A stretch of DNA of 31,896 bases, from positions 1 through 31,896 of the IMG/VR virus record IMGVR_UViG_3300044655_000831. One strand, written 5' to 3'. The notes beneath the pieces were generated by a model that was not told the origin of the DNA, searched no databases, and saw only the letters and a program-made list of their open reading frames with translations. Both the position numbers and the translations under genes were made by a program. Source of the stretch: a virus. Shown here piece after piece: positions 1 to 31,896 of this stretch. Every line of letters starts with the position of its first letter. Position 1 is the first letter of the stretch.

Positions 1-120
1 ACATCAGCTGTTATATTCTATCTTAAGACTCAAGGTAAGCAGCGAGGGTACATTGAGCGCCAAGAGCTGAGCACAGAGATAAAGAGTATTAACATAACCA
101 TAGATGGTACAAATATTTAA
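1..120 (+). CDS. Terminase small subunit-like protein, C-terminal end only (left copy)
   Basis: Frame 1 is open from the first base to a TAA at 118-120 and gives 39 residues beginning TSAVIFYLKTQGKQRGYIER. They align without gaps to the C-terminus of the full-length protein at 27728-28141 (TSATIFYLKTRGKKRGYVER). This is therefore the tail of a diverged copy of that gene, cut by the window edge. It ends two bases before the next start codon, so here the small terminase-like gene directly abuts the tail chaperone; the main copy has five small genes in between. The homology is seen in the sequence. The terminase role is inferred from the full-length copy. Confidence 0.75.
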   Translation, partial: TSAVIFYLKTQGKQRGYIERQELSTEIKSINITIDGTNI

Positions 121-122
121 GC

Positions 123-707
123 ATGAGCGACAAGATAATAAGCACTAAGTATTCAGACCAAACGCTCGGCACATACGTAGACTTTATAGCAGCAGGTACA
201 GATAGCGTTTCTCAGATTCAAGCTATCACAGGATTGAAGCGCGATGACATTCGCAAGATAGACATGCCTACTATAGATAAGATAGTAAGCGCTTACGCTA
301 ATGGCTTAAAGAATGACGAGAAGATATTTCAGAAGTTCATTGAGATAGATGGGGTGAAGTTCGGCTTTCATCCTAACTTAAAAGCTATGACCTTTGGGGA
401 ATGGTTAGATTTAACTGAGTTCAGCAAGAACTTTCCCCAGCAGCTTCCTGATTTAATGTGCATTCTTTACAGGCCAGTTACTGCTGAGATTAATTTGCAG
501 TATAAGATAGAGGAGTATAACAGTGATGTACATCTTAAGTTCGTGCCTCAAATGAGGAAGATGAACTTAGCCAATGTAAACGCTGCGCTGCTTTTTTTTT
601 CGACACTCAAAAGCGATTTAGTGAACAATACACCAGAATTTTTAGAGCAGGAGCTGGAGAAGCTGAAGAAGGAGATCAGTCAGTTAGCCGAAGAGGTGAA
701 ACATTAG
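123..707 (+). CDS. Tail assembly chaperone, short form (left copy)
   Basis: This 194-residue protein is homologous to the one at 29259-29840: both contain F-G-F-x-P, a G-E-[WY]-x-D block, L-Y-R-P and LFFSTL in the same order. It precedes a run of nine T, after which a second open frame continues past its stop. That arrangement is typical of the G/GT tail chaperones of long-tailed phages, which coat the tape measure before tail tube polymerisation. The function is inferred from this architecture, not from a motif I can name. The N-terminal 70 residues differ most between copies. The A-rich context before the ATG has no Shine-Dalgarno sequence. The copy is probably from a related phage, judging from the assembly pattern at the window ends. 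Confidence 0.65.
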   Translation: MSDKIISTKYSDQTLGTYVDFIAAGTDSVSQIQAITGLKRDDIRKIDMPTIDKIVSAYANGLKNDEKIFQKFIEIDGVKFGFHPNLKAMTFGEWLDLTEFSKNFPQQLPDLMCILYRPVTAEINLQYKIEEYNSDVHLKFVPQMRKMNLANVNAALLFFSTLKSDLVNNTPEFLEQELEKLKKEISQLAEEVKH

Positions 708-862
708 CAAGTGTGTATCAATGGTGGCACGTTATCGAAGAGATGGCAGAGCGAGATATAACTAAATTCGATGCCATCACTAACACAAGAGCTTCAACAA
801 TCTTCACCCATTTAACCTATGCGATGGATTACGCTAACAGCTTACAACAAAAGCTTACTTAA
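591..862 (+). other. Probable -1 programmed frameshift site and GT-type extension (left copy)
   Basis: The zero frame reads CTT TTT TTT TCG across nine T at 592-600. A slip from T-TTT-TTT to the -1 frame continues open from 599 to a TAA at 860-862, with no ATG start of its own in a plausible place. The extension contains WWHVIEEMAERDITKFDAI, matching WYHLFMEACGRDITKLDAI in the right copy at 29864 onward. The fusion would have about 246 residues. Two diverged copies keep the same CTTTTTTTTTCGAC core, the same frame relation and a homologous extension, which supports a functional site. Transcriptional slippage on the T run is an alternative mechanism. Confidence 0.72.
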
Positions 863-877
863 TTTCCACTATAAGAT

Positions 878-2482
878 ATGAGCACAATTAACTACACATA
901 CAATGTAATCGTTGACAGGTTTAGACAGTTTGCAGCAGGGCATTTCCAACTGCGTAGGTTTACACATGGTGAGATTAGCCAAGCCGATTTAGAGAAAGAG
1001 GCAGAGTGGCCATGGCTGCACGTTAAGCCTCGCGCTATTAACTATTCACCTGGTACTCGCAGCTTCAGCTTTGAGATATTTATATCTGATCTGCCAAGAG
1101 ACAAAGAAGATAAGACAGGCTACCAAGCTGAGTCTATTACTGACTGCTCATTAATCTTCCAAGATTTAATTAATGAGATTTACTTGGGCAATATGTTCGG
1201 CTCTGATGCACTGCTCACTCGCCCTGTAAACTCTGAGCCATTCGTGGAGCAATACACTCACACATTAACAGGTGTGACCGGTACTATTGAGCTGCAGTTA
1301 GATTACGATTGGAGCGCATGCAGCATTCCTGCAAGCTGGAACTATAACACACCAACAGATTCAGGAAGTGATGGATGGGGAGCGCTTCAGTTCATTGAGA
1401 GCTTAGAGCAGAATGGGGTTTATGTTAGTTTATTAAATGACGTAGAAGCACCGGGTAACTCTTACTACTATGGTACTAATGCATCAGGTGTAAAGGGATG
1501 GTATGCAAGTACAGCTGGTTTAACCTGCGAAGATTTACCCGAATGCGCTACTATCATTTCTATAGTAGATGACATTGAAGCGCTGCAAACTGGTAAGGTA
1601 GATAAGGTAACAGGCAAAGGGCTTTCAACTAATGACTTCACCACAGCAGAACAGACGAAGCTCGCAGGCATTCAAGCAGGAGCAGAGGTGAATGTTAATG
1701 CAGATTGGAATGCAACGAGTGGAGATGCTCAGATTTTAAACAAGCCAACGCTAACGAATGGAACAGTTACAAGTGTAGCAGCTTTAACTTTAGGAACTAC
1801 AGGAAGTGATTTAAGCAGCACTGTAGCAAATAGCACAAGCACTCCTGTAATAACGCTTAACGTACCAACAGCAAGCGCAACGAATAGAGGTGCATTGAGT
1901 TCAACCGATTGGAGCACATTTAACAATAAGCAAAATGCGTTAGGTTACACACCACTAGCAGGGGTGCATTCTATTATACCGATGGTTAGTGGAGATGTTA
2001 CATATAATGGATTAGCTGCAAGTACATCTGCATCAAACCAAACTGGGTTATCTGTCAGAGTAGCACCTTATATTCCTGCACAATCGATTACCACGAGTAA
2101 TTTATTTATAAATGTTACAAATGCAACAGCAGGTTCATTATGCACCATTGTTATCTATTCAGATTTAAACGGATTACCGAACACTAGACTTTTCGAGAGT
2201 GCAGATTTGGATTGCTCCACATTAGGCTTAAAAACAGCAACAACATCATTCAGTTTTGTAGCTGGAACTCTTTATTGGTTAGGCCTTAAAACAAATGGAA
2301 CAGCAGCAACACGAGCAAGTTTAAACGTTTCTTCATCACTACCATTAGGTGCAAATGCATCATCAACATTTATAAGTTATCAAAAATCAGCAATAACTTA
2401 TGCTTCACCATCACCTAACCCATTAGGTGCAGTAGCATTGAATGCAACTGTTGGTGCGATTGTTTACATAACTAAAGCATAA
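878..2482 (+). CDS. Tail fibre-like protein with exchangeable C-terminal domain (left copy)
   Basis: This is a 534-residue protein. Residues 1-160 match the N-terminus of the protein at 29979 (RFxxFAxGHFxLxxFxHG, DLPRDKxDK, ACSIPAxWN) and probably form the virion-attached part. The middle (about 240-290) has the phage fibre repeat style KGLSTNDFTTAEQTKLAGI and AGAEVNVNADW. The C-terminal ~180 residues start at LGYTPLAGVHSI and are nearly the same in both copies, so they are probably the exposed or receptor-binding domain. The stop is at 2480-2482. Bases 2288-2414 lie inside the gene and are identical to the window end. Bases 2415-2482 therefore probably finish the fibre gene that starts at 29979. 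The fibre role is inferred from these domains. Confidence 0.7.
   Translation: MSTINYTYNVIVDRFRQFAAGHFQLRRFTHGEISQADLEKEAEWPWLHVKPRAINYSPGTRSFSFEIFISDLPRDKEDKTGYQAESITDCSLIFQDLINEIYLGNMFGSDALLTRPVNSEPFVEQYTHTLTGVTGTIELQLDYDWSACSIPASWNYNTPTDSGSDGWGALQFIESLEQNGVYVSLLNDVEAPGNSYYYGTNASGVKGWYASTAGLTCEDLPECATIISIVDDIEALQTGKVDKVTGKGLSTNDFTTAEQTKLAGIQAGAEVNVNADWNATSGDAQILNKPTLTNGTVTSVAALTLGTTGSDLSSTVANSTSTPVITLNVPTASATNRGALSSTDWSTFNNKQNALGYTPLAGVHSIIPMVSGDVTYNGLAASTSASNQTGLSVRVAPYIPAQSITTSNLFINVTNATAGSLCTIVIYSDLNGLPNTRLFESADLDCSTLGLKTATTSFSFVAGTLYWLGLKTNGTAATRASLNVSSSLPLGANASSTFISYQKSAITYASPSPNPLGAVALNATVGAIVYITKA
2288..2414 (+). repeat. 127-bp exact repeat, internal copy
   Basis: Every base matches 31770-31896, the last 127 bases of the window. 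The preceding bases differ (T at 2287, A at 31769), and the other copy ends with the window. Both lie in frame in the fibre C-terminal domain, in the segment encoding NGTAATRASLNV. The exact length of 127, a standard maximum k-mer size in SPAdes-type assemblers, points to an assembly junction and not a biological direct repeat. Confidence 0.95.
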
Positions 2483-2487
2483 AAAAA

Positions 2488-2589
2488 ATGACAGAGCCAA
2501 AGACAATAAGAAACGAGATTTATGATGACAATGGTCTTGTTCGTGTAGAATTTATTGAAGTAGAGGAAAGCGAAGAAACCAATGGCTAA
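2488..2589 (+). CDS. Small acidic protein, 33 residues
   Basis: ATG at 2488 follows an eight-A run after the fibre stop, and the frame ends at TAA 2587-2589. The peptide is MTEPKTIRNEIYDDNGLVRV followed by an acidic tail. It overlaps the next start (2582) by eight bases, which suggests translational coupling. I recognise no family. Being wedged between two virion genes, it may be a small virion or assembly factor, but nothing in the sequence proves that. Short acidic peptides after fibre genes can also be fibre chaperones; this is only a possibility. Confidence 0.5.
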   Translation: MTEPKTIRNEIYDDNGLVRVEFIEVEESEETNG

Positions 2590-3184
2590 CGAACAGAGCG
2601 CACCAAACTTCTTCGCGGTCGTAAACGATATGGCTAAACGCTTTGTCGAATTGATGCAGTCGGACTATCGTATGAAGCGAAAGGTCGGCAAGAACTACAC
2701 GAACGCGGTTGCAAGTGGTACGCTCGAGAAGTCGTTAGCTTATAGACTTAAAATAAAAGGCAAAGAGATAAACGTCGCGGTCTACGCGAAAGGAAAAGCG
2801 GGGAAGTATTTCTTATTCAGAGAGAACGGTGTGAATGGAACGCAGAAGTCGCAAGGTGCGCCCTACTCATTCAAACGAGGTAGCGGAAGCAAACCCGCGA
2901 AAGGTCAAATGTCGCCAATGCAAAAAGCGATATACGACTGGATGAGTATAAAGGGCATAAGACTACGCGACAAGTCAAGCGGTAAGTTCAAGAAGTCGAG
3001 CGAAGAACTAAAACAACAGGTGGCAAAACTGATAATGTTCAAGGTTCGTCGTGACGGAATCAAGGGATGGAAAGCGTTCGACTACGCGTTTGAAAACATT
3101 TGGGACGAATACGAAGCAAAGGTCGTTGAAGCATACGGCAAAGACTTTACCGCAGTTATAGAGAATCAACTAAAAGACATTTAA
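2582..3184 (+). CDS. Putative tail completion / HK97 gp10-like protein
   Basis: The protein has 200 residues and is strongly basic. Residues 55-100 contain KEINVAVYAKGKAGKYFLFRE and NGVNGTQKSQGAPYSF. This is a beta-rich stretch with an (F)xENGVxG element reminiscent of the Y-x-x-F-x-E-x-G motif in HK97 gp10-type connector proteins. The C-terminal half is helical (MSPMQKAIYDWMSIKGI, KGWKAFDYAFENIWDEYEAK). Its place among tail genes and the family resemblance support a head-tail or tail completion role, tentatively. CpG-rich codons begin abruptly here compared with the fibre C-terminus just upstream. It is followed three bases later by the next start. Confidence 0.5.
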   Translation: MANEQSAPNFFAVVNDMAKRFVELMQSDYRMKRKVGKNYTNAVASGTLEKSLAYRLKIKGKEINVAVYAKGKAGKYFLFRENGVNGTQKSQGAPYSFKRGSGSKPAKGQMSPMQKAIYDWMSIKGIRLRDKSSGKFKKSSEELKQQVAKLIMFKVRRDGIKGWKAFDYAFENIWDEYEAKVVEAYGKDFTAVIENQLKDI

Positions 3185-3187
3185 AAT

Positions 3188-4426
3188 ATGGCAATTACAA
3201 TAGAAGAACAACCGTATCAATACACACCAATAGGACAACGACTGATGATCGTTGCATCTTCAACCAACGTAGCAAACGCAGGGTTTCGCTTTGTCTTCGA
3301 CTTCGGTTCTTTCCAAGTCAACGTTCAGCCAAACGCTTCGAACAAAGGTATTCTTGACCTTGCACCGATATTTAGAGAATCGTTACAACACGACGCTTCT
3401 TTATTATCCGTGGAAGCAGATAAGGAGAACACCAGCGTTGCGTTCATCTCTTGCACTATCAAAGAAGGTTGGTTGGTTGACGGAGTATTTACCGTAAGCG
3501 GTAGCGGAATGGCTGACATCGACGACGTGTACGCGTTCCTTGCTGAATATCAAGTGAGCGACGGTTACAAGCCAAACCCAAACACACGTTATGCGTTAGA
3601 CGGAACGACGAAGTACGCAATGAGTGAAAGAACGAAGGACACGCACAAATGGAGTGAAGCGGCAGCGCGTGGATTGTCAAGCGACTACGTTTACATTCCT
3701 ACTCGATTATCTGACTATGGTCTTTTGTACGCGCCTTCGGAAACAGCATTACTTGCTGATAACGATTTTGATATAGTAGTTTTTTCTTCGTACGATAACG
3801 ACAACGTTTTAATTGACACGCAGTTCTTAGCGGTGGCAGGAGACACCTCAATTGTTAATGTCGTGGGTGCTTTTTACGCTAACGTTAACGCGAATGCTAT
3901 TGTTGATTTAACAGGTGCTAAATACTACACTATTCAATTTGGAAAAGAAATTTCGTTCCCCGTTTACACACCTGCTTCACGCGTGTATTGTTTTTATATT
4001 GTTCCTGACGATTGTCGTTTTGACAATGTGCGTTTGGGTTGGACAAATACTTGCGGTGGTGTGGATTATTTCAACTTTACGAAGAAGAGCGAATTGTCTT
4101 TCAACTACGATCGTAAGCAATACCAAAAAGTAATCGGAAATTATAACGCTTCAACGTTTTCTTTCAACACCTACGACAGAGGAACAACCGACCGCTACGT
4201 TACAACGACGAAAGGACTGCAAATAAACAGCGACTGGGTAAGTGTTGGAGAGTTCAACCTACTTCAAACGCTTTGCCGTTCTAACGACGTGTTTATAATC
4301 AACGACGACGGAACGCAAACACCTATTCTTGTGGACACGCAGAACTTTGTTATTAAGGACGAACGCTACTCGAAACTTTACAATGTTACTTTGAATCTTA
4401 AATACTCACAACCTGTAGGCTTATGA
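3188..4426 (+). CDS. Virion structural protein, probable distal tail protein
   Basis: This 412-residue protein is predicted mostly beta. The N-terminus has FRFVFDFGSFQVNVQPNAS, the centre YKPNPNTRYALDGTTKYAMS. The C-terminal third has RLGWTNTCGGVDYFNF followed by a long strand-rich region ending LNLKYSQPVGL. It ends in an ATGA overlap with the large hub-like gene downstream (4423). Bacteroidota phages often carry such a protein directly before the large tail-tip protein, which suggests a distal tail or baseplate component. I see no enzymatic motif. The structural class is fairly sure; the exact position in the tail tip is inference. Confidence 0.55.
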   Translation: MAITIEEQPYQYTPIGQRLMIVASSTNVANAGFRFVFDFGSFQVNVQPNASNKGILDLAPIFRESLQHDASLLSVEADKENTSVAFISCTIKEGWLVDGVFTVSGSGMADIDDVYAFLAEYQVSDGYKPNPNTRYALDGTTKYAMSERTKDTHKWSEAAARGLSSDYVYIPTRLSDYGLLYAPSETALLADNDFDIVVFSSYDNDNVLIDTQFLAVAGDTSIVNVVGAFYANVNANAIVDLTGAKYYTIQFGKEISFPVYTPASRVYCFYIVPDDCRFDNVRLGWTNTCGGVDYFNFTKKSELSFNYDRKQYQKVIGNYNASTFSFNTYDRGTTDRYVTTTKGLQINSDWVSVGEFNLLQTLCRSNDVFIINDDGTQTPILVDTQNFVIKDERYSKLYNVTLNLKYSQPVGL

Positions 4427-7062
4427 TGAACGAAGTAATACTAACGCTTACCGACTTTGACGGCAACGCGGCAACTATCGACTTGTACGAAAACGAGAAG
4501 ATGCACCTCAACTATAAGTTCACCGACCTTACTGACTTCAGTTCGGTAGGTAACTACTCGCGTGAGTTTCGTATTCCTGCAAGTGCAACAAACGTCGATT
4601 TCTTTGGTGCTATCTTCAACGTCAATTTCGACGGTTGGTTTGACTTTCGCAAGAAGGTTGAAGCGACGCTAACGGTTAACACGATACCTATCGCAAGCGG
4701 ACACATTCAGGTGAAGAAGTTATATTGGCAGAGTGGTAAGTTGTTCGAATTTGAGGTTGTATTTTTTGGTGAAGTACCAAACCTTGCAAGACTATTAAAT
4801 GAAAAGAAACTCAAAGATATTGAATCGATTGTCGCGGGTAACCTTGACTACGATTTACTTCACGCGAATGTTGAAACACCACCTAACGAACACACGATTC
4901 TAACGCTATGCGATAAGTGGAATCTGACGGCAACAAATGTAGAAGGACAACCTGTTTATTCAACTACTATCGGTGGGCAACCGACGTATAAACCGCTTTA
5001 CGTTGGTCACTTAACACCTGCGGTTAAAGCGCAATACTTGTTCGACCAAATAATGAGCGACGCAGGGTTGCAGTATTCGAGTGATTACTTAGGAGAGATA
5101 CTCGAAGATGTGTACGTTCCTTTCGTGAATGGTCAGTATTTGAATAGTTCGTTAGGACTAAATGACATTACAAGTACATTGGCTTTGGCTTCAAATGTCA
5201 CAGGTCAAACATTCGGTCCTGGCGATGTTCAATATAACTTATCTGCTGCTCTTACTGAATACAGCGACCCTAACAACGATTGGGCAAGTGGAATTTTCAC
5301 CGCACCTTTTAGTGGTCAATTTTCTTTCAAAGTTTGGGCAAGTGGAACAATTACTTCTTCTACATTTTTAACAAGTCTATTTATTAGACCTGAATTTTAT
5401 GTGAACGGAACTTTTGTTTCAACACCTACGTCTTCATTTTCAGCAGACACTAACTTTTCAAATAGCGTTATTAATACGGTTGATTTAAGCGAAGGAGATA
5501 CTTTAGAAATTCGTTTAGCTCTTACATTAAATGACGACGGAACAACAGGACCTGCGGACGCTACAATTACTTTTATAGGTAACGGAGCAAATGATTACAC
5601 GGGAACGGGTGTTGAATTGGTAAGCGTTGGAACGGCACTAACAAACGACACCGTTCTTATGGAGTACAACGCTCCAGATATGAAACAAATTGATTTCATC
5701 ACATCAATTCAAAAGATGTTTAACCTTGTTTTCGTAGCCGATAAGACGCTTCCGAACACGCTTCGAATAGAACCAATGGTCGAATACATCGCAAGTGGTA
5801 ATACGTTGGATTGGTCGCAGAAGTTGGACTTGTCGAAAGATATAATGTACTCTCCAACGACTGACCTTCAGAAAGCAAAATTCTCTTTCACATACGCAAG
5901 TGATTCAGACTTTTTCAATTCTATCTACACAGACAATGGTCGCGTGTACGGACGCTACGAAGTAACTGAAGCGGACTTTGAAGTAATCAATGAGTTCGCA
6001 ACAGGCGAAGAAAAGGTTGAGTTAGCGTTTGCATCCACACCTTCCGCTCCTGTCGAAAATACAGATGTTGTTGTTCCTAAATTCTTGAATGCAGAAGGGC
6101 AATTCGTACAACCAAAACCACGCATACTTTACTACTTCGCTGACTTCTTCGTGAATATGTTTGACGAAGTGAGTGGTGATGTGGTGCAAACAGCGGTGAA
6201 GTGTTTGAATAACTATTCGACAATGAACGCAACGGTAAGTGATTCAGATTTGAACTTCGCTCCCGAAATACCACCACACACAATCATTGCGAACCCATAC
6301 AACAACCTTTACAATCGTTGGTGGAGAAACTACTACCGCGAACTATTCGACGGACAAGCGCGAATTTTAGAAGGTATGTTTGCACTTACTTTGAACGACA
6401 TCTTCACGTTTCAATTTAGCGACAAGATTTGGATTATCGATTCGTGGTGGCGCGTGTTGGAGATTCAAGGCTACGTTGTAGGCGAACAAGATATGACAAA
6501 GGTAAAACTTATTCGCGTTCTTGACATCAACAACGACTGCGACCTTACACCTGTGTCCGCCAACCTTGACCAATCTTTGAATTGGGAAAATTCGAATGGT
6601 GATCCTGCGACGATAACGCAAGATTGTTGTCTTCGTTTTGGCTACAATTGGAATAGCGCAAAGAATAACTGCTACTCACAACCAAACAACGGAACGCGTT
6701 CTTTCATTACGCAACAAGCACCTTCTTTAGCACCTACTCGCTTCGGTGCGCCTGTTACATTTAGCGCGGGAGTTAGTCAGCCAGTTAAAACGATAACAAC
6801 GGACTACGTTATAACCAATTTTGACCGCGTGTTGTTCGTTGACACGACGGCAGGAAGCATTACTATTTATTTACCTTCAGCAACAACGACGGCAGGTCGT
6901 GAGTTCATCATTCAAAAGTCGGTAGCGGCTAACGGAGTAACGGTACAAGCGTACACAGGAGAAACGGTTGAGGGAAGCGGAAGCGTGACGTTCACAGGAT
7001 TAGGAGATACAATAACAATAATATCAAATGGAAGCGACTTCAAAAGTACATCTACAAAATAA
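4423..7062 (+). CDS. Large tail-tip / baseplate hub-like protein
   Basis: The protein has 879 residues. The first ~110 contain VGNYSREFRIPASATN and VDFFGAIFNVNFDGW, a block I associate with large tail proteins of Bacteroidota phages. Residues ~270-420 look like an inserted beta-sandwich rich in S, T and G. Residues ~700-740 contain a Cys cluster (NNDCDL, QDCCLRFGYNWNSAKNNCYS) suggesting a small disulfide or metal-bound fold. The last ~100 residues (FDRVLFVDTTAGSITIYLPS to the end) resemble a fibre-type beta domain. Start overlaps the previous gene by ATGA, and the end overlaps the next by 35 bases. Hub or tail-associated role is inferred from size, order and the N-terminal block. Confidence 0.6.
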   Translation: MMNEVILTLTDFDGNAATIDLYENEKMHLNYKFTDLTDFSSVGNYSREFRIPASATNVDFFGAIFNVNFDGWFDFRKKVEATLTVNTIPIASGHIQVKKLYWQSGKLFEFEVVFFGEVPNLARLLNEKKLKDIESIVAGNLDYDLLHANVETPPNEHTILTLCDKWNLTATNVEGQPVYSTTIGGQPTYKPLYVGHLTPAVKAQYLFDQIMSDAGLQYSSDYLGEILEDVYVPFVNGQYLNSSLGLNDITSTLALASNVTGQTFGPGDVQYNLSAALTEYSDPNNDWASGIFTAPFSGQFSFKVWASGTITSSTFLTSLFIRPEFYVNGTFVSTPTSSFSADTNFSNSVINTVDLSEGDTLEIRLALTLNDDGTTGPADATITFIGNGANDYTGTGVELVSVGTALTNDTVLMEYNAPDMKQIDFITSIQKMFNLVFVADKTLPNTLRIEPMVEYIASGNTLDWSQKLDLSKDIMYSPTTDLQKAKFSFTYASDSDFFNSIYTDNGRVYGRYEVTEADFEVINEFATGEEKVELAFASTPSAPVENTDVVVPKFLNAEGQFVQPKPRILYYFADFFVNMFDEVSGDVVQTAVKCLNNYSTMNATVSDSDLNFAPEIPPHTIIANPYNNLYNRWWRNYYRELFDGQARILEGMFALTLNDIFTFQFSDKIWIIDSWWRVLEIQGYVVGEQDMTKVKLIRVLDINNDCDLTPVSANLDQSLNWENSNGDPATITQDCCLRFGYNWNSAKNNCYSQPNNGTRSFITQQAPSLAPTRFGAPVTFSAGVSQPVKTITTDYVITNFDRVLFVDTTAGSITIYLPSATTTAGREFIIQKSVAANGVTVQAYTGETVEGSGSVTFTGLGDTITIISNGSDFKSTSTK

Positions 7063-7246
7063 AGCGCACGAAATGGTAGCGTGTTTAGAGTTCATTAAGT
7101 TGAACATAAAGACGGACGGCGAGAGCGGGAAAATGGCACAAGGAAAGCGTAAGTTAAAATTGTGGAAACACTACACTTGGAAAGTTACTCGCATTTCGGT
7201 AAACGTCGCGTTCTGGATATTTATCTTATATAAACTACTATTCTGA
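7028..7246 (+). CDS. Small basic membrane protein
   Basis: The protein has 72 residues if it starts at 7028; an ATG at 7073 would give 57. The middle is Lys/Arg rich (GKMAQGKRKLKLWKHYTWK) and the C-terminus is one hydrophobic segment (ISVNVAFWIFILYKLLF). It lies between the hub-like gene and the tape measure, overlapping the first and stopping one base before the second. Small one-helix proteins at this site are of unknown role. Possibilities are a membrane-associated assembly factor or a host-interaction peptide. I do not recognise a family. The reading frame is plausible because spacing and coupling are tight, but the 5' end is uncertain. Confidence 0.5.
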   Translation: MEATSKVHLQNKAHEMVACLEFIKLNIKTDGESGKMAQGKRKLKLWKHYTWKVTRISVNVAFWIFILYKLLF

Positions 7247-7247
7247 A

Positions 7248-9107
7248 ATGGCGAATACAATAGATTTTAATGTAAGCACAAACGCGGTTAACGTCCTTAA
7301 TCAGACGGCTGACGCGGCAGAGAATACAGCGAAAGGATTCACAAGCGCGAAAGCGGAATTGAGAGCGTTACAACAGCAGTTGTTGCAGATGGATTCTTCC
7401 AGTGAGGAGTTCAAGAAAGCGTCCGCTCGTGCTGCTGAATTGAAAGACAACATCGGCGACCTTTCGGCAGAGATTAACGCAAACGCGGGTAACGCTTTCG
7501 AAGGTCTTTCGAACAACGTTGGTTTGTTTGGTTCACGTCTTATGGACTTGGACTTGAAAGGTGCAGGACAGGCTTTGAGTGGAATGGGTGCTGCAGTTAA
7601 AAAGATTGATTTTAAGACAGTAAAAGATGAGATAGGCGGTCTTGTTCAAGGTTTTGGAACTTTAGCAAAAGCAATTATTTCAAACCCGATTTTATTACTT
7701 GCAGGTGCTGTGGCTTTAGTCGTTGCAAACTTCGACGACTTAATAAAACTCTTTCCCTCAATCGAAAACGGTCTTACTGGTATTGACGAACAACAAAGAG
7801 AAATTGCGAAGAACGCACAAGCAACCGCAGACGCTTCAAAAAAGGCTTATGAAAATTCTTCGTTACAAGAAAATTCTTTAAGGCTTCAAGGAAAAAGCGA
7901 AAAAGAAATTCTTCAGATAAAGATGAAGAAACTTGAAACGTCGATAAAAGACGCGAAAGTAAATTTAGAAATTCAAGAAAAACAAGCGGAATCGCAAATA
8001 GCTGCGGCTAAAAGAAATGCAGACTTATTACAACAAATAGTAAGGGGTGCTTTAGAGTTGAGTGCGGTTGGTTTGAGAATGTTGGTTGCTCCGATTGATT
8101 TAGTTTTGAAAACAGCAAACCAAGTAAGCAAGGCTTTAGGTTTTGGAGAAATAACGGCTATTAATCTAAATGAAGAAATTACAAAACTAACGGAAGCGGG
8201 TAGTAAGTTCGTTACTGAATTATTGATTGATCCAGCAAAGCAAGAAAAGGAACTAAAAGAATCGTTTGACAAACAACGTCACGAGATAGACCAAATGACA
8301 AGCGACTATCAAGGCTTTCAGTTGTCTATTAAAAAAATTGATGCAGACGCGGCAAAGGCAAGACAGGACGAATTAAAAAAAGAAGCAGATGAAAAAGAGC
8401 GTTTGCAAAAAGAAGCAGACGAAAAAGAGTTAGAACGTCGTAAAAAATTAAACGACGAATTGATAGCTGAAGATGAACGAATGGCATCTATCGGAGTTGA
8501 TGATTTAATAGCAAGAGAAAAGAAAAAGACAGATGCTAAACTTCTTGCTGAAATGGAAGGTCATTCCAAATTAACAGCATTAAAAGCACAAAACTCACAA
8601 GAAGAACTAAAGAAAGAAGAAGAAGCATTTAACACACGTTTACAACTTGCTTCAAGTGGATTAGATGCGTTAGTTGCTTTAAACGATGCGTTCACAAAGA
8701 AGGGACAACAACAATCAAGAAAGCAATTTCAAATTCAGAAAGCGTTGAATCTTGCATCTGCGGTAATTGATACTTACGGTGGTATCAATAGAGCGTTGAA
8801 CGACAAGACAATGCCTTCCACAACGGCGCGTATAATACAAGCGTCTATCGTTGGTGCAATGGGTTTGGCTAACGTGTTAAAAATTAGCAAGACGGAATAC
8901 GGCAACGCTTCAACTCCTTCTGGAACAAATATGAGTTCGGCAGGTGGTGGCGAAGGAACAACAGCACCTTCACCCGCGAACTTCGCCTTCCTACAAAACC
9001 AACCTAACCAACAACCGCCACTTCAAGCATACGTCGTAAGTACGCAAGTGTCGAGCAATTTAGAAGCACAACAACTAATCAACAACCAAGCGCGTCTTGG
9101 TAGCTAA
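7248..9107 (+). CDS. Tail tape measure protein
   Basis: This 619-residue protein begins with helical coiled-coil-like sequence (AKAELRALQQQLLQMDSSSE). It has a hydrophobic segment at about residues 143-160 (IISNPILLLAGAVALVVA), then long charged helices (DEKERLQKEADEKELERRKK near 370). The Ala-rich region after 470 (ALNLASAVIDTYGGINRALN) and the C-terminal QAYVVSTQVSSNLEAQQLI resemble ends of Bacteroidota phage tape measures. It is short for a siphovirus tape measure and, at roughly 0.15 nm per residue, would imply a tail of about 90 nm; that length is inference. The frameshifted chaperone is not directly upstream; on the inferred circle six genes lie between. Confidence 0.75.
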   Translation: MANTIDFNVSTNAVNVLNQTADAAENTAKGFTSAKAELRALQQQLLQMDSSSEEFKKASARAAELKDNIGDLSAEINANAGNAFEGLSNNVGLFGSRLMDLDLKGAGQALSGMGAAVKKIDFKTVKDEIGGLVQGFGTLAKAIISNPILLLAGAVALVVANFDDLIKLFPSIENGLTGIDEQQREIAKNAQATADASKKAYENSSLQENSLRLQGKSEKEILQIKMKKLETSIKDAKVNLEIQEKQAESQIAAAKRNADLLQQIVRGALELSAVGLRMLVAPIDLVLKTANQVSKALGFGEITAINLNEEITKLTEAGSKFVTELLIDPAKQEKELKESFDKQRHEIDQMTSDYQGFQLSIKKIDADAAKARQDELKKEADEKERLQKEADEKELERRKKLNDELIAEDERMASIGVDDLIAREKKKTDAKLLAEMEGHSKLTALKAQNSQEELKKEEEAFNTRLQLASSGLDALVALNDAFTKKGQQQSRKQFQIQKALNLASAVIDTYGGINRALNDKTMPSTTARIIQASIVGAMGLANVLKISKTEYGNASTPSGTNMSSAGGGEGTTAPSPANFAFLQNQPNQQPPLQAYVVSTQVSSNLEAQQLINNQARLGS

Positions 9108-9118
9108 AAAATAAAACA

Positions 9119-9709
9119 ATGAATAAAAAAATTAAAGTTATTGAGTACGGCATCGACGACGCAGGGTTACTCGGAGTGTATGCTATCAGCGTTGTCGAAG
9201 AACCTGCAATAGGTGTCGATTTCGTAGCGTTATCAGAACAACACAACGTGAAGTTCAAAGAAGATTTCAGAGGTCTTTTATACGGCGCGTTATTGATTCC
9301 CGACCAACTCATTTACAGACGCAACGACGAAACGAACGAGGAATACTATGTGAAGTATTCGAAAGAAACAATCAGAGCAATCGCTTACAACTATTTGAAA
9401 CACGCTAATCAAAACAACGCAACGGTTGAACACGCGAAAGTTGTTGACGGTGTTTCGTTGGTTGAGACGTGGATCATTGAAGGCGAAAATGACAAGTCAA
9501 AGAACTTCGGGTTTTCACTTCCAGAAGGGACGTGGTTCGGTTGTATGAAGGTTGAGAACGAAGAGGTGAAGAAGCAGATTCAAAACAAAGAAGTGTTAGG
9601 TTTCTCGATTGAAGGAAACTTCATTGCAGAGAAAGAAATGTATATGAGCGCACACGATGAGTTCGCTGCTATTCTTGAAGAATTAAACGACCTTTTGAAA
9701 GAAGACTAA
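9119..9709 (+). CDS. XkdF-like prohead protease
   Basis: This 196-residue protein carries the pattern of the XkdF family of putative phage serine proteases: an N-terminal beta block, LLYGALLIPDQLIYR (residues ~50-65), an EHAK His site near 105, then WIIEG, a GxWFGxMKV block near 140 and a C-terminal VLGFSIEGNF near 165. The H and S in those last blocks are the likely catalytic pair. Such proteases mature proheads by cutting scaffold and sometimes capsid. Position just upstream of scaffold-like and capsid genes fits. It follows the tape measure, so the head genes begin here. Family identification rests on motif recognition, not on a search. Confidence 0.75.
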   Translation: MNKKIKVIEYGIDDAGLLGVYAISVVEEPAIGVDFVALSEQHNVKFKEDFRGLLYGALLIPDQLIYRRNDETNEEYYVKYSKETIRAIAYNYLKHANQNNATVEHAKVVDGVSLVETWIIEGENDKSKNFGFSLPEGTWFGCMKVENEEVKKQIQNKEVLGFSIEGNFIAEKEMYMSAHDEFAAILEELNDLLKED

Positions 9710-9886
9710 ATGAACATCGAAGCAGGGGGGTTTCTCAAAGTCGAACTGTTCAACGACGACGCAACCCTGTTTCTCAACGCACTCACGAAGATAACTAACG
9801 AGGGCGGCAAGATGGGTTTTAAGACGTACGGGTTGAGCGAGGATGAAATGAAGACGTTAAACGCAATACTTGATTTATTAGGATAA
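9710..9886 (+). CDS. Small protein of unknown function, 58 residues
   Basis: ATG at 9710 directly follows the protease stop (TAA at 9707-9709, giving TAAATG). The peptide begins MNIEAGGFLKVELFNDDATL and ends DEMKTLNAILDLLG. It looks like a compact alpha/beta protein with a terminal helix. It is followed immediately by a 7-bp GC-rich hairpin, so it probably ends the first transcript segment before the scaffold and capsid. The tight junction and sensible codons make it a credible gene. I do not recognise it and assign no function. Confidence 0.6.
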   Translation: MNIEAGGFLKVELFNDDATLFLNALTKITNEGGKMGFKTYGLSEDEMKTLNAILDLLG

Positions 9887-9891
9887 AAAAA

Positions 9892-9913
9892 CGGAGGGTA
9901 ATCACTCCCTCCG
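9892..9913 (+). terminator. GC-rich hairpin after the protease segment
   Basis: CGGAGGG at 9892-9898 pairs with CCCTCCG at 9907-9913 around an 8-base loop. No T run follows, so it may be an attenuator or an RNA-processing or stabilising hairpin and not a strong terminator. Similar hairpins follow the capsid and tail tube genes. Confidence 0.5.
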
Positions 9914-10011
9914 CCAAACCTAAAATCAAAAAGAATCTATGAAAAGAATCAATTATGAAACAAATATACCTTCTTTTCTATTTAGGAACTAAATTATTAA
10001 TTAAACAAATT

Positions 10012-10581
10012 ATGAACTTACGAGAAAAAGTAAACGCTCTTTTCGCAAAACATAATGTTAGCCTATCAGCCGAAGAGGTTGTTGAGGTGAAGCAAATGGT
10101 TGAGGCGATCTTAGAGGACGGAACAAGCATCTACTCGGACAGCGACACTTGGGCAGCTGGTGTTCGTGTATTCGCAAAGGACGCAGAAGGCAACGAGGTT
10201 GTTGTAGCGGACGGAGAGTACAAGACAGCAGAAGGAATCATTGTTGTTGTTAGCGGTGGTCTTGTTGCTGAATTGAAACCAATGGAAGAAGAATCTCCAG
10301 AGGTTGAAGTAATCATCGAAGAAGAACAAGCGACAGAGGTTGTTGCTGAAGAAACATTCAACGCAGAAGTTGAAGGTCTTTTGTCTTTGGTTGCTAAACT
10401 TGAAAGCGAACTTGCTGAAATGAAGAAAGCAAACGCAGAACTTTCATCAAACGTTGAGAAGTTGAGCGCACAACCTGCTGTTCAATCTATCAAAGAAGTT
10501 AAACAAGCGAAGCAAACACCTGCTAAATCTTACAACAAGATGAGCGCAGAGGAACGCTTCTTATTTCATCTTAAAAAATAA
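10012..10581 (+). CDS. Probable capsid scaffold protein
   Basis: I choose the ATG at 10012 (189 residues, MNLREKVNALFAKHNVSLSA) over the in-frame ATG at 9955, because the longer N-terminus is translated AT-rich leader and the start at 10012 follows AATTAAACAAATT. Residues ~90-115 are very acidic (EEESPEVEVIIEEEQ), residues ~125-150 form a coiled coil (LVAKLESELAEMKKANAELS), and the tail is basic (KSYNKMSAEERFLFHLKK). Acidic plus coiled-coil plus basic capsid-binding tail, between protease and capsid genes, is the usual scaffold layout. The early part contains a DTWAAGVRVFAKDAEGN beta block of unknown role. Function is inferred from context and composition. Confidence 0.6.
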   Translation: MNLREKVNALFAKHNVSLSAEEVVEVKQMVEAILEDGTSIYSDSDTWAAGVRVFAKDAEGNEVVVADGEYKTAEGIIVVVSGGLVAELKPMEEESPEVEVIIEEEQATEVVAEETFNAEVEGLLSLVAKLESELAEMKKANAELSSNVEKLSAQPAVQSIKEVKQAKQTPAKSYNKMSAEERFLFHLKK

Positions 10582-10601
10582 TAAAAAACAAATAAAAAAA
10601 A

Positions 10602-11504
10602 ATGCCTACTACAACATCATTAACTACCACTTTTGCAGGTAGAGAAGCTGCAGGATATATCCGCGCAGCGTTCTTAAGTAACGAGTCTCTTGCAGCAGTT
10701 ACTTTCAAAGAAAACATTGAGTACAAACAAGTTGTTCGCAAATTAGTTGACAACGTTACTTTCGCAAACGCGACTTGTGACTTCACACCAACTGGAACAG
10801 TTACTTTAACTGAGCGTATCTTGACTTTGGAGAAATTCCAAGTTCACAGACAACTTTGTAAGAAAGATTTCTTGGCTGATTGGGAAGCTAAATCAGAACA
10901 AGATGGTTTCCTTCACGCTTCATTGACTGACGCTTTAATTGCTAATGTAATGGCTGGTGTTGGTGCTAACAACGAGCGCGTAATGTGGCAGGGTGTTAAC
11001 GCTACTGCAGGTGAGTACGCAGGTTTCGAGACTTTGTTCTTGGCTGACGCTGCTGTTCTTGACGTTGCTACTCCAGTTGCTATCGACAGCACTAACGTAA
11101 TCGACGAAATGAATCGTTTGGTTTTAACACTTCCTGTTCGCGTTCGTCGTGCTACTGAAAAGCCTGTTATCGCAGTTTCTTCAAACGTTGCTGAAGCGTT
11201 CAGAACTGCTATCTTGGGTCTTGGTGGTGGAAGCTACTTGTACCAAGGAGAGACTGTTAAGATGACTTGGCAGGGACAGTATGACATCATCGAGTGTCCT
11301 GGTATGTCAGACGATACAATGGCTATGTATCAGAAGTCTAACTTGTGGTTCGGAACAAACCTTCTTGACCAATGGAACAACGTTGCTGTTTTGGATATGT
11401 ACCAATACGACCTTTCTGACAACGTACGTTTCGCAGCTTCTTTCTTCGCAGGTGTTCAGTACGGCTTCGGTGACGAAATCGCGTTCTACCAATACACTGC
11501 ATAA
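10602..11504 (+). CDS. Major capsid protein
   Basis: This 300-residue protein has features of HK97-fold capsid proteins in Bacteroidota phages: N-terminal FAGREAAGYIRAAFLSN, VVRKLVDNVTFANATCDFTP, a long helix region EKFQVHRQLCKKDFLADWEA, and C-terminal DMYQYDLSDNVRFAASFFAG then VQYGFGDEIAFYQYT. Codon choice is the most regular in the window (GCT, GTT, AAC, GAC, CGT), as expected for the most abundant virion protein. The leader AATAAAAAACAAATAAAAAAAA before the ATG is a strong Bacteroidota-type A-rich translation start. A good hairpin terminator follows. No long N-terminal delta domain is visible, which fits a separate scaffold gene. Confidence 0.85.
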   Translation: MPTTTSLTTTFAGREAAGYIRAAFLSNESLAAVTFKENIEYKQVVRKLVDNVTFANATCDFTPTGTVTLTERILTLEKFQVHRQLCKKDFLADWEAKSEQDGFLHASLTDALIANVMAGVGANNERVMWQGVNATAGEYAGFETLFLADAAVLDVATPVAIDSTNVIDEMNRLVLTLPVRVRRATEKPVIAVSSNVAEAFRTAILGLGGGSYLYQGETVKMTWQGQYDIIECPGMSDDTMAMYQKSNLWFGTNLLDQWNNVAVLDMYQYDLSDNVRFAASFFAGVQYGFGDEIAFYQYTA

Positions 11505-11532
11505 TCTCAACCATTCTAACCCTTGCACGAAT

Positions 11533-11564
11533 AGAGGTGGTGGCATAAAAACCACCCCTCTTTT
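11533..11564 (+). terminator. Terminator after the major capsid gene
   Basis: AGAGG-T-GGTGG (11533-11543) pairs with CCACCCCTCT (11552-11561) as two 5-bp stems separated by one bulged T, with an 8-base A-rich loop, followed by TTT. Flanking GCAC (11525-11528) and GTGC (11565-11568) can extend the stem. It lies in the 82-base gap between capsid and tail tube-like genes. Confidence 0.75.
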
Positions 11565-11586
11565 GTGCTAATAAAAAACTAATAAT

Positions 11587-12099
11587 ATGGCTTGTGAATT
11601 AAGCATCGGAATGACCCTTGACTGTAAAGACAGTTTGGGTGGTATCAAACAAATCGTTTTGTTGGAGCAAAATTTAGTTACAGGTATAACTTTAGACGCT
11701 TCAGAAGTAATAACAGCAATTGCTGGCCCAACAGATGCAGATTTGTACACTTACGAACTTCCTACTCAAACAGGATCGTTCGAAGAAACAATCAACTTCA
11801 ACCGCGACAACGGAACAGTATTTTATACTCAAACCGTTAACGTGATGTTGCACAAATTGTCTGCTGCTAAACGCAAAGAATTACAAGTAGTTGCACAGGC
11901 TCGTGTGATTGTATTCGTAAACGACACCAACAACAATTGGTGGGCAGTTGGATATGAGTACGGAGCAGACCTTTCAACAGCAACTGCTGGAACAGGAACA
12001 GCTTTGGGTGATATGAACGGCTTCACTCTTGCGTTTACTCACGAAACTCCAAAGAGAGCGTATAAGTTGAGCGGAACACCTGATTCAGTTATATCGTAA
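11587..12099 (+). CDS. Probable major tail tube protein
   Basis: The protein has 170 residues, starting MACELSIGMTLDCKDSLGGI. It continues with an alternating beta pattern: YTYELPTQTGSFEETINFNR at 55-75, NGTVFYTQTVNVMLHKLSAA at 76-95, ARVIVFVNDTNNNWWAVGYE at 104-123, then GTALGDMNGFTLAFTHETPK. I associate this pattern with tail tube proteins of Bacteroidota siphoviruses. It has its own A-rich leader and lies between two hairpin terminators, as expected for a highly expressed virion gene. The alternative would be a head decoration protein, but the single compact beta domain and the W-W-A-V-G-Y element favour tube. Confidence 0.65.
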   Translation: MACELSIGMTLDCKDSLGGIKQIVLLEQNLVTGITLDASEVITAIAGPTDADLYTYELPTQTGSFEETINFNRDNGTVFYTQTVNVMLHKLSAAKRKELQVVAQARVIVFVNDTNNNWWAVGYEYGADLSTATAGTGTALGDMNGFTLAFTHETPKRAYKLSGTPDSVIS

Positions 12100-12118
12100 T
12101 CAAAAAACTTTTACACAT

Positions 12119-12139
12119 AGAGGGGCAACGCGTCCCTCT
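12119..12139 (+). terminator. Hairpin terminator after the tail tube-like gene
   Basis: AGAGGG (12119-12124) pairs with CCCTCT (12134-12139) around a 9-base loop; CAC/GTG flanks can add pairs. The following TGCTGTAATTTC is only weakly T-rich. Its style matches the hairpin after the capsid gene, so the head-tail operon is split into short segments. Confidence 0.6.
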
Positions 12140-12174
12140 GTGCTGTAATTTCATAACACAAATAAAAAGATAGA

Positions 12175-12558
12175 ATGGTTTATTTGAACACTAATACGGC
12201 GAATCAAGATGCGTGGCTTTCACTCGATGAAGGTCGCCAATACTTCAACGTTGCGTTCACAAACTATCTTTTAATTCTTACTTACGAAATGACAGGCGAA
12301 CAACTCGCACAAGTCGTAGTCGTAATAAACGAAAATGAACGTGTCACAAAGATTCGTTTAACAACAGTTGGACTAACCGACGCTGGAAAATACAAGTACC
12401 AAGTGTACGGACAGAACAGCGATTCTAATTTAGATCCAACAGATGCTTCCGTTGTTGGTTTGGTTGAACGTGGTTCAATGATACTATCAAACGGAACAAT
12501 TTACTTTGACGTTTCAACACCGACAATTCCTGTCGATGTAATATATACAGGCGCATAA
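12175..12558 (+). CDS. Small virion-associated protein, unknown role
   Basis: The protein has 127 residues beginning MVYLNTNTANQDAWLSLDEG. Alternating hydrophobic strands (FTNYLLILTYEMTGEQLAQV, VVVINENERVTKIRLTTVGL, YKYQVYGQNSDSNLDPTDAS, VVGLVERGSMIL) point to a beta-sandwich. I have seen this style of short protein in structural regions of Bacteroidota phages, always without a firm function. Its stop (TAA 12556-12558) shares a base with the portal ATG at 12558, so the two are translationally coupled. Possible roles are head decoration, head-tail joining or a portal-associated factor. The context supports a virion role; the exact one is unknown. Confidence 0.6.
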   Translation: MVYLNTNTANQDAWLSLDEGRQYFNVAFTNYLLILTYEMTGEQLAQVVVVINENERVTKIRLTTVGLTDAGKYKYQVYGQNSDSNLDPTDASVVGLVERGSMILSNGTIYFDVSTPTIPVDVIYTGA

Positions 12559-14504
12559 TGAGCAACATTCAGCAAATAGCATTAAGTCGTTACATACCTA
12601 CCGAAGCAATCGAGAAAGAGAACCGCAGCGGTTGGATTGATTACGGAAATGACAATTTATATCCACAATACTTAATCAACCTTTACTACAATTCACCAAT
12701 TCACAACGCGTTGACGAACTCAATCGCGTTTATGATTGAGGGGCAAGGTACAGGAACGATTCTCGATAGTGCTTTACAAGGCATCGCGTTCGACTTAAAG
12801 TTGCAGGGTGCGTTTGTTGCAGAGGTTATATGGTCGATGGATTTCACACGCGTTGTAAAGATTAACCATTTGCCTTTTGAGAATTGTCGTTTAGCTTACG
12901 ACAAAGAAGAGGAAGAAATCACAGGTGTTTGGTATTCGAAGGACTGGAAGAACTCACGTTCGAAGAAAGGTAAACCCGAATTTATCCCTGCGTTCAACCC
13001 TTCACAAGCGCAAGAACAACCAAGACAAGTTATTTACGCACACGGAATGATGGCAGGAAGTTCTTACTATCCAAAGCCAGACTACTTCGGTGCGTTGAAT
13101 TATATCGAGTTGTCGCATCAAATGGGTTTGTATCACGTTAATAATATCTTGAACGGATTATTTCCTTCATTCATCATTAACTTCTTGAATGGTATTCCGC
13201 AGAAAGAAGAACGCGAGGCAATACGTCGTGAGTGGGAAGAACGTTTGAGCGGTGCAAGTAACGCAGGAAAGTTCTTGATGACTTTCAACGAAGATCCTGC
13301 ACGAACTCCAGACATTCAAGCGTTCCCTCTTTCAGATGCTGACAAACAATATCAGTTCTTATCAGAAGAAACGGCGAAGCAAATTATGGTAGGACACCGC
13401 GTTGTGTCGCCATTGATTCACGGGATTAGAGAATCTAACGGCTTCGGTTCGAATAAGGACGAAATGTTGGTAGGTATGGAGATATTCAACAACCAAGTTG
13501 TAAAGCCTTATCAACGTATAATTGAAGACGTGTTCACACCGATTTTAGGCAACGTTGAAATAAAAATGAATAGTGTGTTCGACGAAGAACAAGTTATTGA
13601 CGTAACACCAACTGAAACGACTACAACAACAATAGACACACCAACAGATCCGAACGCGTTAGCTGAAAAAGTTAGTGACGTAACGTACAACGGTGCGCAA
13701 ATTGCTTCTGCTTTGGAGATTGTTGCAGCCGTTGGAACAGGTACGTTGACACAAGAACAAGCAATTGTCTTTTTAGTTCAATTCTTGGGTCTTGATGTAG
13801 ACGTAGCGAAGTCAATGTTTCAAACAGGCGGTGACGCGGTGGCTAAATTGTCCGCCCAAAAAAAAAAAGTTGTAACGAAGAAGGCGAAAGCTGCGGATGT
13901 TAAGATAAGCAAGGAAGAAGGCGACGCTTGGTTAGCGCACTTACGCGAAAAGGCTGAGTACATCAACGAAGAAGAATGGCAATTGCTTTCGGACGAAGAA
14001 GTAACTAATCCATACGACGAAGAAAAGTTTCGCTCTGAATTTATGAGCGTTCGCGGTTACGCAAAACCTAACGAAAAGAGCGACGAAAAAGATACAGGTC
14101 TTTACAAAGTTCGTTACTACTACTCAAAAAACTACACTTGGAAAGAAGGCGAAATGGTAACACGCGATTTTTGTCAAGAAATGGTTGCGCTTTCTAAACT
14201 TGGAGCGTTGTTCAAATATGAAGACATTATTCAAATGGGTAAAGATGGTGTGAACGATGCTTTCGCTCCGAGTGGTTCAAACACTTATTCTATTTGGACG
14301 TACAAAGGCGGTGTTTACTGCCGCCACGCGTGGTTCAGAAAGGTATTTTTCCGCAAAAGAAAAGACGGAAAGTTCTTACCTAACGACGGATTGAAAAACG
14401 ACACCGTTGTAACAGGAAAAGTAGCAAACGATTTGTTCCCAAAAGGAGAAGAAGCGGTACGTCCTAACGATATGCCGAACAGAGCATCATTAAAATATAA
14501 ATAA
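12558..14504 (+). CDS. Portal protein with C-terminal FC...CRH extension
   Basis: This 648-residue protein has a portal-like core at residues 1-430 (WIDYGNDNLYPQYLINLYYN, SPIHNALTNSIAFMIEGQG, EETAKQIMVGHRVVSPLIHG, VKPYQRIIEDVFTPILGNVE, NGAQIASALEIVAAVGTGTL). The portal forms the dodecameric DNA gate and head-tail joint. After an A11 tract near residue 435 there is a Lys-rich linker and a ~200-residue extra domain with RDFCQEMVALSKLG, the KYEDI..M block and KGGVYCRHAWFRK. The C...CRHxW pattern recalls the C-terminus of phage Mu F-like head morphogenesis proteins, so this may be a portal fused to a MuF-like domain. Portal identity is well supported; the domain link is inference. Confidence 0.8.
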   Translation: MSNIQQIALSRYIPTEAIEKENRSGWIDYGNDNLYPQYLINLYYNSPIHNALTNSIAFMIEGQGTGTILDSALQGIAFDLKLQGAFVAEVIWSMDFTRVVKINHLPFENCRLAYDKEEEEITGVWYSKDWKNSRSKKGKPEFIPAFNPSQAQEQPRQVIYAHGMMAGSSYYPKPDYFGALNYIELSHQMGLYHVNNILNGLFPSFIINFLNGIPQKEEREAIRREWEERLSGASNAGKFLMTFNEDPARTPDIQAFPLSDADKQYQFLSEETAKQIMVGHRVVSPLIHGIRESNGFGSNKDEMLVGMEIFNNQVVKPYQRIIEDVFTPILGNVEIKMNSVFDEEQVIDVTPTETTTTTIDTPTDPNALAEKVSDVTYNGAQIASALEIVAAVGTGTLTQEQAIVFLVQFLGLDVDVAKSMFQTGGDAVAKLSAQKKKVVTKKAKAADVKISKEEGDAWLAHLREKAEYINEEEWQLLSDEEVTNPYDEEKFRSEFMSVRGYAKPNEKSDEKDTGLYKVRYYYSKNYTWKEGEMVTRDFCQEMVALSKLGALFKYEDIIQMGKDGVNDAFAPSGSNTYSIWTYKGGVYCRHAWFRKVFFRKRKDGKFLPNDGLKNDTVVTGKVANDLFPKGEEAVRPNDMPNRASLKYK

Positions 14505-14512
14505 ACATTACA

Positions 14513-15085
14513 ATGGCACTACAACCCGAAGTTCTACTCATTGACGAAAACTACATAAAAAAATACAGTTGGATTAACGGAAGCGTTGACCCTTTACTTA
14601 TGTACCCTGCAATATATCTTGCACAAGACGAATACGCGCAGTTGTATTTAGGTACTGACCTTTACAATAAGATTAAAGACGACGTTGTAAACGACGACAT
14701 CACAGGCGCATACGAGGAGTTATTAGACACTTACTTGCGTCGAATGATAATGTGGTGGTCGTTGTATGAAATGCTTCCTCATTTGTACGTTAAAACCGAC
14801 AATGGAAGTTTAGTAATTCGCACAAGCGAAGACACTACACCGATAACACAAACAGACTTGCAGAATTACCGCGATCAATCACGTTCGAAAGCGATGTTTT
14901 ACACGCAACGTATGGTCGATTTCTTGTGTTTCAATCAGTCAGACTTCCCGGAGTACACGACAAACGACACACAGCAGATATGGTCGCAAACAAACGTCTA
15001 TCCTTCGAACGCTTTTGAGATTAGCGACGGACGCGATAGAAAGTCTTATACATACAGAAGACAAGGTCTTGGATGGATTAGATAA
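14513..15085 (+). CDS. Head-tail connector / head completion protein
   Basis: This 190-residue, largely helical protein has YIKKYSWINGSVDPLLMYPA, IYLAQDEYAQLYLGTDLYNK, YLRRMIMWWSLYEMLPHLYV and a basic end SYTYRRQGLGWIR. The N-terminal I-x-x-A-Q-x-x-x-[IL]-x-x-x-L-G-T-x-L-[YF] pattern is shared by small helical adaptors that follow portal genes in Bacteroidota phages (the DUF6712-like type, from memory). Position directly after the portal and before the lysis genes supports a connector that binds the portal ring. It begins eight bases after the portal stop. Function is inferred from position and fold style. Confidence 0.6.
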   Translation: MALQPEVLLIDENYIKKYSWINGSVDPLLMYPAIYLAQDEYAQLYLGTDLYNKIKDDVVNDDITGAYEELLDTYLRRMIMWWSLYEMLPHLYVKTDNGSLVIRTSEDTTPITQTDLQNYRDQSRSKAMFYTQRMVDFLCFNQSDFPEYTTNDTQQIWSQTNVYPSNAFEISDGRDRKSYTYRRQGLGWIR

Positions 15086-15100
15086 CTAAAACAAAAACAA

Positions 15101-15217
15101 ATGGCGAAAGCAGGGCGCAAAAAGGATATGGTAAAACAGAAGGTGTACGAAGAAAAGTTTCGTCGTTACCTTTTGAAGAAAGAAAAACAAATAAAAAGAC
15201 TTGTCAATGAAAGTTAA
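15101..15217 (+). CDS. Very basic 38-residue protein
   Basis: ATG at 15101 follows ACTAAAACAAAAACAA. The peptide is MAKAGRKKDMVKQKVYEEKF followed by RRYLLKKEKQIKRLVNES. About 40% of residues are Lys or Arg and the middle should form one amphipathic helix. It overlaps the lysozyme start (15207) by 11 bases, so it belongs to the lysis operon. A nucleic-acid binding or membrane-active role is conceivable, but there is no recognised family. The gene call rests on tight spacing, the A-rich leader and coupling. Confidence 0.55.
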   Translation: MAKAGRKKDMVKQKVYEEKFRRYLLKKEKQIKRLVNES

Positions 15218-15650
15218 CGCAGAAGGCTACGCATTAATAAAGAAGTTTGAAGGTTGTAAATTGAAGGCTTACAAATGTCCTGCGAACGTGTGGACTATTG
15301 GCTATGGAAACACGTTTTACGAAGACGGAATGAAGGTGAAAGAAGGCGATGTAATAACGCAACAACGCGCGGAGGAATTAGCCAAATTTATAATTGACCA
15401 GTTTGCGGTTGTAATCGCTCCATTCATTCAAAAGCCATTAACCGATAATCAATTCAGCGCGTGTGTTTCACTTGCGTACAACATCGGAACAGCAGGATTC
15501 AAACGTTCGTCTGTATTTAAGAAAATAAACATCAATCCTAACGACGCAACCATTGCTGATTCTTTTAGACTTTGGAACAAGGGCGGCGATAAAGTATTGA
15601 AAGGTTTGGTTACGCGTCGCGAAGCAGAAATACAACTTTACTTCAAGTGA
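15207..15650 (+). CDS. Endolysin, GH24 lysozyme
   Basis: I choose ATG 15207 (147 residues) over the TTG at 15201. Residues 12-35 read KKFEGCKLKAYKCPANVWTI then GYGNT. The catalytic E15, then C24 eight residues later and T30 five after that, match the E-8-[DC]-5-T spacing of GH24 phage lysozymes, in which a Cys replaces Asp in some members. LTDNQFSACVSLAYNIG (around residues 80-96) and LVTRREAEIQLYF at the end are also typical. It hydrolyses peptidoglycan glycan strands. No signal peptide is seen, so release depends on a holin, and two candidates follow directly. Length is normal for the family. Confidence 0.9.
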   Translation: MKVNAEGYALIKKFEGCKLKAYKCPANVWTIGYGNTFYEDGMKVKEGDVITQQRAEELAKFIIDQFAVVIAPFIQKPLTDNQFSACVSLAYNIGTAGFKRSSVFKKININPNDATIADSFRLWNKGGDKVLKGLVTRREAEIQLYFK

Positions 15651-15651
15651 T

Positions 15652-15900
15652 ATGAACACCGAAAACGAGATTGCTTTGATACACGAGGAACTCCAAGAAA
15701 TGAACAAGAAGATTGACCGCATCTATCACGTGTTAATCGGCGACGACGAAATGAAAATAGAAGGTCTTGTGAGCAAGGTTCAGAAGCACGACAAGTACAT
15801 TCAGAATCAACGTTTGCAGGTTGCTCGTTTGGGTGGTATTGCAACGGCTGCTGGTGTAGTTGGTGGGTTAATAGTTCAGTTCATATTGAAGTTTTTATGA
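15652..15900 (+). CDS. Holin-like or XhlA-like membrane protein
   Basis: This 82-residue protein has an N-terminal charged coiled-coil segment (EIALIHEELQEMNKKIDRIY) and one C-terminal transmembrane segment (LGGIATAAGVVGGLIVQFIL, residues ~60-80). This layout matches XhlA-type accessory holin proteins. It starts one base after the lysozyme stop and ends in an ATGA overlap with the second membrane gene. It probably assists membrane permeabilisation at lysis. A tail or superinfection-exclusion role is less likely given the neighbours. Confidence 0.65.
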   Translation: MNTENEIALIHEELQEMNKKIDRIYHVLIGDDEMKIEGLVSKVQKHDKYIQNQRLQVARLGGIATAAGVVGGLIVQFILKFL

Positions 15901-16160
15901 AAGAAAAGTTGAAGGAGTGGCTCAAGGAAATGCTTACGTCTTCAACCAAAGTAAGTTCGAAACGAATTGTTGCTATATTTGTTACAATTAACTTAATCGT
16001 TTTGAGTTACATTGCAACATTCACATATTACATCTGTCCCATTGCGATGTTCGATACACTCGCTCTTTTGACAGGTGGTCTATTTGGAGGAACAGTAATT
16101 GAACGATTTACAAAACAAAAGAATGGCAGCACCGAAAACAGCAGCGAGGACAATAGCTGA
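15897..16160 (+). CDS. Putative holin with two membrane segments
   Basis: This 87-residue protein has an amphipathic basic N-terminus (MKEKLKEWLKEMLTSSTKVS). Two hydrophobic segments follow (RIVAIFVTINLIVLSYIATF and IAMFDTLALLTGGLFGGTVI), then a short polar tail. Size and topology fit a class II holin. It overlaps the previous gene by four bases (ATGA). Its end overlaps the start of the phosphoesterase gene by 38 bases. Adjacent to an endolysin without a signal sequence, it is the best candidate for the pore-forming holin. No experimental family signature is visible, so the call rests on topology and context. Confidence 0.7.
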   Translation: MKEKLKEWLKEMLTSSTKVSSKRIVAIFVTINLIVLSYIATFTYYICPIAMFDTLALLTGGLFGGTVIERFTKQKNGSTENSSEDNS

Positions 16161-17124
16161 AGAACTATGTTCAAAGTTCAAAGACACTCCGTCTTTGACA
16201 CTATCAAAAAAGTTATTTGCCGAGTATCCAGAAGTTTATAAAGACGTTGAACACGCGAGAACATTTGTTCGAATAATTCGTGGTCAGAAGGGAAGAATGG
16301 ACAGAAAGAATACCGCTGACAAATCTCTTTATGATGCGAAGCCACGACCATTGAACCCATTCGCGCTACCGAAGTCGTATGCGAAGAAACGCAGACACGT
16401 TGAATTGAAGGGAACAAAGTTCTTAATCCTGTCAGACATTCACATTCCTTACCAAGATAACGACGCTTTGAGCGTTGCAATTAACGAAGGTATTCGTCAA
16501 GGGTGCGACGCGGTAATTCTAAACGGCGACGCGTTAGATTGTCACATGATTAGCGACTTTGTCAAAGATCCACGTAAACGTAAATTCAAAGATGAACTCT
16601 ACGCGATGCGTCAGTTTGTAGATACGTTACGAGGTCAATTTCCTAACGCACACATCTACTACAAGGAAGGAAACCACGAGGAACGATACTGGCGTTATAT
16701 GAGAATTAAAGCACCCGAACTATTCGACATTGACGCGTTTGATTTTTCGTCTTTGTGTCATCTCGATAAACACAATATCACTTGGATTGACGGAAAGAGC
16801 AAACTGAATATCGGTAAACTTTCAATTTTTCACGGGCATGAGTTCGGGAAGCAGTTCTTACCTTCGGTAAACGTGGCGCGTGGGTTGTTCTTGAAGACAA
16901 AAGTTTCTTCTTTATGCGGACATCACCACCAAACCGCAGAACACAACGAGAGGGACGCTAACGGAAAGTTTATTACTTGTTGGGGTGTTGGGTGCTTGAG
17001 TGAATTATCTCCCGACTACAACCCTTATTCGAAGTACAATCACGGCTTCGCTATCGTTGAGAAAGGAACAAATGGACAATTCAGCGTCAAGAATTTACGC
17101 ATACACGAAGGTCAGATATTATGA
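16123..17124 (+). CDS. Calcineurin-like metallophosphoesterase
   Basis: The ATG at 16123 gives 333 residues; an upstream TTG at 16099 is less likely. The metal-binding motifs are in order: SDIHIP (D105, H107), NGDALDCH (D135), GNHEE (N184, H185), HGHEFG (~237-242) and CGHHHQ (~265-270). This is a complete metallophosphoesterase active site. The first 90 residues form a separate helical domain (PSLTLSKKLFAEYPEVYKDV, EHARTFVRIIRGQKG) that looks like a DNA- or partner-binding module. Substrate is unknown; phosphodiester or nucleotide cleavage is likely. It sits inside the lysis operon, overlapping the holin gene and coupled by ATGA to the next gene. Confidence 0.8.
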   Translation: MAAPKTAARTIAEELCSKFKDTPSLTLSKKLFAEYPEVYKDVEHARTFVRIIRGQKGRMDRKNTADKSLYDAKPRPLNPFALPKSYAKKRRHVELKGTKFLILSDIHIPYQDNDALSVAINEGIRQGCDAVILNGDALDCHMISDFVKDPRKRKFKDELYAMRQFVDTLRGQFPNAHIYYKEGNHEERYWRYMRIKAPELFDIDAFDFSSLCHLDKHNITWIDGKSKLNIGKLSIFHGHEFGKQFLPSVNVARGLFLKTKVSSLCGHHHQTAEHNERDANGKFITCWGVGCLSELSPDYNPYSKYNHGFAIVEKGTNGQFSVKNLRIHEGQIL

Positions 17125-17696
17125 AGAAGAATATACTCGCAATTGCTTTGTTGCTCGTTGGGACAACTGCTATTTGGACGGTTGTTTGTTATTATTGGTT
17201 TGGTTGTACGCATAAAAAGAACGTACAAGAAAACGTACAAACGCAAGACAGCATCATAAACTACAACGCAGGTGAATACCAGATGCTTCTCGAAGAAACA
17301 CTTGAACTAAAAGAACAACTTGCATACTATGAAAGAACTCAACTTAAAGCCAAAACCACCTATCAAAGAACTCGTGATATTGTTCTTGTTCGAGATACTA
17401 TTACTCGCGTGGATGTCGTACGTTTGGTGAACTCTTGCGATAGCGTTATTGCTTCAGATTCGCTTGTAATTAACAACCTCAAAGAACAATTGAACATCGA
17501 AGGGGAAAAAATAAACAACTTACAAGAAGTCGTCGTTGCTTATGAACAGAAGGAAGATATATTGAGCGAAGAAATAAACACTCTAAACGTTGAAAAGAAA
17601 AAGTTGGACAAACAAAAAAAGCGCAGAAACCGCGCCTTAATCGTAACATCGTCCGTAGCTGTTCTTTCTACTTTTGTTCTGAGTGTTTTACTTTAG
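17121..17696 (+). CDS. Coiled-coil protein with membrane segments at both ends; spanin candidate
   Basis: This 191-residue protein has an N-terminal hydrophobic segment (ILAIALLLVGTTAIWTVVCY), a long periplasmic-style coiled coil (MLLEETLELKEQLAYYERTQ and INNLKEQLNIEGEKINNLQE), a basic patch (KKKLDKQKKRRNRA) and a C-terminal hydrophobic segment (LIVTSSVAVLSTFVLSVLL). It closes the lysis operon, where Gram-negative phages place spanins. Two membrane ends joined by a coil resemble a one-protein spanin, but no clear lipobox is visible (TVVC only weakly fits). An i-spanin-like role is possible. Its 3' end overlaps a convergent minus-strand gene by 29 bases and contains that strand's terminator. 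Confidence 0.6.
   Translation: MKKNILAIALLLVGTTAIWTVVCYYWFGCTHKKNVQENVQTQDSIINYNAGEYQMLLEETLELKEQLAYYERTQLKAKTTYQRTRDIVLVRDTITRVDVVRLVNSCDSVIASDSLVINNLKEQLNIEGEKINNLQEVVVAYEQKEDILSEEINTLNVEKKKLDKQKKRRNRALIVTSSVAVLSTFVLSVLL
17614..17638 (-). terminator. Terminator of the minus-strand operon, inside a plus-strand gene
   Basis: On the minus strand AAGGCGC and GCGCTTT form a 7-bp stem with one G-U pair around a 7-base loop, followed at once by TTTTG. It lies 30-54 bases past the stop of the last minus-strand gene. On the plus strand the same bases encode KQKKRRNRA of the spanin candidate. Confidence 0.75.
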
Positions 17697-17853
17697 ATTC
17701 TGGAACGTAGAACTTCAAAGAGAACTCAATGGCTTCACTTAAAAAAGTGTTGCGACTATTCTCACCTCTCTTTTCGTCTATCTCGTTCCACAAGTCTTTG
17801 TGTAGATAAACACATATTCCTTTTTTAGTTTTGCTTTCTGGCATCTTCTTCAA
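17668..17853 (-). CDS. Ribbon-helix-helix-like small DNA-binding protein
   Basis: The 61-residue protein has a basic N-terminus, then GICVYLHKDLWNEIDEKRGE and NSRNTFLSEAIEFSLKFYV. A short beta strand, helix, turn and second helix with the S-R-N-x-F-[IL]-x-E-A-I pattern is typical of Arc/MetJ ribbon-helix-helix proteins. These bind operators as dimers, so this may be a phage regulator. It is the last gene of the minus operon, overlaps the one upstream by 29 bases and runs convergently into the spanin candidate. Alternative ATG at 17844 would remove three residues. Target sites are unknown; the dyads at 28697-28769 are candidates only by guess. Confidence 0.6.
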   Translation of the reverse strand: MKKMPESKTKKGICVYLHKDLWNEIDEKRGENSRNTFLSEAIEFSLKFYVPESKVKHSEQK

Positions 17854-18028
17854 TTTTTAGTTTCTTCAAATAAAGCGCAAGGTCTAACGCTTCCTCGTAT
17901 GCGTGTTGTAGCCATTCTGAGCGCGTTAAGTCTTGTCGGTCGAGTGTTGTTCCATACGTCTGCATTCCCTTCAATTCTCGCGCTTCTAATTCAGCAATAA
18001 CTTGCGTAAGTAAATTACTTTTCTTCAT
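17825..18028 (-). CDS. MazG-like helical protein
   Basis: This 67-residue, all-helical protein reads LTQVIAELEARELKGMQTYG, TTLDRQDLTRSEWLQHAYEE and ALDLALYLKKLKIEEDARK. The K-Y-G-T-T-L-D-R ... W-L-Q-H-A-x-E-E-A-L-D-x-A-x-Y-L pattern is widespread in short phage proteins related to MazG-type nucleotide pyrophosphohydrolases. E-E-A-L-D supplies part of an ExxD metal motif. Such proteins may clean modified nucleotides or alarmones; activity here is unproven because the protein holds only part of the full fold. It overlaps both neighbours (29 and 14 bases) in the minus operon. Confidence 0.55.
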   Translation of the reverse strand: MKKSNLLTQVIAELEARELKGMQTYGTTLDRQDLTRSEWLQHAYEEALDLALYLKKLKIEEDARKQN

Positions 18029-18227
18029 TCGGTTTAGACATCATTGAACCAATCATAAGAGCGAGATATATTTTCTCTTTTGCGTTTAAGTCTTTCCGTT
18101 GAGAAAGTTCCAGAAGAATATCTCCAAGAATCTTCCCTTGTTGGAAATAGTTCGCAAGCGAATTAACAATTTCGCGTTCGCGCTCGTAAGTCATTTTCAA
18201 AGACTCGTATAGTGGTGTGTTTTTCAT
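18015..18227 (-). CDS. Hypothetical helical protein, 70 residues
   Basis: The sequence (MKNTPLYESLKMTYERERE, IVNSLANYFQQGKILGDILL, ELSQRKDLNAKEKIYLALMI) suggests three helices. It overlaps the MazG-like gene by 14 bases and begins two bases after the stop of the gene upstream. It lies in a run of five short genes served by a promoter at 18683-18713. I recognise no domain. Overlap and codon use make it a credible gene. Confidence 0.5.
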   Translation of the reverse strand: MKNTPLYESLKMTYEREREIVNSLANYFQQGKILGDILLELSQRKDLNAKEKIYLALMIGSMMSKPNEEK

Positions 18228-18229
18228 TC

Positions 18230-18481
18230 TTATTTATTTAAATGGTATGTTTCTAAGTAATCAATCAAAGCGTCTCTTGTTTTATCTAACATTTCCCATT
18301 CTTCAGGAGAAGTGCAATGCCCTACTTCATTATTAATTAACGCAAATAGATGTACTAAATTTTGAATTTTCAATTTAACATCGAACGAATCTTCGCCAAA
18401 GTCTTCGTCTTCAAAATCGTACTTTTGTAATAGTTCTACTGTTTGAGTAGTTGCTAAAATGTATTCTTTTTCTTCTTTCAT
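18230..18481 (-). CDS. Hypothetical acidic protein, 83 residues
   Basis: The protein is strongly acidic (YDFEDEDFGEDSFDVKLKIQ) with a helical C-terminal half (NLVHLFALINNEVGHCTSPE, KTRDALIDYLETYH). It overlaps the upstream gene by four bases (ATGA), so they are translationally coupled. No family is recognised. Small acidic phage proteins can mimic DNA or inhibit host enzymes, but there is no direct evidence for that here. Confidence 0.5.
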   Translation of the reverse strand: MKEEKEYILATTQTVELLQKYDFEDEDFGEDSFDVKLKIQNLVHLFALINNEVGHCTSPEEWEMLDKTRDALIDYLETYHLNK

Positions 18482-18678
18482 TCTTGTATGTTTTCTATTT
18501 CTTGTTTTATTTTAACAACGTAATTTATACTTTCAGGCACATGAGAATTTGATGGATCTCTATGGTAAAATATCCAAGAATTAATAAATTCTACTTCATT
18601 TTCATTGCAGTAATTTATGAATTTTTCATGTTCTTCCATACCCCAAGTTCCTGTATGAAATCTTAAATGTCTAATCAT
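18478..18678 (-). CDS. Hypothetical protein, 66 residues
   Basis: The peptide MIRHLRFHTGTWGMEEHEKF continues with INYCNENEVEFINSWIFYHR and VPESINYVVKIKQEIENIQ. It looks like a compact alpha/beta protein. It is the first gene after a candidate promoter (-7 box at 18683-18690), only four bases from its ATG, so the transcript would have almost no leader. Its codons are more AT-rich than those of the large terminase just upstream, which may indicate a separately acquired small gene. No function can be assigned. Confidence 0.5.
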   Translation of the reverse strand: MIRHLRFHTGTWGMEEHEKFINYCNENEVEFINSWIFYHRDPSNSHVPESINYVVKIKQEIENIQE

Positions 18679-18682
18679 TTCG

Positions 18683-18713
18683 TAAATGTATGCTAAATTA
18701 TTTTACCCCACAA
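18683..18713 (-). promoter_or_regulatory. Bacteroidota-type promoter for the small-gene cluster
   Basis: On the minus strand TTG (18711-18713) and TACATTTA (18683-18690) are separated by 20 bases. The segment TTTAGCATACATTT matches TTTAGCATATATTT in the stronger promoter at 25042-25071 at 13 of 14 positions. It overlaps the end of the large terminase gene. The -7 box lacks the final G of TAnnTTTG, and the start codon at 18678 is very close. Confidence 0.45.
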
Positions 18714-20013
18714 CATATTGTCCGTAACTTGGATTGAGTTCGAAGTACATTCGCATCATTATCGCGTCGGCAACGTCGGGAGAAATACCTTCGCGGTTCT
18801 TGATTACGTCCTTCGGTGTGACTTGCAACTTTCCGTCAACGTCAGCGCGATGTCGTTTAATCATTTCTAATTCACGGACGATTTGTTCTTTGCGCGTACT
18901 GGATAAGATAGTGACTTTGTTTTCTTCAACGTATTGAGCTAGTTTGTAGTAACATTCGCTTTTCAAGTTTTGGTATTGTGGGTGTTTGGGTTTTGATCCA
19001 TTGACGAACCCTCGACACTTTAAGAAGTCAACTACTCCACCACCAACTCCGTCTTCGTCACACACTACGTCTTGCAATAAAATTGAATGCTGTTGACAGG
19101 TTAAACGAATCTTGTTCACGACTTCGTCCAACGCTGCACGATTGAGTTCAATTATGTCAATAATAGTAAGCCCTTCCCAAACAATAATAATCGTTCTATC
19201 CTTCCCAAAACGCGCAATATCGGCTGTGATATACTTCTTGCCTTCATTGATTACTTCGTTGCGGAACATTCGAAGAAGATTCTCAGTATTGAATAACTTG
19301 TCTGAATCGTCGTCAAACTCCCAGTTTCCTTCTAAAAGTCTTTTGCGGTCGTATTCGGGAAGTCGTCTAAGAGATTCAATGTAAGCTACCGGTAAGAATG
19401 GGTTATCTTGCGGCAAGGCTTGGACAAATGCGCGGTGTGAAGGTAGTTCGTTCCTGTTGTTCTTCATATAGAACTCATTATACAACCAACCTTTCGACGG
19501 ATTACACGATAAGAAGCCTTTGGGAATAAGACCGAACTCGTTCAATTTGTAACGGCAACGAGAGTGAACGATGTTCACAGCTTTCTCTGTTACCTCTGCT
19601 ACCTCGTCTATAAAATAATCGGTAATTTCCAACGATCCAAGTGAATCGAAGTTCGGATTTGAAGGATAAGCGAACAGGTCTTTCAATACAATTTCGCTTC
19701 CGTTGAAGAACTTAATTACATTCGTTTGTCCGTTGTAGGTGTAGTGTTTGTCAGCAACCAATCCAAACTCACGCGCTGTTTCAAAGAACGTGTTGAGCGT
19801 CGTCTTTTTCAGCGTATCTAATTTAGAACGTCCAATAAGCGAACGTGTTCCTGCGTACTTCAAACGACGTTGAATCTGCCACATACAACCGAACTTAGTC
19901 TTTCCACCCCCTGCCGCGCCACCGTATAACAACTGCTCAACTTGCGAATCGGTTGCAAGATAGTTCAACGCTTCAATTTGACGCGGCAGGTATTCGGGTT
20001 TATATGCTGTCAT
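18703..20013 (-). CDS. terL: Terminase large subunit
   Basis: This 436-residue protein is the DNA-packaging ATPase and nuclease. Walker A is GGAAGGGKT (residues 31-39), and Walker B with the catalytic Glu is DYFIDEVAEV (132-141). SCNPSKGWLYNEFY is the C-motif region. The RNase H-like nuclease shows YITADIARFGKDRT (Asp near 264), VVCDEDGVGGGVVDF (near 316-330) and SPDVADAIMMRMYF near the end, where Asp closes the metal site. Length and domain order are normal. It lies on the minus strand among replication genes, while its small partner is probably at 27728-28141 on the plus strand. Its start overlaps the upstream gene by 14 bases. Confidence 0.93.
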   Translation of the reverse strand: MTAYKPEYLPRQIEALNYLATDSQVEQLLYGGAAGGGKTKFGCMWQIQRRLKYAGTRSLIGRSKLDTLKKTTLNTFFETAREFGLVADKHYTYNGQTNVIKFFNGSEIVLKDLFAYPSNPNFDSLGSLEITDYFIDEVAEVTEKAVNIVHSRCRYKLNEFGLIPKGFLSCNPSKGWLYNEFYMKNNRNELPSHRAFVQALPQDNPFLPVAYIESLRRLPEYDRKRLLEGNWEFDDDSDKLFNTENLLRMFRNEVINEGKKYITADIARFGKDRTIIIVWEGLTIIDIIELNRAALDEVVNKIRLTCQQHSILLQDVVCDEDGVGGGVVDFLKCRGFVNGSKPKHPQYQNLKSECYYKLAQYVEENKVTILSSTRKEQIVRELEMIKRHRADVDGKLQVTPKDVIKNREGISPDVADAIMMRMYFELNPSYGQYVVG

Positions 20014-20203
20014 TTAATTTAATCATTGCATAAGACATTGGAAATTGGTGATGTATCAATCCATCTGTTCTACATTCCCAAAAACCGTCAGCCAAATATA
20101 ATTTTTCACAGTGAATAATATATTTTGACGCTGTAACAGGATGAATGAATTTATATGTTTTCATTTTTTTATAAGGGTTAGATGGTAGTGGTGTTTGTGG
20201 CAT
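20000..20203 (-). CDS. Hypothetical protein upstream of terL
   Basis: This 67-residue protein starts at 20203 in a TAATG overlap with the stop of the gene upstream and ends 14 bases inside terL. An internal ATG at 20161 would give 53 residues (MKTYKFIHPVTASKYIIHCE, KLYLADGFWECRTDGLIHHQ). The sequence reads as a small beta-rich fold with two Cys. I recognise no family. Its translational coupling to terL hints at a role near packaging, but this is only positional. Confidence 0.5.
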   Translation of the reverse strand: MPQTPLPSNPYKKMKTYKFIHPVTASKYIIHCEKLYLADGFWECRTDGLIHHQFPMSYAMIKLNDSI

Positions 20204-20958
20204 TATTGTTTACTTAGATATAATTTGTAAAGTTCACGCAATCCTTCGAACTGAATCGATTCTTTTAGCAATTGTCTTTTTCGGTCACTCATTCGCTCAA
20301 CCATTCCTTTGCTCAATTGCTGTTCATTGAAGACTGTCTTTCGCGCTTTCGCTTTACAAAGTTGATATTCTTCTTCTGTAAAAGTTTCGAGCGTTATACG
20401 CTTACTTTCTTCGAGCCATCGCATCATTGACACACCACGTAGTTCTAACGTTGTGTATTTGCCTTGTTTGAAGCTCTGCACGTCTTCGTCTAACATTCTT
20501 CTCCAGCTATCATCATTCACCGCCATTTCGTTTTCTTTTATTAGTTCTGCTTTTTCCTCAATTGATTGCGCTATTTCACGCTGAATTTGTAGATTAGCCT
20601 TGTCTCTGTGTGGTTTGTAGTGAGTAAGTACGTCGCCAATAAACGAGACGCTTAACGCTCCAAAATGCTCACACTTTTTACTCAGTTCATTTGCTGCATT
20701 TAGTTCAAACGCAAGGTTGAAGTGTTCGAATGTAACCCACCGAAAGTGTTTGCCTATGAACTCGTGTAACATTTGCAACAGTTGCGCTTCGGGAAGTGCT
20801 ATTCCGTACATAGCGCAAACCTTCGAACAAAGTTTAACGAATGTCGGTAGGTCGTAGTCGGCTACAAATGCGCTTTCGCGTTCTGCACGATCAACCCTTT
20901 GTGTAATTGTGAGCGTCGTTGTAGATGCGTTGCGCAGCATCGGAGTCGAATTTTCCAT
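20203..20958 (-). CDS. Putative replication-associated protein (helicase loader-like position)
   Basis: I start it at the ATG 20958 (251 residues, MENSTPMLRNASTTTLTITQ) after an A-rich leader, not at the TTG at 20997. Residues ~30-110 are helical: LPTFVKLCSKVCAMYGIALP, EAQLLQMLHEFIGKHFRWVT, FEHFNLAFELNAANELSKKC. This short helical domain recalls phage helicase-loader or replisome-organiser proteins, though I cannot name a family with confidence. The C-terminal half is charged and helical (RKTVFNEQQLSKGMVERMSD). It overlaps the GWKVG-domain gene by 68 bases, an arrangement common for paired phage replication genes. The role is inferred from that. Confidence 0.5.
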   Translation of the reverse strand: MENSTPMLRNASTTTLTITQRVDRAERESAFVADYDLPTFVKLCSKVCAMYGIALPEAQLLQMLHEFIGKHFRWVTFEHFNLAFELNAANELSKKCEHFGALSVSFIGDVLTHYKPHRDKANLQIQREIAQSIEEKAELIKENEMAVNDDSWRRMLDEDVQSFKQGKYTTLELRGVSMMRWLEESKRITLETFTEEEYQLCKAKARKTVFNEQQLSKGMVERMSDRKRQLLKESIQFEGLRELYKLYLSKQ

Positions 20959-21319
20959 TTTTGATTTTAGTTTGAGTTTGGTTTGTTTGAGTTGCAAATT
21001 TAGTTAAGTCCCACGTTCGCACCGCAGCCTTCCAGTCTTTCATCTGATTCCTTCCTACCTTCCAACCGTTTGCCTCGTAATGCGCGTGGAACTTCTCGGT
21101 AAAAGCGAGAGCGTCTTCCTTGCTTAATTTCTCACACGCGTAGTCGAATATCTCAACAACTGTTGGTTTGACGAAAGGACATTTTTTGTCCTTTGGTATA
21201 AGCGTGGGTGTTGCCTTTTCGGATAACTTTGCAATCAGTTCAATCAATTGGTGTTCATGTTCCTGAACCTTCGCTTCGAGAATCTCGATTCTCTTTTTGA
21301 GTTGTAGTATTAGCATCAT
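20891..21319 (-). CDS. Coiled-coil protein with GWKVG...MKDWKAAVRTW replication-type domain
   Basis: I place the start at the ATGATG at 21319 (142 residues), because the longer frame would run into the upstream gene. Residues 1-30 form a coiled coil (LKKRIEILEAKVQEHEHQLI). Then come FVKPTVVEIFDYACEKLSKE and HYEANGWKVGRNQMKDWKAA VRTW. This last motif appears, in my knowledge, at the C-terminus of many phage replication initiators and DnaD-like proteins, where it may bind DNA or a partner. It is found here as a near-standalone domain beside a DnaA-like protein. DNA replication is the likely pathway; the exact role is inferred. Confidence 0.55.
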   Translation of the reverse strand: MMLILQLKKRIEILEAKVQEHEHQLIELIAKLSEKATPTLIPKDKKCPFVKPTVVEIFDYACEKLSKEDALAFTEKFHAHYEANGWKVGRNQMKDWKAAVRTWDLTKFATQTNQTQTKIKNGKFDSDAAQRIYNDAHNYTKG

Positions 21320-21327
21320 ATTATTTT

Positions 21328-21516
21328 TTAGTAATCGTCCCTTTCGAAGTCTGCGTTTTCTTCCTTCGTGCAGTCGTAACAAAGACCAATCTCGTCTTCG
21401 AACATTTCCTGAATCTCGCTGTCTTCGTATTCAGCAAAGCGGATGTTTTCTTTTTTGATGTCAGCAATTCGTTCTTCGATTGCTTCAGTGTCGCAATAAC
21501 GGCAGTAGTCGCTCAT
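21328..21516 (-). CDS. Small acidic zinc-ribbon-like protein
   Basis: This 62-residue protein has CRYC at residues 5-8 and CYDC at 46-49, two CxxC knuckles suited to one zinc ion. Between them is an acidic helix (EERIADIKKENIRFAEYEDS EIQ). It sits nine bases before the next gene in the replication operon. Small zinc-ribbon proteins in this place are often nucleic acid or protein adaptors, but no family is recognised. Metal binding is inferred only from Cys spacing. Confidence 0.55.
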   Translation of the reverse strand: MSDYCRYCDTEAIEERIADIKKENIRFAEYEDSEIQEMFEDEIGLCYDCTKEENADFERDDY

Positions 21517-21528
21517 AGTTGTTTGATT

Positions 21529-22065
21529 TTATAGGTTTAGTTTCGCTCTTCTTTTCACTTCGAGTTCACGTTGGTGTTCGAGGTGTTCGACAAATTTAGT
21601 AAAAAACTTGATTGGTTTAGCATAACCCTTCTCGTTCATCAAGAAACAAATGCGTTCAACAGTTGCACGATAGGTTCTATCCATCTCAATCTGCCACGTC
21701 GCCTGTTTAATTCCGTGCATAACGGTTGCGTGGTCTTTGCCGTAGTGCTTCCCTATTGAATCGAAGGACTGAAAGTAACAAGGACGGATCAAAAAGAAAA
21801 TCATTTGTCTTGCGGTTACAATCTCGCGTCGTCTTGTTGGGGTGTAAAGCGTTTGCGATTGAAGTCCCAACACGCTGCACGTTACGTCCTCAAGTGCGCT
21901 CCAGAACGCTTCACGTTCGTTTTCAAGTTCCTGTTGTATCTTGATTTGTTCGGTCGATAGACGCTCGTATTTCGGGGTAAGCATCGTCCATAGTGTCTCG
22001 AATCTTTCCATATGTGCAAATGGAATCATATCAATCATTTGCTGTCTTATTTGTTCGTTAGTCAT
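21529..22065 (-). CDS. DnaA domain IV-like DNA-binding protein
   Basis: The protein has 178 residues. Residues 78-130 read RRREIVTARQMIFFLIRPCY, FQSFDSIGKHYGKDHATVMH and GIKQATWQIEMD. This matches the DnaA C-terminal DNA-binding domain: V-x-A-R-Q at the helix that contacts DNA, and the DHATVMH signature of DnaA. No Walker motifs are present, so the AAA+ ATPase part is missing. The N-terminal 70 residues are helical. It may bind DnaA-box-like sites at a phage origin or recruit or displace host DnaA. Overlap of eight bases with the upstream gene shows operon coupling. The domain call is strong; the role is inference. Confidence 0.8.
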   Translation of the reverse strand: MTNEQIRQQMIDMIPFAHMERFETLWTMLTPKYERLSTEQIKIQQELENEREAFWSALEDVTCSVLGLQSQTLYTPTRRREIVTARQMIFFLIRPCYFQSFDSIGKHYGKDHATVMHGIKQATWQIEMDRTYRATVERICFLMNEKGYAKPIKFFTKFVEHLEHQRELEVKRRAKLNL

Positions 22066-22297
22066 TTTCTTCGTTTATTAATTTGGTTGGTGTGAATGTG
22101 CTGAATACGTCCTCGCGTGAAAGACCTGTGTGTAAGCAAATGTTGTTGAAGTCTTTAATTCTCATTCGTTCGGGGTGTGCGACGTAAAGACGTGCCGTTG
22201 GATCGCTGATTCGTAACGCTGTCTTGAAGTTCGTTAACGTCTTGAAGTTTATCTTGACAAGGCGACCGAATGGAGTCTTGTATATTTCTTTATTCAT
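22058..22297 (-). CDS. Small HTH-like hypothetical protein
   Basis: This 79-residue protein has basic beta strands at the N-terminus (IYKTPFGRLVKINFKTLTNF) and two helices that could be helix-turn-helix (RMRIKDFNNICLHTGLSRED, VFSTFTPTK). It overlaps the DnaA-like gene by eight bases and the upstream gene by four (ATGA). A role in DNA binding is possible, but I recognise no family. Confidence 0.5.
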   Translation of the reverse strand: MNKEIYKTPFGRLVKINFKTLTNFKTALRISDPTARLYVAHPERMRIKDFNNICLHTGLSREDVFSTFTPTKLINEEND

Positions 22298-22719
22298 AAT
22301 TTGAAAAGTGATTTAACCACGCGTTGAATGAAGGAAAGTTCTTGTTCTTTTCTAACTGGCGCGGTTGGTTGTGTTGTTTGTTTTGCTTCTTTCGGTTGAT
22401 TGAAAAGCGTTGTTTGTTTTACGAATTGCTTATACGAGTTCGTCTGTTGCGTTCCTTTTCTTTGGAAGCGGTCGTACACGCGTTGGTTGTATTCGTTCTT
22501 TATTTGAATGAATTGTTCGTAACGGCTAACACGAATTTTTACAAGTGCTTTATACGTTCCGTCTTTTTCCTTCCAATAGATACCTGCGGTTCTTAAAGGT
22601 GTGGTGTAGCCGTTTGAACTATTCATTAAGCGTAATGCTTCAGCAGGTGTTTTGCCTTCGTTAATTAATTTGCAAAATTCGCGAACTCTTTCGATGTTAA
22701 ATTCTTTTCTTGTTGTCAT
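22294..22719 (-). CDS. Basic hypothetical protein, 141 residues
   Basis: The N-terminus (NIERVREFCKLINEGKTPAE, ALRLMNSSNGYTTPLRTAGI YW) looks like a small helical DNA-binding module followed by a beta segment. The middle and end are basic and low-complexity (FQRKGTQQTNSYKQFVKQTT, KQTTQPTAPVRKEQ). It is the first gene after a hairpin at 22762-22790, so it may start a transcript segment. No family is recognised. The high charge and neighbours suggest a nucleic acid-related role. Confidence 0.5.
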   Translation of the reverse strand: MTTRKEFNIERVREFCKLINEGKTPAEALRLMNSSNGYTTPLRTAGIYWKEKDGTYKALVKIRVSRYEQFIQIKNEYNQRVYDRFQRKGTQQTNSYKQFVKQTTLFNQPKEAKQTTQPTAPVRKEQELSFIQRVVKSLFKL

Positions 22720-22761
22720 TTTGTTTTTAATTGTATGGTTTATTAGTCATTTGTGCCATAT

Positions 22762-22790
22762 AAGGCGATTATGTATGATATAACCGCCTT
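22762..22790 (-). terminator. 11-bp hairpin between SSB-like and replication genes
   Basis: AAGGCGATTAT (22762-22772) faces ATAACCGCCTT (22780-22790) around a 7-base loop. On the minus-strand RNA all 11 positions pair (one G-U). On the plus strand the same position is an A-C mismatch, so the structure suits minus transcripts. No T run follows on the minus strand, so attenuation or RNA processing is as likely as termination. Confidence 0.55.
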
Positions 22791-22805
22791 TTTATGACAA
22801 GTTAT

Positions 22806-23609
22806 TTAGAAGGGCATGTCGTCCGTGTCGTCCGTTTGTGTTGACTGAACCAAACCGCTTTTTTCGAGCATCGCTTTTGCTTTGTTCATTTGATCCGCAG
22901 CCTTATCTAATCGGTCGCTAAATTCTTTCGAACTGCTTACTTTGTTTTGCAACCACTCTGGAAGCATCTTAAAACGCAAGTCGAAATCTTCGCTGTCGTA
23001 GTCTAAAAGGAAAGCGCTGTTCACTAACGGTGGGCAAGTCATTCCTTTCGCAAGTGGTGACGCTCCTTTAAGGTCTGCGTAAGTACGTCCTGTGTTCGCT
23101 GTGCGGTGCATTACGCTCACCATTGCTTCCTTGCCAAGCAAAGTACCGATGTCAAATTTGTTCGCTTCTCCGTCGCTCATTGCCTTTCCAAGCCACGATT
23201 GAACGAAGGCTCTTAGTCCACTCTTTTCGTGCATTGAAAGTGTGAAGTCGCGACCGATAGAGAACGGTTGTTCACCTTTACCGAAGTCAGCGGTTTCGAG
23301 AGGTAGTTCAAACACTAAGCGAACTTTGTTCACTAACTTTTCCTCGCCCTGGTAAGTGTCCAAGATTGTCCCGATGTGAATGATTTGGTAGCAACGCGCT
23401 ACGTGTGTTCCTGCGGGTACTGTTTGACCGCCGCCGTTGTTGTTTGTTGGTTGTGCAATAATGCTCATTGTGTTGTTGTTTATTTGTTTATTGTTGAATG
23501 AATTTAGATATTGTTCGAACTTTACTGCCAGTTCAGCGTCTGATTCAATATGTTTCAATTGGCTTTCGTGCAGATGCGCTTGTTCGTTTATGCGCTTAAA
23601 GTATCCCAT
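22806..23609 (-). CDS. Single-stranded DNA-binding-like protein with acidic tip
   Basis: The open frame has 267 residues. A second ATG at 23468 (MSIIAQPTNNNGGGQTVPAG) follows an A-rich leader-like stretch and would give 220 residues. The core reads HVARCYQIIHIGTILDTYQG, KVRLVFELPLETADFG, FTLSMHEKSGLRAFVQSWLG, a beta-rich layout I associate with ssDNA-binding or recombination-support proteins in phages. The C-terminus ends QTDDTDDMPF, like the DDDIPF tip by which bacterial SSB recruits partners. It lies upstream of the replication genes. The 47-residue N-terminal segment (KRINEQAHLHESQLKHIESD) may be a fused small protein. SSB-like function is inferred. Confidence 0.6.
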   Translation of the reverse strand: MGYFKRINEQAHLHESQLKHIESDAELAVKFEQYLNSFNNKQINNNTMSIIAQPTNNNGGGQTVPAGTHVARCYQIIHIGTILDTYQGEEKLVNKVRLVFELPLETADFGKGEQPFSIGRDFTLSMHEKSGLRAFVQSWLGKAMSDGEANKFDIGTLLGKEAMVSVMHRTANTGRTYADLKGASPLAKGMTCPPLVNSAFLLDYDSEDFDLRFKMLPEWLQNKVSSSKEFSDRLDKAADQMNKAKAMLEKSGLVQSTQTDDTDDMPF

Positions 23610-23894
23610 TTAGATTTTATCTTCAAAGATTCGGTAGTCAAACTCGAAAGTGATTCCGTCCTTCTTCAATCGGATGTAGTGTAGATCGTATTCGGGTTCA
23701 TCTCTGCGAAAGAAGCGACCGAGAATGTCAATCTCAAAACTGATTCCGTTTGCATCGACGAAATTCATTCCTTCCTTTTCTTGAAACCAGCCTGTGTCTT
23801 CTTCGTGAAAGTTTTCTGCGATGCCTTTGATTTCTTCGTTGAGACGCTTGATGTCGTCCATTGAAAAGTGATAAGTGATTTTAGGGTTGTACAT
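23610..23894 (-). CDS. Hypothetical protein, 94 residues
   Basis: I prefer ATG 23894 over the TTG at 23918. The peptide MYNPKITYHFSMDDIKRLNE continues with an acidic helix and a beta-rich end (GISFEIDILGRFFRRDEPEY, DLHYIRLKKDGITFEFDYRI). Its stop directly abuts the ATG at 23609 of the SSB-like frame (no spacer), so they are probably coupled. No family is recognised. It belongs to the early minus operon. Confidence 0.55.
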   Translation of the reverse strand: MYNPKITYHFSMDDIKRLNEEIKGIAENFHEEDTGWFQEKEGMNFVDANGISFEIDILGRFFRRDEPEYDLHYIRLKKDGITFEFDYRIFEDKI

Positions 23895-23905
23895 TGATTT
23901 TGATT

Positions 23906-24041
23906 TTAGTGATTGCAAATGTATTCAATTAGTTGGTCGTTCCAACGCGCTTCCGAAAGTTTTTGATGTTTTTCGATGTTCGCGCTTATCTCGTTGTGCG
24001 TTAGGTTGTAAGCCGATGCGCTCGAAGAAACACAAACAAAG
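23906..24041 (-). other. Coding-like segment without a start codon
   Basis: One minus-strand frame here encodes SAYNLTHNEISANIEKHQKL followed by SEARWNDQLIEYICNH and a stop. It reads like a real protein end, but no ATG, GTG or TTG lies between it and the stop of the gene at 24042-24266. Upstream in the same frame it only overlaps that gene. It is in the +1 frame relative to that gene, so it could be its frameshifted extension, a remnant, or the result of a one-base error. Confidence 0.35.
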
Positions 24042-24266
24042 TTACTTTTCTTTTGGTGGCTTTGGTAGTTCTTTCCAATGCGTTGTAATAAGGTGCTTGA
24101 ATACTCGTTCAAGTTTGTCAATTCTAAAGGAGCAATACGCATCCCAATCCAATGTTCCATTTCTCTTATCGCCCCAATAATTTTGGGCGACGATAATAGC
24201 TTCTTGAATTTCATTGATATCTTCGGGAAAGAGAAGTGGTGTTTTGCATTTGTTTTCATTGTTCAT
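24042..24266 (-). CDS. Hypothetical protein, 74 residues
   Basis: ATG at 24266 gives MNNENKCKTPLLFPEDINEI, QEAIIVAQNYWGDKRNGTLD and WDAYCSFRIDKLERVFKHLI then TTHWKELPKPPKEK. The in-frame ATG at 24440 would run over the neighbouring small gene, so I reject it. The sequence is helical with a Trp-rich end. A coding-like segment in the +1 frame follows its stop (23906-24041). No family is recognised. Confidence 0.55.
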   Translation of the reverse strand: MNNENKCKTPLLFPEDINEIQEAIIVAQNYWGDKRNGTLDWDAYCSFRIDKLERVFKHLITTHWKELPKPPKEK

Positions 24267-24285
24267 TTGATTTATTGGTTTTAGA

Positions 24286-24456
24286 TTAAATTTCTTTGGA
24301 TTCAAGGACTGTTTCTTTAGGTGTAAAGCATACCGCTTTGTCAAATTCTTCTTTAGCTTGTTCGTAAGTTCTGAACTTACCAACGTATTCGTTTTCGATT
24401 TTAAGCCAGTACACGGTCTCGTTGTACTTTTGTTCTTCAATTAGTTCTACTTTCAT
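24286..24456 (-). CDS. Small hypothetical protein, 56 residues
   Basis: ATG at 24454-24456 starts MKVELIEEQKYNETVYWLKI, continuing ENEYVGKFRTYEQAKEEFDK and ending near VLESKEI. The W-x-L-x-x-x-N-x-Y-V-G-x-F-x-T-Y-E-x-A pattern is a small beta-beta-alpha fold that I have seen in short phage proteins of unknown function. It shares an ATGA overlap with the membrane peptide upstream, evidence that both are translated. Confidence 0.6.
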   Translation of the reverse strand: MKVELIEEQKYNETVYWLKIENEYVGKFRTYEQAKEEFDKAVCFTPKETVLESKEI

Positions 24457-24566
24457 TTTGTTGTGTGGTTTGGGGTTTGTTCTAGTTGTCTTGTTTGTTC
24501 GTCAATCGTTCCTGCGATTAACATTGCTCCGAAAAGCATCGCGATAAAGAGTAGTGCTTTTTTCAT
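24453..24566 (-). CDS. Small exported or membrane peptide, 37 residues
   Basis: The peptide MKKALLFIAMLFGAMLIAGT ends IDEQTRQLEQTPNHTTK. A Lys pair followed by a 17-residue hydrophobic stretch looks like a signal peptide or signal anchor, with a polar C-terminal tail that would face the periplasm. The ATGA overlap with the next gene supports translation. Such early membrane peptides can act in superinfection exclusion or host takeover; function here is unknown. Confidence 0.55.
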   Translation of the reverse strand: MKKALLFIAMLFGAMLIAGTIDEQTRQLEQTPNHTTK

Positions 24567-24619
24567 TTGCTTATTTTGGTTTAGTTAATGTGCGTTGTTG
24601 AGCCGCACCCCTCATTTGA

Positions 24620-24994
24620 TTAAATTCCTGTATGATAATTTTCGCATAATCCGATTTCGCGCTTAATAGCGTCGGGGCTATCTTGACAAGGATCGTATTG
24701 ATTATAATCTTCAATAGTGTTAAACTTGAAACACTCGATGCTGTAACCATCTTTACGCTCCCAAATTTCATACACCCCAACACATTGCTCGCCCTCTTCC
24801 CTGCTCCACGCATAACACGCGATAGTTTTTTTAGGCTGCATACTGGTATGACCGTCATTCCAACCGCTTAAATCTCTTTTAAAAGGAAGTTCTTTGATAG
24901 AACGACCTGCATAGGTAGCCCATAATTTAAGAAATTCGTCAATTCTTACAGAAAGTCCGCTAAAGGTTACTGTGCTTTCAATTTTTGTTCTCAT
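24620..24994 (-). CDS. Hypothetical protein, first gene of the minus operon
   Basis: This 124-residue protein contains VTFSGLSVRIDEFLKLWATY, ELPFKRDLSGWNDGHTSMQP and then a Cys-containing C-terminal part (KTIACYAWSREEGEQCVGVY, DSPDAIKREIGLCENY). Alternating strands suggest a compact alpha/beta fold. It is the first gene transcribed from the promoter at 25042-25071, with a leader of about 40 bases. First early genes of phages often encode host-takeover factors, but no family is recognised here. Confidence 0.55.
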   Translation of the reverse strand: MRTKIESTVTFSGLSVRIDEFLKLWATYAGRSIKELPFKRDLSGWNDGHTSMQPKKTIACYAWSREEGEQCVGVYEIWERKDGYSIECFKFNTIEDYNQYDPCQDSPDAIKREIGLCENYHTGI

Positions 24995-25041
24995 CGTTGT
25001 TTTGTTTTTGTTTATCTTTGGTGTTGTTGTTAATTGTTTGA

Positions 25042-25071
25042 CAAATATATGCTAAACTTTTGAATACACAA
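25042..25071 (-). promoter_or_regulatory. Strong Bacteroidota-type promoter for the minus operon
   Basis: On the minus strand TTG (25069-25071, within TTTTTTTGTTG) and a perfect -7 box TATATTTG (25042-25049) are separated by exactly 19 bases, matching the Bacteroidota primary sigma consensus TTG-N19-TAnnTTTG. It points at the gene ending its start codon at 24994. The spacer end TTTAGCA is shared with the promoter at 18683-18713. Confidence 0.75.
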
Positions 25072-25079
25072 CAAAAAAA

Positions 25080-25130
25080 TGAAAATAAATTGAAAATAAT
25101 TTCTAACTGATTGAAAATGAACGTGAAAAC
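25080..25130 (+). repeat. Short direct repeats in the divergent control region
   Basis: TGAAAATAA occurs at 25080-25088 and 25091-25099, TGAAAATGA at 25112-25120, and GTGAAAAC at 25123-25130. They lie in the only divergent gap of the window, beside the minus promoter and over the start of the nuclease gene. They could be operator or iteron-like sites; the low complexity of the region makes chance possible. Confidence 0.4.
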
Positions 25131-25524
25131 TTTTAAGAAAACTTATAAAAAAAGTGTCGTGAAGCGTAAAGCAACGCCTGAATCTGAATCGAACCAACAA
25201 GAAATTGTAATAAAGTACCTTCGTTTAGCATATCCCGACGCGTTGTACTGCGCTTCCGCAGGTGGAATGAGAACAAGTTACTTGCAAGCGGTCAAAATGA
25301 AGCGTACTGGATACGTCAAAGGGTTTCCTGACTTGTTCATCTACGAACCACGCGGATCGTTCTTCGGTCTTGCAATCGAAATGAAGAAAGAGAAAGGGGG
25401 TGTCGCATCGCCCGAACAAAAGTGGTGGCAAGAACAATTAAGAAACAGGGGCTACGCGTCTTATATTTGTAAGGGAAATGAGGAAGCAATTAAAGTAATA
25501 GATGAATACTTCAACACAAATTGA
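25117..25524 (+). CDS. VRR-NUC-type nuclease
   Basis: ATG at 25117 gives 135 residues; the TTG at 25111 is less likely. The sequence has SNQQEIVIKYLRLAYPDALY, then the nuclease core KGFPDLFIYEP...GLAIEMKKEKG and VASPEQKWWQEQLRNRGYAS. D in GFPDL and the E-x-K in IEMKK are the metal-site residues of the PD-(D/E)xK VRR-NUC family; the Q in SPEQKWW is also typical. Such phage proteins may process recombination or replication intermediates. It is the first gene of the plus-strand early operon, coupled by TTGA to the sigma-like gene. Confidence 0.85.
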   Translation: MNVKTFKKTYKKSVVKRKATPESESNQQEIVIKYLRLAYPDALYCASAGGMRTSYLQAVKMKRTGYVKGFPDLFIYEPRGSFFGLAIEMKKEKGGVASPEQKWWQEQLRNRGYASYICKGNEEAIKVIDEYFNTN

Positions 25525-26024
25525 CACTTGAACACTACATAGAAGGAAGGTACAAACACTTTAAAGAGTTAGCGTACAACATTGCTCGTAAAGAACCCTT
25601 TTACGAGGATCTCTTGCACGACTCTTTACTTTCTATGTTCGGTTCAAAACATATCGAGAATCTAATTGATACAGGCGACTTCGAGTTTTACTTAATTCGT
25701 GTAATGTATTTGTCGGTTAACTCACCAACGTCGCCATTCTACAAACAAACGATAGCCTGGAACAGAAACCGCCGCGACTTCAAAGACTACGCTCACGAAG
25801 TTGATAAGACGTGGCTAGGCGCACGAATGACCAACGAACAACTGGACATTCTAATTAGTCGATTGAGTGAGTTCGAGCGTTTGATATTTCAAGAATACAT
25901 TCTGGAGGACTTCACCTACCGTGCGCTATCAAAAGAAACAGGAATACCGATGCCGTTCTTGTATCGCACTATTGATTCAATTAAACAAAAAATAAGAGCA
26001 AATGTTATTCGCAAAACACAATGA
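25521..26024 (+). CDS. Sigma-like factor (sigma-70 family)
   Basis: The 167-residue protein starts at a TTG (25521) that overlaps the previous TGA as TTGA; the next in-frame ATG is 60 codons later, inside the conserved part. Residues 16-40 (AYNIARKEPFYEDLLHDSLL SMF) resemble sigma region 2. Residues ~110-160 (RLSEFERLIFQEYILEDFTY, RALSKETGIPMPFLYRTIDS, IKQKIR) resemble the region 4 helix-turn-helix. Phages of Bacteroidota often carry such small factors, possibly for late transcription. The -10 and -35 targets are unknown. It overlaps the next gene by 23 bases. Confidence 0.65.
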   Translation: MTLEHYIEGRYKHFKELAYNIARKEPFYEDLLHDSLLSMFGSKHIENLIDTGDFEFYLIRVMYLSVNSPTSPFYKQTIAWNRNRRDFKDYAHEVDKTWLGARMTNEQLDILISRLSEFERLIFQEYILEDFTYRALSKETGIPMPFLYRTIDSIKQKIRANVIRKTQ

Positions 26025-26445
26025 GTACAAAAGACGTCTTGACATTTGTCGAGCGTGTAAATTCTTCGAAGCTTCAACGCAATCTTGCGGAACTTTAATA
26101 GTAGGTGACGAAGTAGAAACCGAAGTATTATTCCGTCGTAAGTCGATAAAACTTTGCGGTTGCGTAATGCCAGTCAAAGCAAAACTCGCTTTCGCTTCTT
26201 GTCCTGCATCTAAATGGGAAGGTGTGTTGACACTTGACGAACAAATAGAGTTCAAACGCTTCCTATTAGACGCTCAAAAGAAGGGCAGGATTGACGCGAT
26301 AGACCTTTCGAAGTTCTACACCTTCAAAGACAAGGCAACAGGCGCTTACAACGAGCGTTCGACGTGTGGCGCGTGTGTCAAGAAAGACATCAAAACCTTT
26401 CTTGAATCGATGTCAGACGTACCTGTTGATTTCAACAACGAGTAA
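26002..26445 (+). CDS. Cys-rich putative zinc-binding protein
   Basis: This 147-residue protein has CRACKFF at 16-22, SCGTL near 28, KLCGCVMPVKAKLAFASCPA SKW near 50-72, and STCGACVKKD near 120. Three or four CxxC-type knuckles could bind one or two zinc ions. The C-x-x-C ... CGC-x-[ML]-x-x-K ... CP-x-x-K-W order is common in small proteins of Bacteroidota phages without known function. It follows the sigma-like gene with a 23-base overlap and is the last gene before a terminator-like hairpin. A transcription-related adaptor is possible, by context only. Confidence 0.6.
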   Translation: MLFAKHNEYKRRLDICRACKFFEASTQSCGTLIVGDEVETEVLFRRKSIKLCGCVMPVKAKLAFASCPASKWEGVLTLDEQIEFKRFLLDAQKKGRIDAIDLSKFYTFKDKATGAYNERSTCGACVKKDIKTFLESMSDVPVDFNNE

Positions 26446-26482
26446 CTGAAAAGTTTCAAGGCAACCTTTGACAATACGAACG

Positions 26483-26490
26483 TATATTTG
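26483..26490 (+). promoter_or_regulatory. Candidate -7 box upstream of the structured gap
   Basis: TATATTTG is a perfect Bacteroidota -7 sequence. The nearest upstream TTTG (26467-26470) is only 12 bases away, shorter than the usual 17-23, so the -33 element is poor. It could drive the RNA at 26513-26880, perhaps with an activator or the phage sigma-like factor. Confidence 0.35.
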
Positions 26491-26512
26491 TATAGTCAAG
26501 TGTATTTAGCAT

Positions 26513-26568
26513 TACCCCCTTTTGTTTAGCACTTGACAGAGCAAAACAATTGGGGGTATATTTTTTAT
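26513..26568 (+). terminator. Hairpin with T run after the early plus operon
   Basis: TACCCCC (26513-26519) pairs with GGGGGTA (26552-26558). After a 2x2 T-T internal loop, TTGTTT (26522-26527) pairs with AAACAA (26544-26549) around a 16-base loop. TATTTTTTAT follows directly, as for an intrinsic terminator. It lies 67 bases after the Cys-rich gene stop and could also be the 5' end of the structured RNA. Confidence 0.65.
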
Positions 26569-26880
26569 CGTCGGAAGCAATTTAACGACAGGGTAAAAGA
26601 CGAATAAGGGCAACTGTGGGATTGTGTTAAAGCCCAATGGTATGACAAAGGAATAAGCCATACGACACACGGAGAGGCAATTCTTCGAAAGATAGATTCC
26701 AGACTCAAGGACATTGCTGTTCACTTGAGGACACGACAGCGAGAGACTCATTCGACGGAGTAATTATCGCAAAAGTGAGCGTCCAACACTTTGAGAAATC
26801 TTAGTGTTGGATATTTCTATCTCTCACTTAGCTCCAGATCTAATCTCGGGAGTAATTAATATACCGACTGTTTTTTTTTA
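26569..26880 (+). ncRNA. Candidate structured noncoding RNA
   Basis: No credible gene is seen in about 450 bases (26446-26897), in a genome with hardly any other gap. Successive pairings on the plus strand are: GGGC/GCCC (26608-26611, 26632-26635); GTATG/CATAC (26640-26644, 26659-26663) interlocked with GGAAT/ATTCC (26650-26654, 26696-26700), a possible pseudoknot; GGAGAG-GCAA-TTCTTC with a GNRA loop (26671-26686); CTCAAG/CTTGAG (26704-26709, 26724-26729); GCGA..ACTC/GAGT..TCGC (26739-26770); AAGTGAG enclosing TCCAACACT/AGTGTTGGA (26773-26829); CTCC-AGAT/ATCT-GGAG (26832-26852). Nine T follow at 26871-26879. I cannot assign a known RNA class; AAAGATAG before ATTCC recalls group I J8/7, but the full core is not found. 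Confidence 0.55.
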
Positions 26881-26959
26881 ATTTAAGAAGTAACAAGATG
26901 TACAAGGAACTCGCAGAACAACACTACGTTAACCACAAAGACTACAAAAACTAAAAATT

Positions 26960-27091
26960 ATGGAAAATTTTAATCAAATAGTTATTTGGAATATGAAAGA
27001 TATAATAGGACTAAGTCTTTTAGGCTTAATAATATTTGTTGTTTCAATAATATTTTTTATTGCTAAAATCAAAGGAGGTAACAATGAGTAA
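26960..27091 (+). CDS. Small membrane protein, 43 residues
   Basis: ATG at 26960 follows ACTAAAAATT. The peptide MENFNQIVIWNMKDIIGLSL continues LGLIIFVVSIIFFIAKIKGG NNE: one transmembrane helix with a short basic end. It overlaps the next start (27084) by eight bases, and its 3' end encodes the unusual Shine-Dalgarno of that gene. A role in the membrane is likely; the function is unknown. Confidence 0.55.
   Translation: MENFNQIVIWNMKDIIGLSLLGLIIFVVSIIFFIAKIKGGNNE
27073..27079 (+). promoter_or_regulatory. Canonical Shine-Dalgarno, unusual in this genome
   Basis: AGGAGGT lies four bases before ATG 27084 (AAAGGAGGTAACA-ATG). Nearly all other starts here have only A-rich leaders, as expected in Bacteroidota. 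The site decides for ATG 27084 over the upstream in-frame ATG at 27060, which lies before the site. Confidence 0.7.
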
Positions 27092-27329
27092 GCAAACAAG
27101 TAGTGTCGAATTGTTAGAAAAGCAAACAAGTAGTGTTGAATTTTTAGCTAACGCTTTTATTTTTGTAGCTCCAGAATTATGGGGAAAACTAAAAGTTAAA
27201 TTCCAACAAGCGAAAGCAATGCACAAGTCGGAAATTGAAAGTGCGTATCTGGATGGATGTACTGATAATATGAATGATGAGGATGATGTTGAATACTATT
27301 ACAACGAAATATTTGGAGGTAGTGAATGA
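27084..27329 (+). CDS. Hypothetical protein with a 10-residue tandem repeat
   Basis: This 81-residue protein starts MSKQTSSVELLEKQTSSVEF: the decapeptide KQTSSVE[LF]L[EA] appears twice in tandem at residues 3-22, from a 30-bp DNA duplication. The rest is helical and acidic (APELWGKLKVKFQQAKAMHK, MNDEDDVEYYYNEIFGG). The start follows a strong Shine-Dalgarno sequence. Its end overlaps the next gene by four bases (ATGA). No family is recognised. Confidence 0.6.
   Translation: MSKQTSSVELLEKQTSSVEFLANAFIFVAPELWGKLKVKFQQAKAMHKSEIESAYLDGCTDNMNDEDDVEYYYNEIFGGSE
27091..27150 (+). repeat. Tandem 30-bp repeat inside a gene
   Basis: Units 27091-27120 and 27121-27150 both begin AGCAAACAAGTAGTG and keep GAATT..TTAG at the same positions, with about five differences. 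The length is a multiple of three, so the frame is kept and ten residues are duplicated. Confidence 0.85.
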
Positions 27330-27679
27330 TAATCATACCAGCTCAACTCGAAGCCGTTACTACGCGAAAGGACAAGACACTCAAACTAACCTTTGGAACT
27401 AATGAACTTTCACCTGCTCAAGCGTCCGAACTATTCACTATCGCAAATCAATTCGGTTATCTTGCTTTCAAAGACGAAGACTTCAAACGCGAAGAACTGG
27501 ATGCAGTTGAAAGTCTTAAGTCAGAGTTAGAAGATACGTTAAAGAAGCCTTCACAGCGTTTACGTAGTGTTCTCTTTCGACTATTCGAACAAGACAACGA
27601 CGGGTTCAAAACATTCTCGAAATACTACGATTCGAAGATGGAACAACTTATTAACCATTACAAAGGAAAATTAGGGTAA
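27326..27679 (+). CDS. Hypothetical protein, 117 residues
   Basis: The protein starts MIIIPAQLEAVTTRKDKTLK, then LTFGTNELSPAQASELFTIA, an acidic helix, and the basic segment KKPSQRLRSVLFRLFEQDND followed by FKTFSKYYDSKMEQLINHYK. The N-terminal beta strands and C-terminal S-Q-R-L-R-x-x-L-[FY] ... F-x-x-[FY]-Y-x-x-K-M-E-x-x-[IL] helix recur in proteins of Bacteroidota phages that I know only as hypothetical. It is coupled to the gene upstream by ATGA and lies 48 bases before the small terminase-like gene. Confidence 0.6.
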   Translation: MIIIPAQLEAVTTRKDKTLKLTFGTNELSPAQASELFTIANQFGYLAFKDEDFKREELDAVESLKSELEDTLKKPSQRLRSVLFRLFEQDNDGFKTFSKYYDSKMEQLINHYKGKLG

Positions 27680-27727
27680 TTGTTACCTTCGAAAAGAAAA
27701 CGAGAGTAGTTTTTATATTTATAAATT

Positions 27728-28141
27728 ATGAGCAAGGAAGAAAACAAACCACAAAACGCAACACTAAAAAAGACTGCTATGCTAAAGGCATTGGAATCTA
27801 CTTTGGGTGTCGTAACGTCAGCGTGTGAGATTGTCGGAATAGATAGGACAACGCACTATCGTTGGTTGCAAGAAGACGAAGACTACAAAGCAAAGGTTGA
27901 ATCGTTATCTGACCTTGCCGTTGACTTCGCAGAAAGTCAGTTGTTTGAATTGATTAAGGGAGCGCACCGCGAGGTGTCAACACCAGACGGTGAAGTAATC
28001 CGCATTCAAGACGCTCCAAACACAAGCGCGACAATCTTCTATTTGAAGACACGCGGAAAGAAACGAGGGTACGTTGAACGAACTGAATTAGCAGGTGTGA
28101 ACGATGCGCCAATTCAAATAATAATCAATGACAAATTATAA
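27728..28141 (+). CDS. Terminase small subunit-like HTH protein
   Basis: This 137-residue protein has a helix-turn-helix near residues 28-55 (VTSACEIVGIDRTTHYRWLQ EDEDY). A helical middle follows (VDFAESQLFELIKGAHREVS), then GEVIRIQDAPNTSATIFYLK and TRGKKRGYVERTELAGV. The T-x-x-A-C-x-x-x-G-[IV]-x-R-x-T-x-Y-R-W pattern followed by a helical oligomerisation region and the FYLKTRGKKRGYVER motif is typical of phage small terminases of the phBC6A51-HTH type, which recognise the packaging site. It is about 7.7 kb from terL and on the other strand. A transcription factor is the main alternative. Confidence 0.7.
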   Translation: MSKEENKPQNATLKKTAMLKALESTLGVVTSACEIVGIDRTTHYRWLQEDEDYKAKVESLSDLAVDFAESQLFELIKGAHREVSTPDGEVIRIQDAPNTSATIFYLKTRGKKRGYVERTELAGVNDAPIQIIINDKL

Positions 28142-28164
28142 CAACCAATTCGACAAATTACCGA

Positions 28165-28410
28165 ATGAGTACTGCTACATTGACATTTGACCTTTCCGAC
28201 GGCGACGATCGTTTTGAGTTCAACCGAATGACAAAGGCTCTCGATATGGCTATGGCTCTTTGGGAAATCGATATGAACGGATACAGAAAGTTTACGAAGT
28301 ACAACGAAAGGCAAGAAGAAGCGTATCAAGAAGGAATCGAAGAAGTATTTAAATACATTCGTGAACTACTTGACGAACATCAAATTAACGTCGAAGATTT
28401 AATCGTTTAA
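28165..28410 (+). CDS. Hypothetical protein, 81 residues
   Basis: The protein starts MSTATLTFDLSDGDDRFEFN, then RMTKALDMAMALWEIDMNGY, a linker (RKFTKYNERQEEAYQEG) and a C-terminal helix. A first strand T-L-x-F-D-L followed by D-x-x-x-F, then A-x-A-L-W-[ED]-[IM] and a K-Y element, is a pattern I know from short proteins next to small terminases in Bacteroidota phages. No function is known to me. It is the first of five small genes in the segment missing from the left copy. Confidence 0.6.
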   Translation: MSTATLTFDLSDGDDRFEFNRMTKALDMAMALWEIDMNGYRKFTKYNERQEEAYQEGIEEVFKYIRELLDEHQINVEDLIV

Positions 28411-28412
28411 AT

Positions 28413-28604
28413 ATGGCAGACATCACAAAATGTAAAGGTATTAACTGCGAACAGCGTGGAACGTGTTACCGGTATCTCGCAACCGCGAACCCCTATCGGC
28501 AAAGTTACTTCAGCGAAACGCCTGTATCGAAGGACGGAACGTGTGACAAATATGTACTTTGGTTGGGCGCAAGTGAATGGACAGGACAGATAAGAGAGGA
28601 ATGA
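28413..28604 (+). CDS. Small Cys-rich protein, 63 residues
   Basis: The sequence MADITKCKGINCEQRGTCYR continues YLATANPYRQSYFSETPVSK and DGTCDKYVLW. Four Cys in the order C-x4-C-x5-C-Y-R-Y...C-D-x-[YF] suggest a small zinc or disulfide fold. I recognise the C-x-G-x-x-C-x-x-x-x-x-C-Y-R-Y pattern from short proteins in Bacteroidota phages of unknown role. Its TGA overlaps the ATG of the next gene. Confidence 0.6.
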   Translation: MADITKCKGINCEQRGTCYRYLATANPYRQSYFSETPVSKDGTCDKYVLWLGASEWTGQIREE

Positions 28605-28732
28605 ACGACGCGTTAGACTGGATGTTCGAACAACTGTGGAACACACCAAAAGACAAATTCGAGTGGAACGCTATCTTGAACAAGGCAAAGGAAATGTGTC
28701 ACAATAATTCAGAAAACTGTGACATATTATAA
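28601..28732 (+). CDS. Small hypothetical protein, 43 residues
   Basis: ATG at 28601 overlaps the previous stop (ATGA). The peptide MNDALDWMFEQLWNTPKDKF continues EWNAILNKAKEMCHNNSENC DIL and is helical at first. The end of the frame (28697-28724) also carries an inverted repeat. Coupling to the gene before it supports the call. No family is recognised. Confidence 0.55.
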   Translation: MNDALDWMFEQLWNTPKDKFEWNAILNKAKEMCHNNSENCDIL

Positions 28733-28769
28733 TGTGATTATGTCGCAAGTATAGTAGATTTTTGCGACA
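28697..28769. promoter_or_regulatory. Two related inverted repeats, possible operators
   Basis: TGTCACA (28697-28703) faces TGTGACA (28718-28724), and TGTCGCAA (28741-28748) faces TTGCGACA (28762-28769). Both dyads have outer TGTC/GACA ends and similar spacers (14 and 13 bases). The second lies in the gap before the gene at 28819. They may be operators for a dimeric regulator or RNA hairpins; no T run follows, so a terminator is less likely. Confidence 0.5.
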
Positions 28770-28818
28770 AAGAACGAACAACTAAACGTATAATAAGGAA
28801 TAACAAATAAAAAATAAT

Positions 28819-29061
28819 ATGATTGGCAACTTGATTAAAACACAAAGCGGAGTTTATGCGTTTAACCATAACTTCCCAAAGCATTGCAAGGCAGAAGATT
28901 TTACAATTGTAAATACTTCAATTGAAGACCTTGACGCAATGTACAACGAAGAAAAGAATTGTTTTGTTGAAGCGGTTAATTGCAGTACCGAAACTTCAAG
29001 GTGCGTTGAAATTGTAGCAAAGTCAACCGAACAAGAATACATTGAATATCACAAACGATAA
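28819..29061 (+). CDS. Hypothetical protein, 80 residues
   Basis: The protein reads MIGNLIKTQSGVYAFNHNFP, KHCKAEDFTIVNTSIEDLDA, MYNEEKNCFVEAVNCSTETS and so on, with three Cys in the second half and a beta-rich look. It starts after an A-rich leader (AATAAAAAATAAT) about 50 bases past the second dyad. Its TAA at 29059-29061 shares its last base with the ATG of the next gene. No family is recognised. Confidence 0.55.
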   Translation: MIGNLIKTQSGVYAFNHNFPKHCKAEDFTIVNTSIEDLDAMYNEEKNCFVEAVNCSTETSRCVEIVAKSTEQEYIEYHKR

Positions 29062-29216
29062 TGAGCGAAAACAAATTAAACTTTCTCAAATCACAAATCA
29101 CCGCCTTTAACCCAACGTGGACGAAGGAACAGGTTGAAATGGAAGCAATCAGAATTTACAACGAAGCAAACACAATCGACGACGACGAAGAAGGGTGTTT
29201 GTATTGTGGTTCGTAG
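29061..29216 (+). CDS. Small acidic protein, 51 residues
   Basis: ATG at 29061 overlaps the previous TAA by one base (TAATG). The peptide MSENKLNFLKSQITAFNPTW, TKEQVEMEAIRIYNEANTID ends DDDEEGCLYCGS. A helical body is followed by a Asp/Glu-rich linker and a terminal CLYC, which could be half of a zinc site. It is the last of the small genes between the small terminase-like gene and the tail chaperone. No function is known. Confidence 0.55.
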   Translation: MSENKLNFLKSQITAFNPTWTKEQVEMEAIRIYNEANTIDDDEEGCLYCGS

Positions 29217-29258
29217 TCAACAAAAGAATCTTAATTGTAGATATTAAACAACAAACGA

Positions 29259-29840
29259 ATGAGCATCAAAGTAAGTATACCTGCTGACTATTCAAGTATC
29301 AGCGTCAAGCAATACCTTGACTATCACGCGGCGAAGAACGACATCGACAAGTTGGTTTCAATTAGTAACCTACTGAAAGAACAAGCGGAGCAGATTCCCT
29401 TCCAACACTTGCCGACACTACTCGGCGCGTTCGAGAACACTCTGGCGAACGAATCAGCTAAATTCTTTGAGACCATTACAATCAAAGACAAGGACTTCGG
29501 TTTCATTCCCGACCTTTACTCTATCAGTATGGGTGAGTACGCTGATATTTCAACGTGGGCTTCCGACGTGAACTCAAACATTGTCAAGATAATGGGAACG
29601 CTTTACCGACCTATTGACAAGCGCGTAGGTTCGAAGTACACAATCATTCCTCACAGCAAACAAAATCGCGAGATGGTTGAAGGCTACGTTGAGCAGATGA
29701 CGCTCGAACAATTCAACGGTGCGATGCTTTTTTTTTCGACTTTACTCAGAGAACTAAACAACACTTCGCTCGATTATTTGGAGAACGAAGTCAAGAAGTT
29801 GACGAAGGAGATGGAGCAATTGACGACCGAGAAGGACTAA
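29259..29840 (+). CDS. Tail assembly chaperone, short form (main copy)
   Basis: This 193-residue protein reads SISVKQYLDYHAAKNDIDKL at the start, KDKDFGFIPDLYSISMGEYA in the middle and LEQFNGAMLFFSTLLREL near the end. It is homologous to the left copy at 123-707 across the whole length. With the downstream -1 frame it has the G/GT organisation of tail chaperones. Such proteins keep the tape measure soluble and recruit tube subunits. In most siphoviruses the pair sits directly before the tape measure; here the fibre and tail-tip genes lie between on the inferred circle. Function is inferred from architecture. Confidence 0.7.
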   Translation: MSIKVSIPADYSSISVKQYLDYHAAKNDIDKLVSISNLLKEQAEQIPFQHLPTLLGAFENTLANESAKFFETITIKDKDFGFIPDLYSISMGEYADISTWASDVNSNIVKIMGTLYRPIDKRVGSKYTIIPHSKQNREMVEGYVEQMTLEQFNGAMLFFSTLLRELNNTSLDYLENEVKKLTKEMEQLTTEKD

Positions 29841-30016
29841 ACCAAGTACTCGGAAGGTACGGTTGGTATCACTTGTTTATGGAAGCGTGCGGACGCGACA
29901 TAACAAAGTTGGATGCAATTACGGAAAAAAGTGCATGGGAGATATTTACATTTATGACTTACCTAATAGACTACAATTATGTCGAACGTACAAAGCTACA
30001 ACGCGCTTATAGATAG
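29727..30016 (+). other. Probable -1 frameshift site and GT-type extension (main copy)
   Basis: Nine T at 29728-29736 are read CTT TTT TTT TCG in the zero frame. The -1 frame is open from the T run to TAG at 30014-30016, giving after the slip FDFTQRTKQHFARLFGERSQ, then GLNQVLGRYGWYHLFMEACG, RDITKLDAITEKSAWEIFTF and MTYLIDY. The fusion would have about 252 residues. The extension has no suitable start codon of its own and overlaps the next gene's ATG (29979) by 38 bases. The same site, frame relation and homologous extension occur in the left copy. Confidence 0.75.
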
Positions 30017-31896
30017 ATTCAAGGCATTCGCCTCTGGACACTTTATTCTTAAAACATTTTCACACGGTCAGATTGACACGGCAGACCTTGAAAAGTTTAC
30101 CGAATATCCCTTTATGCACGTCGTGCCTTCCAACGTAACGTATGCGAAAGGTACGAAAACGTTTAGTTTTCAGATTGTCCTTGCGGATCTTCCGCGAGAC
30201 AAAGATGACAAAGTAGAATTTCAACGCGAGGTTCTTTCCGACCTTCAACGAATAGCAGAAGACTTGGTTGCCGAGATTACGAACCACCGCGTTTTGTTTG
30301 GTGACTTAATCACCGTTCAGAACGTAAGCCTTGAACCATTCCTTGAAGAATTTCACAACACGCTTACCGGTTGGACAGTTAGTCTTGACTTGCTTGTTCC
30401 TTACTATTGGGACGCTTGTTCTATTCCTGCTGAGTGGAACGATTTCTTCGAAAGTGGAAGCGGTGGCACGGGTTCAATCTTAACATTCATTGATTCAATC
30501 ACACGCGACGAGAACGGCAACGTTAGTCTTGTTAACGACGAAGCAGAACCTTCGCCTAACTATTACTACGGGACTAACGACGAAGGGGTGCGCGGTTGGT
30601 ACTTGTTGAGCGACGAGGTAGGGTTGACGTGTGAGACAATAGGCGATTGTCAAACGATAATCGACATCGAAGCGGCAATTGATTTATTGCAACAAGACGT
30701 TACCGACTTACAAGCGGACGTTGCTGACATCGAAACAGAACTGCCTAACAAAGTACCTTACACAGGCGCAACGCAAGACGTTAATCTTGGTGAGTTCGGG
30801 GTGCAATTAGGCAATTTAGAATTTGACGTTACACCAACCAACATACCAACGGCACAAGGCTCGGTATATTGGGACGACAACGCGGAGACGTTAGCAATCA
30901 TAATGAACGGCACGACGCAGAAGGTCGGTGAGGATATTTTTTACCACGTCCGTAACACGACAGGAAGCACGATCCCAAAAGGAACGGCTGTCCGATTTGC
31001 GGGGACAACTGGAAACAGCGGTCGTCTTTTGATTGCGCCAATGATAGCGAACGGAACTACTCCGTCGCAATACTATATGGGTGTTACTTCGGAAGCAATT
31101 AGCAACAATGCCGACGGCAAGGTTTATCAGTTCGGCAAGATGCGTGTTAACACTTCAGCGTTTGCTGACGGAGATATTCTTTACGTTTCGACTACTGTTG
31201 CAGGTGGTTTTCAGACGACGCAACCAATAGCACCGAACAACATTATCGTTGCGGCTGCGGTGGTTCACGCGGCTAACAATGGGACGCTTATGATTCGTCC
31301 AACGTTGGGCAGCAACATCAATTCAGACGAAGGTGTTCTTATCACCACACCTGCAAACAACAACGTGTTGACTTATGAATCTTCTACTTCATTGTGGAAG
31401 AATAAGACGGTTGAAACGGCACTTGGATACACACCACTAGCAGGGGTGCATTCGATTGTGCCAATAGCAAGTGGTGGTGTTACATATAATGGATTAACTG
31501 CCATAACATCTGGCGCAAACCAAACGGGTTCAAGCATTCGATTAACTCCATACATACCAGCGCAATCAATTACGAGTAGTAATTTGTACATCAACGTAAC
31601 AACTGCAACGGCTGGCTCATTATGTACGATTGTTATTTATTCGGATACCAATGGAGTGCCTACAAATTTACTTTACGAGAGTGCAGATTTAGATTGTTCA
31701 ATAAATGGATTGAAGATTGCAACAACTTCATTTGATTTTGTTACTGGAACTCGGTATTGGTTAGGGTTAAAAACAAATGGAACAGCAGCAACACGAGCAA
31801 GTTTAAACGTTTCTTCATCACTACCATTAGGTGCAAATGCATCATCAACATTTATAAGTTATCAAAAATCAGCAATAACTTATGCTTCACCATCAC
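29979..31896 (+). CDS. Tail fibre-like protein, main copy, cut by the window end
   Basis: ATG at 29979 opens a frame that has no stop before the window ends (639 codons). Residues 1-160 match the left copy (IDRFKAFASGHFILKTFSHG, DLPRDKDDKVEFQREVLSDL, DACSIPAEWND). A coiled coil follows (IDLLQQDVTDLQADVADIET), then a central domain unlike the left copy (GEDIFYHVRNTTGSTIPKGT, AVRFAGTT...YQFGKMRVNT), then the shared C-terminal domain from LGYTPLAGVHSI. Joined to base 2415 the frame continues and stops at 2482, giving 661 residues. The central KGTAVRFAGT...G...V type repeat is common in phage fibres. Fibre role inferred. Confidence 0.75.
   Translation, partial: MSNVQSYNALIDRFKAFASGHFILKTFSHGQIDTADLEKFTEYPFMHVVPSNVTYAKGTKTFSFQIVLADLPRDKDDKVEFQREVLSDLQRIAEDLVAEITNHRVLFGDLITVQNVSLEPFLEEFHNTLTGWTVSLDLLVPYYWDACSIPAEWNDFFESGSGGTGSILTFIDSITRDENGNVSLVNDEAEPSPNYYYGTNDEGVRGWYLLSDEVGLTCETIGDCQTIIDIEAAIDLLQQDVTDLQADVADIETELPNKVPYTGATQDVNLGEFGVQLGNLEFDVTPTNIPTAQGSVYWDDNAETLAIIMNGTTQKVGEDIFYHVRNTTGSTIPKGTAVRFAGTTGNSGRLLIAPMIANGTTPSQYYMGVTSEAISNNADGKVYQFGKMRVNTSAFADGDILYVSTTVAGGFQTTQPIAPNNIIVAAAVVHAANNGTLMIRPTLGSNINSDEGVLITTPANNNVLTYESSTSLWKNKTVETALGYTPLAGVHSIVPIASGGVTYNGLTAITSGANQTGSSIRLTPYIPAQSITSSNLYINVTTATAGSLCTIVIYSDTNGVPTNLLYESADLDCSINGLKIATTSFDFVTGTRYWLGLKTNGTAATRASLNVSSSLPLGANASSTFISYQKSAITYASPS
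31770..31896 (+). repeat. 127-bp exact repeat, terminal copy
   Basis: Identical to 2288-2414 and ending exactly at the last base of the window. Joining 31896 to 2415 keeps the fibre reading frame. This supports a circular or circularly permuted path of 29,482 bp with a branch point at this k-mer. Confidence 0.95.

Follow-up and report, generated by a model that had tools for sequence, protein, structure and literature searches.

A 127-base end-to-interior repeat in a viral contig is best explained by closure of a circular 29,482 bp phage genome behind an arm from a second lineage

Introduction

The virus record analysed here is a single stretch of 31,896 bases (the window), of which the last 127 bases, positions 31770-31896, are identical to positions 2288-2414. 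The copies lie towards the 3' ends of two genes that are homologous to each other, located at 878-2482 and 29979-31896, and the locus raises the question whether one phage genome carries two such genes, or whether the second copy was introduced during assembly. The initial annotation had attributed the repeat to closure of a circular genome by an assembler working with k-mers of 127 bases, and had warned that a linear reading would report a false gene duplication. Terminal repeats of viral contigs have been reported to cluster at assembler k-mer lengths, and a circle that is broken during assembly leaves one k-mer repeated (PMC8116208).

Materials and Methods

Exact end repeats were surveyed in the window (G000) and in 39 of its relatives, analysed as whole records of 27-61 kb, giving 40 contigs. 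A search for end repeats on the loci of the relatives returned none; most of these loci are cut pieces, so whole records were used. Coordinates refer to the window unless another record is named. The arm, the two 127-base copies, both fibre-like genes with their seam and tip segments, the terminase-small-subunit-like genes, and the 193- and 194-aa genes all lie on the plus strand.

Results

Exact comparison of 31770-31896 with 2288-2414 revealed no extension of the match to the left, where the two copies are directly preceded by a mismatch, and the right copy terminates with the record at 31896, which confirms the annotated length of exactly 127 bases. Upstream of the repeat, the two regions share approximately 76% DNA identity over 343 columns (1943-2283 versus 31425-31765). 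The copies are offset by 29,482 bp (31770 minus 2288), and positions 2415-31896 would represent one turn of a circle of this size, as suggested by the copy offset, by the gene order in 60 loci, and by a length that falls within the range of the closed relatives. The first base of the window falls within a gene, and the gene that starts at 29979 is open at the window end. Appending 2415-2482 to 29979-31896 yields a single in-frame ORF of 661 aa, as compared with 534 aa for ORF 878-2482, of which the last 195 bp lie in the shared part; the coding frame is thus kept across the join, as had been proposed.

The segment in front of the first copy (1-2287) forms an attached arm. The N-terminal parts of the fibre-like proteins encoded at 878-2482 (left type) and 29979-31896 (right type) share approximately 47% protein identity, and the relatives split into two groups on this basis. 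Left-type records (G021, G022, G038, G032, and others) display 82-92% DNA identity to the arm over most of its length. The proteins of the two lineages are largely co-linear, and shared genes are mostly 35-60% identical, with values of 37-47% for the portal and 58-60% for the large terminase. The arm opens with the 3' end of a terminase-small-subunit-like gene (1-120), which was recognised by translation and tblastx, and is the counterpart of 27728-28141 in the main genome; the latter matches phrog_309 and phrog_4044 as well as other terminase small subunit families. It is followed almost directly by a 194-aa gene (123-707; phrog_32199) with 86-95% aa identity to left-type genomes and about 30% identity between lineages. 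Its counterpart in the main genome is the 193-aa gene (29259-29840; phrog_32199) that precedes the fibre-like gene. Three small genes located at 28165-29061, between the terminase-small-subunit-like and 193-aa genes of the main genome, are absent from the arm. Judged from these sequence comparisons, the arm belongs to a co-linear sister lineage and is not a strain allele. The earlier designation of 1-2287 as a competing allele of a related phage can be retained as far as it describes a competing branch derived from another phage, but not in the sense of a strain allele or near relative, as only about 6-9% of the whole window aligns as DNA to left-type records. The arm would be linked to the main genome solely by way of an exchanged fibre tip.

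The large terminase of the main genome is encoded on the minus strand (18703-20013), and among named phages it comes closest to Flavobacterium phage 11b and Cellulophaga phage phi10:1 (49% each), which makes a Bacteroidota host likely. A 28-nt repeat in two tandem copies (27090-27147; 93% identical, spacing 30) was observed inside ORF 27060-27329.

The join from 31896 to 2415 that is predicted by the circular reading is crossed in independent assemblies. Contig L154 (3300034121_000189), in which a complete ORF of the right N-terminal type is present, spans this position, leading from the right-arm fibre gene to 2415 onward, and is identical to the window over 29772-31453 (1,682 bp) and 2563-4730 (2,168 bp). 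Moreover, 60 loci carry a right-type fibre start that is followed within 6 kb by the gene located at 2582 in the window. Closed circle G001 displays this order, its fibre gene stopping at 26784 and the homologue of the 2582 gene (98.5% aa identity) beginning at 26883.

Exact end repeats of 127 bp were detected in 18 of the 40 contigs, where 127 is a recurring assembler k value. Nine of these contigs are closed circles with terminal repeats (G001, G006, G007, G009, G017, G024, G025, G032, and G037), and nine are end-to-interior "lollipops", in which one copy is interior (the window, G008, G011, G013, G014, G023, G030, G031, and G039). End repeats of 126 bases were encountered in six relatives (G002, G004, G019, G027, G028, and G034; loci L175-L176, L179-L180, L207-L208, L217-L220, and L229-L230), repeats of 123 bases in two contigs (G012 and G026), and repeats of 55 bases in two of the 40. 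Given this sharp clustering at lengths of 127 (18 contigs) and 126 (six contigs), the length of the repeat is not a matter of chance. At JGI, metaSPAdes is run with k up to 127; a literature search found no published statement of JGI's k list. The spectrum of repeat lengths among the relatives and the independent contigs agree with the annotated circle of 29,482 bp at 2415-31896, and the recurrence of 127 bears out its closure at k = 127. In G008, G011, G013, and G023, the extra arm is approximately 75-95% identical to the corresponding stretch of the main circle, as would be the case for a competing branch. A direct terminal repeat (DTR) in the CheckV sense comprises 20 bp or more and occupies the start as well as the end of a contig; the window does not display such a repeat, its first copy lying at 2288-2414.

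Other composite contigs were encountered among the relatives. G031 (L161-L164; 61,462 bp) comprises a left-type and a right-type genome in one IMG/VR contig, joined via the fibre gene. The end of G031 recurs over 127 bp at 31095-31221, within the right-type fibre gene, whereas the contig begins inside the left-type fibre gene. A closed circle obtained from a different metagenome, G032, shows precisely the match to the left arm that G031 shows, and its break falls in this same fibre gene. The lollipop G023 (L165-L166; 38,494 bp) consists of an extra arm of 8,825 bp and a circle of 29,542 bp, and the lollipop G013 (L167-L168; 34,464 bp) carries an extra arm of 2,465 bp at the other end, its start recurring at 31873-31999. 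Assembly junctions fall within the fibre gene in five of 30 contigs, the gene occupying 7-8% of the genome; a junction hotspot is not claimed, as this number is not clearly above chance, and two of the contigs, G031 and G032, seem to represent the same phage.

A reading of ORFs 878-2482 and 29979-31896 as terminase genes was rejected on basis of PHROGs matches and relatives, which identify a fibre-like gene. Searches of the fibre proteins against Pfam and NCBIfam, and of the fibre tips against Pfam, gave no match, and annotated relatives of the other parts of the fibre proteins are named tail fibre or tail protein. The structure model of the tip is weak (pLDDT 48.8), its best PDB match being a cyanophage A4 capsid chain (E 9.7e-4). 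As the tip is part of a fibre-like protein, it may play a role in receptor binding. A single fibre gene is present in 38 of the 40 records that match the fibre N-terminus, the two exceptions being the two-genome contig G031 and G020, in which the gene is cut by the contig ends.

The arm gene and the main-genome gene carry distinct tip modules, T1 (body at 1972-2287) and T2 (body at 31454-31769), which share 82% aa identity over 153 matched residues. The shared 127-mer falls in this C-terminal tip of the fibre-like gene. Each module is preceded, at the boundary of stalk and tip, by an identical seam of 26 bp (GYTPLAGVHS), located at 1946-1971 in the arm and at 31428-31453 in the main genome. 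L154 is mosaic at this seam: it is identical to the right arm as far as 31453 and to the left arm from 1946 onward, such that the two exact runs overlap by these 26 bp, and a right-type stalk is joined to the left-arm tip T1, the body of which is identical to that of the window. T2 running into 2415 was seen in no independent contig, L154 carrying T1 instead. It is unlikely that L154 is itself a chimera of the assembly graph, because an overlap of 26 bp is shorter than the k-mers that would be in use under usual assembler settings.

Comparison of 141 distinct fibre genes yielded 51 cross-type pairs that have a stretch of 150 bp or more in common at a DNA identity of at least 90%, with L058 and L104 as an example (1,103 bp at 98.7%). 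Conserved N-terminal anchors that carry differing C-terminal modules, and one and the same tip on several anchors, were both found, which is the arrangement of an exchangeable C-terminal tip. A tip with the GYTPLAGVHSI seam was also observed on N-termini that are unrelated to both lineages (L243:2351-4525, L247:2951-4528, and L248:191-2389), and more distant members of the tip family occur in L249-L252. Fibre tip exchange between the lineages is real, and of a known kind.

Discussion

The 127-base repeat is almost certainly an assembler artefact that closes the 29,482 bp circle of a phage genome and places a foreign arm in front of it. This explanation is favoured because the repeat has a length of exactly 127, is preceded by a mismatch, coincides with the contig end, and recurs in relatives; because L154 and the 60 loci display the gene order predicted over the join; because one fibre gene per record is usual and the arm derives from a foreign lineage; and because G031 provides a second case in which a left-type and a right-type genome are joined via the fibre gene. 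A de Bruijn assembler with a largest k of 127 would have reached a branch at the shared stretch starting at 2288, where a left-type stalk with T1 and a right-type stalk with T2 enter one identical stretch. The contig would begin on the minor branch of the other lineage (1-2287), pass the shared k-mer (2288-2414), which would act as branch point, circle the main genome once, and halt on the same k-mer (31770-31896) after arriving via the main phage's own fibre gene. Both branches were presumably present together in the sample, and the exact path through the graph is a reconstruction.

In a variant of this explanation, the arm and the start of the main genome would together represent a real recombinant phage, combining a left-type fibre region with right-type downstream genes, which was assembled together with the main phage; closure from 31896 to 2415 and the duplication would still be artefacts. 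Fibre modules are often exchanged between lineages, and two loci with a left-type fibre start, L141 and L145, carry right-type DNA just past the fibre gene, matching 2562-2763, such that a left-type fibre leading into about position 2763 may be a real stretch in some phages. However, the right-type downstream gene is not matched at the DNA level by 73 of the 75 left-type loci, and the record that contains L145, G036, can be aligned to just 9% of the window, which implies that the shared patch is short. The recombinant is therefore considered unlikely, while it deserves more weight than the readings below.

That one linear phage genome carries a left-type and a right-type fibre cassette at its two ends is very improbable, even though the window, taken literally, contains two intact-looking ORFs with an identical stretch of 127 bp. 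No relative combines the two types apart from G031, a contig made up of two genomes; none of the 40 contigs contains an exact direct repeat of at least 108 bp away from a contig end, and the repeat has the length of a recurring k value. Moreover, the contig starts inside a gene, and the right-type fibre continues straight into the 2582 gene in 60 loci. On the present sequence comparisons, the apparent duplication of the fibre gene is not real, in line with the warning against a linear reading. A linear packaged genome with truly redundant ends, either direct terminal repeats or headful ends, can be virtually dismissed: such ends are common in tailed phages and the window encodes the genes of a tailed phage, but the start of the record lacks a copy of the repeat, repeat lengths cluster at 127 and 126, and the contig ends of the relatives are scattered over many places on the window map, so that there is no fixed physical terminus.

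Within the explanation as an assembler artefact, the simplest reason why two lineages that are mostly unalignable as DNA share a 127-mer is a recently exchanged tip end, and the shared k-mer would thus reflect recent transfer of a fibre tip. More tentatively, lollipop and figure-eight contigs might mark recent tip transfer among co-occurring lineages, with the GYTPLAGVHSI seam as a preferred crossover that is also used by unrelated anchors.

As deposited, the record is 2.4 kb longer than the genome and apparently contains two fibre genes, and it is complete yet missed by a start-versus-end test of circularity. The identical 127 bp defect is present in eight relatives, including the two-phage contig of 61 kb and the contig of 38.5 kb with an arm of 8.8 kb. 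Statistics on gene duplication or genome size that are derived from such records would be wrong, and these genomes would be recovered by a screen for contig ends that recur in the interior over exactly k bases.

The window resembles the DTR contigs described for CheckV (PMC8116208, Extended Data Fig. 3) in its repeat of k-mer length and its circular template, and plain 127 bp terminal repeats as in those contigs are present in nine relatives. Unlike the CheckV contigs, the window has one interior copy and the branch of another phage in front, and a start-versus-end test misses it because this branch makes the copy interior. With respect to the tip, the divergent Alteromonas phages A5 and V22 share a tail-fibre module in which similarity is highest in the C-terminus (PMC10579305). 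The lineages described here would likewise have a host-recognition module in common, with the C-terminus of the fibre as its most similar part, but they differ from A5 and V22 in being co-linear relatives, with DNA identity reaching 98.7% over 1,103 bp.
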